64,000 nucleotides of DNA from Cytophaga hutchinsonii ATCC 33406 (GTDB lineage Bacteria; Bacteroidota; Bacteroidia; Cytophagales; Cytophagaceae): assembly GCF_000014145.1 (NCBI RefSeq), contig NC_008255.1:2992001-3056000 (forward strand), given 5' to 3'. The translations under genes were made by a program, and so were the position numbers. The notes under the pieces were generated by a model that saw only the letters and a list, made by a program, of their open reading frames with translations, had not been told where the DNA came from and made no database searches. This document shows positions 1 through 64,000 of the stretch, piece after piece. Every line of letters begins with the position of its first letter. Position 1 is the first letter of the stretch.

Positions 1-1241
1 TAAAATCCATGTGTTGAGATCGAAACCAATGTGCCGATCAGCACATAATAGAATTTACCAATGAGTTTTGTTTGTATATAGCCGTACCAGATAACTGCTG
101 AACAGAAGACGTGCATAATCACCGCCAACACCGTTCTTTTGTGAATGATGGAATAAGAATCAGCTCCAAAGTAACGGTCGAAATAAATAATATTTTCCAT
201 AAAGGCGAAACCGATCGCACTCATGGTTGCCAGCAATAAAAAATCAACAGGTTCTTTTATTCTGTTTTTAAAAATCAGCAGGCATATAAAAACCGGAATA
301 CTTTTTACAAACTCTTCAATAACACCGACACCAAAGATCATATACCTTAATCCACTCAGCAACGTCTGGCCCTGTGTAAATTTAAATACATAATGAAACG
401 TATCGTATAAAACCGTGCAGGATAATGTTACAATACAGGAAACAACAAAAACGAAGGTATATAAAACATAATCCTTTGCGGCAAATATTTTGAAACGGGA
501 ATAATAAAAAGCCCACAAAAGTGCAATCAGCGCTGCTGCTACAACCAGATCCCAGGATGCCTGCACCGCTAATACAAGCGATAAATACTTGATTAACGGA
601 CCATGCAGATAGTATTCTTTTTCTAATATATAATCCGGGCAGTTCTGTGCAAAAACGGGATCGGCCATATGGGCATGTATCGCTGCATAATCATCCAGCA
701 TATGATATGCCTGTGCCAGCCCTTCATTGGCAGATTTACGGTTGCCGTCTTTAAACGTCAGTTCTTTTTTAAATGCATGTACAGCATCCTGATAGTGTCC
801 TTTTTTTAAGAGCGCACAGCCAAGTTCACAGGTATAATAGCCTGCATCTTTTTCGGTGATCTCATTTAACTCTTCCAGAACAAGATCATAATTCTGCCAG
901 TTCTTATAAATCAGTGCCAATCCGAATCTGCCATATTTCCGCACTTCTTCAGAAGAACGGACCGCAATCTTCCGGTAAAATTCTTCCGGTGTTTTATCAT
1001 CCCTAAAATACAACCCGCCCAATACATCCTGATAGGCAGGCTTTGCAAAATGTTTTTCCAGATTTGCATACACCAACTGAAAAGACAACGAATCTTCGGT
1101 ATTAAATTGAGATGCTTTTTCCCAAACAGGATTTACAATTTCGTCAGGCTCTTGAAATAAGGGAACGGGGATTAATTTATTTACTAAAATAACCACCCAG
1201 ATAAGCAAGATCGCAAAGCCAATGTAAAAATATCTAAACAT
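1..1241 (-). CDS. PrsW-family intramembrane protease, TPR-like N-terminus (3' end outside window)
   Basis: 413 codons are open from an ATG at 1241 down to base 1, so the C-terminus lies beyond the window. An N-terminal membrane segment (residues ~5-22) precedes a ~200-residue soluble part rich in helix pairs (LGCALLKKGHYQDAVHAFKK) that looks TPR-like. At least five membrane segments follow. These contain the PrsW signature in order: a paired Glu in GVIEEFVKS, FMENIIYF, and later His residues in AVIMHVF and STHGF. PrsW proteins are putative glutamic intramembrane proteases; the B. subtilis one cleaves an anti-sigma factor. The substrate here is unknown. It lies downstream of purF, separated by a terminator, so it is probably transcribed on its own. 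Confidence 0.8.
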   Translation of the reverse strand, partial: MFRYFYIGFAILLIWVVILVNKLIPVPLFQEPDEIVNPVWEKASQFNTEDSLSFQLVYANLEKHFAKPAYQDVLGGLYFRDDKTPEEFYRKIAVRSSEEVRKYGRFGLALIYKNWQNYDLVLEELNEITEKDAGYYTCELGCALLKKGHYQDAVHAFKKELTFKDGNRKSANEGLAQAYHMLDDYAAIHAHMADPVFAQNCPDYILEKEYYLHGPLIKYLSLVLAVQASWDLVVAAALIALLWAFYYSRFKIFAAKDYVLYTFVFVVSCIVTLSCTVLYDTFHYVFKFTQGQTLLSGLRYMIFGVGVIEEFVKSIPVFICLLIFKNRIKEPVDFLLLATMSAIGFAFMENIIYFDRYFGADSYSIIHKRTVLAVIMHVFCSAVIWYGYIQTKLIGKFYYVLIGTLVSISTHGF

Positions 1242-1302
1242 AGAAAAGAAACGTTGTTAAGAGGTGAATCAATATACTAAAAAATAACGTTTCTGATAGA
1301 AC

Positions 1303-1335
1303 AAAAAAAGAGCCTTGAATTACTCCAAGACTCTT
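1303..1335 (-). terminator. Rho-independent terminator after purF
   Basis: Reading the minus strand, AAGAGTCTTGGA pairs with the AAGGCTCTT arm across a short loop and is followed by a run of T. It lies 24 bases past the purF stop and probably ends the nuoH-N-purF transcript. Confidence 0.8.
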
Positions 1336-1358
1336 ATTTATACTATACATCTAAAATT

Positions 1359-3251
1359 CTAATAGGCTCTTACTGTCTTACCTTCCATGTAGTACATGAA
1401 TGCTTTATTCACTACGCGGTTCCCCCCTGTTGTCGGGTAATCACCTGTGAAATACCAGTCACCAATGTGGTTCGGACAAGCTCTGTGTAAACCTTCAATA
1501 GTCTGGAAGATTACTTCGATCTCGGCGTTACACCCTTTCGGTGTAATGATCTCTGCAATCTTTTTACTTACCTGCTCATACGGGAACTGTAAATATAATT
1601 CCTTCACATGGTTTACCATGTTACCGCTTAAGTTGGCAATAGCAGATTTACATTTTTCATTTACATCTTCCAGAAGATTTTCCTGCTTGGTTTCTTTCAA
1701 TAACGCAAGCATGGCACGGAACGCAACGAAGTCTTTAACCTTCGACATATCAATACCATAACAATCAGGGAAACGTATCTGCGGTGCAGAAGAAACGATG
1801 ATGATTTTCTTCGGTCCTAATTTATCCAGCATCTTAAGGATACCATTCTCTAACGTTGTACCACGAACAATGGAATCATCAATAATCACAAGATTATCAA
1901 TACCTCTGCGCACTACACCATGTGTAGTATCGTACAGGTTAGCAACAAATGACTGGCGTACATCGTCTGAGGTAATAAAAGAACGCAGCTTGGCGTCTTT
2001 AATAACCATCTTTTCAATACGCGGACGTAATGACAATACTTTTTCAAGTTCTTCGCCCGAGATACCTTCTGAAATAACTTTCTTCCGGTAACGTGCCAGA
2101 TACTCTTCCATTCCTTCTACCATACCTAAGAAGCTGGTTTCAGCTGTGTTTGGTACGTATGAGAATACGGTATTTTCTATATCGTAATCAATGGATTCAA
2201 GAATCTGCGGGGTAAGAATTTTACCAAGCTGCTTACGCTCCTGGTAGATCTGAGGATCAGAGCCTCTTGAAAAATAAATACGTTCGAAGCTGCATGATTT
2301 TTTAGGAAGCTGATCGATGAATTGTTTTTCTTCGTAATTTCCTTCACGGTCAATGATCAATGCAAAGCCCGGCTGCACTTCTTTAATATCTTCGTAGCTG
2401 ATTTTTTCCATCGCACTTTTGATGGCTTGTCTTTCAGATGCTACAATTACAATCTCATCATCTGCATAGTAAAATGCGGGACGGATACCTGCCGGATCAC
2501 GCGCAACAAAAGCTGCACCGTGGCCTGCAATACCCATCATGGCATATCCGCCATCAAAATCTTTACATGAACGCATTAATACGCGCTGCAGATCCAGGTC
2601 ATTTTCAATGATGGTTGAGACCTGAGAATTTGAAAATTTATCTTTATGTTTTTCGAATAAGAATTGGTTTTCTTCATCTAAGAAGTGACCGATCTTTTCC
2701 AATACCGTAACAGTATCTACTTTTTCTTTTGGATGCTGACCAAGTTCAATAAGTTTATTGAACAATTCATCAACGTTTGTCATGTTGAAGTTACCGGCAA
2801 CAACCATGCTGCGGCTTCTCCAGTTATTCTGACGTAAGAACGGGTGACAGTTTTCTATGTCGTTATTACCGTGCGTTCCGTAACGTAAGTGCCCCATCAG
2901 AACTTCACCTGTAAAGGCTACATTTTCCAACAGCCACTGCGCGTCGTTGATTTTATCTTTATGATCACGGATTGCTTTTCTGAATTTCTTATTTACTTTC
3001 TCAAAAATTTCAGCGATGGGTTGCTGATCTACGGAGCGGTAGCGGCTGATGTAGCGCGTACCTTGGGGAACATCTAATTTAATTACTGCAATACCTGCGC
3101 CATCCTGGCCTCTGTTATATTGCTTTTCCATCAGGGTGTACAGCTTATTTATACCATAATAAGGAGTACCGTACTTTTCCACGTAATGTGAAAATGGTTT
3201 ACGCAACCTGATGAGTGCTATACCACATTCGTGCTTAATCGCATCGCTCAT
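1359..3251 (-). CDS. purF: Amidophosphoribosyltransferase-type protein, long 630-aa Bacteroidota form
   Basis: A class II glutamine amidotransferase domain (residues ~9-300) is followed by a phosphoribosyltransferase domain with the PRPP loop VIIDDSIVRGTTL near residue 465. The family makes phosphoribosylamine from PRPP and glutamine, the first step of purine synthesis. The nucleophile would be Cys9 (KHECGIALI), so eight residues would have to be removed to expose it, as in propeptide-bearing PurF proteins. At 630 aa it is well above the usual ~470-510 aa; many Bacteroidota carry such a long paralogue beside a normal PurF. It starts 12 bases after the nuoN stop, so it is probably transcribed with complex I genes. 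Whether it supplies the main PurF activity cannot be judged here. Confidence 0.85.
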   Translation of the reverse strand: MSDAIKHECGIALIRLRKPFSHYVEKYGTPYYGINKLYTLMEKQYNRGQDGAGIAVIKLDVPQGTRYISRYRSVDQQPIAEIFEKVNKKFRKAIRDHKDKINDAQWLLENVAFTGEVLMGHLRYGTHGNNDIENCHPFLRQNNWRSRSMVVAGNFNMTNVDELFNKLIELGQHPKEKVDTVTVLEKIGHFLDEENQFLFEKHKDKFSNSQVSTIIENDLDLQRVLMRSCKDFDGGYAMMGIAGHGAAFVARDPAGIRPAFYYADDEIVIVASERQAIKSAMEKISYEDIKEVQPGFALIIDREGNYEEKQFIDQLPKKSCSFERIYFSRGSDPQIYQERKQLGKILTPQILESIDYDIENTVFSYVPNTAETSFLGMVEGMEEYLARYRKKVISEGISGEELEKVLSLRPRIEKMVIKDAKLRSFITSDDVRQSFVANLYDTTHGVVRRGIDNLVIIDDSIVRGTTLENGILKMLDKLGPKKIIIVSSAPQIRFPDCYGIDMSKVKDFVAFRAMLALLKETKQENLLEDVNEKCKSAIANLSGNMVNHVKELYLQFPYEQVSKKIAEIITPKGCNAEIEVIFQTIEGLHRACPNHIGDWYFTGDYPTTGGNRVVNKAFMYYMEGKTVRAY

Positions 3252-3263
3252 AGATAATCGTTT

Positions 3264-4745
3264 TTAAATGTTGCCAACAATTAATTTTAGTAAATCCATC
3301 AACCAACTCGGTGCGAAGAATAACCCAAGCACAGGAAGCATAATTAAACTTACGAAAAGAAGAGAACTTTTGTGTTTGGATGTAAGTATTATCGTGTTTT
3401 CAAACCCCTTGAAAAACAAAGCGTAAGGAACCTTCATATAATAAAATACAGAAGCTATGGTACCGACAACTGCTGCACCTACCACCCCTAACAGTATTGG
3501 GGACTGAATGGTTTCATATTGCTCCCAAACTGTCGTAAAGACAAATAATTTTGCAAAGAAACCACCTGTTGGAGGTAAGCCAATGAGCGTTGCCATCACT
3601 ATAACAAAGATAATACTCATTACAGGTTCCTGCTTGCCTAATCCATTAAAGTTATTCACAGCATCTCCGGCGGTCAGGTTCTCAAAATAATCCAAAATTG
3701 CCAAAGCCGCCGGCACACTGAATAGATAGACAACTAAGTAAAAAAACGTGGATTGCTGGCTCAAATCGCCTCCTCCTATGATTGCCATGCCGATAAAGCC
3801 ACTTTGTGCAATCGAGGAATAAGCCATTAAGCGCCGGGTATTGTCCTGCATGAGTGCCGATAAATTGCCGACAACCAGGCTTAAGGTAACAACAACGGCC
3901 AGCAAAAGGGTATAGGTTTGAAAACCTTGAAATAAGGCCGAAAGCTTCAATAAAAAGACAAAAGCAGCAATTTTAGGTACGGTAGAAAGAATATTCAACA
4001 CTCCCCAGCCGGATCCTTCATACGTATCGGGTGTCCAGGGATGGAAAGGGAATAACGAAGTTTTAAAGAATAATGCGGCTAATACCAGCCCCAGCACAAT
4101 CCATTTTGAGAACACAGGTACTTCGGCAAATACACGGATCCAGCGATCAGAAAACAGATCCATGCCAGCCGTTAAGCCATATAATAATGAAATACCGAAC
4201 AGCATTACGCCCGTTGCAAAAGCGCCGTAGAGCAAATATTTTATTCCGGCCTCTGTACTTTTTTTATCAAAACGCGATGCTACCAATAAATAAGAAGGAA
4301 TAGAAATCAGTTCAAGAGAAAGAAACACCATGAATAAATTGATGGACGCGACTAAAAAATAACTCCCCATTAAAATTGCCAGCAACAGTATATAGGTCTC
4401 TCCCCGCTCCCGCAGCCATTGCGAGGATGGTGAGATCTGTATAAAAACAACTCCAATCATTCCACTTATACCAAGCAGTATTTTACTGAATAATATTGCT
4501 GTGTTCTGTTCCAGCATCTCATTCATAAATGTCCGTGGAGGCAAGGAGTCCCGGTCGATCAAGGCACCCAGCAGGTAACAGGTACTAACACCCAAAACGA
4601 CCAGGGTAATTGTGGTAAAATAAATATTTTTCCGTGTACCGGCAAACATGTCTAAGCACAATACGATCAGCAAGCCCAATAATAGCCAGGCTTCCGGTAT
4701 CAGGTAGGTTAAACTTTGACGTATTTCTTCAATAGGTATATGCAC
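3264..4745 (-). CDS. nuoN: NADH-quinone oxidoreductase subunit N
   Basis: 493 aa, about 14 membrane helices, one of the three antiporter-like proton-pumping subunits of complex I. The conserved core is visible as FKTSLFPFHPWTPDTYEGSG with its helix-breaking lysine and proline, and LMAYSSIAQSGF in the next helices. Last nuo gene of the run, 39 bases after nuoM and 12 bases before purF. Length and motifs are normal for NuoN. Confidence 0.95.
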   Translation of the reverse strand: MHIPIEEIRQSLTYLIPEAWLLLGLLIVLCLDMFAGTRKNIYFTTITLVVLGVSTCYLLGALIDRDSLPPRTFMNEMLEQNTAILFSKILLGISGMIGVVFIQISPSSQWLRERGETYILLLAILMGSYFLVASINLFMVFLSLELISIPSYLLVASRFDKKSTEAGIKYLLYGAFATGVMLFGISLLYGLTAGMDLFSDRWIRVFAEVPVFSKWIVLGLVLAALFFKTSLFPFHPWTPDTYEGSGWGVLNILSTVPKIAAFVFLLKLSALFQGFQTYTLLLAVVVTLSLVVGNLSALMQDNTRRLMAYSSIAQSGFIGMAIIGGGDLSQQSTFFYLVVYLFSVPAALAILDYFENLTAGDAVNNFNGLGKQEPVMSIIFVIVMATLIGLPPTGGFFAKLFVFTTVWEQYETIQSPILLGVVGAAVVGTIASVFYYMKVPYALFFKGFENTIILTSKHKSSLLFVSLIMLPVLGLFFAPSWLMDLLKLIVGNI

Positions 4746-4784
4746 AATGATTCAGAGGTCTTACTACGTTTATACTTTTATGTA

Positions 4785-6479
4785 TTATTTCATATTTATA
4801 AAAAAAGCAGTCCATGCTGCCATAGACGCACCGATTTTATCAAGTAATACCGCAGGAAATAAACCGAATAAAATGATCAAACCGCACAACGTATACAGCA
4901 GGGCTTTTTCATACACGGTAATATCTGTTAATGTATTTCGGTCTATATTCATATGGGTAGAAAACTTCCCGAAGAACATGCGCTGTAACGTCCATAAGTA
5001 ATACGCTGCAGACAATAATAGCCCAAGAGTTGCAACCAGAGGCATCCACTGAGGAATGGTTGCCGTAATGCTTTTTGCCTGAAAGGCTCCGATGAAAATC
5101 AGTATTTCTGCGATGAAACCAGACATACCCGGTAAGCCCAACGATGCGAAGAACGCAATGGTAACAACTACGGAATATGCCGGCATCTTCGAGATCAGTC
5201 CTCTGTAGTTCGGGATCATACGATCGTGTGTACGGTCGTATAATACACCTACCAGTAAGAACAGTAAGGCTGAAATAATGCCGTGACTGAACATCTGATA
5301 CACGGCACCAGTAATACCTTCTGTTGTAGCAGCCGCTAAACCCAGTAATACAAAACCCATATGCGAAACAGATGAGTAAGCGATCATCTTTTTAAGATCC
5401 GTTTGTGCCAGTGCAACCAGTGCAGCATAAAGAATGGTAATGACACCGATCAAGCCAACCCACCAGGATGCATCTGCGGCTTCCTGCGGAAACAAGGGCC
5501 AGGCTATACGCATCAATCCATATCCGCCGATTTTCAATAAGATACCAGCAAGTACTACCGATACGGCTGTTGGCGCTTCTACGTGGGCGTCGGGCAGCCA
5601 GGTATGAAAAGGAAATGCAGGTAATTTAATTAAGAAGCCAACCAGCAATGCTGCAAAACACCAGGCACGTATGGAATAACCACATATTGTTAATGTATTG
5701 TGCACGCCTAATAACCCATTTGGAAAATAATTTACCGGATTACTCAGCTGAATAAGATCTAAGGAATGTACGACCGGAAAGTTATTGGTCAACTCCCCTG
5801 AATGTATCCCCTCATGAATATGCTGAATGGTGTAACCGGAATTGTCTGCAAGATGTTCAATCATTTCAGCAGGATGGTACGTACTGATTAACAATACAAT
5901 GAATACAATTAAAATTAATATTGAACCCAATAAGGTATATAAGAAGAATTTTATTGAAGCATATTCCCTGCGTACGCCTCCCCATATACCAATCAGGAAG
6001 AACATCGGAAGCAGCATGAATTCAAAGAATAAAAAGAACAGGAATAGATCAAGCGCTAAGAAACAACCGGGAATAGAAATACATAACAACAGATAGAGCG
6101 CATGATATCCTTTTGCCTGCTTTGTAATGTTCCAGGAAGCACAAGCGCCTGTAAGCAATACAATACCACTTAAAAGTATCATGGATAAACTTAAGCCATC
6201 TATTCCCAGAAAATAATTGACCGATAGAACGCCCAGGTTACCTAATCGCAATTGAAACCAATTAGCCTTTTCCATATATACCAGCGAATCGTAACTATGA
6301 AACTGAAAATATTCCGGTTTGAATGCGACAAACAAATAGATGCTCAGGCATAATTGCAAAGCCGTAACTGCAACAGAGATCCAGCGGTAGTTGCGGTGAT
6401 CTTCGCCTTTAATAAACAACAGACCCAATAGTCCCAGCAGCGGTAAAAAGATCAGTATGGATAAAATATGTGATGCCAT
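4785..6479 (-). CDS. nuoM: NADH-quinone oxidoreductase subunit M
   Basis: 564 aa polytopic antiporter-like subunit of the complex I membrane arm. Core motifs are LPAFPFHTWLPDAHVEAPT and MIAYSSVSHMGF. I place the start at the ATG at 6479 (MASHILSILIFLP), which begins right at the first membrane helix and lies 19 bases after nuoL. An in-frame ATG at 6536 would add 19 atypical residues and overlap nuoL by 38 bases. The soluble insert between helices around residues 200-245 is slightly long but does not disturb the core. Confidence 0.95.
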   Translation of the reverse strand: MASHILSILIFLPLLGLLGLLFIKGEDHRNYRWISVAVTALQLCLSIYLFVAFKPEYFQFHSYDSLVYMEKANWFQLRLGNLGVLSVNYFLGIDGLSLSMILLSGIVLLTGACASWNITKQAKGYHALYLLLCISIPGCFLALDLFLFFLFFEFMLLPMFFLIGIWGGVRREYASIKFFLYTLLGSILILIVFIVLLISTYHPAEMIEHLADNSGYTIQHIHEGIHSGELTNNFPVVHSLDLIQLSNPVNYFPNGLLGVHNTLTICGYSIRAWCFAALLVGFLIKLPAFPFHTWLPDAHVEAPTAVSVVLAGILLKIGGYGLMRIAWPLFPQEAADASWWVGLIGVITILYAALVALAQTDLKKMIAYSSVSHMGFVLLGLAAATTEGITGAVYQMFSHGIISALLFLLVGVLYDRTHDRMIPNYRGLISKMPAYSVVVTIAFFASLGLPGMSGFIAEILIFIGAFQAKSITATIPQWMPLVATLGLLLSAAYYLWTLQRMFFGKFSTHMNIDRNTLTDITVYEKALLYTLCGLIILFGLFPAVLLDKIGASMAAWTAFFINMK

Positions 6480-6498
6480 AATATATGTACGAATACTT

Positions 6499-8556
6499 TT
6501 ACAGATACCAGCCCAACCAGAGCAGTAAAAGTGCAAAAGCTATTAATGTGAAATAGAAATATCCCTGAATGGTTCCTTTTAGATAAGAGCGGAAATACGA
6601 ACCTACAAAGCGATTGATACCAACGACAATATGTACTGAGCCATCAATCACCCAACGGTCAAAGACATCTGCAATCTGTGCCAGCACAACAAAGAAATAT
6701 ACCTTAATATGAATGGCTCCGTCAATACATTTATCGATCGAATAACAGGCTTTAGATAAAGCAAAAACCGGTTGAATGAACATCGCGTCAATACCTTTTT
6801 CTATGTAGTAGTTATGCGCAAACAAATGTGTAAGTGTGATCCGTGTATCAACAAAAGCATCAACCGCTTTGTATTTTGTAAAAGCGATCCATAAGGCTAC
6901 TGTAGTAATAGCGATGGCTACAACAGGAATGAACAGATGAAAGTCGTGTGCATGTCCGGTTACAAAAGATTCTTTCATCCACCAGCCCGTCTGGGCATGC
7001 AGCGGATTGAGTGAAAAGAAAAACCACATACTTAATGCTGCCAGTATCATCATGGGAATATTGATCAGCCATTCAGACTCTTTAATGTGCTCAAAGAATT
7101 TTTTATAGGAGTCATCTATTTTGATCAGACGGAAATCGCCGAAGAAGATTAAGATGAATTGGCGTGTCATATAAAAAGCAGTCAGTCCCACTGTTGCAAA
7201 CGCAGCAGCAACGATCAGCCAGGACCAGCCACCTGTTGCATGTGCCCAATCGTATAATCCACCCAGAATGGCATCTTTTGAAAGAAAGCCGGAGAAGAAC
7301 GGCAAGCCAATTAACGCGGCATAAGCAACGGTGTAAGAGACAAATGTGATCGGCATCTTTTTTCTGAAGCTGCCCATCAGGCGCATATCCAGCGTGTCCA
7401 GTTCTTTGTATTGTCCGTGATCGAACTGATGGCTCTGCATGTGATGCATGGCATGAATCACAGCACCTACACTTAAAAACAGACAGGCTTTAAAGAACGC
7501 ATGTGTAGCTAAATGAAAGAAAGCAGCATCTGTTGCGCCTGCTCCGACAGCCATCATCATATAACCCAGTTGTGACACCGTTGAATAGGCCAGTACTTTC
7601 TTCGCATCAAACGTGCGGATAGCCTGCAGCGCTGCTAACAATGCCGTAATGCATCCGATAATCACAATGAAGTGTGCTACCCAGCCACCTAATAAGAATG
7701 ATGTTTTTAATAATAAAAACACACCGGCTGCCACCATGGTTGCCGCATGTAATAACGCCGATACTGGCGTTGGACCAGCCATGGCATCGGGTAACCAGAC
7801 GTATAACGGGAATTGTGCAGACTTTCCTACGGTAGCAAACCAGATGGCTAAACCTGCCAGTACCGGTAAACCAACCAGCGATGTTTGCAACGCTGCTGAA
7901 ATATGCACATGTTCTTTTATAACGGAAATTTCTGTGGTGCCATACACAGCCGATAAGATCATGATGGCAATAACAAAAGCCAGATCGGCAAATTTGTTAT
8001 ACAGGAATGCTTTTTTAGCTGCTGCTGCTGAGCTGTCTTTCTCATACCAGAAACCAATCAATAAGAATGAAGCCAGACCAACAAGCTCCCAGAAAATAAA
8101 TGTGATTAATAAGTTATCACTTAAAATAATACCTAACATGGAAGAAACGAACAATGCTAAATAAGGAAAATATTTAGAATGGTTGCGGCGCTCTTTCATG
8201 TATTGTACCGAATACAGATGCACCATAAACGATACAAACGTAGCGATCAGCATCATAGTGCTGCTGTAATTAGTCAATAACAGACTCGTTGTAAATTGAA
8301 TGCTGCCGATTTCAAACCAGATCCAGCGCGACAGATGTTCGCCTTCAATCTGTGTATGCAAATACAAGGATAAAACAAACATCACACCCATTACGGTTGT
8401 AGCCAGCCAGGAGCGGATTGAAGCAGGAATATGCTTTCCTGCAAAAAATAATACCACAAACGTAATTACCGGCAGAAAGAATATTGTCAACGCTAATTGA
8501 CTGATACCATCAGCAGCAAATAAAGGCACTTCAATATGTGGAACTGAGCCGTTCAA
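6499..8556 (-). CDS. nuoL: NADH-quinone oxidoreductase subunit L
   Basis: 685 aa, the largest antiporter-like subunit. The central domain shows QFPLYVWLPDAMAGPTPVSA and VLAYSTVSQLGYMM. The C-terminal part should contain the long lateral helix and final membrane helix (ending FTLIAFALLLLWLGWYL). Only one base separates it from nuoK. Length is at the upper end for the family but ordinary. Confidence 0.95.
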   Translation of the reverse strand: MNGSVPHIEVPLFAADGISQLALTIFFLPVITFVVLFFAGKHIPASIRSWLATTVMGVMFVLSLYLHTQIEGEHLSRWIWFEIGSIQFTTSLLLTNYSSTMMLIATFVSFMVHLYSVQYMKERRNHSKYFPYLALFVSSMLGIILSDNLLITFIFWELVGLASFLLIGFWYEKDSSAAAAKKAFLYNKFADLAFVIAIMILSAVYGTTEISVIKEHVHISAALQTSLVGLPVLAGLAIWFATVGKSAQFPLYVWLPDAMAGPTPVSALLHAATMVAAGVFLLLKTSFLLGGWVAHFIVIIGCITALLAALQAIRTFDAKKVLAYSTVSQLGYMMMAVGAGATDAAFFHLATHAFFKACLFLSVGAVIHAMHHMQSHQFDHGQYKELDTLDMRLMGSFRKKMPITFVSYTVAYAALIGLPFFSGFLSKDAILGGLYDWAHATGGWSWLIVAAAFATVGLTAFYMTRQFILIFFGDFRLIKIDDSYKKFFEHIKESEWLINIPMMILAALSMWFFFSLNPLHAQTGWWMKESFVTGHAHDFHLFIPVVAIAITTVALWIAFTKYKAVDAFVDTRITLTHLFAHNYYIEKGIDAMFIQPVFALSKACYSIDKCIDGAIHIKVYFFVVLAQIADVFDRWVIDGSVHIVVGINRFVGSYFRSYLKGTIQGYFYFTLIAFALLLLWLGWYL

Positions 8557-8557
8557 T

Positions 8558-8863
8558 CTATTTTTCTTTAAGATTTTTAATTTCTGATAAATCGACTGTA
8601 TTTAATTTCTTAAACAGTACGATAATAATAGCCAGTGCTACGACAGACTCTGCTGCTGCTACCGTTATAATCAGCATACTGAACAATTGTCCGTTCAGAT
8701 TCGGATCAAGTTGTCCAAAGGCAACCAGATTTATGTTTGCTGCATTAAAGATTAACTCAATACCCATCAGCACATATAAAATATTGCGGCGTGTGAATAC
8801 GATAGCCGAGCCGATGCTGAACAATAAAATGGAAACAGCGATATAATAATCAATCGGTATCAT
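8558..8863 (-). CDS. nuoK: NADH-quinone oxidoreductase subunit K
   Basis: 101 aa with three membrane helices, the standard NuoK size. The conserved glutamates of the proton channel are visible in LMGIELIFNAANINL and in AAAESVVALAII. Its ATG overlaps the nuoJ stop by four bases (ATGA type), indicating translational coupling. Confidence 0.95.
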   Translation of the reverse strand: MIPIDYYIAVSILLFSIGSAIVFTRRNILYVLMGIELIFNAANINLVAFGQLDPNLNGQLFSMLIITVAAAESVVALAIIIVLFKKLNTVDLSEIKNLKEK

Positions 8864-9384
8864 TTCGTTTCTGATTTAGTTTTTTCCAATACATTGCTCG
8901 CTACCCAGCCTGCCCCAACCAACACAACTAACAGGAAGATTGCGACAACTTCAAAGACAACAATATGCTCTGTGATCCATAAATAACCGGTATATTTGGT
9001 AATGCCTTTTTCATCATACGGAGATGTGTGCAGCTGCGGATACTTGAAGGAAAGGTCGGATAATAAGAACAGCAAGCCCACAGCAAGTACAACTACTGTT
9101 ACAATGGAAAGCAGTATATGTTTCTTTTCAAAATACGATTCCGGGTCGCGGTAGGTGTATAAAACACCAAACAATAATAAGATCAAGACACCACCCACAT
9201 ATACTACTAATTGTACAACAGCTAACAGATCAGAACCCGCAATCACAAACAGAGCAGCAACGCCCAGCAAGCTAGACATCAATGCAATGGCTGCATACAC
9301 TACATTACGTGTAAAAAGTATTACCAAAGCGGAACTGAGTAATTGTATAGCGAAGAAAAAGAAAACGATTTCGATCATTGTCAT
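8860..9384 (-). CDS. nuoJ: NADH-quinone oxidoreductase subunit J
   Basis: 174 aa, five predicted membrane helices. Residues VVQLVVYVGGVLILLLFGV match the NuoJ helix 3 region, which contains the pi-bulge important for coupling. It overlaps nuoI upstream and nuoK downstream by four bases each. Confidence 0.95.
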   Translation of the reverse strand: MTMIEIVFFFFAIQLLSSALVILFTRNVVYAAIALMSSLLGVAALFVIAGSDLLAVVQLVVYVGGVLILLLFGVLYTYRDPESYFEKKHILLSIVTVVVLAVGLLFLLSDLSFKYPQLHTSPYDEKGITKYTGYLWITEHIVVFEVVAIFLLVVLVGAGWVASNVLEKTKSETK

Positions 9385-10664
9385 GCGTTTGTTTCTCCTC
9401 CTTCCTCAGTTTTTTTAGGAATAATGGGTTTCATGACGGGCTTCATGATTGGTTTAGGCATGGCTGCAGGCTTAGCTTCTTCTGCCGGAGCGTCTGATTG
9501 ATCTGAAGCTGGAAGATCCATTGCCGGACTTGCCGTTTGCTGTGTAGATTCCGGTGCAGGTTCCTTTGGTATCAAGGGCTTCATGACCGGTTTCATTATT
9601 GGCTTTGGCTTAGCCGCTGGTTGTAGGTGTTGCGCCGGTGCTGCCGTCTGCTCAGAAGCAGGAACGTCAGTTGCCGGATTTACTGCCTGTTCTTCAGATT
9701 CCGCTACAGGGGCCTTTGGTATCACAGGCTTCATGACCGGTTTTACCTGTGGCTTCGGTGTACCTGCTTCGGTAGAAGCTGCTGGCTCATCTGCTGGTTT
9801 AGTTTCTGAAGTTTCTTCTGATGAAGTTTCCGTAATAGATTTCTTCGCTGGTATTACAACCTTTGGCTTAAACACGGGCTTCGGTACTGCCGGTTTTTCA
9901 GCTGCTGTATCTGAAGATGCTGATGCTTCTTCCGCCTTTGCAGGTGTTGTGTTTTCTGCCGCTGCATCAACTGCTGCTTTCTTTACCGCCGGTATCGCTA
10001 CCTTTGGTTTGAATGCCGGTTTCGGTGCAGCTGTTGCTGTATCTGTGGTTGCTTCGCCTGCTTCAGGCACCGGTTTTGCAGCCGCTGCTTTTTTCGCTTT
10101 TTCTTCTGCAACCAATACTTCCATTTCTTCTTTCTTCAACACACCTTCCGCAGGACTTAATTCTGCAAAGTGATAGACCATGTTACGCACATCGTATTCA
10201 CTGAAGTCGTATGTCTTGGTCATGGTTAAACATTCGGTCGGACAAACCGTTGTGCATAACCCACAGAAGCAGCACTTCGCCATGTCGATGTCAAACGTAG
10301 CTGCATAGATCCGCTTCGTACTGCCGTCGGATGTTTTACCGATTTCAACCGGAGATTTTATAGGCTCTATTTCTATGCAGTTCACCGGACAAACTTTTGC
10401 GCACAGATCGCATACAATACAGTCGTCTACTTCGTTATGCAAACGGTACCGTCCGTTATCCGGCACGGGAATGGATTCGTGCGGATACAGATTTGTTACA
10501 ATACCATCTTTGTGTGTGAAATAATCCGCATCCATAACGCCAACCTGCGGCTTACGCTTCACGCCTATGGAAACAAAAAAGTGTTTCAGCGTCAGACGCA
10601 ATCCGATTGCCATCGATTGAACCGATACAATAAATAAGCGAATATTTGAAATACGTCTAGCCAT
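9381..10664 (-). CDS. nuoI: NADH-quinone oxidoreductase subunit I with long repeat-bearing C-terminal tail
   Basis: Residues 1-~185 are a normal NuoI. Two CxxCxxCxxxCP clusters (Cys82/85/88/92 and Cys131/134/137/141, with Cys96 and Cys145 close by) bind the two 4Fe-4S centres that pass electrons toward quinone. The usual protein ends near residue 180. Here ~240 extra residues follow, rich in Ala, Pro, Lys and Glu. The tail holds five copies of a PKPxxKPxxxPxIPK-like unit at about residues 214, 261, 303, 353 and 403, spaced 42-50 residues apart; the last two are nearly identical (PKPIMKPVMKP). The reading frame runs through without a break and overlaps nuoJ by four bases, so the tail seems to be a real part of the gene. 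It is probably disordered; its function is unknown. Confidence 0.93.
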   Translation of the reverse strand: MARRISNIRLFIVSVQSMAIGLRLTLKHFFVSIGVKRKPQVGVMDADYFTHKDGIVTNLYPHESIPVPDNGRYRLHNEVDDCIVCDLCAKVCPVNCIEIEPIKSPVEIGKTSDGSTKRIYAATFDIDMAKCCFCGLCTTVCPTECLTMTKTYDFSEYDVRNMVYHFAELSPAEGVLKKEEMEVLVAEEKAKKAAAAKPVPEAGEATTDTATAAPKPAFKPKVAIPAVKKAAVDAAAENTTPAKAEEASASSDTAAEKPAVPKPVFKPKVVIPAKKSITETSSEETSETKPADEPAASTEAGTPKPQVKPVMKPVIPKAPVAESEEQAVNPATDVPASEQTAAPAQHLQPAAKPKPIMKPVMKPLIPKEPAPESTQQTASPAMDLPASDQSDAPAEEAKPAAMPKPIMKPVMKPIIPKKTEEGGETNA

Positions 10665-11762
10665 TTATATTTTCATCCATACTACCCACACGCCGCTTAC
10701 GATTACTAAGAACAGCGACAGCGGCAATAATATTTTCCAGCATAAATTCATTAACTGATCTACCCGCAGACGCGGATACGTCCAGCGCATCACCAACTGC
10801 AGGAATACAACCGTAATTCCTTTTGAGATCAGCCAGAACAATCCCCAGGCGTAACCTGCTATAGTGCCCGGTGTCCCGCTTGTCCAATCAGCGAAATGTA
10901 AACTGCCTATATTTGGCAAGGCGGTGTTCCAGCTACCAAAGAATAATACCACACCTAAGAATGCTACGAGTAACATCATGGCATATTCTGCTAAGAATAA
11001 AATGGCAAAACGGAAACCGGTATACTCCGTATGAAAACCGGATACCAATTCTGATTCTCCTTCCGGTATGTCAAAGGGTGCACGGTTGCATTCTGCTAAT
11101 GATGCAATAAAGAAAACGACATAGGCCAATAACAGGAACGGATACTTAAATGCATTCCAGCTTACAAAACCGCCGATCTTGTTTACATCAATTCCCAGGG
11201 ATGTTATTCCAAATAAGGAAGTATTCAATTCCTGTTTGTTTACAAAATAAATACCCTGCTGAAAACTGATTTCCTGTAAGTCCAGCGTCTGGCAAATCAA
11301 TACAACGGCAAGAATACTTAAGGTTAATGGAATTTCGTAAGAGATTACCTGGGCAATGGCACGGAACGCGCCAAGGATGGAGAACTTATTGTTTGATGCC
11401 CAACCGGCTAAGAATATTCCTACAACGTCTAAGGAAACAATGGTGATCATGAAAAATACGCCAACGTCTGCTTTTGAACCGATCAGATCGGGTGCAAATG
11501 GAAGTGTTGCGAAACCGGCAAAGATGGCGGTGAAAATTAATACAGGAGCTAAACGGAATAAAAAACGGTTTGCGCCTGTTGCGATGATGTCTTCTTTCTG
11601 AAGCAGTTTTATCAGATCGGCAATTGTTTGTAACATGCCATACGGACCAACTTCCATCGGGCCCAGACGATCCTGAATAAATGCCGCAACTTTCCGTTCT
11701 GCCCAAACCACAAATACGGCATATAGAAGAATCAGCGTCAATACAAATAGCACTACAAACAT
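10665..11762 (-). CDS. nuoH: NADH-quinone oxidoreductase subunit H
   Basis: 365 aa, eight or nine membrane helices. NuoH forms much of the quinone chamber where the two arms of complex I meet. Conserved pieces include AERKVAAFIQDRLGP at the N-terminus and AECNRAPFDIPEGESELVSG in the quinone loop. It directly abuts nuoI. It is the first gene of the minus-strand run: nuoG and the earlier nuo genes are not upstream, and the next 600 bases hold repeats and a toxin-antitoxin pair. Confidence 0.95.
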   Translation of the reverse strand: MFVVLFVLTLILLYAVFVVWAERKVAAFIQDRLGPMEVGPYGMLQTIADLIKLLQKEDIIATGANRFLFRLAPVLIFTAIFAGFATLPFAPDLIGSKADVGVFFMITIVSLDVVGIFLAGWASNNKFSILGAFRAIAQVISYEIPLTLSILAVVLICQTLDLQEISFQQGIYFVNKQELNTSLFGITSLGIDVNKIGGFVSWNAFKYPFLLLAYVVFFIASLAECNRAPFDIPEGESELVSGFHTEYTGFRFAILFLAEYAMMLLVAFLGVVLFFGSWNTALPNIGSLHFADWTSGTPGTIAGYAWGLFWLISKGITVVFLQLVMRWTYPRLRVDQLMNLCWKILLPLSLFLVIVSGVWVVWMKI

Positions 11763-11965
11763 GCTACGAATTTAAGAACAAAAGCGGGGAAACCCTAGGG
11801 GAAAATCCCAAATCACAAAAAACAAATTCCAAGCAAAAAGCGGGTTAAATACTGCATTTCAGACACAAAGAATGCGCTACCAAAATTAAGGTATTGTTTG
11901 TATTGAAATGGGTGTTAAAGTTGAAATTTTATTTTAGGTTTTGGGTGGAAGGCAGAATGTTGTTT

Positions 11966-12000
11966 AAGCCTAATGCGAAGAGATTAAGGCTAAACGCTCG
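11966..12000. repeat. Degenerate 7-base-period array, AAGCCTA family
   Basis: Five consecutive heptamers read AAGCCTA, ATGCGAA, GAGATTA, AGGCTAA, ACGCTCG. The family resembles arrays at 15184 and 36934. This is one of the weaker cases because the units have drifted. Confidence 0.5.
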
Positions 12001-12040
12001 TTTCACGTTTCTTGGGGCGATACCTCTTTCATACTTTCAT

Positions 12041-12184
12041 CTTCTTGGGGCGATGCCCCAAGTTATACTATGTCAGACTTTCAGTCTGATTGTTTTTTCA
12101 TATACAACTGTACCTTATGAATTGGAATGTTGAGGTTAAGATGAGGTGATGGTTAGAGAGCGGATTATCCCGGGAGTTATAACA
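12041..12184. repeat. Hairpin-rich ~145-bp dispersed repeat, copy A
   Basis: Aligns along its length with 12899-13043. It holds an 8-bp stem CTTGGGGC/GCCCCAAG with loop GAT (12044-12062) and a stem CAGACT/AGTCTG with loop TTC (12074-12088). A shared tail reads GATGGTTAGAGA and CGGATTATCCC. Same orientation as copy B, on the other side of the toxin-antitoxin pair. Confidence 0.85.
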
Positions 12185-12185
12185 T

Positions 12186-12198
12186 GCCGCGGCGGCGG
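12186..12198. repeat. GC-rich palindrome-like block GCCGCGGCGGCGG
   Basis: A 13-base all-G/C block in an AT-rich gap, directly after repeat copy A. It resembles the blocks at 53687, 54133 and 54273. Confidence 0.55.
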
Positions 12199-12352
12199 AT
12201 ATAGCATAAATCAAGTATATAATATCAGATGCACCGCTCCAAATGAGGTTTTTTTGATATTTTAATTTTAGTAATAGCAATAAGTACCTAATTGAGAATC
12301 TTCAATACTATTTTTTACGTATAGAACAAAAGCAAATCACAACAAAATTTAG

Positions 12353-12360
12353 TATCTTTA
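12353..12360 (+). promoter_or_regulatory. Possible -7 box TATCTTTA for the toxin-antitoxin pair
   Basis: It resembles the Bacteroidota -7 consensus TAnnTTTG but ends only three bases before the ATG at 12364, which would make the message leaderless. Weak call. Confidence 0.25.
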
Positions 12361-12363
12361 TTT

Positions 12364-12603
12364 ATGGCAACTTCAATAAAACAAAAACTTCATACATTGA
12401 TTGACACTATAGATAACGAATCTTTACTGACTCAGGTGTATGAACTTATATATAAAAAAAGTTCTTCTAAAGAGGGCGATTTATGGAATAAATTAACTTC
12501 TCAGCAACAACAGGAAGTATTGCTAAGTCTGGAAGAAAGCAACGATACAAACAATTTAATCTCTAACGACGACGTTAAAAAATCACATAAAAAATGGCTC
12601 TGA
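12364..12603 (+). CDS. Putative antitoxin of a ParE/RelE-type pair
   Basis: 79 aa and mostly helical (LHTLIDTIDNESLLTQVYELI then WNKLTSQQQQEVLLSLEES). I do not recognise a DNA-binding fold with confidence. The layout, short helical sequence and position ahead of a toxin-like gene match the small antitoxins common in Bacteroidota that pair with ParE/RelE toxins. Its last ten bases overlap the next gene, so the two are probably translationally coupled. Such antitoxins usually bind the toxin through the C-terminal part and repress their own promoter; neither can be shown here. Confidence 0.7.
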   Translation: MATSIKQKLHTLIDTIDNESLLTQVYELIYKKSSSKEGDLWNKLTSQQQQEVLLSLEESNDTNNLISNDDVKKSHKKWL

Positions 12604-12884
12604 AAATTTTTTGGACTAAAAGAGCTTTAGCCAATTTTGATAAAATACTTGAATATTTAGAAGAAGATTTCGGAGAAATTCCAACCAAAGCATTTGCAAT
12701 CAAGGTCCATAATTTTTTAGATAACCTTAAAGACTTCCCTGAACTTGGAACACTTCAACATAGCGATAAGCAAATCCGAGGATTTGTAATCGTAAAACAA
12801 GTAACTATTTTTTATAAAGTATACGATGATCATGTTCGTATACTGAATCTATTTAATAATAGACAAGATTCAAAGAAGAAGTAA
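12594..12884 (+). CDS. ParE/RelE superfamily toxin
   Basis: 96 aa. The start IFWTKRALANFDKILEYLEE and the end VRILNLFNNRQDSKKK follow the ParE/RelE fold pattern: early beta strand, helical hairpin with ALANFDKI, then a sheet ending in ILxLFNNRQD. RelE members cut mRNA on the ribosome and ParE members poison gyrase; the sequence does not decide between them. Overlaps the antitoxin gene by ten bases. The pair sits between two copies of a dispersed repeat, which suggests it arrived with, or inserted among, repeat DNA. Confidence 0.82.
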   Translation: MALKIFWTKRALANFDKILEYLEEDFGEIPTKAFAIKVHNFLDNLKDFPELGTLQHSDKQIRGFVIVKQVTIFYKVYDDHVRILNLFNNRQDSKKK

Positions 12885-12898
12885 ACCCTTAGCTCTAT

Positions 12899-13043
12899 CA
12901 TTCTTTGGGCAATGCCCAAAGTTGTAATATTGCAGACTTTCAGTCTGAGTTGTCTTTTCATAGACAACTGTATCTTATGTAATTGAGATGGCAAGGTCAA
13001 GATGAGATGATGGTTAGAGATCGGATTATCCCTGAAGGATAAC
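12899..13043. repeat. Hairpin-rich ~145-bp dispersed repeat, copy B
   Basis: Second copy of the repeat at 12041. Its first stem is CTTTGGGC/GCCCAAAG with loop AAT (12903-12921), so relative to copy A both sides of one base pair changed together. The second stem CAGACT/AGTCTG (12933-12947) is identical. A third stem AGTTGTCT/AGACAACT (12948-12969) is perfect here and decayed in copy A. It begins 15 bases past the toxin stop and could also end its transcript. Confidence 0.85.
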
Positions 13044-13098
13044 ATATCGGTAGTAAAAAACACCGATATGAAAATTACACAAGGAGCTCCGAAGGAGC
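13043..13098. repeat. Two small inverted repeats (REP-like)
   Basis: CATATCGGT (13043-13051) pairs with ACCGATATG (13062-13070), and GCTCC-GAA-GGAGC (13086-13098) forms a short hairpin. Similar GAGCTCC/GGAG blocks occur near 17395. No gene is seen between 13044 and 13153. Confidence 0.55.
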
Positions 13099-13153
13099 AT
13101 TAAATAATTTTGACTATTGGATAACCTAATTATATATTTTGAATAAAACTCAG

Positions 13154-13707
13154 TTAATTCCTTTCATTTTTATACAACCTTTTATACAATAAATTATTAA
13201 TACCGCATATGCCTTTCTCAACTTTATAAAAAACCAAAGTAAAGCTCATCATATATATAAATGTAAGAATCATATAAGTAATATTATAGGCTATTTCCCA
13301 AGTCTTTGGTATTAAGATATTGAGATGAATAATTGAATATTTCATTGCCGAAGCCAATAAAAAAATAATCGCACTGTGCAAAAACCCTTCACCACAATTT
13401 GAAATTTTTTCTAACATTATAGATTCTTTTTCTTTATCAAGATTTCTTGCCCATGAAAAACAAACAGATGCTATACCTATAAAAATGGCAAAGCCATAAT
13501 TAGTTAGGTTAGTTGTATCTTCTTTTAAATTTTTGAAATTAAAAACAACAATAGTAGCCCCTAAAATGCCAAATAATAGATTAGGAAGAACAACTAAAAA
13601 ATTTTATCCATATCATCATAAAATACGTATCTAATTCCAACGCCTATTTTTACAAATATTTTTTTTGTTAGAAAAAATATTGTACGTATTAATTTTTTAA
13701 AAGCCAT
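13154..13707 (-). pseudogene. Small membrane-protein gene split by a one-base frameshift
   Basis: An ATG at 13707 opens MAFKKLIRTIFFLTKKIFV and stops after DDMDKIF at a TAG in a T-run near 13598. Restoring one T in the six-T run (plus strand near 13598-13603) would join this to a long open frame: LVVLPNLLFGILGATIVVFN, then a segment containing SWARNLDKEKE, and on to the frame ending LYKRLYKNERN. The restored protein of ~185 aa would have four membrane segments. I do not recognise the family. It is more AT-rich than the neighbours and lies beside the toxin-antitoxin island, which suggests acquired DNA. Alternatives are a homopolymer sequencing error, or slippage at the run making some full product. 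Confidence 0.65.
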
Positions 13708-13733
13708 TTTATTTCTATAATTAAAACCAACGA

Positions 13734-14543
13734 CTACTCCCACAGCGGATAACGCTCCAGATGCACTTCCTGCCGGAAGAATAAGCGCGTCGATTCTGCA
13801 AATGATTGTGTATAATCCGACACATAAAATTTATGCTGCACGTCTGCATCGGTATTCAATAAATTAGTATCCGCTAAATAATCCTTCACCGCTGCGGCCA
13901 CAATATCCGAGCTGTCGATCACGTCTACACTGCCTTTGTACAGATTATTGATCTGCTCTTTGATCAACGGATAATGCGTACAACCTAGGATCAGTGACTC
14001 AATTCCGTCCAGAGACTTATCCTGCAGGTAATTTAAAATGATGCTTTCGGAAATGGCGTTGTTAAAATAACCTTCTTCGATCATGGGTGCCAGCAACGGC
14101 GTTGCGAGTGCTTTGAGTGTAATCTCTTTATTCAGCTTATCAATTTTACGCTGATACACATTTGAGCTTACTGTTTTTTTCGTACCGATCAATCCTACTT
14201 TTCCTTTCGGATATTTGGCACCTACATACCGCACAATCGGATCAATAACATTAATTACTTTTGCTCTGCTGCCTGCATATTCTTTCACCAGCTGATACGC
14301 CGCCGATGACGCGGAGTTACAGGCGATCAGAATCACTTTACAATGCTGCTGCAGCAGCATATCGGTAATTTTTACCGCATACGATTGGATCGCAGCGGTT
14401 GATTTATCACCGTATGGAAAATGCGCGGTATCACCAAAATATATAATACTTTCATTGGGTAATAATTGATTCACGGCATACGCAACAGTTAAGCCGCCAA
14501 TGCCGCTGTCAAATATACCGATGGGTCTTTGTGCGTCTGTCAT
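13734..14543 (-). CDS. murI: Glutamate racemase
   Basis: 269 aa cytoplasmic enzyme that makes D-glutamate for peptidoglycan. The N-terminal GIFDSGIGGLTVAYAV carries the catalytic acid. The two catalytic cysteines lie in LIACNSASSAAY (about residue 75) and LILGCTHYPLIKEQ (about residue 187). Starts four bases inside the end of pth (overlap 14540-14543), so the two are probably coupled. Full length with no oddities. Confidence 0.96.
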   Translation of the reverse strand: MTDAQRPIGIFDSGIGGLTVAYAVNQLLPNESIIYFGDTAHFPYGDKSTAAIQSYAVKITDMLLQQHCKVILIACNSASSAAYQLVKEYAGSRAKVINVIDPIVRYVGAKYPKGKVGLIGTKKTVSSNVYQRKIDKLNKEITLKALATPLLAPMIEEGYFNNAISESIILNYLQDKSLDGIESLILGCTHYPLIKEQINNLYKGSVDVIDSSDIVAAAVKDYLADTNLLNTDADVQHKFYVSDYTQSFAESTRLFFRQEVHLERYPLWE

Positions 14544-15106
14544 TTCTTTGTGTTTACAGCATTCATGGCGCGCTCCACGCCTATGGTAGCAAAACCTGTT
14601 ACCGCATCTTTTGCTCTTTTAAGAACGTCCGGCATTTCTTTTTGTTCCTCTGCAGAAAAAGGAGCAAGTACATAATCCACCTGCTGTCCTTTAGCAAAAT
14701 CGCTGCCTACGCCCATACGCAAACGCGTATAGTTTGCAGAAGCAAGTGTCTGTTCAATGTGCGACAAACCATTATGGCCGCCGCTCGATCCTTTCATCCG
14801 CATACGAAGTGTACCAAACGGCAACGCCAGATCATCTGTGATAACCAGAATATTTTCGAGCGCGATTTTTTCTTCCTGCATCCAGTACTGAACGGCTTTC
14901 CCGCTCAGGTTCATATACGTTGTAGGTTTTACTAAAATCAACGTGCGGCCTTTTACTTTTACCTCGGCAATGTGTGCATGGCGTTTCAAGTCAAACGTAA
15001 CGCCTTTTTCCTGTGCAAGATCATCCAGCACCATAAACCCAATGTTGTGGCGGGTTTCATGATATTCCGATCCGATATTTCCCAATCCGATAATCAGGTA
15101 TTTCAT
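14540..15106 (-). CDS. pth: Peptidyl-tRNA hydrolase
   Basis: 188 aa. Releases peptides from peptidyl-tRNA dropped by the ribosome. Visible motifs are LIIGLGNIG with active-site Asn10, TRHNIGFMVLDD with catalytic His20, KPTTYMNLSGKAV and GSSGGHNGLSHI. Lies between rplY upstream and murI downstream; the rplY-pth neighbourhood fits a translation role. Confidence 0.96.
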   Translation of the reverse strand: MKYLIIGLGNIGSEYHETRHNIGFMVLDDLAQEKGVTFDLKRHAHIAEVKVKGRTLILVKPTTYMNLSGKAVQYWMQEEKIALENILVITDDLALPFGTLRMRMKGSSGGHNGLSHIEQTLASANYTRLRMGVGSDFAKGQQVDYVLAPFSAEEQKEMPDVLKRAKDAVTGFATIGVERAMNAVNTKK

Positions 15107-15145
15107 ATGTAACTAGTAGTATTCGCTGTAAAGGTAAGAAAGAAT

Positions 15146-15211
15146 GTTTTAAGTATTATGTTTTAGGTTTTAAGAATCGCGGAAGGCTAAAAGCTTAATG
15201 CCTAAAGCTAA
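15146..15211. repeat. Two adjacent 7-base-period arrays
   Basis: 15146-15173 reads GTTTTAA, GTATTAT, GTTTTAG, GTTTTAA. 15184-15211 reads AGGCTAA, AAGCTTA, ATGCCTA, AAGCTAA, the same family as 36934-36975. They fill most of the pth-rplY spacer; no gene is seen in 15107-15359. Confidence 0.75.
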
Positions 15212-15300
15212 AAGATGTCTGAAGCAACATCGCTAAATTATAATGATTCAAACAAACGAAAAATCCAACAATCCTTTAAATCTAATCAATCCTAATCAAA

Positions 15301-15336
15301 AAAAAGAAGACCACACTTTTCAGCATGGCCTTCTTC
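15301..15336 (-). terminator. Terminator after rplY
   Basis: On the minus strand AAGAAGGCCA pairs with TGGTCTTCTT (one G-T pair) and is followed by seven T. It lies 24 bases past the rplY stop. Confidence 0.75.
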
Positions 15337-15359
15337 AATATGAACAGGGAAACTAATTA

Positions 15360-15938
15360 TTACTTTTTAGCAGCTGCTGCTTCTTCTTGTTTCAACGATC
15401 TTGGAATCGTAACCGTGCAAACAGGAATAGACTTAGCATTTAAAATTGTGTAGTTGTTTGTTTTGATATCACCAACTTTTACAGATTTAGCTAATTCTAA
15501 CTGAGAAATATCAGCAAGGATAACATCCGGAAGATCTTTAGGGAACGCTTTTACTTGTAACGTAGCTACTTTCTGAACCAGTTTCCCCCCTTTGATAACA
15601 CCTGGAGAAGTTCCTTCAAATTTAACCGGGATATTCATTTTCACTTGTTTCTTATCATCAAGTAATAAGAAATCTACGTGAAGCAACATTTCATTGATCG
15701 GGTGGAATTGAACTTCCTGAACAACACATTTATATTGTTTACCTTCTAAATTCAACAATACGGTACAAGCTACGCCTGTGTAAATAATATCGCGGAACAA
15801 AAACATTGGTACGTGGAAATGTAATTGTGATTCGCCACCATAAAGCACACATGGTACGTTTGAATCAAGACGAAGGTCTTTTGATCCTTTTTTACCGAGA
15901 TTTGCTCTGCTATACCCTATAATCTCTACTTGTTTCAT
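15360..15938 (-). CDS. rplY: 50S ribosomal protein L25 (long, Ctc-like form)
   Basis: 192 aa: an N-terminal L25 beta-barrel that binds 5S rRNA (residues ~1-95) and a C-terminal TL5/Ctc-type domain (~96-185). Opens KQVEIIGYSRANLGKKGSKD and contains HPINEMLLHVDFLLLDDKK. Ends in a short Ala/Lys tail. Lies 21 bases after prs, so prs and rplY are probably one transcript; the same pairing is common in bacteria. Confidence 0.93.
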   Translation of the reverse strand: MKQVEIIGYSRANLGKKGSKDLRLDSNVPCVLYGGESQLHFHVPMFLFRDIIYTGVACTVLLNLEGKQYKCVVQEVQFHPINEMLLHVDFLLLDDKKQVKMNIPVKFEGTSPGVIKGGKLVQKVATLQVKAFPKDLPDVILADISQLELAKSVKVGDIKTNNYTILNAKSIPVCTVTIPRSLKQEEAAAAKK

Positions 15939-15959
15939 AATTGTTTTGTTTTATATGTA

Positions 15960-16886
15960 TTAAAGAAATAATGAACTAACGGATTCGTTCTGCTGGATCT
16001 GATAAATTGCTTTAGCAAATAAATCAGCAACGGTAAGAACTTTAATTTTTGATGTTTCTTTGCGAAGCGGGATTGTATCTGTAACCAACATTTCTGTTAA
16101 CACGGAATTTTCAATGTTTTCGTATGCTGAACCAGATAAGATCGGGTGCGTACAGATTGCACGTACACTCTTCGCACCTTTATTCATGATTACTTCAGCA
16201 GCACGTGTAATGGTACCGCCTGTATCAATCAAATCATCAACTAAAATCACATCGGCACCTTCAACATTACCAATCAATTGCATCGAAGCAATTTCATTGG
16301 CACGTTCACGGTGTTTGTCACACACTACGAATTCAGCTTTTAAATGCTTTGCAAATTCACGCGCACGTTTCACACCACCAACATCCGGTGAAGCGATGAT
16401 TAATTTATCGGATTGAATGCTTCTTAAGTAAGGAATAAAGATTGCCGCGCCGTCCAGGTGATCTACCGGAAAATCGAAAAAGCCCTGGATCTGGCCTGCG
16501 TGTAAATCGCATGTCATTAAACGGTCAACACCAGCAGCTGAAAGCAGATTCGCAACTAATTTAGCTGCAATCGGTACTCTTGGCTTGTCTTTGCGATCCT
16601 GGCGCGCATAACCGAAATACGGAATAATGGCTGCTACTTCTGCTGCAGATGCTCTGCGTGCCGCATCAACCATTAACATCAATTCCATTAAATTATCTGC
16701 ATTCGGGAAAGTAGACTGGATAATATACACATCTTTTCCACGAACAGATTCATCAAAACTAACATAGATCTCACCGTCGCTGAAACGTTTTATTGTTCTA
16801 TGGCCTAGTGGCTCTCCATACGCTGCAGCAATTTTCTCTGCCAGGTAGTGGGAGTTAGTTCCAGAAAATAATTTAAGGGATGACAT
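15960..16886 (-). CDS. prs: Ribose-phosphate pyrophosphokinase (PRPP synthase)
   Basis: 308 aa. Makes PRPP from ribose 5-phosphate and ATP; PRPP feeds the purF and pyrE products also encoded in this window. Motifs are FSDGEIYVSF, the flexible-loop region YFGYARQDRKDKPRVPI, SPDVGGVKRAREFA and the PRPP-binding VILVDDLIDTGGT. Standard class I length with no missing motif. Confidence 0.96.
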   Translation of the reverse strand: MSSLKLFSGTNSHYLAEKIAAAYGEPLGHRTIKRFSDGEIYVSFDESVRGKDVYIIQSTFPNADNLMELMLMVDAARRASAAEVAAIIPYFGYARQDRKDKPRVPIAAKLVANLLSAAGVDRLMTCDLHAGQIQGFFDFPVDHLDGAAIFIPYLRSIQSDKLIIASPDVGGVKRAREFAKHLKAEFVVCDKHRERANEIASMQLIGNVEGADVILVDDLIDTGGTITRAAEVIMNKGAKSVRAICTHPILSGSAYENIENSVLTEMLVTDTIPLRKETSKIKVLTVADLFAKAIYQIQQNESVSSLFL

Positions 16887-16914
16887 ACCTTTTAGGGTTT
16901 GGTATAAAACTAAA

Positions 16915-16947
16915 ACGATTTAACCCCATTCATTAGGATTAAATCGT
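16915..16947 (-). terminator. Terminator after tRNA-Gln
   Basis: On the minus strand ACGATTTAA pairs with TTAAATCGT around a short loop, with T residues after it. It lies 12 bases past the tRNA 3' end and before prs, so it separates the two transcripts. Confidence 0.65.
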
Positions 16948-16958
16948 CTTTTATGTTG

Positions 16959-17031
16959 TTGTCCGACCAGGTTTCGAACCTGGACTCTTCTGAACCAAAA
17001 TCAGACGTGTTGCCAGTTACACCATCGGACA
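16959..17031 (-). tRNA. tRNA-Gln (anticodon TTG)
   Basis: Folds as a full cloverleaf on the minus strand: acceptor TGTCCGA/TCGGACA, anticodon stem TCTGA/TCAGA with loop TTTTGGT giving anticodon TTG, and a T arm CCAGG-TTCGAAA-CCTGG. The CCA end is not encoded (ACAA follows the acceptor stem). Confidence 0.95.
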
Positions 17032-17036
17032 ATCTG

Positions 17037-17065
17037 AATGACAAATAACGTGTTTATTTGTCATT
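17037..17065. repeat. 12-bp perfect hairpin just 5' of tRNA-Gln
   Basis: AATGACAAATAA pairs with TTATTTGTCATT around loop CGTGT. It begins six bases upstream of the tRNA 5' end. It could be a processing or regulatory structure, or part of a dispersed repeat. Confidence 0.6.
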
Positions 17066-17640
17066 TCGGAGTGCAAATATAAGGGAAAACTCATTTTTAG
17101 CAAAACCCTGACCCATCTTTTTTTAGTTTTTATTTAAAATTCCATAAAAAGATGTACACATTTTACTCAAGATCCTTATAATAAGGAAGTTTCAGGTTAA
17201 AACGAATGTGTTAACTTTTTTCTCTATGCGTAGAGTTAGCTAAAGCGCTCTACCGATAGAATATGTCCGTTTCAAGAATTTAAATCCAATAGGGATCAAA
17301 CATCTCTAGAAAAGCTAAAATAACAAATAGAAAATTGGTACGAGTCCCATCGGGACGACATATTTATATAATTATCCGTCGTACCTTAACAGAGCTCCGT
17401 GCATGGAGATTTTACGGTGAGTTTTCTGCAGTATGTTACTCCTAACGGAGTAATGCCCATAAAGATGAAGTGCTTTACATAAATGATTTTCTCTATCCAA
17501 AGAGTTTATCCCGCAGAGTTAGCGAAGCGGCCTACCGATAAAATTAAGGTGCTTTATACAAATAAGTCGTCGGAACACTGTAAAAAGTGGTCCGACGACT
17601 ATGAAAATAGAAACGGAAACGTTACAGATAAACCTAAATT
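17066..17640. other. Gene-free repeat region between tRNA-Gln and the SDR gene
   Basis: I see no credible gene. Contents include a diverged direct repeat (17230-17262 and 17513-17544, both with AGAGTTAGC and CTACCGATA), a hairpin GTCCC-ATC-GGGAC (17344-17356), ACTCC-TAAC-GGAGT near 17441, and an inverted repeat 17565-17600 (AGTCGTCGGA/TCCGACGACT). The style matches REP-like intergenic repeats common in Bacteroidota; the family is not named here. Confidence 0.65.
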
Positions 17641-18516
17641 TTATTTTCCACGGATACTGCGTTCAATTTCGGCCCATTCTTCCTTACTCACCACATCCAG
17701 GCCGTTAAACTCCCCTGCACCTTTCAGCCATTCTCCCCCATCAATCGTTACAACTTCTCCAGTCATATAAGCCGAATATTCAGAAAGTAAATAGGACGAT
17801 AGATTGGCGAGTTCTTCGTGTTTACCAAAACGTTTTAAGGGAATACGGTTGCCAGGCTCAAATAATTCTGCAATCTGTCCGGGGAACAAACGGCTCCAGG
17901 CTCCTTCTGTAGGAAACGGTCCGGGTGCAATGGCATTAAAGCGGATGCTGTATTTCGCCCATTCCACCGCCAGTGACCTGGTTAATGCAATTACCCCAGC
18001 TTTTGCGCATGCTGAAGGTACCACATATCCAGAGCCCGTAGTGGCATACGTAGTAACAATGCTTAATACCGTTGCCGGAATCTGATTATCTATCCAGTAT
18101 TTTCCAAACGTAAGCACACAATTGTATGTTCCTTTTAAAACAATATCAACAACAACATCAAATGCTTTTGGTGAAAGATTTTCTGTCGGGCTTACAAAAT
18201 TTCCCGCAGCGTTGTTCAGCAAGGCATCTACACGGCCAAAACGGGCAACAGACTTTTGCAGCAATTCTTCTACCTGCCTGTAGTCCCGTACATCACAGGC
18301 AACTGCCAATACACTGCCGCCGGTTAAGGTTTCGAGTTCTTTCGCTGCTGCTTCCAATACCTCTAATTTTCTGCTCGTAATAACAACATTTGCACCCAGC
18401 TGCAACAGCATTTGTGCCATGCTTTTTCCCAGGCCTGTTCCGCCGCCCGTAACAACGACAACTTTATTTTTAAATGCTTCTGCCTGAAGCATAGGTTTGA
18501 ATAAATTTAATTCCAT
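17641..18516 (-). CDS. SDR oxidoreductase, 2,4-dienoyl-CoA reductase-like
   Basis: 291 aa Rossmann-fold short-chain dehydrogenase. The NADP(H) site is VVTGGGTGLGKSMA near residue 20 and the NNAAGNF motif lies near residue 105. The usual YxxxK has no Tyr (SACAK); a Tyr sits about ten residues earlier in TTYATTGSGYVVP. That is the arrangement of mammalian DECR1, where a displaced Tyr, a Ser and a Lys act on dienoyl-CoA. This supports a role in beta-oxidation of unsaturated fatty acids. Stands alone on the minus strand. The exact substrate is inferred from the motif only. Confidence 0.88.
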   Translation of the reverse strand: MELNLFKPMLQAEAFKNKVVVVTGGGTGLGKSMAQMLLQLGANVVITSRKLEVLEAAAKELETLTGGSVLAVACDVRDYRQVEELLQKSVARFGRVDALLNNAAGNFVSPTENLSPKAFDVVVDIVLKGTYNCVLTFGKYWIDNQIPATVLSIVTTYATTGSGYVVPSACAKAGVIALTRSLAVEWAKYSIRFNAIAPGPFPTEGAWSRLFPGQIAELFEPGNRIPLKRFGKHEELANLSSYLLSEYSAYMTGEVVTIDGGEWLKGAGEFNGLDVVSKEEWAEIERSIRGK

Positions 18517-18655
18517 ACTTTATAAAAGTTAATGTCTAAAAAACATGTGGTCGAAATAATAAATATGTATTTTTACAATATACCGTACTGTAAATATATA
18601 TACATACTCTTTCTACATTATTTTGTTCAACAACTAATTTACTATATCCGTGCAA

Positions 18656-19621
18656 ATGAAAAAAACAGGTTTATTACGTATAGCAATCGGGGTATTCATG
18701 GTCGCAGCAGTATTATCCATGCATTCATGTATTGTTTCAAAAAAGAAATATGAAGCGTTAAACAAAAGGACATCCGCGTTAGAAGCAGATAAAGCAGCCT
18801 GTGAAGAGAATTTTAAAAATTTAGTGCTTGAACATACCGCATTAAAAAAACGCTACGATAGTCTGTTAGCCATAAGCAATCAATTGTTGCAGGATACTAC
18901 TGATTTAAACGCCGCACTTCGTAAAACACAGGCAAATTATGAAGCCTTAAATAATACGTACGAACGGTTATTATCTACACATAATAAAATTATTAATTAC
19001 AACGCTTCTGAATTAGAAAAATTAAATAAAAGCTTAGCAAAACGTGAGCTGGAAGTTGGTAAACTACAGGCTGATCTCAGCGAGCGTGAACGCAGAGTAA
19101 ATGAACTGGAAAAAATTATTGCAGACAAAGAACGTGCTGTAAATGAGCTGCGCAATAAAGTAACTTCAGCCTTGTTGAATTATAAAGATAAAGACCTTAC
19201 AATACAGGTAAAAGACGGTAAAGTTTATGTATCCTTAGCAGAGCAGTTATTATTCAAATCAGGTTCTACAGATGTGGATCCTAAAGGTGTTGAAGCATTA
19301 AAAAAATTAGCTGCTGTATTAAAAGAACAGCAGGATATTACAATCATGGTTGAAGGCCATACAGATGATGTACCGGTTTCTAAAGGTACAAATGGTATTA
19401 AAGATAACTGGGATTTAAGTGTATTACGTGCTACTTCTATCACGCGTATTTTAACGGGAGCAGGCGTTGATCCCATCCATGTGGTACCTGCAGGTCACGG
19501 CGAATTTATTCCGGTTGCAACAGCTAAAACAGCTGAAGCCAGAAGTCAGAACAGACGTACAGAAATTATTCTTACGCCTAATCTGAATGAATTATATAAA
19601 CTACTGGAAACAACTAAATAA
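18656..19621 (+). CDS. OmpA-family lipoprotein with coiled coil
   Basis: 321 aa from the ATG at 18656; a GTG two codons earlier is less likely. A signal peptide ends in lipobox LSMHSC, so the mature protein should be lipid-anchored. Residues ~30-180 form a long coiled coil with heptad-rich Leu/Lys/Glu (KLQADLSERERRVNELEKI). The C-terminal OmpA domain (about 190-310) contains the peptidoglycan-binding stretch VEGHTDDVPVS and SQNRRTEIIL. Probably links the outer membrane to the cell wall across the periplasm. Monocistronic by appearance. Confidence 0.92.
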   Translation: MKKTGLLRIAIGVFMVAAVLSMHSCIVSKKKYEALNKRTSALEADKAACEENFKNLVLEHTALKKRYDSLLAISNQLLQDTTDLNAALRKTQANYEALNNTYERLLSTHNKIINYNASELEKLNKSLAKRELEVGKLQADLSERERRVNELEKIIADKERAVNELRNKVTSALLNYKDKDLTIQVKDGKVYVSLAEQLLFKSGSTDVDPKGVEALKKLAAVLKEQQDITIMVEGHTDDVPVSKGTNGIKDNWDLSVLRATSITRILTGAGVDPIHVVPAGHGEFIPVATAKTAEARSQNRRTEIILTPNLNELYKLLETTK

Positions 19622-19686
19622 ATTCATACGTTACAATTCGTCGTTCGCCGCAGCGAACACAAAAAGTGTTCTGCCGAATAACGTTC

Positions 19687-19714
19687 ATTCATAATTTATC
19701 ATTCATAATTATTA
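19687..19714. repeat. 7-base-period array ATTCATA, just upstream of a start codon
   Basis: Four heptamers ATTCATA, ATTTATC, ATTCATA, ATTATTA end five bases before the ATG at 19720. The same heptamer precedes the gene at 53729. Confidence 0.7.
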
Positions 19715-19719
19715 AACAT

Positions 19720-20190
19720 ATGTTAGATCAACTTATTCAGACAGCAAAAGAACAATTGGCCCCGCAATTAGAAAAAATCGGCGTTAAACAGGATCAGCTG
19801 GGCAGCGTATTTAATGTTGCACAGGAATCTGTTACGGATGGTTTAAAATCAGAAGTTGCAGGCGGCGGACTGGATTCTATCTTCAGCATGTTCAATGGAC
19901 AAGGCGGGACGGGCCAATCGAGTTCTATCGTTTCTTCGTTATCCAATGGATTTGTTTCTTCGTTGATTTCAAAACTTGGTTTTGATCAATCTATGGCAAC
20001 AAAAATCTCGGCGCTTGTAATACCATTTATCATGGAAAAATTTGCAGGCTCTGAAAGCGGATCTGCTGCTTCTCCAAATGACTTAGCAGATAAATTAGGT
20101 TTCGGCGATATTTCAGGTACACTTGGAAACCTGTTGGGCGGTAAAGATAAAGGCGGAGATTTACTCGGCGGTATCGGGAATTTATTCTAA
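19720..20190 (+). CDS. Conserved hypothetical protein, DUF937-like
   Basis: 156 aa from the ATG at 19720 (MLDQLIQTAKEQL); in-frame codons upstream cover an AT-rich repeat and are unlikely to be coding. No signal peptide. The middle is Gly/Ser-rich (FSMFNGQGG) with VSSLSNGFVSSLISKLGF and MATKISALVIPFIMEKF, and the end is Gly-rich (LGNLLGGKDKGGDLLGGIG). The composition recalls the DUF937 family of small Gly-rich proteins of unknown role. A terminator follows. Confidence 0.6.
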   Translation: MLDQLIQTAKEQLAPQLEKIGVKQDQLGSVFNVAQESVTDGLKSEVAGGGLDSIFSMFNGQGGTGQSSSIVSSLSNGFVSSLISKLGFDQSMATKISALVIPFIMEKFAGSESGSAASPNDLADKLGFGDISGTLGNLLGGKDKGGDLLGGIGNLF

Positions 20191-20214
20191 AAAATAATTC
20201 AATAATCTAATTTT

Positions 20215-20244
20215 AAAGTCTGAATAGGAAACTATTCAGACTTT
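20215..20244 (+). terminator. Terminator with GAAA tetraloop
   Basis: AAAGTCTGAATAG pairs perfectly with CTATTCAGACTTT around loop GAAA, followed by more T. A classic intrinsic terminator 24 bases after the stop at 20190. Confidence 0.92.
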
Positions 20245-20270
20245 TTTATTTACAGAGCACATGGATTACT

Positions 20271-20278
20271 TATATTTG
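20271..20278 (+). promoter_or_regulatory. -7 box TATATTTG
   Basis: Exact match to TAnnTTTG, 19 bases before the ATG at 20298, giving a leader of about 12-15 bases. No clear -33 TTTG is visible. Confidence 0.5.
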
Positions 20279-20297
20279 ATCTTTATAACCATACTTT

Positions 20298-21035
20298 ATG
20301 AGTAACTCGAATATTAATTTAATGGATGAAATTACAAAATTAAAAACGTTCTGGATTAACAGTACATTAAAAGCTAAGCTGTCAATGATTTTTTTGCTTG
20401 CGATGTACGTACTACCGATTATTTCAAATATCCTCCTTGCAACCTTATTGGTAACCTATATTGATTACATACAACAACTGGATTATATCACGCTTATTTA
20501 CTGGGGCATCTTAATATTTTTCACCTCTACCTTTTCCATTATATCCACAACCCTGTTATCCGTAGCCTGTGGTTATTTATTCGGCTGGATTGCTTTTCCT
20601 GTCTTGTTAACCATGTTTACAGTCAGTTCGCTGATCGGTTATTTTCTGGGAAATGTGTTTGATCAACAAACAATTATGAGCTGGATCGGAGCTAATGAAG
20701 TGGTTTATAATTTCATTGAAAAGTTGAAAAAACGCATGAATTTTATGGTTTTTGTAATGCGTGTTACTCCTGTACTGCCTTTCACGGTAACAAATGTGCT
20801 GTGTTCTTATTTATCCATACCACTAAAAAATTATATAGGAATGAGTATTGTAGGCATTAGTGCACGTCTGGCTGTAGCTGTTTATACCGGAACACAAATA
20901 AGCTCTATTGTTAATATGGAAGCCGATCCGATATATAGATATCAGAAAATCGGACTGTTTATTGTATCACTGGCACTATTCGGAATATTGTATTACCTGG
21001 TCATGAAAGAAAAGGATAAAGCGCTGGATGCATAG
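20298..21035 (+). CDS. VTT-domain (TVP38/TMEM64, DedA-like) membrane protein
   Basis: 245 aa with about six membrane segments. The conserved core reads LLSVACGYLFGWIAFP, then MVFVMRVTPVLPFTVTNVL with the Arg and Pro pair characteristic of the family. VTT proteins include lipid scramblases and DedA transporters involved in undecaprenyl-phosphate recycling and envelope homeostasis. The substrate here is not evident. Single gene with its own promoter-like box and a terminator just upstream. Confidence 0.85.
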   Translation: MSNSNINLMDEITKLKTFWINSTLKAKLSMIFLLAMYVLPIISNILLATLLVTYIDYIQQLDYITLIYWGILIFFTSTFSIISTTLLSVACGYLFGWIAFPVLLTMFTVSSLIGYFLGNVFDQQTIMSWIGANEVVYNFIEKLKKRMNFMVFVMRVTPVLPFTVTNVLCSYLSIPLKNYIGMSIVGISARLAVAVYTGTQISSIVNMEADPIYRYQKIGLFIVSLALFGILYYLVMKEKDKALDA

Positions 21036-21053
21036 TTATTAATCCATATTCAC

Positions 21054-21061
21054 TAAATTTG
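21054..21061 (+). promoter_or_regulatory. -7 box TAAATTTG
   Basis: Exact TAnnTTTG match 28 bases before the ATG at 21090. The same octamer occurs before 32841 and 59194. Confidence 0.5.
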
Positions 21062-21089
21062 AACACCATATATTAACTTATACTTCACT

Positions 21090-22553
21090 ATGAAAAAACT
21101 TTTATTTCTCTTCTCTCTTCTCATAGCAAGTACCTATACTGTTTTCGGGCAATCTGAAGGTAGTGTTGTTTCGGCAACTGCGCGGGCAGGTGTTGCAACT
21201 ACATTTGTTACGGATTATCAAAGTATCGGTATTAACCCGGCTAACCTGGGCCTTCGTTCTAAATATGAAACCAAACACGTTACTTTTGGTTTCCTGGAAA
21301 CGAACGCTGCTTTTTTTGCAAAAGGGGTTACCTCAAAGCAAATGAAAGATTTGGTTTTCGATGGCGGTCAACAGACTCCAAACATACAATCCTACGCTGC
21401 AAATCTTTTTGCTAACAACAACATCTCTTCCAATGTAGATATTATGCTGCTGGGTATTGCTTTTCAATATGACAAACTGGGAGGTCTTGCATTCAGTGTA
21501 AACGATGTTATGCGCGGCAACGGTAACTTATCGCAGAATTTTACGGATTTTACGTTCTCCGGTGCTTTGGCTACTCAATACTTTGATCAGTTGCGTTTAA
21601 AAAACGGAGCAATTGTTCCCAATGATCCAAATCAATATGGCTCCTATCAAGCTGTAGGCATTGATGCAGGTCTTTCTTCACAAGGGGTGTCTCTTGGGCG
21701 TGTATTTCAGGGAACAGATGTAAAAGCGCATTATTACAGAACATTTAATGCTGCTTATGGCAGAGAAATTTTCAGAAACGATGTATTCAATGTAAGTGCC
21801 GGGGTAGGCTTAAAATACGTGATGGGTTACTACTACATGGATATTCAATCCAAAGACGGCCTGTTAAAAGGTAATGTAGCGGATAATCCGATTTTATCAG
21901 GACTTTCTGAGAACTTCAATGTTCCCAACCAGGACAATGGCTGGAACTTTTTAAGTCCGCAGGGTAATGGTTTTGGTTTTGATATTGGCGGTACAGCAGA
22001 GATTTATGAAAAAGTTAAAGTTGGTATCTCTTTGGTAAATGTGGGTGGTATTAAATACACAAACAATACGTATGAAGTTAAAGATACAACGGTGTATGAA
22101 TTGAAATACGATTCTTTTACAGCAGATGCATTTAATGAAACTGTTTTCTGGACAGAAGGGAAATCATTTACGGCTAAGCTTCCTACAACCTTACGTTTTG
22201 GTGGCAGCATAGCGTTATTTGAAAAAAGACTTGAAGTAGGCGGTGACATTATTGTTCCGTTAAATAAAGCCGCAGGTAATATTAACAAAGCGAGCTTTGC
22301 TGTAGGCGGTGATTTCTACCTGAAAAGATGGATCAAATTTTCTTCCGGTGCATCTATCGGCGGCAACTATGCAAACTCCCTTGATGGGTATTCTACGCAC
22401 GTTTGTGTACCATTAGGCTTCACCTTGATTGCAGGTGAAAACGGCGGCTGGGAATTTAGCATGGCTACAAGAGATATTGTGAGTCTGATTGATATGAAAG
22501 GCAAAAGCCCGTTATATTCTGCCGGAATTTGTATGTTCCGGTTCAGAGTGTAA
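21090..22553 (+). CDS. Outer-membrane beta-barrel protein, DUF5723-like
   Basis: 487 aa with a signal peptide cleaved near TYTVFGQ. The mature start (GINPANLGLRSKYETKHVTFGF) has the pattern seen in Bacteroidota barrel proteins of the DUF5723 type. Alternating aromatic strands continue to the end, which closes YSAGICMFRFRV with the terminal aromatic/hydrophobic strand expected for barrel insertion. The FadL/PorV group of channel proteins is an alternative relative. Its cargo, if any, is unknown. Monocistronic, ending in a palindromic terminator shared with the next gene. Confidence 0.7.
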   Translation: MKKLLFLFSLLIASTYTVFGQSEGSVVSATARAGVATTFVTDYQSIGINPANLGLRSKYETKHVTFGFLETNAAFFAKGVTSKQMKDLVFDGGQQTPNIQSYAANLFANNNISSNVDIMLLGIAFQYDKLGGLAFSVNDVMRGNGNLSQNFTDFTFSGALATQYFDQLRLKNGAIVPNDPNQYGSYQAVGIDAGLSSQGVSLGRVFQGTDVKAHYYRTFNAAYGREIFRNDVFNVSAGVGLKYVMGYYYMDIQSKDGLLKGNVADNPILSGLSENFNVPNQDNGWNFLSPQGNGFGFDIGGTAEIYEKVKVGISLVNVGGIKYTNNTYEVKDTTVYELKYDSFTADAFNETVFWTEGKSFTAKLPTTLRFGGSIALFEKRLEVGGDIIVPLNKAAGNINKASFAVGGDFYLKRWIKFSSGASIGGNYANSLDGYSTHVCVPLGFTLIAGENGGWEFSMATRDIVSLIDMKGKSPLYSAGICMFRFRV

Positions 22554-22558
22554 AATTA

Positions 22559-22586
22559 GAGTACGGAGTATATAGTACGGAGTAAA
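22559..22586. repeat. 7-base-period array GAGTACG
   Basis: GAGTACG, GAGTATA, TAGTACG, GAGTAAA begin five bases after the stop at 22553 and run into the left arm of the palindrome at 22575. The mirror array lies at 22666. Confidence 0.8.
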
Positions 22587-22634
22587 AAAAATAGTCACGC
22601 TACATGTAGCGTGACTATTTTTTTTACTCCGTAC
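22575..22634. terminator. 60-bp perfect palindrome, bidirectional terminator
   Basis: Both 30-base arms match without mismatch and with no extra loop. The core is GTCACGCTACATGTAGCGTGAC flanked by eight A on the left and eight T on the right, so both convergent neighbours (ends 22553 and 22679) get a hairpin plus T-run. Confidence 0.9.
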
Positions 22635-22665
22635 ATGTGATTCATATTCCTAAATAAACGATGTT

Positions 22666-22700
22666 CAATACTCTGTACTCAATACTTGGTACTTTGTACT
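22666..22700. repeat. 7-base-period array overlapping the antiporter stop codon
   Basis: Plus-strand units are CAATACT, CTGTACT, CAATACT, TGGTACT, TTGTACT. It is the inverted counterpart of 22559-22586 and encodes the C-terminal residues VQSTKY of the antiporter. Confidence 0.82.
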
Positions 22701-23923
22701 GCAAAAGCTTTCTTCAGTAAAAAAGGTGTTGAGAAAGTCGTTAGAATTCCCATTAATACCAGGATGGAGAATGTTGCAGAAGATATGTAGCCGCCGCTCA
22801 ACGCAATGTTTGCAATCACCAGTTCCATAATCCCTCTCCCATTCAAACCAATACCAATGGTTAACGCGCTTCTATCTTTGAAACCTGCAAGCTTCCCTCC
22901 TATATACCCGCCAAATATTTTACTAACAAACGACACAATTAATACTGCTGCTAATAAGGTTAAATTATTCAGGGCAGAGATTTGAAATTCCAATCCAATG
23001 GTTGCGAAAAAAATCGGGGCTAAAAAACCCATAGCAATTGTTGAGGTACTTTTTTCAACGATATGAAAATTCTCTTTTCCTAATAATTCATGGCTTAACA
23101 GCATGGCGCCGAAAAATGCTCCGATAACAAAATGCAGGCCTACCACTTCAGATAAACTTGCAAAAGCAAGAATGAAAACAAAAATAATGGCAAACAACGA
23201 TTCTTTACTTTTCAGTTTGCCCACAATTCTGTCGATCCGTGTCTTCGTATAATTGCGGTGTTTGGTGAGTTTATCCAAAAGCCTGAATGCAACATATACT
23301 GCTGCCATAAATACAATCACTTTAAGCAATGTATAGCCAACAGACAGACCTATCGCACCTAATGGTATGTCATGAATATTTCCCGGAGACGATTTCAAGC
23401 TGTCCATTACAATACCCAAAATTGACAATGCAACAACATCGTTAAATATGGCTACTGAAATTATTTTACTCCCGATATCTGTATTCAACTTTCCAAGATC
23501 CATTAAGATGCGTACACTGATCGGCAGTGCCGTAATGGAAATACATAAGCTTATGAAAATTGTTTCCACCACATCGAGCTGAAAAACAGCACCGAGCGAC
23601 AAGCCCATACAGAGCGGGATAAAAAAGCCTGCCAGTGAAATGAAAATGTTTTTTCCGCGCAAGCCTTCAATGATACTTTCTACACTGATTTCCATACCTG
23701 CAATGATTACAAGCATAAAAACACCCAATTGAGAAAAAACTTCCAGCTCAGAATTTACATGAATAAGGTTTAGCAGCGAAGGTCCTAATATCACTCCGGC
23801 CAGAATCTCTCCCATCATGGAAGGCTGGCCCATACGTTCCATTAATTCCCCCATTACGCGGGCTAATGCTAATAATAATAACAGAACAACAAAAAATGGC
23901 AACTCAGCAATTGGCTCCAGCAC
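22679..23923 (-). CDS. CPA2-family cation:proton antiporter
   Basis: 414 aa with about 12 membrane helices and no cytosolic regulatory domain. GQPSMMGEILAGVILGPSLL and ISVAIFNDVVALSILG (with the Asn-Asp transport pair) match the NapA/KefB-type Na+/H+ exchanger domain. Later pieces include GAFFGAMLLSHELL and GIGLNGRGIMELV. Exchanges Na+ or K+ for H+ across the inner membrane; the ion cannot be told. The last codons lie in a heptamer array, so the extreme C-terminus may be recent. Confidence 0.9.
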   Translation of the reverse strand: MLEPIAELPFFVVLLLLLALARVMGELMERMGQPSMMGEILAGVILGPSLLNLIHVNSELEVFSQLGVFMLVIIAGMEISVESIIEGLRGKNIFISLAGFFIPLCMGLSLGAVFQLDVVETIFISLCISITALPISVRILMDLGKLNTDIGSKIISVAIFNDVVALSILGIVMDSLKSSPGNIHDIPLGAIGLSVGYTLLKVIVFMAAVYVAFRLLDKLTKHRNYTKTRIDRIVGKLKSKESLFAIIFVFILAFASLSEVVGLHFVIGAFFGAMLLSHELLGKENFHIVEKSTSTIAMGFLAPIFFATIGLEFQISALNNLTLLAAVLIVSFVSKIFGGYIGGKLAGFKDRSALTIGIGLNGRGIMELVIANIALSGGYISSATFSILVLMGILTTFSTPFLLKKAFAVQSTKY

Positions 23924-23989
23924 GATATGTATGTATTAAAAATTAAAAGATATTCTACCCGTCAACATAAATTTCATCAAATAATAAAT

Positions 23990-24018
23990 TAAAAAAGACC
24001 TGTTACAAACAAGTCTTT
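23990..24018 (-). terminator. Terminator after the rhodanese gene
   Basis: On the minus strand AAAAAAGACTTG pairs imperfectly with CAGGTCTTTTTT around TTTGTAA. It lies eight bases past the stop at 24026. Confidence 0.7.
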
Positions 24019-24025
24019 TTTAAAA

Positions 24026-24343
24026 TTACATAACATCCAGGTCTTCATCTATTTCATCTCTCCAGGCTAAAATTCCGCCTTCCAGATTATATAAATTTGT
24101 ATACCCATGATTACTTTCAAGGAACATGATTGCATTTGCACTGCGTTTACCGCTGCGGCAGTGAATGATCACTTGTTTATCTTTTGAAATTTTATCAACG
24201 TTTTGAGGAATTGTACCCAAAGGAATTAATTCGCCTCCTATTTGAGCGGATTCAAATTCAGCAGGCTCACGTACATCAATCAATTGTATATCTGCTTTTG
24301 AATCAATCAATGCTTTCAGTTCGCTAACACTTATTTCTTTCAT
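24026..24343 (-). CDS. Single-domain rhodanese-like sulfurtransferase
   Basis: 105 aa single rhodanese domain. The active-site loop is IIHCRSGKRSA, whose Cys forms the persulfide. IQLIDVREPAEFESAQI is the usual N-terminal strand-loop. Cytoplasmic, no signal peptide. It ends the minus-strand sulfur/siroheme run, which suggests a role in handling sulfane sulfur from sulfite reduction, though small rhodaneses are versatile. The gap of 82 bases to the preceding gene leaves its co-transcription open. Confidence 0.9.
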   Translation of the reverse strand: MKEISVSELKALIDSKADIQLIDVREPAEFESAQIGGELIPLGTIPQNVDKISKDKQVIIHCRSGKRSANAIMFLESNHGYTNLYNLEGGILAWRDEIDEDLDVM

Positions 24344-24425
24344 ATGAGTCGTATTAATTTATTGGACTAAGTTACCAATTTGTTTTATGTATTCTGAATG
24401 AAGTATTATTATTTTTAAGTGAAAT

Positions 24426-25061
24426 TTATTCGGGCTTTTCATCCTTCATGGCTTTCGTTATTTCATTCATTTTTTGAACCTTGTATTCAAAATCCCCTTT
24501 TAATTTATTCCGGATCTGATTCAACTGCTGTAAAATAGCATCAATACTATCCGGCAACGCTTCTTCCAAAACTTCGCGCATGCGTTTGGCAAACGTCGGT
24601 GATTTTCCGTTGGTTGAAATAGCAATTTTCAGATCACCTTTCTGCACGACAGAACTTAAATAGAAATCACAAAGTTCCGGTGTGTCGGCAACATTTATTA
24701 AAATATTTTTTTGTTTGGCATCTATCTGTACCTGCATATTTAACACATGAATACAGGTAGCGGCGATCACCAGATCGGCACCTGTTAGATCGTGCGGATC
24801 ATATGCTTTATGAAATACTTTTACTGCCGGATATTGTTTTGACCAGGCAATAATTTCTGCACTGATCTCAGGAGCGACAACATGTATGGCCGCAGCAGGA
24901 CTGCTCTTTAATATTGCACCTACCTTTTCTGTTCCAACAGCACCGCCTCCGATTACAACGATCCGTAATTTATCCAGCCTAAAAAAAACAGGAAAGAGTT
25001 CGTTCCCTTTCCCGTTCATTTCTGTTTGTTCCATTGAGTTTGTTTCCATGCGAATAAACAA
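24426..25061 (-). CDS. Precorrin-2 dehydrogenase / sirohydrochlorin ferrochelatase (CysG N-terminal or Met8 type)
   Basis: 211 aa. The NAD-binding site is RIVVIGGGAVGTEKVGAIL near residue 35. VIAATCIHVLNMQVQIDA and KIAISTNGKSPTFAKRMRE are typical of the CysG dehydrogenase/ferrochelatase half. It oxidises precorrin-2 and inserts iron to make siroheme. The methyltransferase half is a separate gene just upstream (17 bases away). Alternative starts lie at 25049 and 25034; the fold begins only near residue 25. Siroheme is the cofactor of the reductase encoded two genes upstream. Confidence 0.9.
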   Translation of the reverse strand: MFIRMETNSMEQTEMNGKGNELFPVFFRLDKLRIVVIGGGAVGTEKVGAILKSSPAAAIHVVAPEISAEIIAWSKQYPAVKVFHKAYDPHDLTGADLVIAATCIHVLNMQVQIDAKQKNILINVADTPELCDFYLSSVVQKGDLKIAISTNGKSPTFAKRMREVLEEALPDSIDAILQQLNQIRNKLKGDFEYKVQKMNEITKAMKDEKPE

Positions 25062-25078
25062 TTAATATTTTATACCGG

Positions 25079-25849
25079 TCAGCTTTCTTTTTCCGGCCCT
25101 ACAATCTTCTGTACTTCATCCAGCACATACTCTGGATGCAGACGAACTACTTCACCAATTACAATGACTGCCGGTGATGAAATACCCGATCGTGCAACAA
25201 TATCAACAATTGTTTCAACCGTACCCAGCACATACGTTTCGTCTGGCATGGTACCGTTATGAATGATTGCAACGGGAAGTTTTGATTTTCCTTCAGCAAT
25301 AAAGAGTTGAATAATATCGGCAAGTTTGGTCATGCCCATCAACACAACAACAGTGGCATTGGATTTAGCTGCAATCTGTATATCTGCGGAAAGCTGGTGA
25401 TCGCGGGTAGTACCGGTCAATACCCAAAAACTATCATTCACGCCTCTGCGTGTAAGCGGGATGCGCTGTAGCTCCGGCACAGCAATGCTGCTGGAAATTC
25501 CGGGAATTACTTCTGTTGGAATGTTAAATGATTCTACATACAGCAGCTCTTCGTGGCCTCTTCCGAAGATAAACGGATCCCCTCCTTTTAAACGCACGAC
25601 ATGCCCATGCTTCAACGCATACTCTACCAACAACGCATTGATTTCATCCTGCGGAAACTGACATACACCTTTTTTCTTCCCGACAAAAACCTGTATGGCT
25701 GTGATCGGTGCAAAGCTCAGAATCTCTTTGTGTATTAACGCATCGTACAAAACTACATCAGCAGACGATAATGCACGCATGCCTTTTAAGGTAATCAATT
25801 CCGGATCGCCGGGACCGGCACCTACCAATGTTACCCGTGGTTCATGCAT
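25079..25849 (-). CDS. cobA: Uroporphyrinogen-III C-methyltransferase (SUMT)
   Basis: 256 aa. Uses two SAM to turn uroporphyrinogen III into precorrin-2. Motifs are VTLVGAGPGDPELITLKG at the start, VVRLKGGDPFIFGRG, GISSSIAVPELQRIPLT, and VVLMGMTKLADI. Two bases after the reductase stop and 17 bases before the dehydrogenase/chelatase, so siroheme synthesis and its user are one operon. Confidence 0.94.
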   Translation of the reverse strand: MHEPRVTLVGAGPGDPELITLKGMRALSSADVVLYDALIHKEILSFAPITAIQVFVGKKKGVCQFPQDEINALLVEYALKHGHVVRLKGGDPFIFGRGHEELLYVESFNIPTEVIPGISSSIAVPELQRIPLTRRGVNDSFWVLTGTTRDHQLSADIQIAAKSNATVVVLMGMTKLADIIQLFIAEGKSKLPVAIIHNGTMPDETYVLGTVETIVDIVARSGISSPAVIVIGEVVRLHPEYVLDEVQKIVGPEKES

Positions 25850-25851
25850 AT

Positions 25852-27993
25852 TTAAACGGTTACAAGCGCAGCCGCTCTGTACGTTTTTATCTGTTGAACG
25901 AATTGTTCTGTATCAGCAATGTATTTATCAGCGAACTCTTTTGTCGGTTCATGCTCACTCATGCACAATACCTGGCTTGCAAATGAACCGCCTGCAATTG
26001 AGAATTTATTTGTACTTACTAAATGTTTGTCAAAATCATTGATCATAGCAATCTGTGTATTACATGCAACACCTTCGCCTGTTAAGATTGCTTTGGCGCC
26101 GCATACATACGTTGCATACGCAGCATAGATTGCATCTGCAGGTGTCGCATTTTGCTGTAAACGCTTAGACCATTTTAATTTTTCTTCCGTATCAAGAATC
26201 AATGTACCTACCAGATCAATCATTACACCGGCACATTCACCGACACCAACTTCTGTTACATATTTTTCATCGTGACCTAAATCGATGTAGTCCAGTTCTG
26301 TCAACGTTTCCAGATCAGACAACGGTTTTAATAATTTGTAGAAATACATTTTTTCCGCTGCAACCTGTCTTCTGTAATAATCGTTGAAATATTCCCCTTC
26401 CGTTGCATTCGTATCGTAGTCTGTTAAGATTTCACGAACAGCCTCTACACAACGTCTTGTAGGAAGTTTAAGAATTTTATCTGCAATCGTACCTGTGCCG
26501 TCCGGCTCCAGACCGCCGCCCAACATTACCTGCATCGCCGGCAATACATTCGTACCATTTTTGATCGACATACCATGGAAACCAATGTTTCCGATTGTAT
26601 GCTGGCCGCACGCATTCATACAGCCACTGATTTTTATTTTAATATTTTTGTTGAATACGGTATCCGGAAATTCTTCCAGCAGCATTTTTTCAATTTCAAC
26701 AGAAAGTCCTGTGCTGCTTGAAATACCAAGGTTACAGGTATCTGTACCCGGGCAAGCTGTAATATCGGCCATACTGTCAAAGCCCGGTTCAGCCAATCCG
26801 ATTTCGTTTAATTCATTAAACAATGCTGGAAGTGCTTCTTTCTTTACAAACTTTAATAACCAGCCCTGGTTAACTGTGATGCGGACATCATCCGATGCAT
26901 ATTTTTTTACAATAGCAGCAAACACGCGTGCCTTGTCACTTTTCAAATCACCCAGGTGTTGTTTTAACTGAACACCAAAATACCCTTTTTGTTTTTGTTC
27001 AAATACATTTGCTTTAACAAAACGTTCAAACTTAACAGCATCTACCGGCGTTGCTTCCGTGAATGAAGTTACCGCAGGAAGAATGATTTCATCTACACGA
27101 TTGCGGTCGATAACAACCGATTTATCTTTAATCGCGATACGTTCTTTCGCAACGTGCTCCATGAACGCTTCAACGCCGATACCATTTACTAAATATTTCA
27201 AACGCGCTTTATGACGTTTTGAACGTTCGCCAAAGCGGTCAAACACACGGATGACAGCTGTAGAGAAAGGAATCAGCTGATCTTCTTCCAGGAATTCGTG
27301 TACGTTATGCGCAACAAATGGCTGTGCACCCAAACCGCCTGCCAATAAAACTTTAAAACCTCTTACTTCTTTACCGTTTACCGTTTTCACACGCGGAATA
27401 AAACCAAGATCGTGAATGAAACCGAACGCAGTATCCGCTTCTGAGGTTGAAAATGATATTTTAAATTTACGGCCCATATCCTGACAGATCGGGTTACGTA
27501 AAAAATATTCGAACATGCTGTGTGCATACGGCGAAACATCAAACGGTTCGTTTGGATCAACACCGGCAGTATACGATGCCGTAATATTCCGAACCGCGTT
27601 ACCGCAGGCTTCGCGAAGCGTTACACCAACTTCTTCCAGTTCATTCCAAACCAATGGGGCATTTTCAAGCTTCACATAGTGAAGCTGTATATCCTGGCGC
27701 GTTGTTAAATGCAGATTGCTTGAACCATATTTATCAGAAATATCAGCAATACGAATGATCTGATCTGTTGTAACTTTTCCGTATGGTAATTTAATACGAA
27801 TCATTTGAACACCTTCCTGACGCTGGCCATAAACACCACGCGTTAAACGGAAAGAACGAAACTTTTCTGAATCAATCGTATTATCACGAAACCCTTTAAT
27901 TTTCGTACTCAATTCAACAATATCTGCTTGCGCTGCCGCAGACACTTGAGGAGCAAAATTAAAACCTGCCGTTTCCTGTGTGTTATTACTCAT
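25852..27993 (-). CDS. Siroheme-dependent sulfite/nitrite reductase with extra C-terminal domain
   Basis: 713 aa. Two ferredoxin-like and two NIR/SIR catalytic domains occupy residues ~40-560. The siroheme/4Fe-4S ligands have the standard C-x5-C and C-x3-C spacing: ACPGTDTCNLG and KISGCMNACGQH. A further ~150 helical residues (YKLLKPLSDLETL through AIYAAYATYVCGAKAIL) resemble a HEPN-type domain attached to such reductases in Bacteroidota. The neighbours (siroheme synthesis, rhodanese, metZ across the divergent spacer) favour assimilatory sulfite reduction to sulfide over nitrite, but both are possible. No flavoprotein partner is nearby, so ferredoxin may be the donor. Confidence 0.88.
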   Translation of the reverse strand: MSNNTQETAGFNFAPQVSAAAQADIVELSTKIKGFRDNTIDSEKFRSFRLTRGVYGQRQEGVQMIRIKLPYGKVTTDQIIRIADISDKYGSSNLHLTTRQDIQLHYVKLENAPLVWNELEEVGVTLREACGNAVRNITASYTAGVDPNEPFDVSPYAHSMFEYFLRNPICQDMGRKFKISFSTSEADTAFGFIHDLGFIPRVKTVNGKEVRGFKVLLAGGLGAQPFVAHNVHEFLEEDQLIPFSTAVIRVFDRFGERSKRHKARLKYLVNGIGVEAFMEHVAKERIAIKDKSVVIDRNRVDEIILPAVTSFTEATPVDAVKFERFVKANVFEQKQKGYFGVQLKQHLGDLKSDKARVFAAIVKKYASDDVRITVNQGWLLKFVKKEALPALFNELNEIGLAEPGFDSMADITACPGTDTCNLGISSSTGLSVEIEKMLLEEFPDTVFNKNIKIKISGCMNACGQHTIGNIGFHGMSIKNGTNVLPAMQVMLGGGLEPDGTGTIADKILKLPTRRCVEAVREILTDYDTNATEGEYFNDYYRRQVAAEKMYFYKLLKPLSDLETLTELDYIDLGHDEKYVTEVGVGECAGVMIDLVGTLILDTEEKLKWSKRLQQNATPADAIYAAYATYVCGAKAILTGEGVACNTQIAMINDFDKHLVSTNKFSIAGGSFASQVLCMSEHEPTKEFADKYIADTEQFVQQIKTYRAAALVTV

Positions 27994-28326
27994 AATGTAT
28001 TGAAATTTCTTGATTTTGGGCCTGTATTGTACTCCTGAAAAGGAAAGTAACAGATGAATAGTTCAAATTTAATAAATATTTTACAAAAATAGATATTATC
28101 AAAATTTTATTTTAATTTTGTGGTAGTTAAACCCATTAAAACAAATTTAATTCCGTTTTATTTACAAATAGCAAATAATCGAATATGATCTTTCCCTCAT
28201 GTTAAAACTATATTCGGCATAATACAGAATAACTGAAATAAAATTGGGAATTAGACACGTTTATCTTGTTTAATTTAAAACCGAAAAGCGATTCAATCTA
28301 TATCACATTTCATACGATCCTTCATT
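27994..28326. other. 333-base divergent spacer between reductase and OsmC genes
   Basis: Very AT-rich with no gene. It should hold promoters in both directions. On the minus strand TAAATTTG at 28064-28071 fits the -7 consensus about 70 bases before the reductase start, and on the plus strand TAATTTTG is at 28113-28120. I see no riboswitch fold that I recognise. Confidence 0.5.
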
Positions 28327-28740
28327 ATGGAAATCGAATTAAATCTTTTAAATAAAGCCTATCATTTTGAAGCAAAAAATGAACAGGGCAATGCTATATC
28401 CATAGATGCATCTCCGGCTATCGGAGGTGAGAACAACGGGCCGCGCCCGATGGAATTATTGATCATGGGCCTTGGCGGATGCAGCGGAATTGATGTATTA
28501 AGCATTCTGCGCAAACAGAAAATTGAACCGGAAGCTTTTCAGATCAAATTACATGCAGATCGTGAAAAAGATGCAATCCCTTCTTTGTTCACAGACATTA
28601 TTGTTGAATTTATCTTCAAAGGCGACATCGATCCGGTTAAAGCAGAACGTGCGGTTAAATTGTCAATGGATAAATATTGTTCCGTAGCAAAAACGCTTGA
28701 AAAATCAGCGAACATAACCTATAAAATAACTGTCAATTAA
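28327..28740 (+). CDS. OsmC-family redox protein
   Basis: 137 aa. GPRPMELLIMGLGGCSGIDV carries the first catalytic Cys and MDKYCSVAKTLEKSA the second, the pair that reduces organic hydroperoxides in OsmC/Ohr proteins. The PMELLIMGLGGC form is closer to the YhfA-like subgroup than to Ohr. Lies 63 bases ahead of metZ in the same direction, within a sulfur block, so a thiol-related role is reasonable. Confidence 0.9.
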   Translation: MEIELNLLNKAYHFEAKNEQGNAISIDASPAIGGENNGPRPMELLIMGLGGCSGIDVLSILRKQKIEPEAFQIKLHADREKDAIPSLFTDIIVEFIFKGDIDPVKAERAVKLSMDKYCSVAKTLEKSANITYKITVN

Positions 28741-28803
28741 TTTTTTATTTTCCAATCTGGAAATAAAAAATTAAATACATCATTTAGCAGAACATCATTC
28801 ATC

Positions 28804-29979
28804 ATGGAATATACAAATTTCGAAACACTGGCCATCCGTACACAAACAGAAAGAAGTCAAAACAGAGAGCATAGTGCTCCGATTTACATGACCTCCAGTT
28901 TTGTATTTGAAGACGCAGAACAGGCAAGAGCCATGTTTGCTGATGAAGTAGGTGGAAATTTATATACCCGTTTTTCAAACCCGAACAATTCGGAATTCAT
29001 TGAAAAAATGTGCCTGATGGAAGGCGCTGAAGATGGCTTTGCTACTGCTTCAGGCATGTCTGCCGTATTTTCAAGTATGGCACCGTTTCTCAACTCGGGC
29101 GATCATATTTTATTATGCAAATCTGTATTCGGATCAAGCTTGCAGATCGTAACACAGATATTTCCAAAATGGGGTATTGAATATACCTTTGCTCCGATTG
29201 ACAAACCTGAAACATGGGAAAGCCTGATCAAACCAAATACAAAAATGGTTATGATCGAAACACCTTCAAATCCCGCGCTTGATTTAATTGATCTTGAATG
29301 GCTTTCTTCTTTGTGTAAAAAACACAAGATCTTACTAAATGTTGACAATTGTTTTGCAACACCATATTTGCAGAATCCAATTAAGTTAGGTGCTGATATT
29401 GTTACACATTCTGCTACTAAGTTTATTGACGGCCAGGGACGTGCCATCGGTGGTATCATCTTAGCATCCAAAGAACTGATCAAACAGGTACGTTTCTTTT
29501 GCAGACATACCGGACCGGCTCTGTCTCCCTTTAATTCCTGGATTTTTTCTAAAAGCCTTGAAACACTTGCTGTACGTATGGACAGACATTGTGAAAATGC
29601 ATTGAAGCTTGCAACATTTTTAGAACAGCATCCGGATGTAGAGCTTGTGAAATATCCGTTTTTACCAAGCCATCCGCAATATCAATTAGCCAAAAAACAA
29701 ATGCGTGCAGGCGGCGGTATTGTTACATTCATTATTAAAGGCGGTGTTGACAGAGGGCGTAAATTTCTGAATGCAACAGAAATGGCTTCTCATTCTGCAA
29801 ACCTGGGTGATACACGCACTATTGTTACACACCCGGCATCTACGACACATTCAAAATTATCGGATGCAGACAGAGAGTCTGTAGGAATCTTCCCCGGCAC
29901 GATCCGTATCTCTGTTGGGCTTGAACATTCGGATGATATAATCGCAGAAATCAGACAGGCATTGGAAAATTCCAAATAA
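28804..29979 (+). CDS. metZ: O-succinylhomoserine sulfhydrylase (Cys/Met metabolism PLP enzyme)
   Basis: 391 aa of the trans-sulfuration family. The PLP lysine is in THSATKFIDGQGRAIGG, where the FIDGQGR form is typical of MetZ-type enzymes rather than cystathionine synthases. PIYMTSSFVFEDAEQA and LYTRFSNPN at the N-terminus and STTHSKLSDADRESVGI near the end are also conserved. Would combine sulfide from the divergent reductase operon with O-acylhomoserine to make homocysteine. The acyl group preference is not proven by sequence. Confidence 0.9.
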   Translation: MEYTNFETLAIRTQTERSQNREHSAPIYMTSSFVFEDAEQARAMFADEVGGNLYTRFSNPNNSEFIEKMCLMEGAEDGFATASGMSAVFSSMAPFLNSGDHILLCKSVFGSSLQIVTQIFPKWGIEYTFAPIDKPETWESLIKPNTKMVMIETPSNPALDLIDLEWLSSLCKKHKILLNVDNCFATPYLQNPIKLGADIVTHSATKFIDGQGRAIGGIILASKELIKQVRFFCRHTGPALSPFNSWIFSKSLETLAVRMDRHCENALKLATFLEQHPDVELVKYPFLPSHPQYQLAKKQMRAGGGIVTFIIKGGVDRGRKFLNATEMASHSANLGDTRTIVTHPASTTHSKLSDADRESVGIFPGTIRISVGLEHSDDIIAEIRQALENSK

Positions 29980-29996
29980 TATCCTTAATTTCGGGA

Positions 29997-30830
29997 ATGG
30001 CTGACATTAAAAAAACGGTTTTTTCCATCCTTGAAAAAGATCCTAAAACCTCAGAGTTTGGTTGGATAGCAATGATTGTCAACTTTTCAATCGTTGCGTT
30101 AGTATTCTCAAACATCTTTGCCGTTATCATACAAACAGAAAAAAGTATCGCAACAAAATACGATACTTTTTTTTCGTTATTAGAAACCGTGTCTGTTGTC
30201 TTTTTTACAATCGAATACCTGCTTCGTGTCTGGATTTCAAACCTGCATAAAAGATTCAGCCACGTTGTCTGGGGACGGTTTAAATACACATTAACCCCGA
30301 TCGCGATCGTTGATCTGTTGGCAATACTTCCGTTTTATTTAAACCTGTTATTTCCGATTGATTTCAGATTCATAACCATTCTGAGGTTCTTCCGGTTATT
30401 GCGGATCTTCAAACTAAGAAGATATTCGCAGGCGCTAAACACCTTATGGAAAGTTATTGTAGATAAAAAAGAAGAACTGGTTATAACTTTTGTAACCATA
30501 CTGGGCCTGCTGATAGTTTCTGCTTCTTTAATGTATTATATTGAACGCACATCGCAACCTGAGTTATTCTCCAGTATACCTGCAACCATGTGGTGGAGTG
30601 TTTCAACATTAACAACCGTAGGTTATGGAGACATAGTGCCGATAACATCTTTTGGCAAATTACTTTCAGCCTGCATAGCTATGTTGGGTATTGCCATGTT
30701 TGCTTTGCCAGCCGCGCTGCTTTCCTCGGGCTTTACAGAACAGATAAAAAAACAACGCATAAAAAATACTATTCATACCTGTCCGCACTGTCAGGGAAAA
30801 ATTAACGGAAAAGATTTATTCAATGATTAA
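29997..30830 (+). CDS. Voltage-gated potassium channel (six-helix, Kv-like)
   Basis: 277 aa. S1-S6 are visible: VNFSIVALVFSNIFAVI, a charged S4 with Arg every third or fourth residue (LRFFRLLRIFKLRRY), a pore helix, and the selectivity filter TTVGYGD. The C-terminus lacks an RCK domain and ends soon after S6 with CPHCQGKING, one CxxC pair that may be part of a small metal site. Predicted to assemble as a tetramer in the inner membrane and pass K+. Overlaps the next gene by eight bases. Confidence 0.93.
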   Translation: MADIKKTVFSILEKDPKTSEFGWIAMIVNFSIVALVFSNIFAVIIQTEKSIATKYDTFFSLLETVSVVFFTIEYLLRVWISNLHKRFSHVVWGRFKYTLTPIAIVDLLAILPFYLNLLFPIDFRFITILRFFRLLRIFKLRRYSQALNTLWKVIVDKKEELVITFVTILGLLIVSASLMYYIERTSQPELFSSIPATMWWSVSTLTTVGYGDIVPITSFGKLLSACIAMLGIAMFALPAALLSSGFTEQIKKQRIKNTIHTCPHCQGKINGKDLFND

Positions 30831-31338
30831 AAAAGCAGCTCTATTCGCATCCATCATCGCCATATTATACATCTTATGGCTTTTTGTTATTATCAGCATT
30901 GATTTATCCAAAATCCAGACGGGGTTTAATATTCCATTGGTATTTAACAGCCTGCTCATCGGTATTCCGCTATACATCGGATTGTTATCCATTCGAAAAC
31001 ATGCATACAGCAATGAGATCAATTTTGCCCAGGCATTTTATGCAGGAATCACTATTTCTGTTTTCGCTGCGTTGTTGGTATTAATTCTGCTGGCATTGTG
31101 TGAAGTGGCAGGCATACTTATCCCCGATCTGATCGAAGATGCAATAAATCTACGGATACCGGAATTAATAAAAGAAAAGAAATCGCAGGCTGAAATTGAT
31201 CAGTTCATTGCCAACGTAAAAGAACCCTATGTATATGCATTGGGCAATGGTATTCAGGTATTAATGATCTCTGCATTCTCTTCTACTATCCTGTCCTTAT
31301 TCGTTCGTAATAAAGACACTTTCAATGAAAATAAATAA
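30823..31338 (+). CDS. DUF4199 family membrane protein
   Basis: 171 aa with four membrane segments and a helical stretch of charged residues before the last one (IPELIKEKKSQAEIDQFI). The pattern of FAQAFYAGITISVFAALL matches the DUF4199 family of Bacteroidota, function unknown. Translationally coupled to the K+ channel gene by an eight-base overlap, so a link to the channel is possible. Confidence 0.8.
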   Translation: MIKKAALFASIIAILYILWLFVIISIDLSKIQTGFNIPLVFNSLLIGIPLYIGLLSIRKHAYSNEINFAQAFYAGITISVFAALLVLILLALCEVAGILIPDLIEDAINLRIPELIKEKKSQAEIDQFIANVKEPYVYALGNGIQVLMISAFSSTILSLFVRNKDTFNENK

Positions 31339-31350
31339 CCGTAAACGAAT

Positions 31351-32082
31351 ATGAAGAAAATACTTATTATCACAAGCATTTTTATGAGCGCATCCTTTAT
31401 CTCTTGTGCGCAGGTAGGAAAGATCAAAATTCCTTCATCCATTAAAAAAGCAACTGAATCAGCTGGCTTATCAGAAACAGACATTGCAAATGCCTTGAAA
31501 GAAGCATTAACAAAAGGGGCTAAGATGGCTGCAGATTCTCTGAATAAAACAGATGGGTATTATAAAAATCCGTTGTTAAAAATTCCTTTCCCGCCAGAAT
31601 TGGCTAAGATGGAAAGTTCATTACGCAGCATCGGGCTAGGCGGAGAAATTGATAAATTTATTTTATCCATGAACCGTTCTGCAGAAAATGCTGCGATTGA
31701 ATCCGCTCCTATTTTCACAAATGCCATTACGAAAATGTCTTTCGCTGATGCCAAGTCAATCCTACAGGGTTCGGATACAGCAGCAACAAGTTATTTAAGA
31801 AAATCAACGTATGACTCGTTATACCGTGTATTTACACCGCACATAAAAAAAGCATTGGACAACAATCTGGTAGCCTCGCAATGGGCAAACCTTACAACGA
31901 GATACAACAAACTGCCTACTACTAAAACAAAAGTGAACACCGACATCGTTGGCTTCACAACAGGCAGAGCGTTAAAAGGTTTATTTGTAAAGGTTGCAGA
32001 AGAAGAAGGTAAAATCCGTAACGATGCCAGTGCACGTACAAGCGACTTGTTAAAAAAAGTTTTCGGATCACAATCTAAATAA
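31351..32082 (+). CDS. DUF4197 family lipoprotein
   Basis: 243 aa with lipobox FISC at the end of the signal peptide (cleavage before Cys19). The mature protein is helical, with ALKEALTKGAKMAADSLN and a later segment YDSLYRVFTPHIKKALD, as in DUF4197 proteins. Function unknown; likely periplasmic face or outer membrane. Twelve bases after the DUF4199 gene. Confidence 0.85.
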   Translation: MKKILIITSIFMSASFISCAQVGKIKIPSSIKKATESAGLSETDIANALKEALTKGAKMAADSLNKTDGYYKNPLLKIPFPPELAKMESSLRSIGLGGEIDKFILSMNRSAENAAIESAPIFTNAITKMSFADAKSILQGSDTAATSYLRKSTYDSLYRVFTPHIKKALDNNLVASQWANLTTRYNKLPTTKTKVNTDIVGFTTGRALKGLFVKVAEEEGKIRNDASARTSDLLKKVFGSQSK

Positions 32083-32103
32083 TCTGTTCAAAGCATTACA
32101 TAA

Positions 32104-32135
32104 AAAGGCTATCCGGTTATGATCGGATAGCCTTT
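32104..32135. terminator. Bidirectional terminator overlapping the MarR-gene stop
   Basis: AAAGGCTATCCG pairs perfectly with CGGATAGCCTTT around GTTATGAT. It serves the plus-strand gene ending at 32082 and includes the last codons of the minus-strand gene ending at 32117. Confidence 0.85.
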
Positions 32136-32752
32136 ACTATTTCATGCAATTCATCAAGCGAGTCTTCGCGGTGATTGTGATACAAATTCAGGTGAAAGTT
32201 ATCCAGCTTTGTAAGCAACGCTGCAAGCTGATATGTTTCCTTTTCTGTTAATGCATCAAAAAGCACATCACTTATCTGGTGCATGTAGGGATAACACTTT
32301 TGAAGCATTTTTTTACCCTTCGCTGTAATTTCAATAGCTGTAGAACGCTTATCATCCGGATAATGCTTTTCTTTTACCAGTCCAAGATTAATTAATCGTT
32401 TTATGATCTCTATGCCGGTTGTATATTCTGTAACGTGCTTATCAATCAATTGCTTTTTTGTTACAATTCCCAATTCTTTGAGATTATTCAGATATACAAA
32501 ATCTTCGAGTGTCTTGAATTCCAGTTCCACTAAATTCTTTTTAGAATAAAAGATTGACATCTTATACAGCCTGTTTAAAGCACCGCCCAGCACCCTTCCC
32601 TTTGGATGTGTTTCGGTAAACAATGGCTTTGGCTGTTCTGTAACCTCTTGACCCAATAAATAATTCTTACAGAAATCCTGTATCTCAGCTTTGGGATTCT
32701 CCTTCTCAAAAGCATGCCACAGATTAACCAATTCAACTACTTTATCTGACAT
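32117..32752 (-). CDS. MarR-family transcriptional regulator
   Basis: 211 aa. The winged helix lies around residues 80-160: LKELGIVTKKQLIDKHV, then IEIIKRLINLGLVKEKHYPDDKRSTAIEI, where the DDKRST wing motif is typical of MarR. The N-terminal ~60 residues are extra compared with a 150-aa MarR protein. Divergent from the ABC exporter operon (start 32841), so it is the likely local repressor of it. The spacer contains a repeated decamer that could be its operator. Confidence 0.88.
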   Translation of the reverse strand: MSDKVVELVNLWHAFEKENPKAEIQDFCKNYLLGQEVTEQPKPLFTETHPKGRVLGGALNRLYKMSIFYSKKNLVELEFKTLEDFVYLNNLKELGIVTKKQLIDKHVTEYTTGIEIIKRLINLGLVKEKHYPDDKRSTAIEITAKGKKMLQKCYPYMHQISDVLFDALTEKETYQLAALLTKLDNFHLNLYHNHREDSLDELHEIVKAIRS

Positions 32753-32766
32753 AGTACAAAATTACT

Positions 32767-32807
32767 ATGTTTTTGTTACATTTTTAAATAATTTATAATG
32801 TTTTTGT
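32767..32807. promoter_or_regulatory. Candidate regulator binding sites: ATGTTTTTGT repeated
   Basis: The decamer ATGTTTTTGT occurs at 32767-32776 and 32798-32807, 31 bases apart, about three helical turns. It lies between the divergent MarR and ABC-exporter starts. Confidence 0.4.
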
Positions 32808-32836
32808 TGTTTATCAAACTACATCACTTAAATTTG
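32804..32836 (+). promoter_or_regulatory. Promoter for the ABC exporter operon
   Basis: TTG at 32807-32809 and TAAATTTG at 32829-32836 with a 19-base spacer match the Bacteroidota -33/-7 pattern. The -7 box ends four bases before the ATG at 32841, so the message would be almost leaderless. Confidence 0.55.
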
Positions 32837-32840
32837 ATCC

Positions 32841-33533
32841 ATGGTAATTGCAGAATTAAAAAATGCTTCGAAAGAATATCAGATGGGAGACCAGACCATT
32901 ACGGCGCTCCAATCAACAAATTTCAAAGTAAACGATGGAGAACTTCTCCTGATCATCGGGCCTTCCGGCTCAGGCAAAACAACCCTGCTATCCCTGATCG
33001 GTTGTGTTATCTACCCAAGTAAAGGTGAACTTACCGTAGATAATGAACATGTGAATGGTATGAGCCAAAGCCAGATGGCCAGGCTTAGACTGAACACAAT
33101 TGGTTTTGTATTCCAGAATTTCAACCTTATAGCTCCGTTAAATGCATTTGACAATGTGATCCTTCCCTTGCAATTGCAGGGAGTAGCTTCAGGTGAGGCC
33201 AAAGAACGCACAGAGAAAGCACTGGAAAAAGTAGGTATGCTGGATCGTAAAAAGAATTTACCCAAACAGCTATCCGGGGGGCAGCAACAACGCATCGCCA
33301 TTGCACGTGCGCTTGTAACAAATCCTAAAATTATTTTATGTGATGAACCCACAGCATCGCTGGATAAAGATTCGGTAAGTGTAGTAATGAATGAATTAAA
33401 GTCGCTGGCAGAAAACGGGAAAGCTGTTGTGGTTGTTACACACGACCCGCGTTTAAAAGAATATGCACACCGGATTGTTGAAGTAAAAAATGGAACGGTT
33501 ACAGAACTAACAGATTTAAATCAAAACTTATGA
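32841..33533 (+). CDS. ABC transporter ATPase (LolD/MacB/DevA type)
   Basis: 230 aa. Walker A IIGPSGSGKTTLL, Q-loop FVFQNFNLI, signature LSGGQQQRIAIARAL, Walker B IILCDEPTASLD and the switch His in VVVTHDPR are all intact. The closest style is the MacB/LolD/DevA group that powers export without moving substrate through the membrane. Its stop overlaps the next ATG (ATGA). Confidence 0.94.
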   Translation: MVIAELKNASKEYQMGDQTITALQSTNFKVNDGELLLIIGPSGSGKTTLLSLIGCVIYPSKGELTVDNEHVNGMSQSQMARLRLNTIGFVFQNFNLIAPLNAFDNVILPLQLQGVASGEAKERTEKALEKVGMLDRKKNLPKQLSGGQQQRIAIARALVTNPKIILCDEPTASLDKDSVSVVMNELKSLAENGKAVVVVTHDPRLKEYAHRIVEVKNGTVTELTDLNQNL

Positions 33534-34462
33534 TACATAAAATTACAGTTGTCGGATTGGCGTTAACAGTATTTGCCTGCGGAGCAGATAAAAAAGAAGC
33601 TGCACAATTAAATAAAATCGATTCAATTACAATCAAAGAAGTAACAGGTATTGCCAATGTTGAACCGCTTCAACGTATTCTTACCCTTACGCCTGAAACA
33701 AACGGGATCATAAAAAAAATCAACATTGAGATCAATCAAAAAGTACAGAAAGGCGACATCCTTTTTGTGCTGGATAATGAAACGGAACTGGCTCAGTTAC
33801 ATCAGTCAGAATCGAAACTGGCAACACAACTCTCTGTAATCGAAAAAAATAAAGCCGCATTAAAAACAGCTGAAACAAATCTGAGCAATGCTAAAACAAA
33901 TATCAGCCGTTCTAAAAATTTATTCGAATCAAACGCCATTACGAAAAAGCAATGGGAAGATGAACAGCTGAATTTTGAAACAAAGAACTTACAGGCTGCA
34001 TCTGCACAGGCTGACCTGCAGCAGGCACAAAAACGTCTGGCTGAATTAAAATCTGATGTAGAATATTACCAGACAATTTTAAGTAAAAAAACTATTAAAG
34101 CGCCGTTAAACGGCACCATCCTTTCTGTAGATACAAAGCTAGGTTCCAATGTAGCAACCTCTACAGCATTATCTGATTTTGCTCCGGACGGCCCTGTTAT
34201 GGCGATCACAGAAATTGATGAACTGTTTGCAGATAAAATCAAAGTGGGCCAACCGGCGTATGTCAGAGCACAAGGCGACTCTATTGTCCTTGCCAGGGGA
34301 AAAGTAATTCTAGCGGCTCCTTACTTAAGAAAAAAATCCTTGTTCTCGGATAAAGCCGATAACCTGGAAGACAGACGTGTGCGCGAAGTACGTGTACAGC
34401 TTGACAGCACAGAAACATTGCTGATCGGCAGCCGTGTGGAATGTATCATTGAATTAAAATAA
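33530..34462 (+). CDS. HlyD-family periplasmic adaptor lipoprotein
   Basis: 310 aa with lipobox VFAC. A biotinyl-lipoyl-like strand pair, a long coiled-coil hairpin (residues ~85-185, with QLHQSESKLATQLSVIEK and LQAASAQADLQQAQKRL) and a beta-barrel domain follow the DevB/MacA plan. Bridges the permease and TolC partner encoded downstream. Confidence 0.92.
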   Translation: MIHKITVVGLALTVFACGADKKEAAQLNKIDSITIKEVTGIANVEPLQRILTLTPETNGIIKKINIEINQKVQKGDILFVLDNETELAQLHQSESKLATQLSVIEKNKAALKTAETNLSNAKTNISRSKNLFESNAITKKQWEDEQLNFETKNLQAASAQADLQQAQKRLAELKSDVEYYQTILSKKTIKAPLNGTILSVDTKLGSNVATSTALSDFAPDGPVMAITEIDELFADKIKVGQPAYVRAQGDSIVLARGKVILAAPYLRKKSLFSDKADNLEDRRVREVRVQLDSTETLLIGSRVECIIELK

Positions 34463-34467
34463 CAACC

Positions 34468-35592
34468 ATGTTTTTTACAGCATTAAAATTTATCTGGTTC
34501 GACAAACCCAAGTCTATTGGTGCATTGGCCGGTGTAATTATCTCGGTGTTCTTAATCGGGCAGCAGTGCGGGATATTTATTTTCCTTACCAATGCCATGT
34601 CAAGCCTGGTTAAAAACAACAGTGCCTACATCTGGGTAACAGATGCTAAAACAACCAATGTAAATGCATTGTCTGCCATTGACATCCGGATCGGAAAAGA
34701 AATAGCAAGTGTACCTGGTGTAAAAAAAGTATCTCCGATTGTTATTGCCGGAGGCTCTGCAAAATTTGAAAACGGACAATCCAGCGGCATTACGTTGATC
34801 GGTTCTGAAGCACCTTATTTTAAAGGTGGCCCATGGAACCTATACAAAGGAAGCAACGAGATAATGCTGCAGGATGGTGCAATCATTGTTGACTACTTTG
34901 ACAAAAAAGCATTGGGAGAGGCAAACCTTGGTGATTATTTTGAGATCAACGGAAACAAAGTATACATCGCCGGACAAACAAAAGGCGTCCGTGGATTTGG
35001 CGGACCGGCCTATTCGTTCACAACCATTGAGCGTGCACGTGCTCTTACAAAATTTTCCAAAACAAAAGTAAGCGCTTTCCTGGTTGAGTGGGACGACAAC
35101 GTTACAAAGGATTTTGTGATCCGCAACATTGAACGTAATGTGCGTGGCATCAAAGCCTGGGACAGCGAAAACTTTGCCAATCAAACCATTCTTACCGTTT
35201 TAAAATCAAGCGGGATTGCGCTTTCCTTCGGCACGCTCATCATCTTTGCATTGATCACGGGATTTGTAATCATTGGCCTTACGCTGTATTCTTCCGCCAT
35301 TGACCGGATCAAAGATTACGGAACGTTAAAAGCCATTGGTGCTACAAATGGTTACATCAGAAGGCTGATTATGACACAGGCAGCAATCATTGCGGTAATC
35401 GGTTTCATTATCGGTTACGGTTTGGTAACTGCATTTAAAAATGGCATTGCCAATGCAGGTACCATCTTTGATTATCCGTTCTGGCTTAAAGCAACTTTCC
35501 TTGGTATTACATTATTCATTGCACTTGGAGGCAGCCTATTTGCCATCAGACGCATTACAAAATTAGAACCTGCACAAGTATTCAGAGGGTAA
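34468..35592 (+). CDS. ABC transporter permease (DevC/MacB type)
   Basis: 374 aa: one N-terminal helix, a ~210-residue periplasmic domain, and three C-terminal helices ending in LFAIRRITKLEPAQVFRG, the FtsX-like pattern. LKAIGATNGYIRRLIMTQAA is the conserved coupling region. No ATPase domain is fused, so it is DevC-like. Five bases after the adaptor gene. Confidence 0.92.
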   Translation: MFFTALKFIWFDKPKSIGALAGVIISVFLIGQQCGIFIFLTNAMSSLVKNNSAYIWVTDAKTTNVNALSAIDIRIGKEIASVPGVKKVSPIVIAGGSAKFENGQSSGITLIGSEAPYFKGGPWNLYKGSNEIMLQDGAIIVDYFDKKALGEANLGDYFEINGNKVYIAGQTKGVRGFGGPAYSFTTIERARALTKFSKTKVSAFLVEWDDNVTKDFVIRNIERNVRGIKAWDSENFANQTILTVLKSSGIALSFGTLIIFALITGFVIIGLTLYSSAIDRIKDYGTLKAIGATNGYIRRLIMTQAAIIAVIGFIIGYGLVTAFKNGIANAGTIFDYPFWLKATFLGITLFIALGGSLFAIRRITKLEPAQVFRG

Positions 35593-35597
35593 CCGTT

Positions 35598-36935
35598 ATG
35601 AAAAATACAGTACGCTATTTATTTATATGTTTATGCGCAGCGTTGCAGCTTTCAGCTGCCGCACAGACAGATTCAAGCATGCAGCTTAGCTTAAAGAAAG
35701 CGATAGAGATTGGCTTGAATCAACGTTTCGATATTAAAAATCAGGAGCTGGCCATTCAGATCAGTGAAAGCAACCGGCTAAAAACACAAAGTAAAAACCT
35801 TCCGCAGGTGAACGCGAGTATTGATTTCAGATACAATGCCGTATTGGCGACAAGCCTGCTGCCGCCGGGTGCTATCAACAACAGCACTGAATATACCCCG
35901 ATCAAATTTGGCACGCCTTACAATACGCTTACGTCTATTACCGCCACACAAAACCTGTTTAATGCAGGCGTATCCGGCGATAAACTTGTAAACGATGCAC
36001 AAAAAGAATACGATCAGGTAAGTCTTGAAAAATATAAAACAGATGCCAAATCTGCTATCACACAAGCATACTATCAGGTACTGTTGAATCAGGAACAGAT
36101 TAAACTTACTACAGAAAACGTAGCCAATGCAGAAACGATTGTTAAAAAAGGTGAAAGCGAATATTCAAACGGTACGTTGTTGAAAACAGATCTTTCCCGT
36201 TATCAACTGGACTTATCTAATGCAAAAAATCAATTGCAGACAGCAACAACCAATTATGAAAACAGCCTCTTGTTACTTAAGACACAACTGATCTTACCGA
36301 TAGAAACACCCGTTCAGTTAACAGACAACCTGGAAGGTTTGATTACCAATTCAGACCAACTGGCAAACAACAATGTAACTATTGAACAGCGCTACGAGTA
36401 CAGAATAGAATCAAGCATGATGCGATTAAACGATATTCAGGCAAAAAGATACAACCGTTCGTATTTACCTTCTGCCTATTTATATGGAAATGCTTCGTTA
36501 CAGAATCAGAATTCAAAAGTAACATTATTTAACACCGATACCTGGTACCCCTATGTATATGTAGGTATTCATGCGGATATTCCAATCTTTGACGGTATGG
36601 AAAAAAGCAGAAACATTGCTGGGTATCGTTTACGCTCGATTCAAAATAAAAACAATCTGGAAAAGCTTTCTTACGAAATTCAAACAGAAGCCATAAACAC
36701 ACGTAATCTGTTGAATACAGCTTACAGCCAATACCAAACATCAAAAGAAAATTATGCACTGGCACAAACCATTATGAAAGTTGATCAGGACCGCTATAAA
36801 GAAGGGACACTAACCGCGGCTGCGTTAAAAAATACCGAATACTCGTTACAGAATGCACAGAACAATTATTTAACCAGCATTTATAATGTGCTGATCGCAC
36901 AGGTGAATTATAAAAAAGCAATGGGAGAACTGTAA
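35598..36935 (+). CDS. TolC-family outer-membrane efflux protein
   Basis: 445 aa with a signal peptide ending near LSAAAQ. Two repeats of the outer membrane efflux protein domain are visible, with helical hairpins such as YYQVLLNQEQIKLTTENV and YSQYQTSKENYALAQTIM. It completes a tripartite exporter. What is exported is unknown; lipids, peptides or antibiotics are all possible for DevBCA-type systems. Its stop codon lies at the start of a heptamer array. Confidence 0.93.
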   Translation: MKNTVRYLFICLCAALQLSAAAQTDSSMQLSLKKAIEIGLNQRFDIKNQELAIQISESNRLKTQSKNLPQVNASIDFRYNAVLATSLLPPGAINNSTEYTPIKFGTPYNTLTSITATQNLFNAGVSGDKLVNDAQKEYDQVSLEKYKTDAKSAITQAYYQVLLNQEQIKLTTENVANAETIVKKGESEYSNGTLLKTDLSRYQLDLSNAKNQLQTATTNYENSLLLLKTQLILPIETPVQLTDNLEGLITNSDQLANNNVTIEQRYEYRIESSMMRLNDIQAKRYNRSYLPSAYLYGNASLQNQNSKVTLFNTDTWYPYVYVGIHADIPIFDGMEKSRNIAGYRLRSIQNKNNLEKLSYEIQTEAINTRNLLNTAYSQYQTSKENYALAQTIMKVDQDRYKEGTLTAAALKNTEYSLQNAQNNYLTSIYNVLIAQVNYKKAMGEL

Positions 36936-36975
36936 GCCGAAGGCGAAAAGCTTAAGGCGGAAGGCTTAAAGCTAA
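36934..36975. repeat. 7-base-period array overlapping the TolC-gene stop
   Basis: Six heptamers: AAGCCGA, AGGCGAA, AAGCTTA, AGGCGGA, AGGCTTA, AAGCTAA. The first one includes the last two bases of the stop codon at 36933-36935. Confidence 0.85.
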
Positions 36976-36998
36976 ATAAATAGTAAAGTATTGCTAGT

Positions 36999-37053
36999 AA
37001 AGCTAAAAGCGCATTACATAGAAATTATTTCTACGTAATGCGCTTTTAGCTTT
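36999..37053. terminator. Long hairpin, bidirectional terminator
   Basis: A 27-base arm starting AAAGCTAAAAGCGCATTAC pairs with its partner ending GTAATGCGCTTTTAGCTTT with one mismatch. It lies between the convergent tolC-type gene and mutS2. Both ends carry the heptamer motif AAAGCTAAA. Confidence 0.8.
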
Positions 37054-37078
37054 AGGCTTTTAGCATTCAGCCTAAAGC
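37044..37078. repeat. Inverted 7-base-period array next to the mutS2 stop
   Basis: Plus-strand units TTTTAGC, TTTAGGC, TTTTAGC, ATTCAGC, CTAAAGC. On the minus strand this is the same family as 36934-36975. It ends one base before the mutS2 stop codon. Confidence 0.82.
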
Positions 37079-37079
37079 T

Positions 37080-39473
37080 TTAATACCGCATACTCAGCAC
37101 CGTTATGCCTGCGCCGCCGCTATCAATGTGTTCATCGTTCATTGCAACGATCTGCTTATATTGTTTTAAATGTTCGCGCAGCATTTTGCGTAGTATACCA
37201 TCTCCTTTTCCGTGCAGAATCCGTGCTTCTTCAATACCCAGAATAAATGCATCGTTAATCCAGCGGTCTGTAAATGCAATGGCTTCTTCGGTCCGCTTGC
37301 CGCGCAAATCCAGCTGCATTGAAAATATCTGATGCTTCTGTACCAGATCAACACCACCCGCTTTTGGTCTGCGTTCATCTGTTTTAGCTTTCAACTCTTT
37401 TGCAGAAGCACTGCTTAGTTCTGAAAAATGAACCGTAGCTTTCAGATCACCGATAAATAATTCTGCCAGCTTACCTTTCACGGCTTCTATTTTACCTACC
37501 GCGCCATTGCTGCGTATACGCACAATATCACCTGTTTTCCAATCGTATCGGATCGATTCATTATCAGCAATGTTTATTTCAGGTTCCAGTTCTTTTTCCA
37601 ATGCCTTTCCTACTTCACGTATTTCCTGACGATGCTTTTGTGCACCGTGTTTATCTTTTGCATTTGAAATGGAACGGATCAGCTCTTCTGCTTTTCCGTC
37701 TGCTTTCTGAACAATGCGATATGCTTCTTCCTTCGCTTCAAGCAACAGACGTCTGCGCTTATCCTGTAACTCCGCTAGCTTTTCTTCAAACTCCTTTGAA
37801 AGTTTTTCATGTTTTACTTTCAGTTCCCTGCCTGATAAAATCTCTTGTTGAAGCGTTGTACGCTCACGTTCAATGTCTCTTAATAAGGTTGAAAGATCAA
37901 CCTGTTCCTGATCCAGTTTTGTACGTGCCTGTTCAATAAGTGATTTGGCCAAACCGGATTTCTCTGCAATCTCCAGTGTGAAGGAGCTCCCCGGTACGCC
38001 GATATCCAGTATGTATAACGGAATTAATTTGTCTGTATCAAAACGCATGGAACCATTTATCAACCCTTCTGTTTTAGATGCCAATGCTTTTAAGCCTGCA
38101 TAGTGCGTGGTAATGATACCCATCGACTTGCGCTCGTTCAGTTTCTCAAGTGCAGCTTCAGCAATCGCAGAACCATACATCGGATCTGTACCGCTGCCGA
38201 ATTCATCGATCAGTAATAAAGTTTTAGCATCTGCATGTTCTAAGAAAAACGTCAGGTTCTTAATGTGCGAACTATAGGTACTCAGATCATTATCCAGCGA
38301 TTGTGAATCACCGATATCAATAAAGAAATTTTCAAACACGCCGGATACACTGCCCTCCTCTACGGGAATGAGCAGGCCGCATTGCAGCATGTACTGCAGC
38401 AAGCCCAGTGTTTTCATACAAACAGACTTACCACCTGCATTCGGACCTGAAAGAAGTAAGATGCGGTTTTGTTCGTCTACCTGAATAGACAACGGCATAA
38501 CTTCTTTTTTTATCTTTTTATTTTTGAGCCACAATAACGGGTGGCGTGCATTGCGCCATTTAATGAGCGGCCGTTTCTGCAGACCAGGCATCACGCCGTT
38601 TACTGAACACGCAAACGTTGCTTTTGCACGGATAAAATCAAACCAGCCGACCAATTGATTTGCTTCAAGCATCACCTCTGCAAACGGACGGATATAATCC
38701 GTAAGCTGCATGAGTATGCGCACGATCTCTTTACGTTCACGGATCTCCAGTTCGCGTACGCTGTTGTTGTACGGCAATAAAGATATAGGTTCCATAAAAA
38801 CCGTTTGTCCCGTACCAGACTCATCGTGAATGATCCCCTGTACTTTACGTTTATATTCTGCCAGTACAGGTAATACCAAACGGCCTGAACGGATTGTTGC
38901 TTCGGTATCTTCAACGGTATAGCCTTCTTTTTTAAACACACGCAGCAATCGGTCTACCTCTTTGCGCAGCTTAATTTGTTCTTCCCGGTATTCCTCGCGG
39001 ATCATGCGTAATTCATCGGAAGCCGTATCACGGATTACACCATGATCATCGATCACGCGGTTGATGGCTTTGAATAACGACGAATCAATTTTAACGGCAT
39101 TGGCACGTTCCTGCAAACGTACATAAATATCTGTTTCTGTACGTTTGAAAAAAGACTGGCAGGCAATCAATGTTGTTAAAAACAATTTGCATTGTAATAA
39201 TTCTTCAATCTCCAGGTAATTTCCCTGCACCTGAATTTTATTAGCCAGCAGCGTTATATCAACAAAATCACGATCGGGAAATAACATTCCCGATTCAATA
39301 ATTTTTTTAAACTCGTCTGTCTCCTGTAATTCTTTTTCGATTGTTGCAATATCATACGAAGGTGTTAACTCTTCCAGCATATTCATCGCGGCCAATCCTT
39401 TGCATGTTGTTTTAAGCAATTCACGGATTTGGTCAAATCCTATTTTACTTTCCAGATCAGATGGATATATCAT
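37080..39473 (-). CDS. mutS2: Endonuclease MutS2
   Basis: 797 aa. The MutS-like core lacks the mismatch-recognition domain. ATPase motifs are LLSGPNAGGKSVCMKTLG (Walker A), LLLIDEFGSGTDP (Walker B) and IITTHYAGLKALA. A coiled-coil region (residues ~510-640) leads to a C-terminal Smr nuclease domain with LDLRGKRTEEAI and RILHGKGDGILRKML. MutS2 acts in suppression of recombination or in splitting collided ribosomes. Full length. Confidence 0.95.
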   Translation of the reverse strand: MIYPSDLESKIGFDQIRELLKTTCKGLAAMNMLEELTPSYDIATIEKELQETDEFKKIIESGMLFPDRDFVDITLLANKIQVQGNYLEIEELLQCKLFLTTLIACQSFFKRTETDIYVRLQERANAVKIDSSLFKAINRVIDDHGVIRDTASDELRMIREEYREEQIKLRKEVDRLLRVFKKEGYTVEDTEATIRSGRLVLPVLAEYKRKVQGIIHDESGTGQTVFMEPISLLPYNNSVRELEIRERKEIVRILMQLTDYIRPFAEVMLEANQLVGWFDFIRAKATFACSVNGVMPGLQKRPLIKWRNARHPLLWLKNKKIKKEVMPLSIQVDEQNRILLLSGPNAGGKSVCMKTLGLLQYMLQCGLLIPVEEGSVSGVFENFFIDIGDSQSLDNDLSTYSSHIKNLTFFLEHADAKTLLLIDEFGSGTDPMYGSAIAEAALEKLNERKSMGIITTHYAGLKALASKTEGLINGSMRFDTDKLIPLYILDIGVPGSSFTLEIAEKSGLAKSLIEQARTKLDQEQVDLSTLLRDIERERTTLQQEILSGRELKVKHEKLSKEFEEKLAELQDKRRRLLLEAKEEAYRIVQKADGKAEELIRSISNAKDKHGAQKHRQEIREVGKALEKELEPEINIADNESIRYDWKTGDIVRIRSNGAVGKIEAVKGKLAELFIGDLKATVHFSELSSASAKELKAKTDERRPKAGGVDLVQKHQIFSMQLDLRGKRTEEAIAFTDRWINDAFILGIEEARILHGKGDGILRKMLREHLKQYKQIVAMNDEHIDSGGAGITVLSMRY

Positions 39474-39613
39474 TCAGTTCTACTTAATAATGATCACGTA
39501 ACATTTCTTTCAAAACCAGAACGGTTGCATTAGCTGTTTCCAGGCAGGGGCTACGGTCTTTTGAAAGGAATACAAAATTACAATAAAGTCTGCTCGAACC
39601 CACCATTCATAGC

Positions 39614-39641
39614 TTGAAAACCGATATTTTTTGTATCTTTT
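39614..39641 (+). promoter_or_regulatory. Possible promoter for the ECF sigma operon
   Basis: TTG at 39614-39616 and TATCTTTT at 39634-39641 with a 17-base spacer; close to TAnnTTTG but with T in place of the last G. It would start transcription about 15 bases before the proposed start codon. Confidence 0.4.
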
Positions 39642-39662
39642 CATTGTTTTTGCATTATACTA

Positions 39663-40253
39663 TTGACCTTGGAATCTAAATACCATAAAAAACCTGAAGA
39701 AATTGAGGAAGAACAGCTTTGGATTGAAAAAGCCAAGCAAAATCCTCAGCACTTTGCTGTCCTGTATGAGAAATATTATAAAACAATATTCCTGTACCTG
39801 TTCAGAAAAGTGAATGATATGGATGTTGCAGGAGATCTCTGCTCAGACGTATTTTCCAAAGCCTTATCCGCTATCCAATCCTACGAATATAAAGGCGTGC
39901 CGTATTCAGCCTGGCTCTACCGAATAGCAGCCAATGAAGCAAACATGTATTTCAGGAAACACAATAAAAGAGAAATGATCTGCATCGACGATACCAGCAT
40001 TCATCTGCTGAACGAAGATCTGCAGGAGTCAAATGAGGAAAATATCTATCTCACCTTTCTGCCCTTATGCCTGGAAAGGCTCAAACCCGATGAAGTAATA
40101 TTAGTACAATGGCGTTTCTTTGAAAACAAAGCATTTAAAGAGGTCGGTGAAATTATGAATATGACCGAAAACAATGCTAAAGTAAAAACGTACCGCATTC
40201 TGGAAAAAATCAGGAAATGGATGCTTGAAATGAAAGGAAAAAGTAATGAGTAA
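39663..40253 (+). CDS. ECF-type RNA polymerase sigma factor
   Basis: 196 aa. Region 2 reads FLYLFRKVNDMDVAGDLCSD with AYSAWLYR-like helix SAWLYRIAANEANMYFRK; region 4 has the helix-turn-helix FKEVGEIMNMTENNAKVKT. No ATG lies near the natural N-terminus; TTG at 39663 or TTG at 39669 must be used, which is unusual here. The next gene overlaps by eight bases and encodes a membrane protein that could be its anti-sigma partner. Target genes are unknown. Confidence 0.9.
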   Translation: MTLESKYHKKPEEIEEEQLWIEKAKQNPQHFAVLYEKYYKTIFLYLFRKVNDMDVAGDLCSDVFSKALSAIQSYEYKGVPYSAWLYRIAANEANMYFRKHNKREMICIDDTSIHLLNEDLQESNEENIYLTFLPLCLERLKPDEVILVQWRFFENKAFKEVGEIMNMTENNAKVKTYRILEKIRKWMLEMKGKSNE

Positions 40254-40980
40254 ATACGATATACATAAGAACAAAGAATTACCAAGCGACGAAGAGATCA
40301 ATAAATACAAAAACTTCGACAAGGTAGTTAAAAAGGCGGCGATGCTTGATTACAAGCAGGCGACAAAACCGATCTATAAAAATGCAAAAGTATTAAGTGC
40401 CGTTGCGGTTATTATTGCTGTTGGCCTGATCATTCTGTTTGAAACAACAGAACAGGATGAAGCAGCTGAAAAAGTGATCGAACAGAAAGATAGTATAAAA
40501 TCAAATTCTCCTGTACAGCAAACAGATTCTGTTAAACCCGCTAAACCAACGTCAGTAATAACGCCGGCTGGAGCTGCAACCCGTTCTCAAAGTAACATTT
40601 CAGCAACAACCGAACAGCAGACAAATACCAGCCAACAGGCAAATACTGCCGTAGAAAATACAGTCATCACGAATGAAAACGCATTGGCTGCTTTCCCGGG
40701 CGGAGACGATGCCTTAAAAAATTTCTTACTGAAAAATATCAAGTATCCGTACAATGCAGTGGAATCACCTTACACAGGAAAAATTGAAGTAGATCTTCTG
40801 ATTGAAAAATCAGGAAAAATCGGAAACATAACCATCTATCACAGCCCCAATCCGGCGATCAGTACGGAAATAAAACGTGTAATCGGTAACATGCCTGAAT
40901 GGAAACCTTGTGTAAAACATGGACAAACAGTTCCTTCAACAGTTACTGTGTATTTTCCTTTTACGTATGTTGGGGAATAA
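40246..40980 (+). CDS. Single-pass protein with TonB C-terminal domain, probable sigma-factor partner
   Basis: 244 aa. The first ~45 residues are cytoplasmic and charged, followed by one membrane helix (AVAVIIAVGLIILFE, ~residues 51-65). A ~85-residue Thr/Gln/Ser-rich linker leads to a TonB-type domain (about 155-240: FPGGDDALKNFLLKNIKYP, IEVDLLIEKSGKIGNI, MPEWKPCVKHGQ). The topology fits a TonB-like energy transducer or an anti-sigma factor with a periplasmic sensor. It overlaps the ECF sigma gene by eight bases, which favours the anti-sigma reading, but no known anti-sigma motif is visible. Confidence 0.82.
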   Translation: MSKYDIHKNKELPSDEEINKYKNFDKVVKKAAMLDYKQATKPIYKNAKVLSAVAVIIAVGLIILFETTEQDEAAEKVIEQKDSIKSNSPVQQTDSVKPAKPTSVITPAGAATRSQSNISATTEQQTNTSQQANTAVENTVITNENALAAFPGGDDALKNFLLKNIKYPYNAVESPYTGKIEVDLLIEKSGKIGNITIYHSPNPAISTEIKRVIGNMPEWKPCVKHGQTVPSTVTVYFPFTYVGE

Positions 40981-41020
40981 CGAACCAGCAACGATTAGAA
41001 AACATAGCAGCATCAATCTT

Positions 41021-41734
41021 ATGAAAAACATATTTATATATTGTTTTGATAAATGGTGGCGGCCGTTGTTATTTTTCATTTTGATTGCAGGACTTTTGAT
41101 CCTTAACAGTGAATTAAATATCCGATTTATTAAAAAACCATTACTTTACCTTTCTAACGTTTCTGTTATTGTCATATTCATATCGATCTGTTATCAATTA
41201 TATAAAAGACAATTCTGGAAAGGTATATATACATTTTTGGTTTTGTTATCTGCAGGTATTATTTCTATGATGACATCAATGGTTGATGGTGATCATTGGG
41301 CCGATGATCTGATAATTCCGTCAGACATCCAGATTGAAAATCCTATTAATGTATATTCCGGTTCAGATAGTATTTTAACTGGTAAAAAAGCGCAAACAGA
41401 TCTTATTCTTTACAATTCCGGACAGCCAGGTATGTATCAATATATTTTCCGCACAGCTAAGATTGAAAGCGGTACTATTTATTTAAAGGCATTCGAAATT
41501 ACTCAGGATGAAGAACTTTCAACAGAATATTTAGAAGAAAATACATTGACCCGGGTAAATAATCCATCTGACAGTATTGTGCATTATAGTTCTCCGAATA
41601 TATTTACTATTTATGAAGGTGATTGGGGAAAATATTATGCCGCAAGATTTGAAGTATGGCTGAGGCCTTCTTCAGGAGAAAATGAAAGAAAAATATTCAA
41701 TAAGAATTTTAAGATAGAAGGATGGATGCATTGA
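41021..41734 (+). CDS. Hypothetical membrane protein
   Basis: 237 aa from the ATG at 41021 (MKNIFIYCFDKWWRPLLF). An earlier in-frame start at 40919 would lie inside the preceding gene and is not favoured. Three membrane helices (residues ~12-30, ~38-58, ~63-82) are followed by a ~150-residue soluble domain with many beta strands (YQYIFRTAKIESGTIYLKAF). I do not recognise it. It follows the sigma/TonB pair by 40 bases and may belong to that unit. Confidence 0.7.
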   Translation: MKNIFIYCFDKWWRPLLFFILIAGLLILNSELNIRFIKKPLLYLSNVSVIVIFISICYQLYKRQFWKGIYTFLVLLSAGIISMMTSMVDGDHWADDLIIPSDIQIENPINVYSGSDSILTGKKAQTDLILYNSGQPGMYQYIFRTAKIESGTIYLKAFEITQDEELSTEYLEENTLTRVNNPSDSIVHYSSPNIFTIYEGDWGKYYAARFEVWLRPSSGENERKIFNKNFKIEGWMH

Positions 41735-41799
41735 TACATTCAACTGCCTGCACGTTTCAATGCAGCAAGTCATTATTTACTAACCCCGGTAACGTCTGG

Positions 41800-42153
41800 C
41801 TACAGCTGCCCCTTAGCTTCTTTAGCCGCAATGCTGTCGATCACCACTTCATAAATGTGATTGAATAATGCCGCATGTTTGCTGTAGTAATCATAGCTTG
41901 ATTTAAATTGTTCTTCCGTAATCTGGTGTTCTTTAAAAATCTCTTTTTTATAACCTGCATACAAGGTTAAAGATGAATCACGATTATAGTTTTTTAAAGA
42001 CAACGCCGATTCTGTAATATGTATATCAACCAGAATAGTGGTCATTTGTTCTTCCGTTAGCAAATCCGCAGGTTTTTCATCCAAAGAAGATTTCTGCCCG
42101 CAGGAAAACAGTGCACAGATACAAGCAAGTGTTATTAGTTTAAAGTAGTTCAA
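41800..42153 (-). CDS. DUF4296 lipoprotein
   Basis: 117 aa with lipobox LFSC. The mature part is helical: LLTEEQMTTILVDIHITESAL and HQITEEQFKSSYDYYSKH, the conserved DUF4296 pattern of Bacteroidota. Function unknown. It is divergent from the DUF58/VWA operon, with 57 bases between starts. Confidence 0.88.
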   Translation of the reverse strand: MNYFKLITLACICALFSCGQKSSLDEKPADLLTEEQMTTILVDIHITESALSLKNYNRDSSLTLYAGYKKEIFKEHQITEEQFKSSYDYYSKHAALFNHIYEVVIDSIAAKEAKGQL

Positions 42154-42210
42154 AGCGATAGATTATTTCTCGAAAATTAGTTTTTTTATTGTATTTTTAA
42201 AATTGTTCCT

Positions 42211-43101
42211 ATGAAACAATCTTTAAAAGATATCATCCGTAAGTTACGCAAATATGAGGTACGAATCCGAAAAGCGGTTCATTCTCATATGCACGGTAAC
42301 TATCATTCTATTTTTAAGGGTTCGGGCATTGAATTTTCAGATCTGCGTGAATATCAGTACGGAGACGATATCCGGACAATTGACTGGAATGTAACGGCAA
42401 AAGGACACGGTCCTTATGTACGTCTTTTTCAAGAAGATAAAGAGCAGCACATCATTTTTCTGGTAGATGTAAGCGCTTCCCTGCATATTGGAAAAAACGA
42501 TCAGACAAAACTGGATATCATTAAAGAAATAACCGGGGTTTTGATGCTTTCGGCTGTAAAAGAAGGCTCTGAAATAGGCTTGGTGTGTTATTCAGATAAA
42601 AAAGAATTGTATGTAGCTCCCGACAAAGGAATCAAACATGCCTATTATCTGATCAATAAACTTTTCAGTCTCGATGCCGAATCCAGTCTCACAGATCTGA
42701 ATAAGGCAACACAATACACCTTATCCATCCTGAAACGTAAGAGCATTGTTATTGTATTATCTGATTTTATTGATGACCAGTACGATAAAAACCTGATCAG
42801 TTTAAGTAAAAAACACGATCTTGTTTTAATTCAGATTCAGGATACCAGAGAAATGTTTTTACCATCTATGGGAATTATTCCGTTGATTGATACAGAAACA
42901 AAAAAAACAATCTGGGTAAATTCATCTTCTAAATCGTTTCGTGTAAACATGGAAAAACGCCAGCGGAACATTCAGGAAAAACTGGAAAACTTCAGTAAAT
43001 CTCATGAGTCTAATTATACGTGTATAAAGACACATGAAGATTATATTATCAAGTTGGTAGAACTTTTCAGAGTACGAAATTTCCATAAGAAAAGTGCGTA
43101 A
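42211..43101 (+). CDS. DUF58 family protein (Bat/MoxR-associated)
   Basis: 296 aa. Contains the DUF58 signature FSDLREYQYGDDIRTIDW near residue 50 and a VWA-like fold with HIIFLVDVSASL (DxSxS, residues ~95-102). These cytosolic proteins usually work with a MoxR AAA+ ATPase and membrane VWA proteins. No moxR gene is in this window. Overlaps the next gene by eight bases. Confidence 0.92.
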   Translation: MKQSLKDIIRKLRKYEVRIRKAVHSHMHGNYHSIFKGSGIEFSDLREYQYGDDIRTIDWNVTAKGHGPYVRLFQEDKEQHIIFLVDVSASLHIGKNDQTKLDIIKEITGVLMLSAVKEGSEIGLVCYSDKKELYVAPDKGIKHAYYLINKLFSLDAESSLTDLNKATQYTLSILKRKSIVIVLSDFIDDQYDKNLISLSKKHDLVLIQIQDTREMFLPSMGIIPLIDTETKKTIWVNSSSKSFRVNMEKRQRNIQEKLENFSKSHESNYTCIKTHEDYIIKLVELFRVRNFHKKSA

Positions 43102-43984
43102 CTTCTTACTCATAGTATTTCTTTTATGCGCAGCTGTTACCGTTGCACAGCCTGATACCGGCAGTAAGATTTCTGCCGTGTTTGAAAAAGATAGTTTTCA
43201 GATTGGGGAACATATTCAATACATGCTTTCTGTAAAATACCCGAAAGACCAGATTGCGCTTGTGCCGGATTCAGGGTTCAATTATTATCCGTTTGAATAC
43301 ATCAATAAAAAATACATTCCAACCCGCACCGATTCTTTATTTGCTTACGACAGTATTGTATATATTTTAGCCAGTTATGAAGTTATTCCGACACAATATT
43401 TACTTGTGCCGGTAAAATTTATTGTTGAGACAGATACGGTACAGCAGTTTACATCAATAGACAGCATCTTTCTGCAGCGTCTGGTAAAGATCAATTCTGA
43501 AAAAGATGTGATTGCAGATGCACGGTTACAGGATACGCCTGAAGCATTCAACTATCCATACATAATAGCCGTATGGGCTTCTGCCTTATTGATTGTATTT
43601 TTTTTATACAAACTCTTTGGCCGGTTTATATTAATACGCTACCGCTTATTTATTTTAAAAAGAACACATAACCGCTTCATCAAAGAGTATGATCTGTTAG
43701 CTGCACAATTTGAACAGAGCACTGACCTGCGGATCATTGAACAAACACTTGCTATCTGGAAAAACTATCTGACACGTTTAGAAAACAAACCCATCAATAC
43801 CTACACAACAACAGAATTGATTCTTTTATATGATCAGGAAGAATTAGAATCTACGTTGCAGTCATTAGACCGCAATGTATACGGCGGTCTTGTTTCCAAA
43901 GATACAAAGGATGCATTGCAAACCATTAAACGATTTACGAACAGAAGATTTCAACTTCGAAGACGCGATATAACAGGTGGATAA
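43094..43984 (+). CDS. Membrane protein of the Bat-like operon (BatD-type position)
   Basis: 296 aa from a GTG start that overlaps the DUF58 stop by eight bases. Signal peptide (NFLLIVFLLCAAVTVAQ), a periplasmic beta-rich domain of ~130 residues, one membrane helix (IIAVWASALLIVFFLYKLF) and a cytoplasmic helical end. This is the topology of BatD/DUF4381-like partners in DUF58-VWA operons. Assignment rests on context and topology more than on motif. Confidence 0.75.
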   Translation: MRNFLLIVFLLCAAVTVAQPDTGSKISAVFEKDSFQIGEHIQYMLSVKYPKDQIALVPDSGFNYYPFEYINKKYIPTRTDSLFAYDSIVYILASYEVIPTQYLLVPVKFIVETDTVQQFTSIDSIFLQRLVKINSEKDVIADARLQDTPEAFNYPYIIAVWASALLIVFFLYKLFGRFILIRYRLFILKRTHNRFIKEYDLLAAQFEQSTDLRIIEQTLAIWKNYLTRLENKPINTYTTTELILLYDQEELESTLQSLDRNVYGGLVSKDTKDALQTIKRFTNRRFQLRRRDITGG

Positions 43985-45032
43985 TTTTCAATACGATATT
44001 TCGCAGTGGTATTTGTTAAACTATTGGCTCCAGCCAGCGGTACTGAAAAGTTATATCTGGGAAAATCCATCCTATTTGTATGGCATCGCCGCTACTCCTC
44101 TATTGCTCGTGCTTCGCTGGGGATTTTATTACCGGTTCAGAAAAAAATATAAAGTTGCGTTAAATAAAAGGGATACAAAATCACTGAATCTGATTCAGAT
44201 CCTGCGTTTTATACCGCTCACGTTACTGCTGCTTTCACTCTCTTTTATCTTAATAGGTTTAGCACGCCCCCAGAAGAGCAACGAAACCAATACGCAGTAT
44301 ACAGAAGGTATTAATATGATCTTTGCCATAGACGTTTCTGAGTCTATGAAAATTACCGATATACATCCCAGCAGATTTGATGCAGCAAAACAGATTTGTA
44401 CAGATATTATAAATAAACGTTCGAATGACCGCATTGGCATTGTAATTTTTTCAGGTGAAGCCGTTACGTTATCTCCGCTGACCAATGATTATGTGTTGCT
44501 GAAAAATCAATTAAATGATTTAAAACAAAATAAGGATCTGCAATCAGGAACAGCTATCGGCACTGCATTAGGAACTGCAATCAACCGGCTGAAAAATGCT
44601 GAAACCAAAGAGCGCATCATTGTGCTGATCAGTGATGGCGAAAACACTTCCGGATTGATGGACCCGATAACTGCAGCAGATCTGTGTCTGGAATACAATA
44701 TTAAAATATATTGCATTGGGCTGGGTAAAGACGGAACGCATCAGTTTAAAGATGATAACGGGACCATTCAGTACGTTGAAAGCAAACTGGATGAAAACAC
44801 ATTAAAAAATATTTCCGCTACAACAAAGGGGAAATTTTACAGGGCTTATGATAAAAAAAGTCTGGATGATGTTATTGCCAATATTGATCAGTTAGAGAAA
44901 GGTAAAATTGTTCAATTGCAATTTACCGACATCAAAGATTTTTATTCTATTTACATTACCTGGGCGGTGATTTTCTTTTTATTATGGACACTTACCCGTA
45001 TTTCCTTTTTAAATAATTTTTTAGAAGATTAG
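43977..45032 (+). CDS. BatA-like VWA-domain membrane protein
   Basis: 351 aa from GTG at 43977, overlapping the previous gene by eight bases. Two N-terminal membrane segments, a VWA domain (about 110-300) with the metal-ion site FAIDVSESM and TAIGTALGTAI, and a final membrane helix (YITWAVIFFLLWTLTR). Matches BatA of the Bacteroides aerotolerance operon. It probably acts with the two preceding proteins and a MoxR encoded elsewhere; function is poorly defined. Confidence 0.9.
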   Translation: MDNFQYDISQWYLLNYWLQPAVLKSYIWENPSYLYGIAATPLLLVLRWGFYYRFRKKYKVALNKRDTKSLNLIQILRFIPLTLLLLSLSFILIGLARPQKSNETNTQYTEGINMIFAIDVSESMKITDIHPSRFDAAKQICTDIINKRSNDRIGIVIFSGEAVTLSPLTNDYVLLKNQLNDLKQNKDLQSGTAIGTALGTAINRLKNAETKERIIVLISDGENTSGLMDPITAADLCLEYNIKIYCIGLGKDGTHQFKDDNGTIQYVESKLDENTLKNISATTKGKFYRAYDKKSLDDVIANIDQLEKGKIVQLQFTDIKDFYSIYITWAVIFFLLWTLTRISFLNNFLED

Positions 45033-45037
45033 TTCCT

Positions 45038-45466
45038 ATGCCTGACGCGATTGATGCAAAAGAATCCGATTACCTGTACACAAAGGAATCTCAGCTGCCC
45101 GATGCGGGAAAAGGCTTGTATACTTCTATCGATATTTTTAAGGATGAAGTAATTTCAATTTTTAAAGGCGAAGTGTTAACCGATAAAGAAGCTGCACGCC
45201 GTGCGAAAGCCCATGAAGATGGTTATTTCATCAACATGCTGGATGGTTCTATCTTAGATTCCAAAAACGTTTTTTGTTTTGCCCGGTATGCAAACGATTC
45301 GCAGGGACTTAAAAAAACGTCCTTTTCATATAATGCTGAAATTCATCTGGACGATGAGGAACGCGTTTGTCTGGTTGCACTCAAAAAGATCAAATCGGGA
45401 GAAGAGATTTTCTGCAGCTACGGTAAAAAATACTGGCAAAAATTTAAAAAGAATCTGACTGTATAA
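45038..45466 (+). CDS. Small SET-domain protein (putative lysine methyltransferase)
   Basis: 142 aa, essentially one SET domain. AGKGLYTSIDIFKDEVI is the N-terminal SET strand pair, CFARYANDS corresponds to the RFINHSC-like SAM pocket, and GEEIFCSYGKKYW to the ELxYDYG-type end. The pseudoknot Asn-x-x-Cys is altered (YANDSQG). SET enzymes methylate protein lysines; bacterial substrates are mostly unknown. It begins five bases after batA, so it may be expressed with the VWA operon. Confidence 0.85.
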   Translation: MPDAIDAKESDYLYTKESQLPDAGKGLYTSIDIFKDEVISIFKGEVLTDKEAARRAKAHEDGYFINMLDGSILDSKNVFCFARYANDSQGLKKTSFSYNAEIHLDDEERVCLVALKKIKSGEEIFCSYGKKYWQKFKKNLTV

Positions 45467-45617
45467 AGCTTTACAGTACTTTATTCAAGGTATTATTGAT
45501 TTTCTTTTCATGTTCATCCATAACGTCTATGTTTCCACAGAATTCTTCCCCAAAATAAGTTAGTTTGTCTATTTGTATCAACAAATTGGGTTTGAATGAT
45601 TAAATTTATTCTATGAT

Positions 45618-45652
45618 GATTCATTAGCCGGGTGCTGCCCGGCTAATGAATC
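45618..45652. promoter_or_regulatory. 15-bp perfect inverted repeat ahead of the RND operon
   Basis: GATTCATTAGCCGGG pairs with CCCGGCTAATGAATC around TGCTG. No T-run follows on either side, so it is not a standard terminator. It lies 18 bases before the ATG at 45671 and could be an operator or a structured leader. Confidence 0.6.
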
Positions 45653-45670
45653 TGTAACAACATTACTTCT

Positions 45671-46744
45671 ATGAAAATAAAATTTATCGTTTATACACTT
45701 GTTATACTCTCTATTGGTTCACTGATATTTTACCGCATCAGACAAAACAAAGAATCTGAATCAGCGAATAAACCGGATGCTTCAAAAAACAAAACCGTCC
45801 AGGTTGATGGAATCATTTTAAAACCACAATCTTTTTCTGATAACCTCATGGTTTCAGGTTCTATTGAAGCAAATGAACAGGTACAGATAAGAAGTCAGGT
45901 TACAGGTGTAATTACACACATCTATTTTCAGGAAGGCAACAAAGTTTCTAAGGGACAAGCGCTGGTAAAGATAGATGATGCAGAGCTGCAGGCGCAGCTT
46001 TCAGAATTGTTAACCCGCGAAGATCTGGCAGCAGAAAATGAAAAGCGTGCAAAGTTATTATTGCAGAAAGAAGGTATCAGTAAAGAAGAATACGACATCA
46101 GTTTATCTGCGCTGAAGTCTTTACAGGCACAGGAAAATATTATCCGGACACAAATTTCAAAAACCATTATTAAAGCGCCTTTCAACGGTACCATTGGCTT
46201 ACGGAATGTTTCTATAGGCGAATTCCTTTCAACCAGCCTGATCATAGCCAATCTGGTAAATACCAATCCGGTGAAAATTACCTTTGCCGTTCCGGAAAAA
46301 TATTCTTCCAATATGAAAATCAATACAAAAGTTGAATTCACTTTTGCCGGCTCTTCTAAAACATATGCTGCTACCGTATATGCGATCGAACCACAGATTG
46401 ACGCGGCCACACGTACGCTTCAGCTTCGTGCCCGCGCTTCTAACGAAGACGGAGCATTGCTCCCTGGGTCCTTTGCCAACGTTAAACTACCGTTAACAAT
46501 CATACCGGATGCACTTCTTGTACCTACTGAATCTGTTATTCCGATTCAGGATGGTAAAAAAGTTTTCATAGTTGAAAACGGGCAAGCAAAAGAAGTTAAA
46601 ATTGAAACATCTTCCAGAACAGATAAAGACCTGCTGGTTTTGTCCGGGCTAAAAGCGGGCGATACCGTTCTTACTACCGGAGTAATGTCAATGAAAGCCG
46701 GAATGTCCGTTCAGGTAAAACTTACAAACGCTGATACCAAATAA
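45671..46744 (+). CDS. RND efflux periplasmic adaptor
   Basis: 357 aa membrane-fusion protein anchored by one N-terminal helix (no lipobox). The lipoyl-like half motifs are EANEQVQIRSQVTGVI and IIKAPFNGTIGLRNVS, with a short helical hairpin between. A beta-barrel domain (residues ~210-280) and a membrane-proximal domain follow. Two bases before the permease gene; standard first gene of an RND operon. Confidence 0.94.
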   Translation: MKIKFIVYTLVILSIGSLIFYRIRQNKESESANKPDASKNKTVQVDGIILKPQSFSDNLMVSGSIEANEQVQIRSQVTGVITHIYFQEGNKVSKGQALVKIDDAELQAQLSELLTREDLAAENEKRAKLLLQKEGISKEEYDISLSALKSLQAQENIIRTQISKTIIKAPFNGTIGLRNVSIGEFLSTSLIIANLVNTNPVKITFAVPEKYSSNMKINTKVEFTFAGSSKTYAATVYAIEPQIDAATRTLQLRARASNEDGALLPGSFANVKLPLTIIPDALLVPTESVIPIQDGKKVFIVENGQAKEVKIETSSRTDKDLLVLSGLKAGDTVLTTGVMSMKAGMSVQVKLTNADTK

Positions 46745-46746
46745 TC

Positions 46747-49700
46747 ATGAGCATCTCAAGTCTAAGTATTAAGCGCCCTGTATTTACAATCGTAATCAAT
46801 CTGTTGCTGATTGTTTTTGGAATCATTGGTTATACGTTTTTAGGTATCCGGGAATATCCATCCATTGACCCTGCAACTATTTCTGTGCGTACCAACTATT
46901 CCGGCGCCAATGCCGATATCATTGAATCGCAGATTACAGAACCGCTGGAGAAAGCCATCAATGCCATTGACGGTATCAAAAGTATAAACTCTACCAGTAA
47001 TCAGGGAAGCAGTAACATTACGATTGAATTTAACCTGGATAAAAATTTAGAGGAAGCCGCCAACGATGTGCGGGATAAGGTTTCTCAGGCAACACGAAGC
47101 CTGCCGCTGGATATTGATGCACCGCCTGTAGTATCAAAAGCCGATGCTGATTCAGAGCCCATTGTAATCCTTACGGTACGAAGCAATTCACGTGATGTAC
47201 TGCAATTAAGCGATTACGCGGAAAATTCCATTGCACAACGGTTACAAACCATACCAGGCGTAAGTAGTGTGCAAATATACGGGCAAAAAAAATATGCCAT
47301 GCGTTTATGGATTGATCCGATGAAACTTTCTTCCTACGGCCTTACCGTAGCTGAAGTAAAGACGGCTTTAAACAAAGAAAACGTTCAGCTTCCGTCCGGA
47401 AAAATCACCGGTGCAAATACAGAACTAAGTGTGAACACGCTTGGAAACCTTGCTACAGAAGAGCAGTTTCAGAATCTGATCATCCGTACACAAGGTAATA
47501 AAATCATACGTTTCAGCGATATCGGGAAAGTGCAGCTTGGGCCGGAAAACCTGGAAACACAAATGACCGAATCAGGCACACCTATGGTTGGCCTTGCTAT
47601 TACTCCTCAACCCGGAACTAATTACATTGAAATTGCAAACAGCTTTTATGAACAGCTTGCAAAAATAAAACAGGAATTACCTTCCGATCTTGAACTGAAC
47701 GTTGCGGTAGATAATACATTATTCATTAAACAATCCGTTACAGAAGTTGCCGAAACAATTTTAATCTCGCTGGTCTTAGTAATCATTATCATTTACTTAT
47801 TCTTCAGAGATTGGGGCGTTGCCTTCAGACCGCTTATTGATATTCCTGTGTCGCTTATTGCAACATTCTTCATCATGTACCTGTGCGGCTTTTCTGTGAA
47901 TGTATTAACCCTGCTTGCTATTGTACTGGCAACAGGTTTAGTGGTAGATGATGGTATTGTTGTTACGGAAAACATTTACAAAAAAGTTGAAGAAGGAATG
48001 TCCCCTATAGAGGCCGCAATTAAAGGATCGAATGAAATATTAATTCCTGTTATCTCCATTTCGATTACATTAGCTGCCGTGTTTCTTCCGGTGATATTTT
48101 TACAGGGCTTTGTGGGGCAGCTTTTCCGTGAATTTGGTATTGTAATCGCTTCTGCAGTATTGATCTCTGCATTTGTATCCTTAACCTTAACCCCTATGCT
48201 AAATGCATACCTGATGAAAGGCGGCGTACATAAAAAATCAAGATTCTATGAATGGACAGAACCATTTTTTGTAAAAATGAATGCCATGTATGCAGATGCA
48301 CTTGGTGTATTCATGAAACGTAAATGGATCAGCTACCCGATCATCTTTGGATGCATCGGTTTGATTGTTTTGTTTTATTCCTTGTTGAAAAAAGAAACAG
48401 CGCCTTACGATGACCGCAGTTACCTGCGTGTACAGATCAACACACCCGAAGGTGCCAGCTATGATTACACGAACCGGTTTATGCAGGAAATGACAAAACT
48501 GGTGAACGATTCCATTCCTGAAAAATATATAAACCTTGTCATTACCTCTCCGGGCTTTGGCTCTTCTTCCGTTAACAGCGGCCGTATGATCATGTCTCTG
48601 ATTCAACCCAATGAGCGGCATCGTTCTCAAAAACAAATTGCAAATAAGCTTACGCAACTGACAAAAAAATATTCAGAGGCACGCGCGATGGTTACAGAAC
48701 AGCCGACTATTGCGGTAAATAAAAAAGGCGGCCTGCCGGTTCAGTATAACATTAAAGCATTGAATTTTGATAAACTGAAAGAAAAAGTACCGGAATTTAT
48801 GAATGCTGCGGCAAACGACCCTACATTCTCTACTACAGATGTGAACTTAAAATTCAACAAACCGGAATTGAATGTAACCATTGACCGCGATAAAGCACAA
48901 AGCCTTGGTGTATCCGTACTTGACGTGGCACAAACGTTACAGCTTTCTTTAAGCGGGCAGCGCTTCTCTTATTTCTACATGAATGGAAAACAATATCAGG
49001 TAATTGCTCAGTTTGATAAAACAGACCGCGATGCACCCATTGATTTAACATCTATTTTTGTAAAAAATAATTCCGGGCAATTGATTCAGCTGGACAATGT
49101 GATCACAATCAACGAACGCAGCAGCCCGCCACAGCTATACCACACCGACCGGTATTTATCTGCGACCGTATCGGCGGGTCTTGCACCGGGAAAAAGTATC
49201 GGAGATGGTATTGAAGCGATGGACCGCATCGCTGAAGAAGTACTTGATGAAAGTTTCTCTACATCACTTACAGGTGAATCACGCGACTTTGTTGAAAGCA
49301 GCTCAAACACGCTGTTTGCATTCAGCTTAGCCATCTTATTGATCTATTTAATTCTTTCCGCACAATTTGAAAGTTTTCTTGATCCGTTCATCATCATCCT
49401 TACCGTACCCATGGCGGTTGGGGGCGCCTTGTTCTCGCTTTGGCTGTTTGGCCAGACCTGGAATATTTTCAGCCAGATCGGCACCATCATGCTTATCGGT
49501 CTGGTTACCAAAAATGGCATACTCATTGTTGAATTTGCAAATCAGTTAAAAGAGCAAGGCAAATCAAAAGCGGAAGCCATACTTGAAGCCTCTGAAGCAC
49601 GTTTACGGCCAATTTTAATGACCAGCCTTGCCATTGCATTAGGCGCGTTACCTATTGCACTAGCCTTAGGAGCTGCAGCCAAAAGCCGCATAGGAATGGG

Positions 49701-49839
49701 TGTTGTAATTGTAGGGGGAACATTGTTTGCCTTAGTATTAACCTTATTTGTTATCCCTGCATTCTACGCCATGTGGTCAAAAGAACACAAACATAACACC
49801 GCTTTAGAAGAAGCGCACAAAGCTGAAAAAAGCATCTAA
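46747..49839 (+). CDS. RND multidrug efflux permease (AcrB/MexB family)
   Basis: 1030 aa with 12 membrane helices and two large periplasmic loops. Opens SIKRPVFTIVINLLLIVFGI. The proton-relay aspartates are in ATGLVVDDGIVVTENI (helix 4) and a conserved GLVTKNGILIVEFANQ lies in the second half. Family members export hydrophobic drugs, dyes and lipids using proton flow. Substrate cannot be predicted from this sequence alone. Confidence 0.96.
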   Translation: MSISSLSIKRPVFTIVINLLLIVFGIIGYTFLGIREYPSIDPATISVRTNYSGANADIIESQITEPLEKAINAIDGIKSINSTSNQGSSNITIEFNLDKNLEEAANDVRDKVSQATRSLPLDIDAPPVVSKADADSEPIVILTVRSNSRDVLQLSDYAENSIAQRLQTIPGVSSVQIYGQKKYAMRLWIDPMKLSSYGLTVAEVKTALNKENVQLPSGKITGANTELSVNTLGNLATEEQFQNLIIRTQGNKIIRFSDIGKVQLGPENLETQMTESGTPMVGLAITPQPGTNYIEIANSFYEQLAKIKQELPSDLELNVAVDNTLFIKQSVTEVAETILISLVLVIIIIYLFFRDWGVAFRPLIDIPVSLIATFFIMYLCGFSVNVLTLLAIVLATGLVVDDGIVVTENIYKKVEEGMSPIEAAIKGSNEILIPVISISITLAAVFLPVIFLQGFVGQLFREFGIVIASAVLISAFVSLTLTPMLNAYLMKGGVHKKSRFYEWTEPFFVKMNAMYADALGVFMKRKWISYPIIFGCIGLIVLFYSLLKKETAPYDDRSYLRVQINTPEGASYDYTNRFMQEMTKLVNDSIPEKYINLVITSPGFGSSSVNSGRMIMSLIQPNERHRSQKQIANKLTQLTKKYSEARAMVTEQPTIAVNKKGGLPVQYNIKALNFDKLKEKVPEFMNAAANDPTFSTTDVNLKFNKPELNVTIDRDKAQSLGVSVLDVAQTLQLSLSGQRFSYFYMNGKQYQVIAQFDKTDRDAPIDLTSIFVKNNSGQLIQLDNVITINERSSPPQLYHTDRYLSATVSAGLAPGKSIGDGIEAMDRIAEEVLDESFSTSLTGESRDFVESSSNTLFAFSLAILLIYLILSAQFESFLDPFIIILTVPMAVGGALFSLWLFGQTWNIFSQIGTIMLIGLVTKNGILIVEFANQLKEQGKSKAEAILEASEARLRPILMTSLAIALGALPIALALGAAAKSRIGMGVVIVGGTLFALVLTLFVIPAFYAMWSKEHKHNTALEEAHKAEKSI

Positions 49840-49850
49840 TACATTTCACC

Positions 49851-51161
49851 ATGAAAAAATATCTTGTATTTACATGTAGCCTTTTATTTTTGGCACTGCT
49901 TAATCAGGCAGCAGCGCAGAATATTCTTACACTTGATGAAGCGATTCGTATTACGTTAGAAAACAATTATAACATCAAGCTCATTGCCAATAATCTTGAA
50001 ATCAGCAGAAACAATGTCAATCCCGGGGTAGCCGGAGCATTGCCTTATGTAGGGGGTACACTTACAAATACCAACAGTGTACTCGACAGCAGACAGGTGC
50101 AGGCCAACGGAACAGTAACGGAAAGAGCCGGTGCCAGAAACACCGGTTTGAATTATGGTATAGGATTAAACTGGACCATTTTCGATGGCTTCGGAATGTT
50201 TGCCCGATACGATCAGTTAAAAGAGCTTGAACGTTTAGGCGAAGAAAATCTGCAGGTAGCAGTTATGGAAAATGTAGCCGAGGTAACAAAAACATATTAC
50301 TATTTAGTTCAGCAGCAGCAGCAGCTGAATGCATATGATACGGCTGTTTTTATTTCACAGCAACGGGTACAATTTGCACAGAACAGATATCAGGTCGGTA
50401 AAGCATCAAAACTCGAAGTACTCAATGCAGAAGTAGATATGAATACCGACACCACCAATCTGGTTCGTCAAAATGAATTGTATAACAATACACAGACTTC
50501 ATTAAATCAATTAATGGCCAGGGATCCCGGCATACGCTTTACAGTAGTGAATGAAATTCCGGTAGATAAAAGTTTATTGATTGGCACACTTACCGAACAG
50601 GCATCTAAACACAACCCGGCGTTGCAGGCAGCCATCATAAATAAACGTGTAGCGCAATTAGATCTGAGAATTATAAAATCCTACCGATACCCCATTCTGA
50701 ATGTAAATACCGGTTACAATTTTACCAATTCAACATCTGCGCTCGGCTTCGCAACCCAGACTTCCGGTAAAGGCCTTACATACGGGCTTACAGCTACAGT
50801 TCCTATTTTCAATGGTTTTACACAGAACATTGCTGAACATAATTATAAAATACTCATAAATAGTGCAGACCTTAGGTATGAACAACTGAATCAAACAATT
50901 ATATCAAACCTTACAAGCGCCTACCAAACCTATAAGACAAGCTTGGTACTTGTTACATTGGAAGAACGGAATCAACGGATCGCAAAAGAGAATTTAGACA
51001 TCACAATCGAAAAATTCCGTCTGGGAAGCATTACAACCGTAGAATTCAGAGCGGCACAATTAAATTATATCAATGCAACGGTACGTTACAGCACCGCTCA
51101 ATACAATGCAAAGGTGGCTGAAGTAAGCTTAAATCAGATTTCAGGAACAATGGAATATTAA
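49851..51161 (+). CDS. TolC-family outer-membrane protein of the RND pump
   Basis: 436 aa with a signal peptide ending NQAAAQ. Helical hairpins of the efflux-protein domain (YYYLVQQQQQLNAYDTAVF and QRVQFAQNRYQVGKASKLE, and the matching second repeat) are clear. Eleven bases after the permease. A terminator hairpin overlaps its stop codon. Confidence 0.95.
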   Translation: MKKYLVFTCSLLFLALLNQAAAQNILTLDEAIRITLENNYNIKLIANNLEISRNNVNPGVAGALPYVGGTLTNTNSVLDSRQVQANGTVTERAGARNTGLNYGIGLNWTIFDGFGMFARYDQLKELERLGEENLQVAVMENVAEVTKTYYYLVQQQQQLNAYDTAVFISQQRVQFAQNRYQVGKASKLEVLNAEVDMNTDTTNLVRQNELYNNTQTSLNQLMARDPGIRFTVVNEIPVDKSLLIGTLTEQASKHNPALQAAIINKRVAQLDLRIIKSYRYPILNVNTGYNFTNSTSALGFATQTSGKGLTYGLTATVPIFNGFTQNIAEHNYKILINSADLRYEQLNQTIISNLTSAYQTYKTSLVLVTLEERNQRIAKENLDITIEKFRLGSITTVEFRAAQLNYINATVRYSTAQYNAKVAEVSLNQISGTMEY

Positions 51162-51180
51162 TTCTATTGTTCCTTATTTT
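51143..51180 (+). terminator. Terminator overlapping the stop codon of the RND operon
   Basis: AGGAACAATGGAAT pairs with ATTCTATTGTTCCT around ATTA with one mismatch, followed by a T-rich stretch. The stop at 51159-51161 lies at the loop, so the 5' arm is coding. Confidence 0.75.
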
Positions 51181-51201
51181 TTCATTCCATACAAAACTGC
51201 A

Positions 51202-52740
51202 TCATTGATTAAGGAAAGCTTTCCAATCTTCATGCAGTTTTTTGTTTAATACCCGTGGAAATTTATTTTGTCCGCCCTCTTTTCCGCGGTAGCGCATCCA
51301 GTCGTAAAAGCTTTGGCTTGGAAGAATGGTTACAAAAATTTCTTTTAATGCCGATGTCCGCTCCACGCGGTAATCATCATTTAACAGTTTCAGTTTTTCA
51401 TCCAGCAGATCCGAAACAACAACCGGATCAATAACATGATCCGTACCGATATACCATTGGTGCGCGAACAAGGTATCGTGCGCAATGCCGGAAACCGTAA
51501 ATTCTTTAATGATTATATTTAATTCTTCTGCAACCAGTTTGATCGCCTGATTCATATTATCGACCGATAAATGTTCTCCGCACAGACTGATAAAATGTTT
51601 GGTACGTCCGGTAATAATTATTTCTGCCTGTGCTTTATCTACAAACCGGATCACATCACCAATCATATATCGCCAGGTACCTGCGCAGGTAGATACTAAA
51701 AGAACATAATCCACTCCTTCTTCTACTTCATGTATCATAAGGGTTTTAGGATTTACAACAATATCTCCCGATGCATTTATATTCTGTTCGTTAAACGGAA
51801 CAAATTCAAAAAATATTCCGTTGTCGAGTATAAGCTTCATTCCTTTTCTTCCCGGCCCTGCCTGATAGGCTATAAAACCTTCTGAAGCCAGATAGGTTTC
51901 AATGTAAATGATTGGTTTCGCCAATAATTTTTCAAAGCCTTTGCGATATGGATCAAAGGCAACGCCGCCATGTACAAACACGGTCAGGTTGGGCCATATA
52001 TCATGTATTGTTTTAAGCTGATAGCGGGCGATAATGCGTTCCAGTAAGATCTGCAGCCAGGCCGGCACGCCAACAATAAAGCCTATATCCCAATCGGGTG
52101 CAGATTCAACAATATCGTTCAGTTTACTTTCCCAGTCCCGGTTGCGTGCAATTCTTGATCCCGGTTTATAAAAATACTGAAACCAAAACGGAATTTTACT
52201 GGCCTGTATTCCGCTCAGATCTCCTTCATAATATGTTTCTGTTTTGTGAAGATGTGTACTGCCGCCAAGCATCAGTATACCTTTCCCCAGTAGGTCTTTG
52301 GGTAATTTATAATGTGCCAGCGAAAGTAATTGCCGGATACCGATTTTTTTATTCGCTTTTAAAAACTGTTCGGTGATCGGTATGTATTTTGTTGATGCGT
52401 CGGAAGTGCCGGAACTCAGTGCAAAGTATTGTACCTTGCCCGGCCAGGTAACATCAGCCTCTCCTTCTTTTAACCGGTACCACCATTCATTGTAAAGCGT
52501 ATTGTACGTATACACCGGAACACGGCGCTTATAAAAATCATAAAATACTTTTTTATTACCGGAAGAAAACTGGACCAGGATTTCATAAAAATTAAACCGC
52601 AATCCAAACTGTGTGTTTGCACTCTTTTTTAATAATTTTTTTAATACTTTCCGTTGCTGACTGAATGCGTCACGTTTTTTTTTAGTTGGTAATGTGCTTA
52701 ATTTTAATGCTCTTGAAAATAATTTCCCCAGCAGATCCAT
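51202..52740 (-). CDS. GH3 family acyl-acid-amido synthetase-like protein
   Basis: 512 aa adenylate-forming enzyme of the GH3 fold. The ATP motif 1 is FALSSGTSDASTKYIPI. GIAHDTLFAHQWYIG and the C-terminal lid YDWMRYRGKEGGQNKFPRVL are typical of bacterial GH3 proteins. Plant GH3 enzymes join amino acids to auxin or jasmonate; the bacterial substrate is unknown. Single gene on the minus strand, convergent with the RND operon. Confidence 0.9.
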   Translation of the reverse strand: MDLLGKLFSRALKLSTLPTKKKRDAFSQQRKVLKKLLKKSANTQFGLRFNFYEILVQFSSGNKKVFYDFYKRRVPVYTYNTLYNEWWYRLKEGEADVTWPGKVQYFALSSGTSDASTKYIPITEQFLKANKKIGIRQLLSLAHYKLPKDLLGKGILMLGGSTHLHKTETYYEGDLSGIQASKIPFWFQYFYKPGSRIARNRDWESKLNDIVESAPDWDIGFIVGVPAWLQILLERIIARYQLKTIHDIWPNLTVFVHGGVAFDPYRKGFEKLLAKPIIYIETYLASEGFIAYQAGPGRKGMKLILDNGIFFEFVPFNEQNINASGDIVVNPKTLMIHEVEEGVDYVLLVSTCAGTWRYMIGDVIRFVDKAQAEIIITGRTKHFISLCGEHLSVDNMNQAIKLVAEELNIIIKEFTVSGIAHDTLFAHQWYIGTDHVIDPVVVSDLLDEKLKLLNDDYRVERTSALKEIFVTILPSQSFYDWMRYRGKEGGQNKFPRVLNKKLHEDWKAFLNQ

Positions 52741-52801
52741 AACGATAGCGTGTTAATTCATGAAATTTAATATTTTCACATCACTTAACTGTTAACGCAA
52801 C

Positions 52802-53464
52802 ATGAACAAATCTGCACTACATGATATCCGTACATTTCTGACGCCCTATAACACGACGTTGATAGCGGTTACAAAAACACATCCGGTTGAAGTACTGCAG
52901 CAAGCATATAGCAGCGGACTACGGATATTTGGAGAAAATAAAGTCCAGGAACTCATTTCTAAAGCAGAAGTACTGCCTAAAGACATACAATGGCATCTGA
53001 TCGGGCACCTGCAAAGCAATAAGGTAAAATACATTGCGCCCTTCATTTATATGATCCACTCCGTTGACAGTTTTAAACTGCTGCAGGAAATCAATAAAGA
53101 AGCGAAAAAAAACAAGCGCGTCATTGCCTGCCTGCTGCAGGTATATATCGCAAATGAAGATACAAAGTTTGGCCTAGATACACAGGAACTGACCAACCTG
53201 CTGCTGCACCCGGAACTGGAACAACTGGAAAACATTCAAATACAGGGATTGATGGGAATGGCTACCAATACCAATGATCAGGAGCAAGTCAGAAAGGAAT
53301 TCCGGTATCTGAAAAATTTGTTTAAATCGCTTGCTGAAACCATCGAAAAAAAGAATGTTGCCTGGAAAGAAATTTCTATGGGCATGACCTCTGATTACAG
53401 ACTTGCCGTTGAAGAAGGCAGTACCATGGTTCGGATCGGAAGTGCGATCTTTGGAAACAGGTAG
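52802..53464 (+). CDS. YggS-family PLP-binding protein
   Basis: 220 aa single alpha/beta barrel. The PLP lysine is in TLIAVTKTHPVEV. IRIFGENKVQE-type FGENKVQELISK, WHLIGHLQSNKVKYI and SMGMTSDYRLAVEEGSTMVRIG are the family hallmarks. YggS/PLPBP proteins balance cytoplasmic PLP and amino acid pools. Its stop codon opens a heptamer array. Confidence 0.95.
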   Translation: MNKSALHDIRTFLTPYNTTLIAVTKTHPVEVLQQAYSSGLRIFGENKVQELISKAEVLPKDIQWHLIGHLQSNKVKYIAPFIYMIHSVDSFKLLQEINKEAKKNKRVIACLLQVYIANEDTKFGLDTQELTNLLLHPELEQLENIQIQGLMGMATNTNDQEQVRKEFRYLKNLFKSLAETIEKKNVAWKEISMGMTSDYRLAVEEGSTMVRIGSAIFGNR

Positions 53465-53490
53465 TCAGTAGGCAGTAGGCAGTACAGAGT
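53463..53490. repeat. 7-base-period array overlapping the yggS-type stop
   Basis: AGTCAGT, AGGCAGT, AGGCAGT, ACAGAGT; the first unit includes the last two bases of the TAG at 53462-53464. Confidence 0.85.
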
Positions 53491-53554
53491 GCTAATTTAC
53501 AATTCGCTGCCAACGCCAGCTTTCAGGCTTTAACTATCCGCCACATACATGTGC

Positions 53555-53623
53555 CGGCAATGAAACGCGGCCTATCTTAATTTGAATAACTACCGCGTTT
53601 CATTGCCGTTGGCTTTAGCCAAC
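53555..53623. repeat. Long stem-loop CGGCAATGAAACGCGG plus GTTGGCT hairpin
   Basis: CGGCAATGAAACGCGG (53555-53570) pairs perfectly with CCGCGTTTCATTGCCG (53593-53608) around 22 bases, directly followed by GTTGGCT-TT-AGCCAAC (53608-53623). No T-run. GC-rich relative to its surroundings and probably a dispersed intergenic repeat. Confidence 0.7.
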
Positions 53624-53686
53624 GATTAAAATAAGTATAAATACTGCTCAATAAATTTCTTTAATTATAAATAATTCATTCATTCA

Positions 53687-53723
53687 GCCGCGGAGGATCA
53701 TAATTCATAATTCATAATTTAAA
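53687..53723. repeat. GCCGCGG block followed by ATTCATA heptamers
   Basis: GCCGCGG at 53687-53693, then GATCATA, ATTCATA, ATTCATA, ATTTAAA at 53696-53723, ending five bases before the ATG at 53729. Same heptamer as 19687-19714. Confidence 0.65.
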
Positions 53724-53728
53724 AAAAT

Positions 53729-54106
53729 ATGTTACACAAAACATTCTTACTTGCAGGTAGCATTTTCGCCGGGTTAGGCGTTGCGATCGGTGCCTTTGGT
53801 GCACATAAATTAAAAGACTTCTTACTTCAAACCGGTAGAACAGAAACATTTGAAAAAGCTGTTATGTATCAGTTTTACCACAGTTTCGCTTTATTGATCG
53901 TTGGTATCTTACTTATGCAGGCGCAATTCAATGCAAAGTATTTGAATTATGCCGGTTACAGTTTTATTGCCGGCATCCTGATCTTCTCCGGTTCATTATA
54001 TATCCTTTGTTTAACAGAAACACCCAAATGGGGCGCTGTTACACCAATAGGTGGCGTATGTATGATCGCGGGCTGGGTTTTGGTATCCATGAGCTTTTGT
54101 AAGTAA
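53729..54106 (+). CDS. DUF423 family membrane protein (YgdD-like)
   Basis: 125 aa with four membrane helices. GLGVAIGAFGAHKLKDFL is the family signature, followed by FEKAVMYQFYHSFALLIVG and FSGSLYILCLTETPKWGAVTPIGG. Function unknown but widely conserved. Preceded by an AT heptamer array and followed at once by another. Confidence 0.92.
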   Translation: MLHKTFLLAGSIFAGLGVAIGAFGAHKLKDFLLQTGRTETFEKAVMYQFYHSFALLIVGILLMQAQFNAKYLNYAGYSFIAGILIFSGSLYILCLTETPKWGAVTPIGGVCMIAGWVLVSMSFCK

Positions 54107-54127
54107 ACTAGTTACTAGTTACCAGCT
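54107..54127. repeat. 7-base-period array ACTAGTT directly after a stop
   Basis: ACTAGTT, ACTAGTT, ACCAGCT start at the base after the stop at 54104-54106. The inverted counterpart is 54287-54307. Confidence 0.75.
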
Positions 54128-54132
54128 TCTAT

Positions 54133-54146
54133 CCGCCGCCGCGGAG
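54133..54146. repeat. GC-rich block CCGCCGCCGCGGAG
   Basis: Six bases after the ACTAGTT array. Mirror-related to CCGCCGCGGCGG at 54273-54284 on the other side of the terminator. Confidence 0.6.
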
Positions 54147-54220
54147 CCAGACAATATGAAATGTTATACATCTAATGAAAATTAATTGTAAAGCTTACCT
54201 ATTAATGGTATAGATGGAAT

Positions 54221-54256
54221 AAAAATCCCTTCAGGAATTATCTTGAAGGGATTTTT
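54221..54256. terminator. Bidirectional terminator
   Basis: AAAAATCCCTTCA pairs with TTGAAGGGATTTTT around a short loop, giving T-runs in both directions. Lies midway between convergent genes ending at 54106 and 54309. Confidence 0.85.
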
Positions 54257-54272
54257 AGTATATCGTTTTGTT

Positions 54273-54307
54273 CCGCCGCGGCGGATGGAACCTGGTAGCT
54301 GGGAACT
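54273..54307. repeat. CCGCCGCGGCGG palindrome and inverted heptamer array
   Basis: The perfect palindrome CCGCCGCGGCGG (54273-54284) is followed by GGAACCT, GGTAGCT, GGGAACT (54287-54307), one base before the stop codon of the DUF1573 gene. On the minus strand the heptamers match the ACTAGTT/ACCAGCT family at 54107. Confidence 0.7.
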
Positions 54308-54308
54308 A

Positions 54309-54704
54309 TTAAGGAATTACGTTTACCCGTATCGTAAGATATTCTGCCGGCTCTTCTGCGCCTGTCACAGCATTTGATAAGATCGTAAGCGTTTTATTTA
54401 CTACACCCATTTTTCCTTCTGAATTAAACGATACAGCAATTGAACCACTTGCACCGGGTGCAACTACTTTCTCATAATTATTTGGAACCGTGCAGCCGCA
54501 AGAGCTAATTACATTATCAATTCTTAATGTATCATTACCTGTATTTTTATATTTAAAGACATGTGTGACTTTGCCGCCCTGTTTCACATCACCGAAATCA
54601 TGTGATTTTTTTTCGAATGTCATTACCGGACCATTAACTACAATTTTTGCAATCAACAAGGTTGAAAAAACAATACTGAGAGCAACCAAAATAAACTTTT
54701 TCAT
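54309..54704 (-). CDS. DUF1573 family protein
   Basis: 131 aa with an N-terminal signal/anchor helix (FILVALSIVFSTLLIAKI) and one Ig-like DUF1573 domain. The hallmark is NVISSCGCTVPNNYEKVVAPG, with two Cys in SCGC. DUF1573 proteins are frequent secreted or periplasmic proteins in Bacteroidota with no known role. Minus strand, downstream of the helicase gene by ~200 bases. Confidence 0.88.
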   Translation of the reverse strand: MKKFILVALSIVFSTLLIAKIVVNGPVMTFEKKSHDFGDVKQGGKVTHVFKYKNTGNDTLRIDNVISSCGCTVPNNYEKVVAPGASGSIAVSFNSEGKMGVVNKTLTILSNAVTGAEEPAEYLTIRVNVIP

Positions 54705-54893
54705 GATTCTGAATTTAATATATTAATGGGTTTACAATAACTGAGCCAGGAAGTACTATGTACAGCGTATTAGTACGAAGACGACTAAAGTTAGTACGTA
54801 ATTATATAATTCTATCTTTAAATAAATTTTTAATTAACAAAATTCATTTTCAATGTATAATTAATATTTTGAACACCGCTTAGTTAAGCAATT

Positions 54894-54928
54894 CTGTACT
54901 TTGTACTTATTACTCTGTACTCTGTACT
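54894..54928. repeat. 7-base-period array overlapping the helicase stop codon
   Basis: CTGTACT, TTGTACT, TATTACT, CTGTACT, CTGTACT; same family as 22666-22700. It encodes the C-terminal residues VQSTE of the helicase and its stop. Confidence 0.85.
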
Positions 54929-56334
54929 CCTACAATCCCTTCAAAGAACTTCGGATGGAAATTCACTAAAAACACCTGGTTTTTACCCCGTGTTATGGCT
55001 GTATACAACCAACGAAGGAATTCAATATCTATTTTATCATCTGTAAGATATCCCTGCTCAATAAAGACGGTATGCCACTGTCCGCCTTGTGCCTTGTGAC
55101 AGGTAAGCGCATACGCAAACTTAACCTGCAAAGCATTCAAAAACGGATCTTTCCGGATCGCTTCCATTCTTTCCTGCTTGGTTGCAATATCGGCATATTC
55201 TTTTTCAATTTCCGCATACAGCTCCTTCATTTTATCCTGTTCCAGATTGGGCGTATTTGAATACAAGGTATCCAGCATAATCTTCAGCTGAAAGTTTCCA
55301 AACTCGGGAAAATCTCTGAAAACAGCTTCAATATCTGCAAACCTGAATCCATACTGATCCTGATACCGCAGCACTTTACGGATTTCCAGAAAATCTCCGT
55401 TCGCAATAAAACCGGAAGAAATGTTTGAAGGTAAAATCGTATAATTATTTCGTACCGACATCAACAGATCGCCGGCATCCAATTCATTTTCAGTAAAAAA
55501 TATTGCCTGCCGGATGTACCTGTTGTAGCCGGTTGCAGACTTATTGCTTCTACAAACCACAATGGTTTCTTCTCTTCCGAAATTATCGTATGCGTAACGT
55601 AAACCATCTTCCAGCCGGTCAGAAGTCATTTTATAAAAATCCTTGAAACCGGTTGTAAAGTGTATGGTCGTTGCTTTGCTGCGGATATCATTCCGCAGTT
55701 TGGTAGCATTATATAAAATACCTGAAGCCTGTGCCTGCCGTACAACATCGGTCAGTTCTACTTCGAGTAGATCCAGGCTGAAATGCGATTCGAGGTAACG
55801 TTTATCAAGCGCCGGACTTATAGTCTTCCCTACCGGCGGCAGCTGTGCCGTATCACCACACAGAATAAGCCGGTTATTTTTTTGCTCAAACACATAGGAA
55901 ATAAGATCTCCCAGCAACCCATTGTTTCCAAACTCACTGTCATCACTCAGCATCGAAGCTTCATCCACAATAAAAATGGTGTTGGCAAACATATTTCTCT
56001 TTCTTGAAAAATGCATACTACCGGATACACCCGTTTCTTTGCGGTAAATATGCCGGTGAATAGTAGCCGCGCCCTGTCCGGAATACGATGCCATCACCTT
56101 TGCAGCTCTACCCGTTGGCGCAAGCAAGACCGTTTGAAATTTATTTTTAGGAATTGCCCGTACCAATGCACTTAACAACGTAGTCTTACCTGTTCCCGCA
56201 TAGCCTTTCAACAGCAGCGTTGCGTTGGTAGCACCTCTGTTCTCTACCAATTGTTCGATCAGATCAATGGCTTTTGTCTGACTGGCTGTAGGTGCTGCCG
56301 GAAGTGCAGAAAGAATGAATGGCGTTAGTGACAA
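54910..56334 (-). CDS. RecD-like superfamily 1 DNA helicase
   Basis: 474 aa. Walker A is LKGYAGTGKTTLLSALV, Walker B IFIVDEASMLSD, motif III LCGDTAQLPPVG, and the C-terminal UvrD-type motifs are ALTCHKAQGGQW and LYTAITRGKNQVFLV. It lacks the RecD N-terminal domain, as in other stand-alone ATP-dependent RecD-like helicases of Bacteroidota. Likely a 5'-3' helicase in repair or replication; the exact role is not known. The final five residues come from a repeat array. Confidence 0.9.
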   Translation of the reverse strand: MSLTPFILSALPAAPTASQTKAIDLIEQLVENRGATNATLLLKGYAGTGKTTLLSALVRAIPKNKFQTVLLAPTGRAAKVMASYSGQGAATIHRHIYRKETGVSGSMHFSRKRNMFANTIFIVDEASMLSDDSEFGNNGLLGDLISYVFEQKNNRLILCGDTAQLPPVGKTISPALDKRYLESHFSLDLLEVELTDVVRQAQASGILYNATKLRNDIRSKATTIHFTTGFKDFYKMTSDRLEDGLRYAYDNFGREETIVVCRSNKSATGYNRYIRQAIFFTENELDAGDLLMSVRNNYTILPSNISSGFIANGDFLEIRKVLRYQDQYGFRFADIEAVFRDFPEFGNFQLKIMLDTLYSNTPNLEQDKMKELYAEIEKEYADIATKQERMEAIRKDPFLNALQVKFAYALTCHKAQGGQWHTVFIEQGYLTDDKIDIEFLRWLYTAITRGKNQVFLVNFHPKFFEGIVGVQSTE

Positions 56335-56369
56335 GCAAAGTTTGTTTAGGTTTACTAAATTGCAAAAGT

Positions 56370-56855
56370 ATGGAAGAAATAAAAAACGGAATCATCCACA
56401 GTTTTGGTAACAAGCTACGTATCAGAGTATGCGGCATCTGCATGGACGATAATAAAATTTTATTGGTGAAACATCATTCGCTGGGGGAAAGCGGAATTTT
56501 ATGGGCTCCACCAGGCGGAGGCATCTCTTTCGGCGAAACAGCTGAAGAAGCATTAAAAAGAGAATTTTTAGAAGAAACCGGACTATCTGTCTCCATCGAA
56601 AAGTTTTTGTGTGTCAATGAATATTTAAGTCTGCCGCTGCATGCCATTGAATTATTTTTCCTTGTAAAAACTACAGGTACACTCAAACTAGGTACAGATC
56701 CTGAGCTGCAGGCAAACCAGCAGATTATAACAGACGTTGAATGGCTTTCTATTGATGCGCTTCAATTGCTCCCGAAAAATTCTATACATGGAATTTTACA
56801 TAACATACAGGCATCTGCAGATGTGCTGCATTTATCCGGTTATTTTAATTATTAA
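56370..56855 (+). CDS. NUDIX hydrolase
   Basis: 161 aa from ATG at 56370 (MEEIKNGIIHSFG). The NUDIX box is intact: G-x5-E-x7-REFLEETG in FGETAEEALKREFLEETG. Cleaves nucleoside diphosphates linked to another group; substrate unknown. Divergent from the helicase gene, with only 35 bases between starts. Confidence 0.9.
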   Translation: MEEIKNGIIHSFGNKLRIRVCGICMDDNKILLVKHHSLGESGILWAPPGGGISFGETAEEALKREFLEETGLSVSIEKFLCVNEYLSLPLHAIELFFLVKTTGTLKLGTDPELQANQQIITDVEWLSIDALQLLPKNSIHGILHNIQASADVLHLSGYFNY

Positions 56856-57030
56856 ACCTATTTTCAATAAAGCATACCAATACTTAAAAAAGGTTTCAAT
56901 TTTACCAACATACTTATCAACATTATTGCTATAATACAATAAATCGGTTAATTTTAAGGAATTATCTATTATTTTAAAGTTAAGAATACAATTTCCGGAA
57001 TAGTACTTATTAACAATACTAGTTTATAAA

Positions 57031-57930
57031 ATGCTTTCAGATATTACTGTACGATATAAATTAAATAATTCAATTAAGGATAGCCGTTTTGAAACGGAAC
57101 ATCTGGCTAAATACCATTTGTCTTTTCAGGTCAACTTTGAGTTATTCAGGATTTGTATTGTCGATGGTGATTCCAACAGATGTCTGTTTTTAGAAGATTA
57201 CACGCTGGCAGATATCTACACAACGAATGATCTGCTGGAACAGCTGGATATATTGTTTGAAGATCACATTCTGATTAAGGCAGGCTTTTGGAAAAGTATT
57301 ACCGTTGGTTTTAAAAACACACAGTTTTCACTTATTCCGGAAGCGTTATTCGAAAAAGATTATCTGAAGGAATATCTGACGTTGAATACAACGCTGGATA
57401 GAGAGCCGGATGAAGAATATCACTTCTACAAACAAAGACAAACAGAAGCGGTAAATGTATTTGCGACCAACCAAAGACTTACCAGCTGGTTTAATAAAAC
57501 CTATCCGTTAAAGCAGGTCCGTTACGTGCACCACACGGCTTCTATGATTGAAGGCATCATGCTTCAGAAAGATAAAAACGCTGCTGAAAAAAGTGTATTC
57601 ATTCAGGTAGAGCAATATTTTTTAACGATCATTGTCAAGCAAGGGAAAAAATTAATTTTCTGCAACAGTTTCACTTTTAATACCAGCGAAGATTTTGTTT
57701 ACTTTATTTTATTTGTCTTTGATCAGCTGGAATTAAATCCTGAAAAATGCCCTGTTGTCGTATTCGGTGAAATAACGCACGATTCAGAATCGTTCAGTAA
57801 ATTATACAAATACATCAGGCACCTGACCTTTGGTTCCAAACCTGAATTTGTTCGCTTTGGATACCAATTTGATGAAGTGTTTGATCACCGTTATTTTGAT
57901 TTGTACAACATGCATCTGTGCCAGGGTTAA
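57031..57930 (+). CDS. DUF3822 family protein
   Basis: 299 aa cytosolic protein. HLSFQVNFELFRICIVDGDS at the start and LNPEKCPVVVFGEITHDSES near the end are conserved pieces. DUF3822 is nearly always next to coaD in Bacteroidota, as here (12 bases). The two-fold strand-rich organisation recalls actin-like (PilM-type) folds, but that is only an impression. Role unknown. Confidence 0.82.
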   Translation: MLSDITVRYKLNNSIKDSRFETEHLAKYHLSFQVNFELFRICIVDGDSNRCLFLEDYTLADIYTTNDLLEQLDILFEDHILIKAGFWKSITVGFKNTQFSLIPEALFEKDYLKEYLTLNTTLDREPDEEYHFYKQRQTEAVNVFATNQRLTSWFNKTYPLKQVRYVHHTASMIEGIMLQKDKNAAEKSVFIQVEQYFLTIIVKQGKKLIFCNSFTFNTSEDFVYFILFVFDQLELNPEKCPVVVFGEITHDSESFSKLYKYIRHLTFGSKPEFVRFGYQFDEVFDHRYFDLYNMHLCQG

Positions 57931-57942
57931 ACCATACCTTTT

Positions 57943-58395
57943 ATGAGTAAAATTGCAATCTTTCCCGGTTCATTCGACCCTTTTACCAAAGGCCATGAAG
58001 ACATTGTACGCAGAAGCCTGCCGCTGTTTGACAAGGTGATTATTGCGATTGGTAACAACGCACAAAAAAACAGATATTTTGAGATCGATTACATTATTCC
58101 AAAAATCGAAAGCTGTTTTGAGAAAACAGATAACGTTGAAGTAAAAGTTTTTAAAGGATTAACGGCAGAATTTGCCAAAGAAAGCGGCGCACAATTTTTA
58201 ATCAGAGGTTTGCGTAACACCACCGATTTTGAATACGAGAACAGCATCTCGCAAGCCAATAAATATCTCTGGAAAGATCTGGAAACCGTATTTATGATTA
58301 CGAGTCCCCACCTGGCTTATATCAGCTCAAGCCTTATCCGCGACATTCATAAATACGATGGAGATGTAAGTGGTTTTTTACCTTATAAGATCTGA
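57943..58395 (+). CDS. coaD: Phosphopantetheine adenylyltransferase
   Basis: 150 aa. The nucleotidyltransferase motif FPGSFDPFTKGHEDIVRR and the C-terminal ISSSLIRDI are intact, and FLIRGLRNTTDFEYE is the substrate loop. Penultimate step of coenzyme A synthesis. The last 18 bases overlap the end of the convergent NUDIX gene, with no room for a terminator. Confidence 0.96.
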   Translation: MSKIAIFPGSFDPFTKGHEDIVRRSLPLFDKVIIAIGNNAQKNRYFEIDYIIPKIESCFEKTDNVEVKVFKGLTAEFAKESGAQFLIRGLRNTTDFEYENSISQANKYLWKDLETVFMITSPHLAYISSSLIRDIHKYDGDVSGFLPYKI

Positions 58396-59058
58396 GTGTA
58401 ACCGGTAATATTCGCTTGCTACTTCCTGAATAGATGCATACGAGTCTTTTACCGACTTCATTACCTCTTTGTAGTTCATCCACTTCAGGTCTTCAATAAA
58501 CTCAGCTAATTGCGGCTGCATGTTTGAATCATCCAGGCAATTCATTTCATACCAATCAGTACGTTTTAAAATGCGTTTATTCTTACGCACGTACGTATGC
58601 CAGGTAGAACAGATTTTATCCTTTACGTCTACCTTAACGCTGCACTCCTCTTCTACTTCACGTTTAGCAGCCTTCAGTGATTCTTCTTTCTTCTTTAATT
58701 TACCTTTAGGCAAATCCCATTTACCTAATCTGAAAATCAATAAAATTTTGTCCTGCTTGCGTACCACGCCACCACTGGCTTTGATTACTTTAAACTGATC
58801 TTTTATAAATTCAACCATGAACTCATAATCATCTACCGCAAACGTAATGGACAACAGTTTTTTCAAACGTTTCAATTCCATAATACGAATGAGGCGCTCT
58901 AACTGGCGTGCTGTAGCCTGCTGAATCAACACCTTACCTACTAATCTGATGGATAGAATCTCTTCCGCAGAGCCTATAATCGTATCATACTCAAACACAG
59001 GAAGTGTTGGAATAAATTGAATAACTTTTAACGGCTTATCGTTTATAAAGAGTTTCAT
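58378..59058 (-). CDS. NUDIX hydrolase with N-terminal extension
   Basis: 226 aa from ATG at 59058 (MKLFINDKPLKVIQFIP); an earlier ATG at 59145 adds a segment unlike the family. A ~110-residue N-terminal domain precedes the NUDIX box GKLKKKEESLKAAKREVEEE, in which the final Gly is replaced (EECSV). The fold start IFRLGKWDLPKGKL is typical of ADP-ribose or dinucleotide pyrophosphatases. Substrate unknown. Convergent overlap with coaD of 18 bases. Confidence 0.85.
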   Translation of the reverse strand: MKLFINDKPLKVIQFIPTLPVFEYDTIIGSAEEILSIRLVGKVLIQQATARQLERLIRIMELKRLKKLLSITFAVDDYEFMVEFIKDQFKVIKASGGVVRKQDKILLIFRLGKWDLPKGKLKKKEESLKAAKREVEEECSVKVDVKDKICSTWHTYVRKNKRILKRTDWYEMNCLDDSNMQPQLAEFIEDLKWMNYKEVMKSVKDSYASIQEVASEYYRLHSDLIR

Positions 59059-59171
59059 CTGTGTTGGGCTAATCACGGGCAAATTATCAAAGTAATGGGG
59101 AATTAAAAAGGATAGCCCAAAGGAATTATTAACAGAAGCGGGCAATTAGGGATTAAATACTTAAAATGTAT

Positions 59172-59179
59172 TAAATTTG
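59172..59179 (+). promoter_or_regulatory. -7 box TAAATTTG before pyrE
   Basis: Exact TAnnTTTG match 14 bases before the ATG at 59194 and 26 before the one at 59206, which favours 59206 as the real start. Confidence 0.5.
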
Positions 59180-59205
59180 ATGATTACAAACAAATGCATC
59201 CTTCC

Positions 59206-59835
59206 ATGAACTATACAAAAGAAGTAGCGCTTTCTCTTTTAAAGATTGAAGCGGTGCGCTTACGTCCAGAAGAACCATTCAAATGGGCTTCTGGCTGGAA
59301 TTCGCCGATATATTGCGACAATCGCTTAACATTGTCTTTCCCTGAATCCAGAAATCTGATTCGTGATGGATTGGTTGATCTGATCCGTACGCATTATCCT
59401 GCGTGCGAATGCATTGCCGGTGTAGCAACAGCAGGCATTCCGCAGGGTGCCATCATTGCAGACAGTATGAACTTGCCGATGATTTATGTACGCCCCAAGC
59501 CAAAAGATCATGGCATGCAAAACCTGATTGAAGGTAAAATTACGAAAGGGCAGAAAATTGTTGTTGTTGAAGATCTGATCTCAACTGGCGGCAGTTCCTT
59601 AAAAGCCGTAGAAGCCTTACAGGAAGGAGGCTTTGAGATCTTAGGTATGATCGGGATTTTCACCTATGGTTTTCAAATAGCGGAAGACAATTTCAAAAAC
59701 GCAGGTATTACCTTGCACACGTTGAGCAATTACGATGAGCTGATTAAGGAAGCCGTTGCGAATAATTACGTAAAGCAGGACCAACTGCAAACGCTGGGTG
59801 AATGGAGAAAGAATCCGGGAGACTGGAAAAAATAG
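59206..59835 (+). CDS. pyrE: Orotate phosphoribosyltransferase
   Basis: 209 aa from the ATG at 59206 (MNYTKEVALSLLKIEA), which matches the usual start of the family; an ATG at 59194 would add four residues. KWASGWNSPIYCDNR is the orotate site region and IVVVEDLISTGGSSLKA the PRPP loop. Joins orotate to PRPP in pyrimidine synthesis. Confidence 0.95.
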   Translation: MNYTKEVALSLLKIEAVRLRPEEPFKWASGWNSPIYCDNRLTLSFPESRNLIRDGLVDLIRTHYPACECIAGVATAGIPQGAIIADSMNLPMIYVRPKPKDHGMQNLIEGKITKGQKIVVVEDLISTGGSSLKAVEALQEGGFEILGMIGIFTYGFQIAEDNFKNAGITLHTLSNYDELIKEAVANNYVKQDQLQTLGEWRKNPGDWKK

Positions 59836-59883
59836 ATACACTAAAAAATCCCACGAGTTAACTCGTGGGATTTTTTAGTGTAT
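59836..59883. terminator. 48-bp perfect palindrome, bidirectional terminator
   Basis: Two 24-base arms with core AATCCCACGAGTTAACTCGTGGGATT, no mismatch and no extra loop, flanked by A and T runs. It starts directly after the pyrE stop and also lies past the convergent gene ending at 59902. Confidence 0.9.
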
Positions 59884-59901
59884 TAATATAAAGTACATGG
59901 T

Positions 59902-62277
59902 TTATAAAACCGTGAGTTTACCTGCCTTGCCGGTAATTTTTAATGGAATGGAAAGACCTGCTTTTGAATCATTGGTTAAGCCATCCGTCTTAGGTTTTTT
60001 CTTAAGGTTTTTAATCGGAAGCAATACATAGAATTCCGATTCACCATCTGGTTTTATCTGTACATCTAAATAGAAATATAGAATATTGGTAACATACAAC
60101 GTACGCGGAATATGTATAACATGGTGCTTGATATTAATCGATGAGGTTATGTTTTCAAACGTAACGTGCCGCAGATCTTTTTCATCAAAGCCCACCTTAG
60201 TAAGTTTCAGCAGTGGTTCAACATTGGTCAGTTCAAGTTTATTAATCGAATAATTTCCGTTGATGTAAATAGAGCTGGTATCCATTTCAAGACCCGAACT
60301 TAATTTGAAAAAGGAATAAATATTTCCGCTCACAATACCATGAATGTTGTCTGAGTTCAGCATTTTTTGTTTGAAATTATTAAAGGCTCTGAATACCTCA
60401 TCAATCTTAAACTTCTGCATACTGATATTACTCTTACAATGAATTTCATTTTTAACAGGCGTGAAACTGCTGGTAAAATTCATAATGCCGCCAAAAGAAT
60501 TCATGGATTCAACAATCTTAACAATCTTGTTGTTGATCTTAATATCCAGTTCAATATTATTGCCGTGATAATTTCTTGCAGTGAATGTTTTTACTTTACC
60601 TTTAAAGCTCCCCTTCATGTCATAAGGCAATATAAACCGGCTGTTTTCAACAACATGAATTTTTCTTTTCGGTTTGCTTTTATTGTTATCAGCTTGCTTG
60701 TATTGTCCTGCAGAATTGAAATCACTGAAATGAAATTCATTTGATGTAAAATTCACATTCAATATTAAGCCTGTTGTATCTTTAAAAATAGAATTGAAGA
60801 GCTTATTGGCCGTGCCATTCAGGAGCATATCCGTTTTACCTGATTTTACGCTTAACGACTCAATGCGTATGGAATCATTGCGGAAAGCAATTTTGCCATT
60901 CATATCATTAAAGGGAAAATGTACCTTATTCAGTTTTAAATTAACATGATTCAATTGTATGTCTCCGATCATAATTGGTGTCACATCGGATTTTCTGAAA
61001 ATGTAATTTAACGGTCCGTCATAATGCAACGCCACACCGATGCTGCCGTCTACCGTTGTATATTTATCAAACTTGACAAGATCGAAAAGGGTTTTACTTT
61101 TCAATTTCATTTTAAGGTCTGTTTTTAAAATCGGATTTATGAAATTTTCAACAGACAGATTACTCGTACGCACCGTATCTGTATTGCCGATCAATGCAAC
61201 AAAATCCTTGAATGTGATTTTATAATTTTCAATCTTAATGCTATCTGTTGAAGTTAAGTTTCCTGAAAATTTCATATGATCAATAGTCGTATGAATGTTT
61301 TCATTATTGATGGAAAAATTATTGGTAGAAAAATCAATATCAAACTCCGGTTGATAGCCTGCTAATAAACGAATATGAATATCTGCTTCGGCATTTATGT
61401 TTCCAGCCAGTTTCAGAGGTTCCAGCTTTTGCGTCCAGCGTACAGGAATCAATCGGAATACCTCTTTAATATCTGCTTCCTGTGTTACAATATTTAAGTG
61501 CATTAAGGATTTATTCTTGAAGTCAATATTCCCTTTTGCCAGAAAACTATTTTCTTTGGATCTAAGCACGCTGTTTTCAAACGAAAATAATTTTGCATCG
61601 ATATCATAGCTAAAATGAAAATCAGCATGCAGCTCAGAATCTTTAAACAGCGTACCGGGTCTTAACGTTACTTCATTGGAATAAATCTCACCCACAAAAT
61701 CACCATTCAACACATTTGATGTGAGTGTTAGCTGGGTTTCTGTTCCTTTAAAAGTTAAATGAACCTGTTTGGTTTTATACATATTTTTATAAAACACTTC
61801 TATATTATTGAATTTTACTGTTTCAATACTGAAATCAGCTATATCATTCGGTTTCTTTCTGGTAGAATCGTCTTTATAAAAGATATCAAAATCGCGTACA
61901 CCCAATGAATCCACACGGGCATCGATTTTTCCATCTTCCAGTGTTATCTGTTCCACTTTATATCGTTTCATCAAAATATTATGCGGTGAAAACAGCACTT
62001 CAAATTCCCCGATTTCAACAAACGGAACCGTGCTTTCCGTTGATTTAGGAAGTGATACACCATGTAAACGGAATGCGATAAAAGGAAAATTCGTAAAGGG
62101 AGAAATGGATACTTTTCGTATCGTAATCGGTTTTTTGATCCTGTTATTAATCGCAGAAACAACACCCTGTTCAATTTCTTTTTTATAATAAACAGATATT
62201 GTTGCTATCGCTATAAAATATAAGGCTACCAGAGCGGCTAAAACTAAACCAATTCTTTTTAAATATTTTAAAAACAT
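59902..62277 (-). CDS. AsmA-family protein
   Basis: 791 aa with one N-terminal membrane helix (IGLVLAALVALYFIAIATI) followed by a very long beta-rich periplasmic part. The N-terminus FPFIAFRLHGVSLPKS and the C-terminal segment ending LSIPLKITGKAGKL fit the AsmA/TamB-like group. These proteins may form lipid-conducting grooves between membranes. Single gene. Confidence 0.88.
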   Translation of the reverse strand: MFLKYLKRIGLVLAALVALYFIAIATISVYYKKEIEQGVVSAINNRIKKPITIRKVSISPFTNFPFIAFRLHGVSLPKSTESTVPFVEIGEFEVLFSPHNILMKRYKVEQITLEDGKIDARVDSLGVRDFDIFYKDDSTRKKPNDIADFSIETVKFNNIEVFYKNMYKTKQVHLTFKGTETQLTLTSNVLNGDFVGEIYSNEVTLRPGTLFKDSELHADFHFSYDIDAKLFSFENSVLRSKENSFLAKGNIDFKNKSLMHLNIVTQEADIKEVFRLIPVRWTQKLEPLKLAGNINAEADIHIRLLAGYQPEFDIDFSTNNFSINNENIHTTIDHMKFSGNLTSTDSIKIENYKITFKDFVALIGNTDTVRTSNLSVENFINPILKTDLKMKLKSKTLFDLVKFDKYTTVDGSIGVALHYDGPLNYIFRKSDVTPIMIGDIQLNHVNLKLNKVHFPFNDMNGKIAFRNDSIRIESLSVKSGKTDMLLNGTANKLFNSIFKDTTGLILNVNFTSNEFHFSDFNSAGQYKQADNNKSKPKRKIHVVENSRFILPYDMKGSFKGKVKTFTARNYHGNNIELDIKINNKIVKIVESMNSFGGIMNFTSSFTPVKNEIHCKSNISMQKFKIDEVFRAFNNFKQKMLNSDNIHGIVSGNIYSFFKLSSGLEMDTSSIYINGNYSINKLELTNVEPLLKLTKVGFDEKDLRHVTFENITSSINIKHHVIHIPRTLYVTNILYFYLDVQIKPDGESEFYVLLPIKNLKKKPKTDGLTNDSKAGLSIPLKITGKAGKLTVL

Positions 62278-62418
62278 ATGTTATTGGAATGATGAGGTTT
62301 AAATCTGCTTGATGCCTCAATTACCGTTGCTTTATAAAAATAATAATAATATATTGAGTAAACATTCTTTTGTGGGATATATATAACTATTTATAAGATA
62401 CCTGTAAATACTCATGCA

Positions 62419-63060
62419 ATGAACTATACAAAATCTGCCTTAGGTAGTTTAATAGGGATTATTTTTTTTGCAACCATTGTTTCTTCCAGCTTCAATACGA
62501 AGTCTCCGTGCGCTGTTCAGTTCAGTTACCTGAAATACGATGTAGAAATTCAGGATAAAACAGTTGGCTGGATGACTTCCACAAAAACAACAGCACCTGA
62601 CCAGGGATTGATAAATTATAATATTGACTCCAAAGTAAACGTCAATGTTATTACCAATTACGATATTCAATTCCGTTCCGAATCTTCGTATCAAAAAGGC
62701 GAATTGCTGAAAGCAAATTATTTCACAAAAGTAAATGGCGATACGCAGTCATTCTCAAATATCAATTGGACCGGCGCAAAATATATTGGTTGGGATGGTA
62801 AAAGTTACAGCGACATTGGCAGCACAAAAATTACACAATCCATTGGCAACTTATATTATAAAGAACCGGTAGGCATATCTCAATTGTTTTCTGAAAAATA
62901 CATGGCCTTTTGCCCGGTTACAAAATCAGGCGATTATTATATTGTTTCCTTCCCCGATGGAAAAAGCACTTCCTATAAATATCAAAACGGTATTTGTATC
63001 TGGGCAGAGTCAAAGCAAAAATTATATAAAATTGTTTTCAGGCTTGCTGAAATTAAATAG
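62419..63060 (+). CDS. Hypothetical secreted protein, DUF6134-like
   Basis: 213 aa. Signal peptide GIIFFATIVSSSFNTKS, then alternating strands (FSYLKYDVEIQDKTVGWM, YDIQFRSESSYQKGELL) of the lipocalin-like kind seen in DUF6134/DUF3108-type proteins. No catalytic motif. Role unknown. Confidence 0.6.
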   Translation: MNYTKSALGSLIGIIFFATIVSSSFNTKSPCAVQFSYLKYDVEIQDKTVGWMTSTKTTAPDQGLINYNIDSKVNVNVITNYDIQFRSESSYQKGELLKANYFTKVNGDTQSFSNINWTGAKYIGWDGKSYSDIGSTKITQSIGNLYYKEPVGISQLFSEKYMAFCPVTKSGDYYIVSFPDGKSTSYKYQNGICIWAESKQKLYKIVFRLAEIK

Positions 63061-63127
63061 TATAGTTATCCCCTGAGGATACTTCTATTCAGCAGCTTCT
63101 TACTATGCCCCTTCACGTTATCCCATC

Positions 63128-63628
63128 ATGAAAATCGGTTTGCTTTCAGATACACATTCGTATATAGACGATACAATATTGAATTACTTTAAAGAGTGTG
63201 ATGAGATCTGGCATGCGGGAGATTTCGGCAACATTGGTGTGTACGATAAGCTGAATGCGTTTAAACCTACATTAGGTGTGTATGGCAACATCGATGGGCA
63301 GGATGTGCGGATCGTATTAAAAGAAGATCTGATCTTTGAACGTGAAGGTGCAACCATCTATATGACGCATATCGGCGGCAGTCCAGGCAAATATTCACCC
63401 CGTGTTAAAAAAGTAATCGCTGCACACAAACCAACTATTTTTATCTGCGGCCACAGTCACATCTTACGTGTGGTGAGTGACCCCATGTATGGCGGTATGC
63501 TGTACCTGAATCCGGGTGCGGCAGGTAAAGAAGGTTTTCATAAAATGCGTACCCTGCTCCGCTTTGAACTTGTTGCCGGAAAAGTGATCAATATGCAGGT
63601 TATTGAACTCGGCTTGAGGGGGAAATAA
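63128..63628 (+). CDS. YfcE/MJ0936-family metallophosphoesterase
   Basis: 166 aa calcineurin-like phosphodiesterase. All metal-binding blocks are present: GLLSDTHSYID, WHAGDFGN, YGNIDG, YMTHIGGSPGKYSP, and FICGHSHILRV followed by LNPGAAGKEG. Cleaves phosphodiesters; natural substrate unknown. Confidence 0.93.
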   Translation: MKIGLLSDTHSYIDDTILNYFKECDEIWHAGDFGNIGVYDKLNAFKPTLGVYGNIDGQDVRIVLKEDLIFEREGATIYMTHIGGSPGKYSPRVKKVIAAHKPTIFICGHSHILRVVSDPMYGGMLYLNPGAAGKEGFHKMRTLLRFELVAGKVINMQVIELGLRGK

Positions 63629-63657
63629 AAAAGACGTTTACTCCGTAAACGTCTTTT
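63629..63657. terminator. Bidirectional terminator
   Basis: AAAAGACGTTTAC pairs perfectly with GTAAACGTCTTTT around TCC, with A and T runs on the two sides. Lies just past the stop at 63628 and before the 45-aa minus-strand gene ends at 63686. Confidence 0.88.
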
Positions 63658-63685
63658 AAATAAGATATGAATGAATTCGAATGAA

Positions 63686-63823
63686 TTAAGCTTGTTTTTT
63701 CAATTCTTCTACATCCACGCGACGAATTACAGGAACACTAGTCATTTGTTTGATAACTGCCTGTCTATTATTCGCAACCGCTTTGTTTCTTCTGTCTTTT
63801 CTTTTAAGTCTAGTAACGCCCAT
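63686..63823 (-). CDS. 45-aa highly basic small protein
   Basis: The frame opens with ATG at 63823 and stops with TAA at 63686. It starts MGVTRLKRKDRRNKAVANNR, continues with QMTSVPVIRRVDVEELKKQA and is about one third Lys/Arg in its first half. The size, basic N-terminus and short acidic/helical end resemble small ribosome-associated or nucleic-acid-binding proteins. I believe similar short proteins occur in other Bacteroidota, but cannot confirm. Divergent from hisS with 134 bases between starts. Confidence 0.7.
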   Translation of the reverse strand: MGVTRLKRKDRRNKAVANNRQAVIKQMTSVPVIRRVDVEELKKQA

Positions 63824-63957
63824 GTCGGTAATGTTTTTATTCTGAAGGAATGCAAAGATAGCATATTATTACAATAATAAAAATAGTTTCTGTTTATTAT
63901 CAAATAGGCATTCCGGAGTCCTTTTTGTAATTTCGGGTCTATTTTGAATACAAACTA

Positions 63958-64000
63958 ATGGAAAAACCTTCATTACCGAAAGGAACAAGGGATTTTGGCC
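63958..64000 (+). CDS. hisS: Histidine-tRNA ligase, first 14 codons
   Basis: The ATG at 63958 opens MEKPSLPKGTRDFG, the typical class II HisRS start (P-K-G-T-R-D). The rest lies outside the window. Confidence 0.85.
   Translation, partial: MEKPSLPKGTRDFG

What the first reader, a model, noticed from the sequence alone, without database searches (positions are those of the whole stretch)
12041..13043. Two copies of a structured repeat bracket a toxin-antitoxin pair, with paired base changes in a stem
Copies at 12041-12184 and 12899-13043 lie in the same orientation on both sides of the module. The first stem is CTTGGGGC/GCCCCAAG in one and CTTTGGGC/GCCCAAAG in the other, so both partners of a pair changed. 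This argues that the folded form matters, as RNA or as a cruciform or transposase target. The repeats could mediate excision or duplication of the toxin-antitoxin pair.
Basis: seen in the sequence. Interest (0 to 1): 0.68.

Follow-up and report, generated by a model that had tools for sequence, protein, structure and literature searches.

The report
Double-hairpin repeats tied to a transposase
The two repeats around the toxin-antitoxin genes belong to a scattered family of small folding DNA elements that goes together with one resident transposase gene in many Bacteroidota, and recombination between the two copies probably brought the gene pair in or can take it out.

Summary
Each copy starts with a 46-bp element of two hairpins, followed by about 100 bp of locus-specific sequence duplicated with it. 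The 46-bp element is REP-like: 19, 31 and 38 matches in three genomes of one genus, none in 16 others. It has compensatory changes and often forms head-to-head pairs. In all three genomes it surrounds one HUH/Y1 transposase gene at the same locus. A sister species has one copy and no toxin-antitoxin genes. That copy matches copy 1 on its left and copy 2 on its right (13 of 14 ungapped sites, p 0.004), as recombination predicts. In other genera, relatives of this transposase are flanked by double hairpins of like geometry (21 of 29 loci, 0 of 19 control loci). Their genomes mostly carry dispersed copies (27 of 29, against 14 of 250 genomes without a relative). By its motifs the transposase is 'subclass 1.2', listed in a 2018 survey as having no REPs. 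Classical RAYT/REP membership fails two tests (GTAG foot, class 2 transposase), so I file it as a new variant.

The parts
12044..12089 (+). REP-like element, copy 1: hairpin 1 at 12044-12062, 10-nt linker, hairpin 2 at 12073-12089
   Evidence: model R1, 73.0 bits; in the model's training set
12903..12948 (+). REP-like element, copy 2: hairpin 1 at 12903-12921 (carries the paired change), hairpin 2 at 12932-12948
   Evidence: model R1, 63.7 bits; in the model's training set
12090..12185 (+). co-duplicated tail of copy 1, no strong match elsewhere in this genome
12949..13045 (+). co-duplicated tail of copy 2; begins with a 6-bp stem GTTGTC/GACAAC (12949-12954 with 12963-12968)
12011..12024 (+). 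truncated hairpin of the same kind just upstream of copy 1; a similar one is in the sister species
   Evidence: read by eye
12364..12603 (+). antitoxin-like ORF, 79 aa, no Pfam or NCBIfam match
   Evidence: a similar ORF precedes the ParE homologue in another genus
12594..12884 (+). ParE-family toxin, 96 aa
   Evidence: PF05016, E = 1.8e-9; 76% identical protein in another genus

Best explanation
Both repeats are members of a REP-like family: 46-bp elements made of two hairpins that a HUH single-strand transposase of the Y1 (IS200-like) superfamily most likely recognises and spreads. The transposase gene itself stays at one fixed locus inside a cluster of these elements. At the nuoH-murI gap the simpler state is one such element with about 100 bp of neighbouring sequence. 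An AT-rich toxin-antitoxin pair sits there today between two direct copies of that segment, and homologous recombination between the copies links the one-copy and two-copy states. Shown: the family, its folding constraint, its association with the transposase, the one-copy locus and the chimeric site pattern. Inferred: cleavage by the transposase, and that recombination rather than chance made the chimera. Not known: whether the pair entered here or left in the sister species.
For: Family: 19, 31 and 38 matches in three genomes of one genus and 0 in 16 others. Compensatory changes: 5 of 15 pairs over 17 copies, 7 of 15 over 70 distinct copies, 98 double-changed cells against 39.0 shuffled. Head-to-head pairs: of 73 of the 88 matches, 16 of 20 neighbours within 200 bp are '+-', 7 of them with 14-19 nt between. 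Transposase: one full-length Y1 gene with these elements within 200 bp at the same locus in all three genomes; no other Y1 match has one within 2 kb. TA locus: sister species with one copy and no TA; 13 of 14 ungapped diagnostic sites fit copy 1 on the left and copy 2 on the right, permutation p 0.004. The TA stretch has GC 0.30 against 0.43 in nuoH and murI; its homology to the pair in another genus covers only 12344-12886, without the repeats. Other genera: 21 of 29 relatives' loci have a double hairpin, 0 of 19 control loci; genomes 27 of 29 against 14 of 250.
Against: The chimera rests on 14 sites in one comparison. Two of the left-hand sites (columns 145 and 157) are the two sides of one base pair, so they are one event. 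With gapped sites it is 15 of 17 (p 0.006), and one gapped site lies on the wrong side. The left half is the conserved element, so copy 2 may simply have drifted there. There is no outgroup: the third species has neither element nor TA at this locus. The copies differ by 16%, poor substrate for recombination today. No biochemistry ties this transposase to the element. Seven other Y1 genes with the same Y-Q-HH motif in these three genomes have no such element near them. 14 genomes have the element and no detectable transposase relative, and only 15 of 115 genomes with a weaker relative have the element.
Confidence: 0.75

Rival explanations
1. Plain segmental duplication of the element plus 100 bp, with the TA pair inserted between the copies independently; the left/right pattern in the sister is chance or uneven drift.
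For: The diagnostic sites are few (14), and the left ones fall in the hairpin element, where copy 2 departs from the genus consensus more than copy 1 does.
Against: The order of the sites differs from random at p about 0.004, and the right-hand sites lie in the tail, where no family consensus pulls.
Confidence: 0.2
2. A composite mobile element: the transposase moved element-TA-element as one unit, like a compound transposon.
For: Direct copies at both ends of foreign-looking DNA.
Against: The co-duplicated 100-bp tail is also at the sister's orthologous site, so the bracketing segment did not arrive with the TA. The TA relative in another genus (G004) has no match to the element in its genome, and its homology ends at the genes.
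Confidence: 0.07
3. The Y1 gene is an ordinary IS200-type insertion sequence and the repeats are its decayed ends.
For: NCBIfam scores the sister's orthologue above the IS200/IS605 cut-off (65.5 against 55) and below the REP-associated one (28.7 against 80); the solved structures nearest to the own protein by sequence are IS608-type TnpA.
Against: At least one gene on each side is shared in all three species, and transposase and neighbour are about equally conserved (82 and 71% against 84 and 80%). Elements number 19-38 per genome and form head-to-head pairs.
Confidence: 0.12
4. The stems act as RNA: terminators, processing sites or a regulator of the TA operon.
For: Copy 2 lies 18 bp after the toxin stop codon, and folding is conserved.
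Against: No Rfam match at E <= 1; the family is dispersed in both orientations and goes with a transposase in other genera. A secondary RNA effect is not excluded.
Confidence: 0.08

Closest known systems
REP/REPIN elements with RAYT (TnpA_REP), e.g. Escherichia coli and Pseudomonas
   Same: Short palindromic units, dispersed, often as inverted pairs, around a resident HUH/Y1 transposase gene (their description read in PMC6006769)
   Different: Two hairpins per unit at fixed spacing; no GT[AG]G within 8 nt upstream of hairpin 1 in 76 of 76 copies; transposase with the IS200-like Y-Q motif and HH, scoring below the NCBIfam REP-transposase cut-off
TnpA_Y1 subclass 1.2 (PMC6006769)
   Same: DHxH, WQ, YIxNQKEHH, 149 aa, Bacteroidota (its table read)
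   Different: That table lists 'no' under REP for the subclass; here a clade with these motifs has a REP-like element
TIRYT/TIRtrons, some with double palindromic TIRs (PMC3733652, section 16)
   Same: Y1 transposase flanked by repeats, some self-complementary, that can also occur singly, as dimers or in clusters in the genome
   Different: The text names Pseudomonas, Stenotrophomonas and Acidobacteria and a GGGGWSAS motif or unrelated sequences; its figure with the full list and the double palindromes was not visible to me, so overlap is not excluded
IS200/IS605 (IS608 TnpA)
   Same: Sequence relative (E 7.6e-7); hairpins near the gene
   Different: The gene here sits at one shared locus in three species and the hairpin units are multicopy on their own

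Membership tests
REP family with RAYT | short palindromic unit, multicopy, dispersed | tested here: met
   19, 31 and 38 matches in three genomes at E <= 0.05, lower bounds
REP family with RAYT | inverted pairs (REPIN/BIME) | tested here: met
   16 of 20 neighbours within 200 bp are '+-' (73 of 88 matches)
REP family with RAYT | flanks a resident Y1 transposase gene | tested here: met
   same locus in three genomes; double hairpin at 21 of 29 relatives' loci
REP family with RAYT | GT[AG]G tetranucleotide at the hairpin foot | tested here: not met
   0 of 76 copies within 8 nt upstream of hairpin 1 and 0 of 76 in the linker; PMC6006769 accepts some REPs without it
REP family with RAYT | transposase scores as NCBIfam REP_Tyr_transpos | tested here: not met
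   28.7 bits, cut-off 80, for the sister's orthologue
REP family with RAYT | transposase cuts or binds the REP | not testable with these tools
   needs biochemistry
TnpA_Y1 subclass 1.2 | DH[IV]H, WQ, Y---Q--HH, about 148 aa | tested here: met
   DHMH (own) or DHIH (two relatives), WQ, YIxNQKEHH, 149 aa; motifs compared, no tree made with that paper's set
TnpA_Y1 subclass 1.2 | no associated REP (as published) | tested here: not met
   but seven other genes with the motif in the three genomes do lack it
IS200/IS605 insertion sequence | gene moves as a unit with its ends | tested here: inconclusive
   shared position in three species speaks against it; no strain series
parDE toxin-antitoxin | ParE-family toxin after an overlapping small upstream gene | tested here: met
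   PF05016; the ORFs overlap by 10 bp; the antitoxin has no family match

The most novel reading that the evidence does not exclude
A clade of IS200-like Y1 transposases (by motif within subclass 1.2, published as lacking REPs) is a separate domestication with its own REP system. It uses a double-hairpin element of nearly fixed geometry whose sequence has changed in step with the transposase across Bacteroidota, and these elements serve as recombination points for gaining, losing or amplifying small gene modules such as toxin-antitoxin or immunity genes.
Probability: 0.5. Interest if true: 0.75.

Novelty: new variant of a known kind. Interest (0 to 1): 0.6.

Why it matters
If right, REP systems arose at least twice within the Y1 transposases, and a group filed as having no REP gets a candidate substrate that can be tested on a gel. 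Element and enzyme vary together over the 20 loci compared (Mantel r 0.57), which gives natural matched and mismatched pairs for working out how HUH enzymes read hairpins. The window locus adds a concrete case in which such repeats bracket a toxin-antitoxin pair in one species while the sister species has a single copy and no pair.

Tried and rejected
A 145-bp mobile element: rejected, because the tail has no strong match elsewhere in this genome and otherwise lies at the sister's orthologous site, apart from about 15 nt after an element beside the sister's transposase. A third stem (12949-12968): 6 bp in copy 2, weaker in copy 1 and in the sister, and the difference in copy 1 is not compensatory, so it is not claimed. 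Spacer symmetry in the seven tight pairs: only 3 of 7 fold as well as or better than the best tenth of 300 shuffles, not claimed. Weak tail hits at 2587983 and 2588898 (E 1.08) lie in repetitive sequence, chance. Rfam: nothing. TA relatives in named genomes: 4 loci; only L149 (Cyclobacteriaceae) was compared with the window, where the toxin gene aligned and no repeat did. One paper search with five terms on TA pairs and REP-type repeats found none. A pair count on A7 is biased, since most of its rows from other genera were chosen for having stems; it is not used as evidence. find_tandem_repeats returned nothing on L146 because its longest period is 500; the array was seen. A fold prediction of the transposase was not run.

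Rows dropped: 3 of 20 rows (one spurious, two out of register) before A4. One search kept only units with centre distance 28.0, without duplicates and without L158 and L177. In one search two loci (L164, L181) gave no protein by my pattern, and L158, L170, L174 and L177 were left out of the element list; its similarity measure is crude (units compared from their own ends). In one search, 15 of 88 matches (the weakest) were left out.

Full report
What was checked. The two copies are real: 84% identical over about 145 bp, same orientation, either side of an antitoxin-like ORF and a ParE toxin. The genome holding the window is one contig of 4,433,218 bp. From memory that is the size of Cytophaga hutchinsonii ATCC 33406; no call named it, and 'Cytophaga' below stands for the three genomes that the tool puts in one genus (G000 own, G001, G002).

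What recurs. A search of the own genome with the first copy returned both copies in full, and eight further places matching only within its first 50 bases (E 6.5e-13 to 5.6e-4), some in alternating orientation. The recurring part is a 46-base unit: stem of 8, loop of 3, linker of 10, stem of 7, loop of 3. Seventeen copies from three genomes align without gaps. Of 15 pairs, 5 show changes on both sides, with 19 double-changed cells against 5.8 in shuffles, and sliding the partners destroys the signal. A model from these (R1) found 19 matches in the own genome, 31 and 38 in the two congeneric genomes and none in 16 others at E <= 0.05; 150 candidates per genome were scored, so counts are lower bounds. 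On 76 matches at E <= 1e-4 in 48 sources (70 distinct), 7 of 15 pairs change on both sides, with 98 double-changed cells against 39.0. That alignment was fitted to the model, but 69 of the 76 rows are 46 long. The window's own change (G-C to U-A in pair 4) occurs once among the 70. GT[AG]G, the classical REP foot, is within 8 nt upstream of hairpin 1 in 0 of 76 copies.

Arrangement. Among 73 of the 88 matches, 20 neighbours lie within 200 bp; 16 are '+-', 3 '-+' (one an overlap artefact) and 1 '++'. Seven '+-' pairs have 14-19 nt between the units. This is the REPIN arrangement.

The transposase. PF01797 (Y1_Tnp) gives 20 matches in the three genomes. In each genome one full-length gene has these elements within 200 bp: G000 1667590, G002 C4:34746, G001 C116:18240. 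In G000 a truncated copy lies beside it; no other match has an element within 2 kb. At least one gene on each side is shared by all three, and the transposase is roughly as conserved as its neighbour (82 and 71% against 84 and 80%), so it looks like a resident gene rather than a jumping one. It is 149 aa with DHMH or DHIH, WQ and YIxNQKEHH. NCBIfam, run on the G002 orthologue, calls it IS200/IS605-like and not REP-associated; for the own protein the solved structures nearest by sequence are IS608-type TnpA, E 7.6e-7. The motifs are those of 'subclass 1.2' in PMC6006769 (sections 12 and 18 read, other passages seen). The table there gives 'no' under REP for that subclass, and the text says it generally lacks typical IS200 terminal structures.

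Beyond the genus. Relatives at E <= 1e-20 occur in 145 of 395 Bacteroidota genomes, the own one included. The 29 closest other genomes, of 18 genera, were given one locus each. R1 found the element at 11 of 29 (E <= 0.01), and at 0 of 11 other Y1 loci of the Cytophaga genomes. Seven of those 11 share the Y-Q-HH motif, so the element goes with a clade, not with the whole subclass. A scan for any double hairpin, without regard to its letters, found one at 21 of 29 loci (45 units in 93.5 kb), at 0 of 19 control loci around murI and ParE genes (62.7 kb, from other genomes), at 3 of 18 other Y1 loci (7 units, other sequences, spacing 29-35), and at 3 of 3 Cytophaga element loci. The distance between the two hairpin centres was 27-29.5 in 43 of the 45, though gaps of 4-16 were allowed; a few of the 45 (in L158, L170, L174, L177) look unlike the rest. 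Stem sequences differ widely between genera. Element similarity follows transposase similarity: Mantel r 0.57, p 1e-4 over 20 loci; 0.51, p 9e-4 without Cytophaga (17 loci); 0.48, p 0.008 on a thinned set of 16 (crude measure). The three closest transposases outside the genus belong to another class of the phylum, yet carry the elements that score highest with R1.

Copies in those genomes. A wider model (R2, 34 sequences) found matches at E <= 0.001 in 28 of 29 genomes with a close relative and 0 of 20 without. Over the 394 other genomes at E <= 1e-4: 27 of 29 with a close relative, 15 of 115 with a weaker one, 14 of 250 with none (Fisher p 5e-25 for the first against the last). Twelve of the 29 supplied training sequences; of the other 17, 15 match. 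The 14 exceptions gave no relative at 1e-5 in a call without a positive control. Thirteen of them belong to genera (g113, g119, g149) that also hold genomes with both, and 9 are drafts of 150 or more contigs, so loss of the gene or missing sequence may explain part; at least G107 (20 contigs, 100% complete) looks like a true absence. Genomes in these tables are not independent by descent. Within one genus (g68) the three top-29 genomes have matches and the four genomes without a relative have none.

The toxin-antitoxin locus. In the nearest relative (G002, MurI 93% identical) the same nuoH-murI gap holds one copy and no TA pair, and other genes instead. Its left flank continues like copy 1's, and its right flank like copy 2's. 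At 14 ungapped sites where copies 1 and 2 differ and G002 sides with one, the best single switch explains 13 (permutation p 0.004); with gapped sites 15 of 17 (p 0.006). Two of these sites are one base pair. This is what recombination between direct repeats leaves, whether the pair was lost in G002 or gained here by a single crossover; I cannot tell which. G001 has neither element nor pair at this place (no match on that contig). The TA stretch has 30% GC against 43% for nuoH and murI, and the homologous pair in another genus (G004) aligns over 12344-12886 only, the genes and 20 bp. It looks acquired, and the repeats belong to the place rather than to the cargo.

A parallel. In G001 five related genes stand in a row, three of them identical in an exact 910-bp tandem array, each of the five followed by one element. 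Next to them is a protein with a stretch that I recall as Hint-like (no call names it). The element may be a passenger there.

Novelty. Papers were searched for RAYT/REP with Bacteroidetes, Bacteroidota, Cytophaga and Flavobacterium. No listed title or abstract start describes REPs for this transposase group. PMC3733652 (section 16 and passages) describes repeats around other Y1 genes (TIRtrons) and is the nearest idea; its figures were not visible. PMC12306157 (passages) lists REP counts for three Bacteroidota species and does not use the words RAYT, tyrosine transposase or IS200. PMC11194056 (passages) names a 'RayT' gene in Chryseobacterium; the passages seen mention no repeats. The five-group RAYT paper of 2017 is not held and is known to me through PMC6006769. 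The library holds open-licence papers only, so the claim is limited to it.

Verdict. The TA bracket is a modest recombination case with fair support. The partnership of transposase and double hairpin across the phylum is the more interesting result; it rests on association and covariation, not on biochemistry.

Noticed in passing
L146 1048-5511 (G001:C57): Five related genes in a row, three identical in a 910-bp tandem array, each followed by one element, downstream of a protein with a stretch recalled as Hint-like; possibly an immunity-gene array.
   Followed up: partly
L031 1301-1352: Another Y1 gene of the own genome with the Y-Q-HH motif is preceded by two palindromes of a different sequence, centres 32 apart; perhaps a second element type.
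   Followed up: no
window 13045-13100: After copy 2 come a further inverted repeat (CATATCGG/CCGATATG) and a GGAGCTCCGAAGGAGC palindrome; a sequence similar to the latter is at the sister's site.
   Followed up: no
window 9381-10664, minus strand: A ferredoxin-like Nuo subunit (name recalled) with a long tail of KPxMKPxIPK-like repeats; the ORF length differs between the three genomes (427, 389, 491 aa).
   Followed up: no
L145 227-430, minus strand: A truncated second copy of the element-associated transposase gene lies beside the full one, with its own element.
   Followed up: partly
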